From: Clostridia bacterium
GTDB lineage: Bacteria > Bacillota > Clostridia > Christensenellales > UBA1242
Length of the DNA stretch: 13,588 nucleotides
Assembly (NCBI GenBank): GCA_017473795.1
Contig: JAFUJE010000075.1
Coordinates: 1-13,588, forward strand
Reading direction: 5' to 3'
Part shown: one piece after another, positions 1-13,588 of the stretch
Layout of the letters: each line of letters begins with the position of its first letter
Numbering within the stretch: position 1 is the stretch's first letter
Made by a program: the position numbers and the translations under genes
Notes under the pieces: generated by a model
The model's input: the letters and a program-made list of their open reading frames with translations, nothing else
What the model was told of the DNA's origin: nothing
Database searches by the model: none

Positions 1-144
1 GGCTAAGAGCATTGCAACAACCAAAGCCAAAATTGTGGAAAAGAATTGTAATACGCAGCGGATTAAACCTAAGCGTGTACAAACGATTAAGTTGATAAGA
101 ATGATAACCCCAACAACCAGGTCGGCAATTAAACCTGCTTTCAT
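1..144 (-). CDS. CvpA-like membrane protein, N-terminal part (cut by window edge)
   Basis: The minus strand reads open from an ATG at 144-142 to the window edge, giving 48 residues that begin MKAGLIADLVVGVIILINL. There are two hydrophobic stretches (about residues 5-23 and 30-48) separated by a short turn with C-T-R-L-G-L-I-R. A hydrophobic helix, a G-x-I-R turn and a second helix is the usual start of CvpA/colicin V production family proteins, which are small inner-membrane proteins of poorly defined role. The start is supported by a full-consensus promoter whose -10 ends 6 nt before the ATG; there is no Shine-Dalgarno site, so the mRNA is probably leaderless. The gene is divergent from parB across the parS block. 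The family call is tentative because only the N-terminus is visible; any small multi-pass membrane protein remains possible. Confidence 0.55.
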   Translation of the reverse strand, partial: MKAGLIADLVVGVIILINLIVCTRLGLIRCVLQFFSTILALVVAMLLA

Positions 145-150
145 GTATCT

Positions 151-180
151 ATTATAGACCTACCTGTCGAGTTTTGTCAA
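151..180 (-). promoter_or_regulatory. Consensus promoter of the cvpA-like gene, leaderless type
   Basis: On the minus strand there is a perfect -35 TTGACA (180-175), an 18-nt spacer and a perfect -10 TATAAT (156-151). Six bases later comes the ATG (144). Transcription would start at or next to the A of the ATG, leaving no room for a ribosome binding site. This is the clearest example of a layout repeated at several other genes in the window. Confidence 0.85.
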
Positions 181-208
181 TACACTATTGGCGGTGAAAT
201 GTAGAAAT

Positions 209-224
209 TGTTTAACGTTAAACA
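209..224. promoter_or_regulatory. parS: parS-like site 1 (perfect palindrome)
   Basis: TGTTTAACGTTAAACA, a perfect 16-bp palindrome that extends to 24 bp of perfect symmetry (205-228). It matches the classic parS TGTTTCACGTGAAACA at 14 of 16 positions, differing at positions 6 and 11. It is presumed to be a ParB loading site because parB lies downstream. Confidence 0.88.
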
Positions 225-317
225 ATTTGCAAAATTATTAATTAAAACCGTTTGTTGATTGTGTTTTTTAGGTGTGGTTTATTGCATATAAATAATGATG
301 GTATGGTTTGGATAAAA

Positions 318-333
318 TGTTTAACGTTAAACT
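318..333. promoter_or_regulatory. parS: parS-like site 2
   Basis: TGTTTAACGTTAAACT, identical to site 1 except for the last base. The symmetric core of 14 bp is intact. Confidence 0.82.
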
Positions 334-374
334 TTTTTGAAATAAATAATTTTGATGTGCCAATATGGACGGAT

Positions 375-390
375 TGTTTAACGTCAAACA
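375..390. promoter_or_regulatory. parS: parS-like site 3
   Basis: TGTTTAACGTCAAACA. One half-site carries C instead of T at position 11; the ATTG/CAAT flanks of site 1 are kept. Confidence 0.85.
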
Positions 391-427
391 ATTTATATGA
401 AAAGCGTTCCGTTTATGTAAGGCTTAT

Positions 428-443
428 TGTTTAACGTCAAACA
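428..443. promoter_or_regulatory. parS: parS-like site 4
   Basis: TGTTTAACGTCAAACA, identical to site 3 and with the same ATTG/CAAT flanks. Confidence 0.85.
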
Positions 444-495
444 ATTTTCTTTCGCTAGTTTTGTATTCATTTAACCAAATATAATTATTCCTAAT

Positions 496-511
496 TGTTT
501 AACGTTAAACA
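496..511. promoter_or_regulatory. parS: parS-like site 5
   Basis: TGTTTAACGTTAAACA, identical to site 1 over all 16 bases. Confidence 0.87.
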
Positions 512-746
512 TTTTTTAGGTTAAATTGTTGGTGATAAACCCACCGAGTTATTTACAAGCTAAATGTTAAAAACTTAGCACCGGCTTTCTTGTGTTGTTT
601 GCGGGTGGCTGTGGGTATGTAGGTTTTGCTGTAAAAGTTGTTTACATTATGAATGTTAATAACTAATTACCGTATATTTCGTATAAATTATTAACCAAAT
701 TTTTTGCTGGTAAGCAAATGGGTATTTTGTGGATTGATTGATAAAT

Positions 747-762
747 TGTTTGACGTTAAACA
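747..762. promoter_or_regulatory. parS: parS-like site 6, next to the parB promoter
   Basis: TGTTTGACGTTAAACA with ATTG/CAAT flanks. It carries G at position 6, the mirror image of the C at position 11 in sites 3 and 4. It ends 5 bp upstream of the proposed parB -35 hexamer, so ParB bound here could touch RNA polymerase and regulate its own gene. Confidence 0.85.
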
Positions 763-767
763 ATTGA

Positions 768-796
768 TTGCTTTTTTTGTTAAAGATGATTACAAT
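768..796 (+). promoter_or_regulatory. parB promoter, leaderless type
   Basis: -35 TTGCTT (768-773), 17-nt spacer and -10 TACAAT (791-796), then six bases and the parB ATG at 803. No Shine-Dalgarno sequence lies before the ATG. The -35 is weak but the -10 is good, and the spacing to the ATG equals that of the cvpA-like gene. Confidence 0.6.
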
Positions 797-802
797 TTAA
801 AC

Positions 803-1726
803 ATGGCAGAAAAAAAATTAGGAAAAGGTTTGGGGGCTTTGTTTGGTAATATCGTATTAGACGATGAATTAACACCAATCAATGAACCTACAGAAAAAGA
901 ACAACAAAAAACTGTAAAAAGCGTTAATCAAGAAGTTAATGATGATGGCGTACAACAAATTGCGATTGCAATGATTGATAATAATGTTGACCAACCACGT
1001 AAAGTTTTTAACCAAGAAGCCTTGCGTGAATTAGCGGAAAGTATTCAAACGTATGGTGTCGTACAACCAATTTTGGTAACACCGGTAGGCAACCGCTTTA
1101 TGATTGTGGCGGGTGAACGTCGTTGGCGTGCCGCACGTATGGCAGGTTTAGTAGAAATTCCTGCTGTGATTAAAAAGTTTAATCCGAAACAAATTGCCGA
1201 AATTGCGATTATTGAAAACTTACAACGTGCCGATTTGAATGAAATTGAATTGGCTTTGGGAATTAAAAAGTTAATGGACGAACACAAATTGACCCAAGAA
1301 AAAGTGGCAGAGCGTTTGTCAAAGCCACGCAGTACGATTGCAAATTCCTTGCGTCTGTTAAGTTTGCCACAAGAAATTCAACAGTACATTAGCAAGCAAG
1401 AATTGACGGCTGGTCATGCGATTCGTTTATTGGGTGTGGCTGATGAACAAAAACAAATTGAATATGCACGCCGTGCTGTAAACGAAAACTTGTCCGTGCG
1501 TGCCTTGGGCGAGTTGATTGAAGGTAAGATGCCAACCTTTGCGTCGGGAAAATCTAAACCTGCCAAAGCCCCTGAAATCCGTGAACAAGAAAAAATCTTG
1601 TCTCGTGCGATTGGTACTAAAGTTAAAATTGATGGTACTTTGGAACGGGGTAAGGTCGTTATCGCTTATTATGCCGCAGAAGAATTGGAAAGAGTGGTAA
1701 ATTACTTGAAAAACCACAAGATATAG
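803..1726 (+). CDS. parB: Chromosome-partitioning protein ParB (Spo0J type)
   Basis: This 307-residue CTP-dependent DNA clamp loads at parS and spreads along origin-proximal DNA to organise and segregate it with ParA and SMC. The ATG at 803 gives the typical ParB start (MAEKKLGKGLGALFG). An in-frame upstream start at 704 would add 33 atypical residues running through parS site 6 and the promoter, so I reject it. Visible motifs are DQPRKVF (about 63-69), the nucleotide box GERRWRA (104-110), the ENLQRADLNEIE box (138-149) and the helix-turn-helix (about 163-190, ending in NSLRLLSLP). The C-terminal dimerisation segment ends in a helical region. Length is normal for the family. The gene comes before parA, the reverse of the common soj-spo0J order, and has its own leaderless-type promoter. 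Confidence 0.97.
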   Translation: MAEKKLGKGLGALFGNIVLDDELTPINEPTEKEQQKTVKSVNQEVNDDGVQQIAIAMIDNNVDQPRKVFNQEALRELAESIQTYGVVQPILVTPVGNRFMIVAGERRWRAARMAGLVEIPAVIKKFNPKQIAEIAIIENLQRADLNEIELALGIKKLMDEHKLTQEKVAERLSKPRSTIANSLRLLSLPQEIQQYISKQELTAGHAIRLLGVADEQKQIEYARRAVNENLSVRALGELIEGKMPTFASGKSKPAKAPEIREQEKILSRAIGTKVKIDGTLERGKVVIAYYAAEELERVVNYLKNHKI

Positions 1727-1761
1727 TATTACCACATAACATAAGCCACTATATTTTGTGG
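1714..1761. repeat. 14-bp inverted repeat between parB and parA
   Basis: The arms at 1714-1727 and 1748-1761 (CCACAAGATATAGT and ACTATATTTTGTGG) pair over 14 positions with one G-U, around a 20-base loop. The left arm contains the parB stop codon. Only a short AT-rich tail follows, with no clean T-run, so this is not a textbook terminator. It may slow transcription, protect or process the parB 3' end, or be a protein site. Confidence 0.65.
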
Positions 1762-1805
1762 ATTATTAAAAATATGGCAGAAAACTGGTAAAAATTAACG
1801 GAATA

Positions 1806-1837
1806 TGTTATGCTGAAAAGGTAAAAAGCAAAAGGAG
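1806..1837 (+). promoter_or_regulatory. parA promoter (extended -10) and Shine-Dalgarno site
   Basis: An extended -10, TGTTATGCT (1806-1814), lies upstream of a clear Shine-Dalgarno AAAGGAG (1831-1837), 11 nt before the parA ATG. No good -35 is present, which the TG extension could offset. The leader would be about 28 nt, unlike the leaderless layout of parB. Confidence 0.5.
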
Positions 1838-1848
1838 TTCAAAAAGAA

Positions 1849-2622
1849 ATGGGAAAAGTCGTTGCAGTAGCACTACAAAAAGGCGGGGTTGGGAAGACTA
1901 CCACCTGTATTAATTTGGCTGCATACTTAGCACATGATTTAGGAAAAAAAGTTTTAATTGTGGATTTCGATCCGCAACATAATGCCAGCAGTGGTGTCGG
2001 TGTTGAAGTTACTGATAAAACTGTTTCGGTTTATAATGTAATGTGTGACCAAGTTGATCCGACCGATGCGATTCAATTAACTTCGGTCAAAGGCTTGGAA
2101 ATTTTACCAGCGACTCAAGATTTAGTCGGTGCCGAAATTGAATTGGTACGCATGAGTGGTCGTGAACAAATTTTGCGAAATTGCTTGAATAAAATTAAGG
2201 ATAGTTATGATTATATCTTTATTGACTGTCCACCGACTTTGACGTTGCTGACGGTTAATGCTTTGACGGCAGCCGATACGGTAATTATTCCGATTCTGTG
2301 TGAATACTTTGCGTTGGAAGGTATCAGCCAATTAGTGCGTGCTATCCGTTTGGTGAAGAAACAAGGCTTGAACCCGAACATTGATATTGAAGGTGTGTTG
2401 GTAACAATGATGACTCATAACCTATTGACACAACAAGTGCAAGCCGAATTGTTAAAATTCTTTGGTCGTAAAGTTTTCAACACTAAAATTCCACGTAACG
2501 TACGTTTGGCGGAAGCACCCAGTTACGGGAAACCAATTTGTCTTTATGATGCCAAATGTCCGGGCGCAAAAGCTTACCGTGAATTGGCGTTTGAATTTAT
2601 GAAGAGGCAACGTACCGAATGA
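1849..2622 (+). CDS. parA: Chromosome-partitioning ATPase ParA (Soj type)
   Basis: This 257-residue deviant-Walker ATPase dimerises on ATP, binds the nucleoid non-specifically and is stimulated by ParB to move origin regions. Visible motifs are the Walker A KGGVGKTTT (11-19) with both lysines, the A' motif VDFDPQ (39-43, followed by HNAS rather than the commoner GNAS) and Walker B DYIFIDCPP (121-129, Asp126). The CEYFALEGISQL segment and the late KIPRNVRLAEAPSYGKP segment are typical of Soj/ParA. There is no N-terminal DNA-binding extension, so it is the chromosomal short type. The start follows a good Shine-Dalgarno. Its stop overlaps the dnaX start (ATGA), so it heads the parA-dnaX-ybaB-gltX run. 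Confidence 0.97.
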   Translation: MGKVVAVALQKGGVGKTTTCINLAAYLAHDLGKKVLIVDFDPQHNASSGVGVEVTDKTVSVYNVMCDQVDPTDAIQLTSVKGLEILPATQDLVGAEIELVRMSGREQILRNCLNKIKDSYDYIFIDCPPTLTLLTVNALTAADTVIIPILCEYFALEGISQLVRAIRLVKKQGLNPNIDIEGVLVTMMTHNLLTQQVQAELLKFFGRKVFNTKIPRNVRLAEAPSYGKPICLYDAKCPGAKAYRELAFEFMKRQRTE

Positions 2623-3629
2623 GCACGAATGTAAAATCATTTTACCGGGTATATCGTCCCAAAACTTTCCACGAAGTCGTCGGACAAGAATTTATTACTA
2701 AGACTTTAAGTAATCAAATTGCCAGCCAAAAAATTGGACACGCTTATTTATTTTGTGGTACCCGAGGCACAGGAAAAACTTCGGTCGCTAAGATTTTTGC
2801 CGATGCAGTGAATTGTGAAAATTTCCATGATGGTCAAGTTTGTGGCAAATGTGCTTGGTGCCAAAGTCCAAATAAAACGATGGACGTTTTTGAAATTGAT
2901 GCTGCCAGCAATAACGGTGTTGATGCAGTGCGTGATTTAATTGAAAGCGTTAAATATCCACCAGTGGTCGGAAAATATAAAGTGTATATTATCGACGAGG
3001 TGCATATGTTTTCTGGGGCTGCGTTTAATGCTTTGTTAAAAACCTTGGAAGAACCACCAGCACACGTCATTTTTGTGTTGGCAACTACCGAACCACATAA
3101 ATTATTGCCAACGGTGCAAAGTCGTTGCTTGCGTTTTAATTTCCAAAATGTGGCTCTGGGTGAGATTGAAAAAGTGGTTAAAAAAGTTTTCCAAAACGAA
3201 AAGTTGACGGCAGATGATGCGGCGGTTAACTTGATTGCAAAAGAAGGTCAAGGCAGTGTGCGTGATGCTTTGTCTTTTGCGGATACCGTGGCGGCATATT
3301 GTGGACAAGAGCCAATTACAGTAGCGGCTATCAATCGGGTGGTTGGTGGCTTAGATGCGAATATTTTTGCAACATTGGTAGCGCAAATTGTGGCTACGGA
3401 TACCAAAGGTGTGCGGGAAACCGTAAACCAAATTTTTAACAGTTCGACCGGAACGGCACGCATTTTGGCGGGAACTTTGGCGGCGATTAAAGATGCTTAT
3501 GTGAAAGAAGCCAAACCACGTTTAGCAACAGCGTTACGTATTTTTGCTAATTTGGAAACCACTTTGAAATATGCAAATGACCCGCACGGTTATTTTGAAA
3601 CGGCGGCTTTGGTGGCTTGCGGGGCTTAA
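2619..3629 (+). CDS. dnaX: DNA polymerase III clamp-loader ATPase (DnaX domains I-III; split gene)
   Basis: This 336-residue motor subunit of the clamp loader opens and places the sliding clamp. Visible motifs are Walker A GTRGTGKTS (about 47-55), a zinc module of four cysteines (NC followed by VCGKCAWC), Walker B YIIDEVHMF, sensor 1 LATTEPHK, the SRC motif (QSRCLRF) and sensor 2 GSVRDAL. The domain III end (NLETTLKYANDPHGYFETAALVACGA, read in two parts) corresponds to the place where other DnaX proteins enter a linker. The ORF stops there with TAA, overlapping the next ATG as TAATG. The tau tail is encoded separately, so this product resembles E. coli gamma but is shorter. It starts inside the parA stop codon (ATGA), with GAGG about 11 nt upstream. 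Confidence 0.95.
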   Translation: MSTNVKSFYRVYRPKTFHEVVGQEFITKTLSNQIASQKIGHAYLFCGTRGTGKTSVAKIFADAVNCENFHDGQVCGKCAWCQSPNKTMDVFEIDAASNNGVDAVRDLIESVKYPPVVGKYKVYIIDEVHMFSGAAFNALLKTLEEPPAHVIFVLATTEPHKLLPTVQSRCLRFNFQNVALGEIEKVVKKVFQNEKLTADDAAVNLIAKEGQGSVRDALSFADTVAAYCGQEPITVAAINRVVGGLDANIFATLVAQIVATDTKGVRETVNQIFNSSTGTARILAGTLAAIKDAYVKEAKPRLATALRIFANLETTLKYANDPHGYFETAALVACGA

Positions 3630-3940
3630 TGGCAGACCAAAATTTAGAAGCCGTCTGGGTTAAAATTTTACGGACTTTGCGGGAAAATAAAAGATTTGCT
3701 CTGTTTGGTTTGCTTAGTAATATGGACGATGTGGCAATGCGGGACGGTCAAATTTTTATGCATACCCATAACGAAGCCGAAAAAAAGATGTTAAAGCAAT
3801 ATTTGAAAACTTTGCAAGAAATGGCTGGTACCGCTGTGCAGTTGGTAGTGGAAGATAACACTGTGGTTGTCCAAGATGATAATCAAGAATATGTGACACG
3901 CTTAAAGGAAATATTTGGCGACAAGGTTGAAATCGTGTAA
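3629..3940 (+). CDS. Separate DnaX (tau) C-terminal domain protein
   Basis: This ORF of 103 residues starts at the ATG of TAATG, directly coupled to the end of the dnaX ATPase ORF. It lies one base back in frame (-1). The pattern V-W-x-K-I-L-R-T-L-R-E-N-K, then a mixed alpha/beta part, then a tail VTRLKEIFGDKVEIV resembles the C-terminal domain of Bacillota DnaX, where that tail normally ends the fused protein. The domain is known to connect the clamp loader to the polymerase in other bacteria; here it would have to act in trans or rejoin by binding. A TTG start at 3617 is possible but less likely. A base-call error fusing the two ORFs cannot be excluded, but no homopolymer lies at the junction and the TAATG overlap is tidy. 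Confidence 0.8.
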   Translation: MADQNLEAVWVKILRTLRENKRFALFGLLSNMDDVAMRDGQIFMHTHNEAEKKMLKQYLKTLQEMAGTAVQLVVEDNTVVVQDDNQEYVTRLKEIFGDKVEIV

Positions 3941-3949
3941 ACTATATTT

Positions 3950-4252
3950 ATGAGAAATTTTTCAATGGGTAACAACGGACAAATGGCGAACTTGATGAAA
4001 CAAGCCGAAGCCATGCAAAAACAAATGGAAAAAACCAAAGCCGAATTGGCAGAAACTGCAGTGGAAGCAACTGTCGGCGGTGGTATGGTAACTGCTTCGA
4101 TGTCGGGTGCTTACGAATTATTGGACTTGCACATTAAACCCGAAGTCGTGGATCCTGATGATGTGGAAACTACCGAAGATTTGGTTATTGCGGTGATTAA
4201 TGAATGTTTGCGTCAGGTAACGGAGTTGCGTAATGAAAAATTACCACTCTAA
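3950..4252 (+). CDS. ybaB: YbaB/EbfC family nucleoid-associated protein
   Basis: This protein of 100 residues belongs to a small DNA-binding family, usually encoded next to dnaX and recR, that binds DNA as a dimer. The N-terminal helix NLMKQAEAMQKQMEKTKAEL, the following VEATVGGGMVTASMSGAYEL strand region and the acidic DPDDVETTEDLVIAVINE segment follow the family pattern. The length is normal. The ATG at 3950 is used because it is the first after the dnaX tail; an ATG at 3965 (MGNNGQ) is an alternative. No Shine-Dalgarno is visible. A possible -10 TAAACT (3938-3943) ends 6 nt before the ATG with TTGGCG 17 nt further up, which would fit a leaderless start, but this is weak. recR, the usual next gene, is absent and gltX follows. 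Confidence 0.92.
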   Translation: MRNFSMGNNGQMANLMKQAEAMQKQMEKTKAELAETAVEATVGGGMVTASMSGAYELLDLHIKPEVVDPDDVETTEDLVIAVINECLRQVTELRNEKLPL

Positions 4253-5678
4253 CCGTAAGCCGGACGGCTATCGTATTGCCCCCAGTCCAACGGGTTATGT
4301 TCATCTTGGTACGGTGGGTATGGCAGTGGTAAATTCTTATCTGGCTCGCCAAAGCGGTGGACGTTTTTATCTGCGCATTGAAGATACGGATAGTAAACGT
4401 TATGTCGCCGATGCGATTGAAAAGATGAACCAAACTTTTGATTTTTTTGACATTAAATTTGCGGAAACTTATGTACAAAGTGAAAGGGCTGCAATTTACC
4501 AACAGTATGCTTTGGATTTGGTCAAGCAAGGTAAGGCTTATTATTGTTTCTGTACCGAAGATGATTTAGCCACTATGCGGGAGCAACAAGTAAAAAATAA
4601 TGAACCAACGGGCTATTATGGTCAATATGCTAAGTGCCGTCATCTGAGTCCGGAAGAAGTGCAAAAACGTTTGGACGCCGGACAGCCGTACGTGATTCGT
4701 GCCAACTTTGGCTACCAAGATTGGGGCGAACGCATTACTTTTACCGATGCCGGTCGTGGCGAAATTGCTTTACCGCCACAAGTGAATGACCCGATTATTT
4801 TGAAAGCCAATGGTTTGCCTCCTTATAATTTGGCGCACGTGATTGATGATACTTTAATGGGAACGGCTTTAGTTGTGCGTGGGGAAGAATGGTTAATTTC
4901 GACGGCGGAACATATGCAGTTGTGTGATTTGTTGGGATTTCCACGTTTACAATATTTGCATATGCCGACCATTAATATTGAAGAAAATGGTAAAAAACGT
5001 AAATTGTCAAAACGTAAAGACCCACAAGCTTTGGTTATGAACTTGGTTAATGCCGGTTATCCACGTGATGCCATCTTTGAATATCTGTTGACCATTTACA
5101 ACAGTGATTTTGAGTTGTGGCGGACGGCTAACCCATTGGCTCCCTTGACTGATTTTGAATTTAAGATTAGTAAAGTGGGTACTAACAATCCTTTGTTCGA
5201 TTTACCCAAATTTAACGATATTGCGAAAAATGTTTGGGCTCGATACGACCATGCAACTGTGGTTAAAATGTTTAACGCTTGGGATTGGCAAAAATTGCCG
5301 GGAATTAATCCGGTGATTAAAAGTCGGATTGAAGCCATGTTGGGTGTCGAACGTGGTGGCGAACGTCCCCGTAAAGATTTGACGAAGTTGGAAGATATCC
5401 CCGAATTGTATAGTTATGTCTGGGACGATATTCAAGTAGACGGTCAAAACTTGGACGGTACGTTGTTAAAAAAATATGCCACAATTTATGATGCCAACGA
5501 TGATAAAGAAACTTGGTGGCAAAAAATTAAAGATATGGCACCGGATAAACCGGCTTTGCGGAACTTGACCGCTCAAATTCGTTTGGCAGTTACCGGTAAA
5601 ACGAATACGCCAGATTTGTGGTCACTGTGTCGTGTCTTGGGAAATGATTTGGTTAAAGCCCGTTTGACCCGCTGGTAA
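4233..5678 (+). CDS. gltX: Glutamate--tRNA ligase
   Basis: This class I aminoacyl-tRNA synthetase (481 residues) charges tRNA-Glu with glutamate in the cytoplasm. The HIGH-type signature is APSPTGYVHLG (16-26) and the KMSKS-type loop is KLSKR (257-261). LRIEDTD (47-53) contacts the amino acid. A probable zinc site is formed by Cys105, Cys107, Cys135 and His137 (CxC...CxH). The C-terminal helical anticodon-binding part is present, and the length fits bacterial GluRS. The gene overlaps ybaB by 20 bp with a GGAG Shine-Dalgarno 7 nt before the ATG. GTVGMAVVN, where many GluRS have a G-x-x-R-T-A-L-x-N pattern, marks a somewhat divergent copy. Whether it also charges tRNA-Gln cannot be told from sequence. 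Confidence 0.96.
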   Translation: MKNYHSNRKPDGYRIAPSPTGYVHLGTVGMAVVNSYLARQSGGRFYLRIEDTDSKRYVADAIEKMNQTFDFFDIKFAETYVQSERAAIYQQYALDLVKQGKAYYCFCTEDDLATMREQQVKNNEPTGYYGQYAKCRHLSPEEVQKRLDAGQPYVIRANFGYQDWGERITFTDAGRGEIALPPQVNDPIILKANGLPPYNLAHVIDDTLMGTALVVRGEEWLISTAEHMQLCDLLGFPRLQYLHMPTINIEENGKKRKLSKRKDPQALVMNLVNAGYPRDAIFEYLLTIYNSDFELWRTANPLAPLTDFEFKISKVGTNNPLFDLPKFNDIAKNVWARYDHATVVKMFNAWDWQKLPGINPVIKSRIEAMLGVERGGERPRKDLTKLEDIPELYSYVWDDIQVDGQNLDGTLLKKYATIYDANDDKETWWQKIKDMAPDKPALRNLTAQIRLAVTGKTNTPDLWSLCRVLGNDLVKARLTRW

Positions 5679-5692
5679 TTTGCTTTTATAAT
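5664..5692 (+). promoter_or_regulatory. tsaC-murB promoter, leaderless type
   Basis: -35 TTGACC (5664-5669), 17-nt spacer and perfect -10 TATAAT (5687-5692), inside and just after the gltX 3' end. The tsaC ATG at 5700 follows seven bases after the -10, so the predicted transcript begins at the start codon. Confidence 0.8.
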
Positions 5693-5699
5693 AAACACA

Positions 5700-6251
5700 A
5701 TGAAAATTTTTCGTCATCATGAAATTACAAAAATTGCTAACTATGTGCAAGACGGTGGAGTAATTGTTTACCCGACTGATACGGTCTGGGGTATCGGTGG
5801 TAATGCTTTAGATGAAAATGTCGCAAAAAAAGTTAAGGCCATAAAAGGCAAAGCAGTTGATGACAAATTAATTTGGTTGTTGCCTTCGTTAAAAGCCGTG
5901 GAAAAATTTTGCGGTAAAATAACACCGGAAGAACGGAAGATGTTGTTAAAAAAACGCACAACCGTAATTATACAGGGGCAGGCTGTACGGGTAATTCGCA
6001 GTGGTTGGTTGAATTGTTTGTTGACCGCCTGTAGCGTCCCGTTAATTGGTACCAGTGCCAACTTACACGGGGAGCCGGTAATTAAAAGTTGGCGTCAAGG
6101 CGTACGTGTCTTTGCGGAACAAGAGATTGCCGTGGTGCGTGGACGTAAAATTTACCAACCTTTACCCAGTTCTCTGGTGATTTTTGACCAAACACAAAAT
6201 CCACCACAAATGAAGATACTTCGCAATGGTAGTGGCATATCTATGAAATAG
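5700..6251 (+). CDS. tsaC: Threonylcarbamoyl-AMP synthase (TsaC/YrdC family)
   Basis: This enzyme of 183 residues makes threonylcarbamoyl-AMP from threonine, bicarbonate and ATP, the first step of t6A37 formation in ANN-decoding tRNAs. Visible family features are YPTDTVWGIGGNA (24-36), the KAIKGKAVDDKL basic segment (46-57), TTVI strand (87-90) and VPLIGTSANLHGEP (113-126), which lines the active site. It matches the short TsaC form and lacks the extra Sua5 domain. In the basic segment the usual R after KG is K, a mild change. The stop overlaps the murB GTG (TAGTG), indicating coupled translation. Confidence 0.9.
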   Translation: MKIFRHHEITKIANYVQDGGVIVYPTDTVWGIGGNALDENVAKKVKAIKGKAVDDKLIWLLPSLKAVEKFCGKITPEERKMLLKKRTTVIIQGQAVRVIRSGWLNCLLTACSVPLIGTSANLHGEPVIKSWRQGVRVFAEQEIAVVRGRKIYQPLPSSLVIFDQTQNPPQMKILRNGSGISMK

Positions 6252-7150
6252 TGGATATTTTAGCAAATTATTTAACGTACATCTGCGGTGCCGAAAATGT
6301 GAAACGTGATGAGCCTTTAGCCCGGTGGACAACTTTTCGGGTGGGTGGCCCAGCACGTTTTTTAGTTTTGGTGGAAAGTAAAGCGGTATTACAAAAACTG
6401 ATTAGTGCGTTGGAGTATCTCGCTTATCCGTATTTTGTGTTGGGACTTGGTGCCAATGTTTTGGCCAGTGACCAAGGTTATGACGGGGTTGTGATTAAAC
6501 TGAATTGTCAAAAAATTGAACATAATGATGTTTTTGTCTACGCTGACGCTGGTGCTAAGTTGGGCGCCGTGGTTAATTATGCCCGAGACCATGGTCTTAC
6601 GGGCTTAGAGTGGGCGACCGGAATTCCCGCAACGATTGGCGGTGGTGTTTATATGAATTGTGGTGCTTTTGACCATAGTCTAAGTGATGTAATTGTGATG
6701 GTTGATGTTTTGCAAAAGGGGCAGGTGAAAACTTTGACGGCTAACCAACTGGATTTTGGGTACCGCCACTCACTTTTTATGGAAGAGCCAGCCGTGATTT
6801 TGGGAGCGTATTTCCGCTTGGCGAAAGATGAACCGGCGAAAATTGCGACACAGATGCAAGAAATTTTAACGAAACGCCGTCGTCACCCACACGAACCCAG
6901 TGCTGGTAGTGTTTTTAAACGTCCGCAACCCAATTTCTATGTTGGTCAAGTTATCGAAAATTTGGGCTTGGGTGGTTATATGGTGGGTGGTGCTCAAGTT
7001 AGTCCGCAACACTGTAATTTTATCGTGAACCAAGGCGGTGCTACTTGCCGTGATATTTTACAGGTTTTATACCACGTGCAAGATACAGTGGAAAAAGCGA
7101 CCGGCGTCTTGTTGGAAACCGAAATTATTTTTTTAGGTAAAATGGATTAA
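6251..7150 (+). CDS. murB: UDP-N-acetylenolpyruvoylglucosamine reductase
   Basis: This FAD- and NADPH-dependent enzyme reduces the enolpyruvyl group to make UDP-MurNAc for peptidoglycan. The 299-residue length and layout fit the shorter type II MurB of Bacillota. Visible are TTFRVGGPARFLV (27-39), LGLGANVLASD (64-74), the flavin segment ATGIPATIGGGVYMNCGAF (122-140), YRHSLF (171-176) and AGSVFKRP with the catalytic Ser220. Also visible are ENLGLGGYMVGGAQVS (236-251) and the C-terminal LLETEI with the probable proton-relay Glu291. It starts with GTG in TAGTG, sharing one base with the tsaC stop. No Shine-Dalgarno is visible, so it depends on coupling. Confidence 0.96.
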   Translation: MDILANYLTYICGAENVKRDEPLARWTTFRVGGPARFLVLVESKAVLQKLISALEYLAYPYFVLGLGANVLASDQGYDGVVIKLNCQKIEHNDVFVYADAGAKLGAVVNYARDHGLTGLEWATGIPATIGGGVYMNCGAFDHSLSDVIVMVDVLQKGQVKTLTANQLDFGYRHSLFMEEPAVILGAYFRLAKDEPAKIATQMQEILTKRRRHPHEPSAGSVFKRPQPNFYVGQVIENLGLGGYMVGGAQVSPQHCNFIVNQGGATCRDILQVLYHVQDTVEKATGVLLETEIIFLGKMD

Positions 7151-7162
7151 TCTCAATTCTAT

Positions 7163-7191
7163 TTGCCAATCTACCAAAATTCCGTTAAAAT
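7163..7191 (+). promoter_or_regulatory. Promoter of the acidic-tail membrane protein gene
   Basis: -35 TTGCCA (7163-7168), 17-nt spacer and -10 TAAAAT (7186-7191), both 5 of 6 matches. The leader would be about 19 nt and contains the Shine-Dalgarno GGGGGA (7205-7210), 6 nt before the ATG. This shows that the same genome also uses normal leadered mRNAs. Confidence 0.72.
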
Positions 7192-7216
7192 ATTTTGTAA
7201 GTTTGGGGGAACTTGA

Positions 7217-8404
7217 ATGGAAAAGTACTGCAATCTAATTATTATTGGTTTTATTATCGCTTTGATTGTTTTATCAATCTTTTGGGCGTTTAATACCGTA
7301 CGTCGTATTGAGATTAATAAAAACTATTGTGCTTCGTCGTTGACTGGCATTGCGAAATTGTGGCGTCGTGCTAAGTTTATCCCCGAAGATGCGAAAGAAC
7401 GGGAATCTTTATATTTGTACCGTGACTTCTTGCGTAAATTTGACGAAGAAAATTGTAAGTATCCAATTATGGTTAAAAACGGCGGGGTACGTGTGATGAC
7501 TCGCCAAGAATATGATAAAGTTGCCGGATTCAAATCAGTGAGATGTTTTTCACCTTTAACATTATTGGCTTCGGTGTTGGTAGCAATTGTGGCTTTAATT
7601 GTTAATTTGACCGTTACCAAAATGGTTTGGGTTGGTATCGGTTTAGCCTTAATTATGCCAATTGAACAGTTGATTTTGTTTTTCTTTTTGAATCGTTTTG
7701 ACAAAGATAAAAATATTTACCGGGACGGCATCTTTTTGGCTTTGAAAGAAAACAGCATAAATTTCTTGAGTATTGCTAAACCGTTTATCATTGTAGATGC
7801 TTATCCCAAAAAATTTGGAAAAAAGTCTAAACCATTGTATTTGGTAAAAGGCGATTTGACCGCAGCGCAAATTAACGAAACCCGTGACTTTATCGTGCAA
7901 CAAAAACAAGCCGAAAGTAAAGTTGAATTACGCACGGTAGATAACGAAGATGAAATCCAAAAGATTATTAATCCACTTGAAGTAGATGATACTGAAGAGA
8001 TTACAACGGAAACTGCAATGGTAGAAACTACTCCAAAAAAGATGCCGAAAAAGATGTCGACTGAAGAAGATTTGCCGGAAATGTCAGACGAAGAAAGGGA
8101 AATTTTTATTGATAAATTGGTTGATGACTTATTGTCTGTCGAAGTTGACCGTGCTTTGGAACAAGCCAAGGCTGAGAAAGGCGAAGCAACCGCAACAGAA
8201 ACTAAAACAGAAACTGCAACAGAAACCAATACTGTACCAGAAGCAGAAGCCGTAACTGAAAACGAAACCGTTGTGCCAGAGGCTAAAAATGCGGAACCAA
8301 TTCCGGTTGAAGAAGTTCCCGAACCAGCCGAAGATGATTTCTCGTTGGAAGCCATTGGTCAAGCCTTAGATGCGGAAATTGCGAAACGGAACAAAAGAAA
8401 ATAA
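7217..8404 (+). CDS. Membrane protein of unknown function with long acidic C-terminal tail
   Basis: I do not recognise this protein (395 residues). It has a membrane helix at about 5-25, a soluble part (about 28-110) with several basic and aromatic residues, then two adjacent helices (about 113-134 and 136-157). A short globular part follows (about 160-235). From about 240 to the end it is a low-complexity acidic tail rich in E, T, P and A, broken by a basic KKMPKKM patch (274-280) and a possible helix (about 285-320). A TETK/TETA/TETN repeat lies near 327-338. The tail closes with FSLEAIGQALDAEIAKRNKRK, read here in two parts: a short amphipathic helix and a basic end, which may be a binding peptide. 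It has its own promoter and a good Shine-Dalgarno, and ends at a terminator. A scaffold or envelope-linked role is only a guess. Confidence 0.85.
   Translation: MEKYCNLIIIGFIIALIVLSIFWAFNTVRRIEINKNYCASSLTGIAKLWRRAKFIPEDAKERESLYLYRDFLRKFDEENCKYPIMVKNGGVRVMTRQEYDKVAGFKSVRCFSPLTLLASVLVAIVALIVNLTVTKMVWVGIGLALIMPIEQLILFFFLNRFDKDKNIYRDGIFLALKENSINFLSIAKPFIIVDAYPKKFGKKSKPLYLVKGDLTAAQINETRDFIVQQKQAESKVELRTVDNEDEIQKIINPLEVDDTEEITTETAMVETTPKKMPKKMSTEEDLPEMSDEEREIFIDKLVDDLLSVEVDRALEQAKAEKGEATATETKTETATETNTVPEAEAVTENETVVPEAKNAEPIPVEEVPEPAEDDFSLEAIGQALDAEIAKRNKRK
8195..8227 (+). repeat. 12-bp tandem repeat encoding TETx units
   Basis: Three near-copies of ACAGAAACNNNN with period 12 lie within the acidic tail and encode T-E-T-K, T-E-T-A and T-E-T-N. 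Such short in-frame repeats allow length variation without breaking the frame. Confidence 0.7.
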
Positions 8405-8408
8405 AAAG

Positions 8409-8428
8409 AAGCCCCAAGGGCTTTTTTT
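8409..8428. terminator. Bidirectional rho-independent terminator
   Basis: AAGCCC (8409-8414), loop CAA, GGGCTT (8418-8423) then a T-run to 8428. On the minus strand the same hairpin is followed by CTTTTTAT. It separates the acidic-tail gene from the convergent spoIVB gene, whose stop codon (8427-8429) overlaps the T-run. Confidence 0.9.
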
Positions 8429-9554
8429 AATGGGCGATAAAATCAATGTACAAAGCGTAACCTTTGGCGGGGTCGTGGGTCAGGGCGTGGGTTAAGGCGC
8501 CGACCAAGTGACCGTTTTGGATAATGGGACTGCCACTCATGCCGTGGACAATGCCACCGGTAGTGTCTAGTAACCGTGGGTCTGTGATGCGGATAACCAT
8601 GGATTTATCTTGCCGGCGGTTTTGGTAGCGGGTTTTTAAAATTTCGCAGTCAAATTCTTCCACGGTAACTCCGTCGAGCGAAGTGCGAATTGTGGCTTTG
8701 CCGGGTTTTACGTGGTACCGGGTCGCAACGGGCATGGTTGTGGTTGTACTGGCGAGAATGGTACTGTTGGGTTTGAAGCAACCGGTAATGCCAAATTCGG
8801 TGCCTTGGGTAATACTGCCTTGACTGGTCGAGTTGGCGGGGATTGAACTCTGTAAAACGCCAGTTTGTTTGCCCTGAGTTTTGACGATACCGTAAGTTTT
8901 GACGGCATGAATTTCACCGCCACATAAATCCATGGTGGTGCCGGTAGCAAAATCGGTCATTTGGTGACCAAGGGCAGAAAATTGATTATTTTCTGGATTG
9001 ATAAAAGTCAGAATGCCGACGCCGTTTGTGTCATCACGTAAATTGACATCTTGGTTTAAGTTTAATGTGCGTTTTAGTTTGGTGCCGTTGCGGATTAAAG
9101 TTAGGGTAATTTGGTCTTTGTGGGCGGTGGCAGTCGCAAAATCTTGAGTGGTTTGGACGGGAAGATTGTCAACTGATTTAATGATGTCGCCTTGACGCAA
9201 AGTTTTATCCGGGGTGTCATTGGTAACTAAAAGTCCGTCAATTTCTCCGGTAATGCCAATGGGTAAACCGCCGACCAAGATTGTATCAAAAGGTAAAATG
9301 TCAACCAGTACTTTTTTAATCGGAATTAAGCCGAGTAATTTTATCGTAATATATTTTTCGGTGTCGGTATCCGTACCGGTTAAACTGTTCGGTTTGACAT
9401 CGGCACGGGCAGCATATTCACTGGGTGTCAAGACAATGCGGTCGGGGGTAGTAATTCCTTGCACAAAAGGCACAATAAAAAAAGCATAAAGGCTGAACGC
9501 AAGAACGCTAAAACAAAGACTGCGGATTAATGGTAAATGTGATTTGATTTTCAT
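8427..9554 (-). CDS. spoIVB: SpoIVB-type serine peptidase (family S55) with PDZ domain
   Basis: In spore formers, SpoIVB is exported from the forespore and cleaves SpoIVFA, which activates pro-sigma-K processing. The product (375 residues) has one N-terminal membrane anchor (about 10-33). A PDZ-like region (about 92-165, containing QGDIIKSVDNLPV) is followed by the S55 peptidase domain. The catalytic set is present: His197 in SALGH, Asp325 in ITDPRLL and Ser340 in HGMSGSPI. The 15-residue Asp-Ser spacing and about 143-residue His-Ser spacing agree with the residues known in B. subtilis (His236, Asp363, Ser378). The end is typical (VGALTHALTHDPAKGYALYI). It is divergent from the spoIIM-like gene with 38 bp between start codons and convergent with the acidic-tail gene. 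Non-sporulating relatives can also keep S55 peptidases, so sporulation is inferred, not shown. Confidence 0.93.
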   Translation of the reverse strand: MKIKSHLPLIRSLCFSVLAFSLYAFFIVPFVQGITTPDRIVLTPSEYAARADVKPNSLTGTDTDTEKYITIKLLGLIPIKKVLVDILPFDTILVGGLPIGITGEIDGLLVTNDTPDKTLRQGDIIKSVDNLPVQTTQDFATATAHKDQITLTLIRNGTKLKRTLNLNQDVNLRDDTNGVGILTFINPENNQFSALGHQMTDFATGTTMDLCGGEIHAVKTYGIVKTQGKQTGVLQSSIPANSTSQGSITQGTEFGITGCFKPNSTILASTTTTMPVATRYHVKPGKATIRTSLDGVTVEEFDCEILKTRYQNRRQDKSMVIRITDPRLLDTTGGIVHGMSGSPIIQNGHLVGALTHALTHDPAKGYALYIDFIAH

Positions 9555-9555
9555 C

Positions 9556-9586
9556 TTGAATTTATTGTGTTACGAAATCATATAAA
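9556..9586 (+). promoter_or_regulatory. Promoter of the spoIIM-like gene, leaderless type
   Basis: -10 TATAAA (9581-9586) ends 6 nt before the ATG at 9593, with no Shine-Dalgarno. The best -35 is TTGAAT (9556-9561) with a long 19-nt spacer, so the -35 is uncertain. It overlaps the upstream region of divergent spoIVB. Confidence 0.5.
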
Positions 9587-9592
9587 TTATTT

Positions 9593-10216
9593 ATGCTGGC
9601 GCTTGCTTGGTGCCGTTTGTTAGATTATTTGCGTGTGCAATGGAAAACTTACCGGGGCACATTTTGTTGGTTGGTGGTTTGTTTGGTGGTCGGTGCCGTA
9701 CTGGGTATTGTCACCATTGTGATTGGCGATGTCGAAGTTGAGGAAATTAATTATCAATTAATTGACGGTAATATTTTAAATGCCACTGCGATTGGCTCGG
9801 GGATAGGCAGTTTTGTGTGGCAACGAATCTTGTCTTTGGTGGTGCCAATTTTGGTGGTTTTGGGTTTAGCGCTGTTATCTAAATTTACGGGCTATGTTTT
9901 TTTCTTGTTGATTTTGATGCATGGTTATTGGTTAAGTGTTGCACTGTGGTGGGTTTTCTTTTATTACAGTTTTGCGGCGATTTTAGTTATCGTTTTTTAT
10001 GCGGTTTGGTTGTTGTTGGTCACGGCTGTTTTATGTGTCGGCGTCATATGGGCTTTCCGTTGGGGTTGTGATTGTCGCACGTGTGGTGGTAAAATTCAAT
10101 GGGGAGTTATGCTCCGGGGGCTCGCCGTTTTTGTGGCAGTGGCGGTGGTCATGGGACTTTTTGAATATCTTGTCTTTTGGGCAATTTTAGGCAAAATTGT
10201 GTATAAAGCTGTGTAA
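9593..10216 (+). CDS. Multi-pass membrane protein, possibly SpoIIM-like
   Basis: This membrane protein (207 residues) has about five helices: 24-44, 78-98, 100-120, 124-153 and 175-198. The N-terminus DYLRVQWKTYRGTF followed by a helix with GAVLG, an outer loop and then paired helices resembles SpoIIM/DUF95 proteins, which join SpoIID and SpoIIP in peptidoglycan remodelling during engulfment. Overall similarity seen by eye is modest. The neighbours spoIVB and dacF support a sporulation or cell-wall role, and spoIIM often lies near dacF in Clostridia. A small cysteine cluster C-D-C-R-T-C (159-164) sits in the loop before the last helix, a feature I do not know from SpoIIM. The start is supported by a leaderless-type promoter. 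It could be an unrelated lineage-specific membrane protein. Confidence 0.6.
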   Translation: MLALAWCRLLDYLRVQWKTYRGTFCWLVVCLVVGAVLGIVTIVIGDVEVEEINYQLIDGNILNATAIGSGIGSFVWQRILSLVVPILVVLGLALLSKFTGYVFFLLILMHGYWLSVALWWVFFYYSFAAILVIVFYAVWLLLVTAVLCVGVIWAFRWGCDCRTCGGKIQWGVMLRGLAVFVAVAVVMGLFEYLVFWAILGKIVYKAV

Positions 10217-10234
10217 TTTTCGCATGATAAGTTT

Positions 10235-11473
10235 ATGAAAACAGGTAAAATTTTAATGACCGCTTTGGCGGTAACCACAATCGGCGGCATGGCAGTAGCG
10301 GGTAACTTGCCTTGTTGTGCGGAAAATGCGGGTGCGGTGTGTGCCACCAGTATTACCCGGGAAACTACGGAAGACCAAAATGTTGGAATCCAAAATTACC
10401 CGAACGCTCCGACGATTACCGCTAAAGCCGGATTTTTGTTGGAAGCCAACAGCGGGAAAATTTTGTTTGCTCAGAATGCTCAGCAACATTTGCCCATTGC
10501 GTCGATGACCAAAATCGCCACTTTGGGTGTGATTTACGAAGCCTTGGCGCAAGGTAAAATTTCCATGGACGACATGGTCATGGTCAGCGAACGAGCGTCT
10601 TCTATGGGTGGCAGTCAAGCATTTCTTGATGCGGGGAGTGAATATTCTGTACGGGATTTAATCCAATCCATTGTCGTGGCTTCGGCGAATGACAGTTGTG
10701 TTGCGATGGCGGAATATGTTTGTGGGTCTGTGGAAAATTTTGTCCAGCGTATGAATACTTTTGCCAAAGACTTAGGTTGCCATGATACTAACTTCGTGAA
10801 TTGTACCGGATTACCGGCAACCGGGGCTTATTCTTGCGCCCAAGATATTGCCAAAATGTACCAAAAAATTATGCAGTCACCACATTACGCAGATTTTAAC
10901 CAAGTGTGGATGTACGATTTGAAACACCCGAGTGGTCGCATTACGGGTTTAACCAATACGAATAAATTAATCCGCCGTTACCAAGGTTGTTTGGGTGGCA
11001 AGACGGGATTTACTAACGAAGCCGGACATTGTATTACGGTGGCAGCCGAACGGGGCGACTTGCAACCGATTGCGGTGATTATCGGAGCGGGAAACAGTCA
11101 AACTCGGTTTAACGAAAGTAGTGCTTTGTTGGATTATGCGTGCCAAAATTTTGAAAACCGTTTGGTGGTTGATGCCAGCCAGCCATTACAAACTGTGCGT
11201 TTAAAAAATGCGGTAGCGGAACAAATTGATGTTTATCCGGCACAAAATTATTATCACTTAACCCCCAAAGACCAAACGGGGAATTTGGCGTTGGCTTTAG
11301 AAATTCCGGAAACGGTCACGGCACCGGTAGCCACAACCACCGACTTAGGTAAAGTCATGGTCACGGAAAACGGGAAAGTGGTTGCGGAAATTCCAGTACG
11401 GGCAAACAGTGCTGTGGAACGGGCAAGTTACTGGGAAACCGTGCAAAAAATCGTCAGCAAAAGTCAATTATAA
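10235..11473 (+). CDS. dacF: D-alanyl-D-alanine carboxypeptidase (DacF/PBP5 type)
   Basis: This serine peptidase of family S11 (412 residues) removes the terminal D-alanine from peptidoglycan stem peptides outside the membrane. A signal peptide covers about 1-23, possibly cleaved after AVA or CCA. The three active motifs are SMTK (Ser90-Lys93), SAN (150-152) and KTG (256-258), all intact. A C-terminal beta-rich PBP5-type domain (about 310-400) ends in a short possible amphipathic anchor, YWETVQKIVSKSQL. It starts 18 bp after the spoIIM-like stop, so the two are probably cotranscribed. No Shine-Dalgarno is visible; CATGAT (10223-10228) ends 6 nt before the ATG and could be a weak -10. Whether it is the sporulation-specific DacF or the vegetative DacA type cannot be settled from sequence alone. 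Confidence 0.94.
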   Translation: MKTGKILMTALAVTTIGGMAVAGNLPCCAENAGAVCATSITRETTEDQNVGIQNYPNAPTITAKAGFLLEANSGKILFAQNAQQHLPIASMTKIATLGVIYEALAQGKISMDDMVMVSERASSMGGSQAFLDAGSEYSVRDLIQSIVVASANDSCVAMAEYVCGSVENFVQRMNTFAKDLGCHDTNFVNCTGLPATGAYSCAQDIAKMYQKIMQSPHYADFNQVWMYDLKHPSGRITGLTNTNKLIRRYQGCLGGKTGFTNEAGHCITVAAERGDLQPIAVIIGAGNSQTRFNESSALLDYACQNFENRLVVDASQPLQTVRLKNAVAEQIDVYPAQNYYHLTPKDQTGNLALALEIPETVTAPVATTTDLGKVMVTENGKVVAEIPVRANSAVERASYWETVQKIVSKSQL

Positions 11474-11495
11474 TGGCAACAGGTGTGCGTCTTGC

Positions 11496-11525
11496 TTTAC
11501 AGGTGCGGTCGGTGTGGTGTATAAT
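11496..11525 (+). promoter_or_regulatory. Promoter of the tRNA-Leu gene
   Basis: -35 TTTACA (11496-11501, 5 of 6), 18-nt spacer and perfect -10 TATAAT (11520-11525). Transcription would start around 11532, about 3 nt before the mature tRNA 5' end. Confidence 0.8.
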
Positions 11526-11534
11526 AAAATACCT

Positions 11535-11619
11535 GCGGCCGTGGCGGAATTGGCAGACGCTCAGGACTAAGGATCCTGTATCGCAAGATGTGGAGGTTCA
11601 AGCCCTCTCGGCCGCACCA
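11535..11619 (+). tRNA. tRNA-Leu with anticodon AAG, CCA encoded
   Basis: This 85-nt class II tRNA has an acceptor stem GCGGCCG (11535-11541) paired to CGGCCGC (11609-11615), discriminator A and encoded CCA (11617-11619). The D arm GCG/CGC carries a loop with GG, and the anticodon stem CAGGA/TCCTG holds the loop CTAAGGA, so the anticodon is AAG. The long variable arm (11579-11591) has an ATC/GAT stem. The T stem GGAGG/CCTCT has one G-U pair and loop TTCAAGC. Leu identity is supported by the D-arm pattern and discriminator A. A34 would normally need conversion to inosine. Confidence 0.95.
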
Positions 11620-11653
11620 AATCAAAATTTGCGGAAATCATTCCGGGGTGGTA

Positions 11654-11683
11654 TTGACTTTTGAAAGTTCAATAAATTATAAT
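11654..11683 (+). promoter_or_regulatory. Promoter of the first paralog gene, leaderless type, with spacer palindrome
   Basis: -35 TTGACT (11654-11659), 18-nt spacer and perfect -10 TATAAT (11678-11683), then six bases and the ATG at 11690. The spacer contains TTGAAAGTTCAA (11661-11672), an inverted repeat with 5-bp arms that could be an operator. Confidence 0.8.
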
Positions 11684-11689
11684 TGAGCG

Positions 11690-12682
11690 ATGAAATTAAA
11701 AACTTTTTCGTGTGATTTAAAGTCAAGTGATTTTAATTCAAAATATTTGCGGGATCGTCACTTCCAAATTTTGGATGACATTTTAGGGTTGATTTTTCCG
11801 GATAAAAATCAAATTATTGCTAATTTAAAAACCTTAAAACGTTCGGATAAACGTCAACGTTTTGATAAAGATGGTTTACCAATCGAAAATGATTTTTTAT
11901 TTGAATATAATCAAAAAACTTTATGTTTTTTTTCACGTAGCCCAGAGGTTTTAGTTAAATATATTAACAAAATTTTAAAAGAAATTCGGGCGGGACAAGT
12001 TGCTAATCAGTCTCGTGAAAATAATCAGCCAGTGCAAAAAATTCCATTTATTGATGAAGATGTTATTATTGATTACATTAACAAATCTGAAAACTTTAAA
12101 AAGCGCATGGATGAATATGAATTCACGGTTGTGACGGAATTAATTAATTCTGCTTTGGATGAAAATGTAGATTCCTTCTGTATTTCAAGAGAACAAAAAA
12201 TGAAAATGGCGAAATACTCGGATTATGACGAAGTGTTCCGTAATCGGATTATCTCAGCCGTAGATTTTATGGGAATGGGAACAGATTTCGCTGAGGATTG
12301 TTTGGAAATACGTCGTGATTTGTGGTTAGAAAATGTGCGCCAAAAAACTTTCGCAAATAATATTTGTCGTGCTCATGCGAATAAAATTAACCAGCAAAAG
12401 GTATTCTTAAAAGAACAAAAACCTGAGTTATTTCAGGATTTACTGGGTTTACGTGAATCGGTTTATCAATCTTGGTGTACTTTACGGGAGCAAGAATATT
12501 GTCGCAAACATCATAAAGTTGTTAAAAAATGGCGTGAAAATGATTCTGTTGCCCAGTTGTCACTGAAACAATTGGAAGATTTACGGTACAAAGTTTGTGA
12601 ACAAATGTCGTTGTATGAATTTGAAATGTTTAAAACGGTTACGATGCTGGACGCAAAAGACGACAGAAATATCTTGCAATAG
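11690..12682 (+). CDS. Uncharacterised protein, first of two tandem paralogs
   Basis: I do not recognise this soluble, mostly helical protein of 330 residues, rich in charged residues and without signal peptide or membrane helix. It shares a pattern with the next gene: both begin MKLK, and both have a helix ending in L-x-F-P (here ILGLIFP, 31-37) followed by a K/D-rich helix. Further shared blocks are LVKYINKILKEI (88-99 here), IIDYINKSENFKKRMDEYE (126-144) and DFMGMG (192-197), then LE and WLENVRQKTF (212-221). A C-terminal extension (about 240-330) is helical with several Cys and His. Leaderless-type promoter, no Shine-Dalgarno. Codon use is more AT-rich than in the housekeeping genes to the left. 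No enzyme motif is evident. Confidence 0.85.
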   Translation: MKLKTFSCDLKSSDFNSKYLRDRHFQILDDILGLIFPDKNQIIANLKTLKRSDKRQRFDKDGLPIENDFLFEYNQKTLCFFSRSPEVLVKYINKILKEIRAGQVANQSRENNQPVQKIPFIDEDVIIDYINKSENFKKRMDEYEFTVVTELINSALDENVDSFCISREQKMKMAKYSDYDEVFRNRIISAVDFMGMGTDFAEDCLEIRRDLWLENVRQKTFANNICRAHANKINQQKVFLKEQKPELFQDLLGLRESVYQSWCTLREQEYCRKHHKVVKKWRENDSVAQLSLKQLEDLRYKVCEQMSLYEFEMFKTVTMLDAKDDRNILQ

Positions 12683-12699
12683 TTTAACAAAAAAAAGAG

Positions 12700-12732
12700 A
12701 AATATTGGTGAAAATTAGCGCCAATATTTTTT
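12700..12732 (+). terminator. Rho-independent terminator after the first paralog
   Basis: AAATATTGGTG (12700-12710) pairs with CGCCAATATTT (12719-12729) over 11 positions with one G-U, around the 8-base loop AAAATTAG, followed by T residues to 12732. It isolates the two paralogs transcriptionally. Confidence 0.88.
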
Positions 12733-12787
12733 GTTGATTGTTTCGATAAAATGTGACAAAAATTGTCGAAAAATTTTCTAATAACTA

Positions 12788-12817
12788 TTGATTTTAACGG
12801 TTAAACTGTGGTAAAAA
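12788..12817 (+). promoter_or_regulatory. Promoter of the second paralog gene, leaderless type, with spacer palindrome
   Basis: -35 TTGATT (12788-12793), 18-nt spacer and an extended -10 TGGTAAAAA (TG at 12809-12810, hexamer 12812-12817), then six bases and the ATG at 12824. The spacer holds TTTAACGGTTAAA (12793-12805), an odd palindrome resembling the local parS core with one extra base. Confidence 0.6.
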
Positions 12818-12823
12818 AGATAC

Positions 12824-13588
12824 ATGAAATTAAAACAATTTTTATCGAACAAATTCAAGGAACATGAATTGAAAAGGGAGCAAAATGAAGCTAAAAAAAA
12901 TGCTTTTTTGTTCATGGATAAATTTCTCTCTGATTTATTTCCGACAGATGACAAAGAAATTTTGCAATCATTAAAGGATATTGAAATTTCAAGGTCAAAA
13001 ATTATGCTAAATCTTGCAAAAAAATGTAATAATCCCTATGCCTATTTTCAAGAACTATATCGTGAAGAACGTGCTTTTAAGATGGCGGATGAAGCATCTC
13101 GAGCAAGAAATTATGACAGTAGTCGGATAATTTATCATGTGCGTGATAATCAATGGTTGGTAGAATATATAAGAAGTTATGTTGAAAAAGTTACATATAA
13201 TACAATTGTCATTCCGTCTTCGACAATCAATGATTATGTTGAAAATTCACCTAAATTTAACCAACGCCGTAACCAATACGAAAAAGCTTTAGTAAAAAAC
13301 TACATCGAATACTATATGAAAGACGGTGGTTATGTTGATAACGAAAAACGCAAATCAAGGAAAGAAAATCTTTCTGTTGAAAGTTTATATACAGACGTAC
13401 TTAATGATATGGTATTTTTAGGGCTTGATCGACATAATGTTGAACTTGGTTTAGAATTAAATGCTGACTACTGGCGTGAACGTTTGAAAAGCGAAAGTTT
13501 CTTTAATTTGTTCAAAAACGATAATCTACTTGCTTTGAGTGAATTTGATCATGATCGAGCAGTTAACTTGCATAATCAAAAATATGCA
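12824..13588 (+). CDS. Uncharacterised protein, second tandem paralog (3' end outside window)
   Basis: The frame from the ATG at 12824 stays open for 255 codons to the window edge, so the C-terminus is missing. It begins MKLKQFLSNKFKEHELKREQ and is charged and helical, without signal peptide or membrane helix. Blocks shared with the first paralog are FLSDLFP (34-40), EILQSLKDIEISRSK (45-59), WLVEYIRSYVEKV (111-123), INDYVENSPKFNQRRNQYE (135-153), MVFLGLD (196-202) and LELNADYWRERLKSESF (210-226). Identity is low but order and spacing are kept, so they are diverged duplicates. AGA/AGG arginine codons are more frequent here than in the housekeeping genes, suggesting a different history or relaxed selection. 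Function unknown. Confidence 0.85.
   Translation, partial: MKLKQFLSNKFKEHELKREQNEAKKNAFLFMDKFLSDLFPTDDKEILQSLKDIEISRSKIMLNLAKKCNNPYAYFQELYREERAFKMADEASRARNYDSSRIIYHVRDNQWLVEYIRSYVEKVTYNTIVIPSSTINDYVENSPKFNQRRNQYEKALVKNYIEYYMKDGGYVDNEKRKSRKENLSVESLYTDVLNDMVFLGLDRHNVELGLELNADYWRERLKSESFFNLFKNDNLLALSEFDHDRAVNLHNQKYA

Follow-up and report, generated by a model that had tools for sequence, protein, structure and literature searches.

Altered parS-like sites beside parB in a genus of Clostridia, and a ParB reader that appears to have changed with them

The DNA analysed here (the window) is a stretch of 13,588 nucleotides from contig JAFUJE010000075.1 of a Clostridia bacterium. It carries parB and parA on the forward strand, and the intergenic DNA upstream of parB holds six near-palindromes of 16 bp each within a span of 554 bp. 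The features on which our analysis is built are the following, where the codon positions are computed from the ATG at 803 and the residues in brackets follow Caulobacter ParB numbering, as do residues 172 and 204 throughout.

209-224, forward strand: parS-like site 1, TGTTTAACGTTAAACA; the palindrome reaches 24 bp
318-333, forward strand: parS-like site 2, TGTTTAACGTTAAACT; a single end mismatch (T, not A)
375-390, forward strand: parS-like site 3, TGTTTAACGTCAAACA
428-443, forward strand: parS-like site 4, TGTTTAACGTCAAACA
496-511, forward strand: parS-like site 5, TGTTTAACGTTAAACA
747-762, forward strand: parS-like site 6, TGTTTGACGTTAAACA; starts 56 bp 5' of the parB ATG
803-1726, forward strand: parB, 307 amino acids from the ATG at 803, with ParB_N, HTH_ParB and ParB_C domains
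1325-1327, forward strand: codon of Pro175 (Caulobacter Ser172, recognition helix region), placed by alignment and residue check
1421-1423, forward strand: codon of Ile207, ATT (Caulobacter Arg204), placed by alignment
1849-2622, forward strand: parA, 257 amino acids, Walker-type ATPase (KGGVGKTT)

The genes dnaX, ybaB, gltX, a Sua5-type gene and murB follow 3' of parA in this order, so that the setting is chromosomal and parA is adjacent to parB. ParB has the full domain set of a chromosomal ParABS protein (ParB_N, HTH_ParB and ParB_C); by sequence, an LG-rich motif, LGKGLGALF, stands near its N-terminus at residue 6 and a putative CTP-binding motif, GERRW, at residue 104. The classic DNA interface is missing from the protein: Arg204 and Ser172, which contact parS and are conserved across ParB and Noc according to PMC7383237, are replaced by Ile207 and Pro175. 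Structure prediction for the window ParB, with 33 of the 120 listed homologues supplied alongside it, gives the protein fold, for the protein alone. Directly after site 6, at 768-796, we noticed by eye the arrangement TTGCTT-N17-TACAAT, which ends 6 bp 5' of the parB ATG and is absent from the list returned by a promoter scanner. Similar TTGCTT boxes lie upstream in seven of nine other loci of the genus. This by-eye promoter suggests a leaderless parB mRNA, and autoregulation is possible.

The preliminary description had all six sites fitting TGTTTRACGTYAAACA, which is exact for five of them and fails at 318-333, where the last base is T and not A. Their position within 560 bp beside parB was given correctly, as they occupy 209-762 and parB comes next at 803-1726. 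The cluster is far denser than chance would produce: with up to two mismatches to TGTTTNACGTNAAACA the window has six matches, compared with a mean of 0.34 in 200 shuffles, the largest of which gave three, so that six were never reached. Position 6 is A or G and position 11 is T or C in all six sites, as had been described, and the classic pair C6/G11 is found in none. It had also been claimed that searching with the classic motif would overlook the whole cluster; this is true of an exact search, but at up to three mismatches the classic word recovers all six sites, five of them at two mismatches. Throughout the assembly to which the window belongs (660,066 bases, 78.48% complete) exact TGTTTNACGTNAAACA is confined to this cluster, and eight more matches, each at two mismatches, stand singly on eight other contigs, compared with three matches of a reversed control pattern. 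The exact classic parS does not occur in these 660,066 bases, and because the assembly is 78% complete its absence from the genome is less than certain.

The same picture is observed across the genus. Exact TGTTTNACGTNAAACA is present in eight of ten genus genomes with 30 matches in total, every one of which has A or G at position 6, and the remaining two genomes (G002 and G003) have TGTTTATCGTTAAACA, as written or as the complement, likewise of the A6/T11 type. A scan for TGTTYCACGTGRAACA, which takes in classic and C5-type parS, returned nothing from any of the ten, these being incomplete metagenome-assembled genomes. The altered form is thus fixed in the genus, and some sites combine A6 with G6, C11 or a changed position 7. 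In all ten genus loci a parS-like site starts 36-77 bp 5' of the parB ATG; a site no more than 200 bp 5' of the parB start is found in 10 of 10 genus loci and in 12 of the 109 non-genus loci with sites, where parB starts are first-ATG calls and may be off. ParB is present in all ten genomes, with an extra weak partial match in G007 and a match flagged with one TAA in G008. The gene dnaA is on the parB contig, about 7-38 kb away, in five of the eight genus genomes searched, and on a different contig in the window's own genome, G001 and G008. The 16-bp palindromes are therefore both clustered, with six in 554 bp, and close to the origin, judging by dnaA near parB in these five of eight genomes.

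Of 147 genomes in the wider family, 130 gave a ParB match (E up to 1e-30). Our comparison comprises 134 rows, that is, the window and 133 fetched loci, which include three more genus genomes and a second ParB of G016. Sites were called at up to one mismatch to TGTTNNNCGNNNAACA with at least six of eight mirrored pairs, and a core filter was added for the covariation counts. By these criteria forms with another core are under-counted (for example TGTTCTATATAGAACA in L127). A usable site was obtained in 118 of the 134 rows, and among the 16 dropped are some that end near a contig end. The other genera of the family mostly use TGTTTCACGTGAAACA or TGTTCCACGTGGAACA, hybrids between them, or sites whose core is altered; a majority of A at position 6 is limited to the window's genus, and a majority of T is seen in L107, L123 and L127. 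AT drift was considered as the cause and rejected, since the genus loci have a GC content of 0.37-0.50 (n=10) against a median of 0.30 in the other 124. Furthermore, C6 remains the majority base in 96 of the 100 loci that have sites and a GC content below the genus median.

The protein residues follow the site. The best 97 of the 120 listed ParB matches have Ile (89) or Leu (8) at residue 204 and Pro (87), Thr (9) or Asn (1) at residue 172, while the next 23 have Lys (17) or Arg (6) at residue 204. Comparison of the HTH region with relatives shows Ile or Leu at 204 together with Pro or Thr at 172 to be unique to the genus among the 134 family rows. At codon 204 the genus has ATT (7), ATC (2) or TTA (1), and eight Lys204 rows have AAA or AAG. 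Over the 118 loci, residue 204 and the majority base at position 5 pair as R/T 76, R/C 1, K/C 24, K/T 7, I/T 9 and L/T 1, and residue 172 and position 6 as S/C 100, P/A 9, T/A 1, P/T 1, G/T 2, N/C 3, Q/C 1 and S/G 1, the S/G row (L164) being a tie at position 6. Ranking all well-filled columns by normalised information places column 204 first for position 5 and column 172 first for position 6. For position 5, the value of column 204 was reached at that column in 1 of 1000 tree-aware simulations, and by the best of all columns in 24 of 1000; for position 6, that of column 172 was reached at that column in none of 1000, and by the best of all columns in 34 of 1000. Next for position 6 comes column 228 (1 of 1000 alone, 59 of 1000 over all columns), and column 204 is non-significant there after correction (20 of 1000 alone, 233 of 1000 over columns). 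The simulations ran on a quick ParB tree from which the recognition columns had been left out and whose long branches include L179, L118, L060, L107 and L054, and simulated traits were held within 50% of the observed count. After column correction the associations of 204 with position 5 and of 172 with position 6 are modestly significant; independent-pairs tests, with five and four supported pairs, are non-significant and have too few pairs to reach significance. Neither residue alone dictates the base, since C6 is retained in four loci with Asn172 or Gln172 and Lys204, and T5 is retained in 7 of 31 Lys204 loci. Against a strict rule for residue 172 stands also L119, which has Ser172 and, outside the counts, near-palindromes of the T6 type.

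On the ParB tree the ten genus rows form a single clade (SH-aLRT 91), and one well-supported branch (99) has on one side the genus, eight Lys204 rows and the long-branch L179, which has Arg204. A6 with Ile or Leu at 204 has a single evolutionary origin, and its pairing is thus unreplicated. Exact TGTTTRACGTYAAACA occurs as single sites in 2 of 395 other genomes of an order sample, in 0 of 390 genomes of a class sample and as single sites in 2 of 298 genomes of a phylum sample, with no second cluster in any of the three samples; these samples overlap in some genomes, and exact scans miss forms such as TGTTTATCGTTAAACA. A second origin of the A6 code was looked for in these exact scans and not found. 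The 18 viral stretches recovered carry one palindrome apiece, and the exact words TGTTTAACGTTAAACA and TTTAACGTTAAA have no occurrence in the literature searched.

Taken together, the data make it very likely that these six sites serve the genus as its chromosomal parS centromere and that both the site and its ParB reader have changed. On the DNA, C6/G11 became A6/T11 (at times with G6 or C11), and in the protein the conserved Arg204 and Ser172 were lost, leaving Ile207 and Pro175 in the window. As general amino-acid/base preferences, arginine would go with guanine, lysine with a GG step, and isoleucine and leucine with thymine. In a classic ParB, Arg204, which lies in the helix that follows the HTH, would read guanine at half-site positions 5-6, and the Lys204 of related genera would favour the GG step opposite C5C6. 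Ile or Leu at 204 would be unable to hold guanine and would instead pack against the thymine that pairs with A6, and residue 172 of the recognition helix would tune the fit. After loading, the protein should behave normally, that is, form the CTP clamp, spread, and support ParA-driven segregation of the origin region. For Burkholderia cenocepacia chromosome 1, PMC5450999 reports that ParB binding to the classic site falls to background when any symmetric pair except 1-16 and 5-12 is changed, and on this account A6/T11 should need an altered ParB. Site and ParB residues thus appear, as far as sequences can tell, to have evolved together, and the case for coevolution of the altered parS with ParB is a good one.

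One would argue that the sites are indeed parS, and that ParB has merely relaxed at position 6, so that the bases drifted and the classic site is still bound equally. The mixture of A6 with G6, C11 or an altered position 7 in some sites would fit this, and the loss of Arg204 could merely delete a contact. However, A stands at position 6 in the great majority of the genus half-sites despite the higher GC content of the genus, and none of the ten genus genomes has a site with C6 on both halves. Moreover, all of the best 97 of the 120 listed ParBs have Ile or Leu at residue 204, as though a hydrophobic contact were being selected for. We consider such drift under a relaxed reader improbable.

A rather different proposal is that another regulator uses the six sites as operators at the parB promoter and that the true parS lies elsewhere. 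Every site of the window is in the parB upstream region, one of them just 5' of the by-eye promoter, and the assembly is incomplete; yet the word departs from parS at positions 6 and 11 only, classic or C5-type sites surround parB in other genera, the ten genus genomes hold no classic site, and the ParB residues covary with the site. Operators of this kind are therefore very unlikely. The chance that the protein is a Noc-type paralogue with NBS-like sites is slighter still and practically negligible: the fold is common to Noc and ParB, but the Noc residues Q173, K179, K184 and R201 are absent (R176, S182, S187 and G204 in the window), TATTTCCCGGGAAATA at up to two mismatches is not in the window's own, incomplete assembly, and the gene adjoins parA.

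The proposed co-change of centromere and reader can be set against known systems. With classic chromosomal ParABS (TGTTTCACGTGAAACA) the genus shares the ParB domains, the adjacent parA, the clustered 16-bp palindromes near parB and, in relatives, a nearby dnaA; it differs by A6/T11 in place of C6/G11 and by a ParB that has neither Arg204 nor Ser172. C6 is found in 14 of 14 consensus sites of primary chromosomes in Table 1 of PMC7022226. The Pseudomonas/Myxococcus-type parS (TGTTCCACGTGGAACA/G) also deviates naturally from the classic word and in this family is found with Lys204, but it changes position 5, a change tolerated in vitro (PMC5450999), and keeps position 6. The ParB/Noc switch (Jalal et al. 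2020, PMC7383237) likewise keeps the fold and reaches a new word through changes in the HTH and the following helix. It works through residues 173, 179, 184 and 201 and positions 2 and 7, whereas the genus has changed residues 172 and 204, with positions 5 and 6 concerned. That the ParB/Noc split lies at positions 2 and 7, as the preliminary description held, agrees with that source, which numbers them 1 and 6 within the half-site. KorB contacts, and Noc contacts in PMC8429893, offer nothing usable for comparison. The shifted ParB-parS code proposed for the lineage is well supported at the level of sequence, with the lineage being one genus and the axis differing from that of ParB/Noc; further parS forms linked to Lys204 exist elsewhere in the family.

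We lean somewhat towards a more general view, in which ParB would have a second specificity axis apart from ParB/Noc, with 204 and 172 reading positions 5 and 6. The states in the family would be Arg204 with TGTTTCAC, Lys204 with TGTTCCAC and hybrids, and Ile/Leu204 with TGTTTAAC, and the path would run from Arg through Lys to Ile via tolerant Lys204, mixed-site intermediates, ending in a centromere orthogonal to the classic one. Such a path would fit the tree, as the genus is on the same side of the well-supported branch as the Lys204 lineages. Five loci (L060, L086, L093, L129 and L132) have Lys204 and mixed sites, for example TGTTTCACGTGGAACA six times in L132, and look like intermediates of the parS change.

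Few DNA words in bacteria are as conserved as parS, and a change in it must spread over several sites while segregation continues. A genus-wide change at position 6, together with two DNA-contacting residues and relatives with Lys204 and mixed sites, makes the co-change of a centromere and its reader directly testable. DNA labelling could also gain ParB-parS pairs that are orthogonal to the classic pair. Surveys by exact motif would score such genomes as having no parS. The genus would thus represent gut bacteria with small genomes and a putative altered variant of chromosomal ParABS.

Several minor observations were made along the way. In L056 (G005) 65-bp tandem units form two arrays, at 4224-4485 (4.0 copies) and 5015-5180 (2.6 copies), with a parS-like site per unit, and by eye the two arrays are mutually inverted. 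L012 (JAMPCO010000013.1) is titled Prevotella sp. and has a ParB 80% identical to that of the window; its title is probably wrong. In L160 a repeated family, TGTTTCGCGAGAAACA / TGTTTCTCGCGAAACA, lies upstream of parB and is a parS form with a different core. Within the window, adjoining open reading frames lie at 11690-12682, which has no Pfam match, and at 12824-13588. A SpoIVB-type S55 peptidase is encoded on the reverse strand at 8427-9554, and the genome measures about 0.7 Mb.
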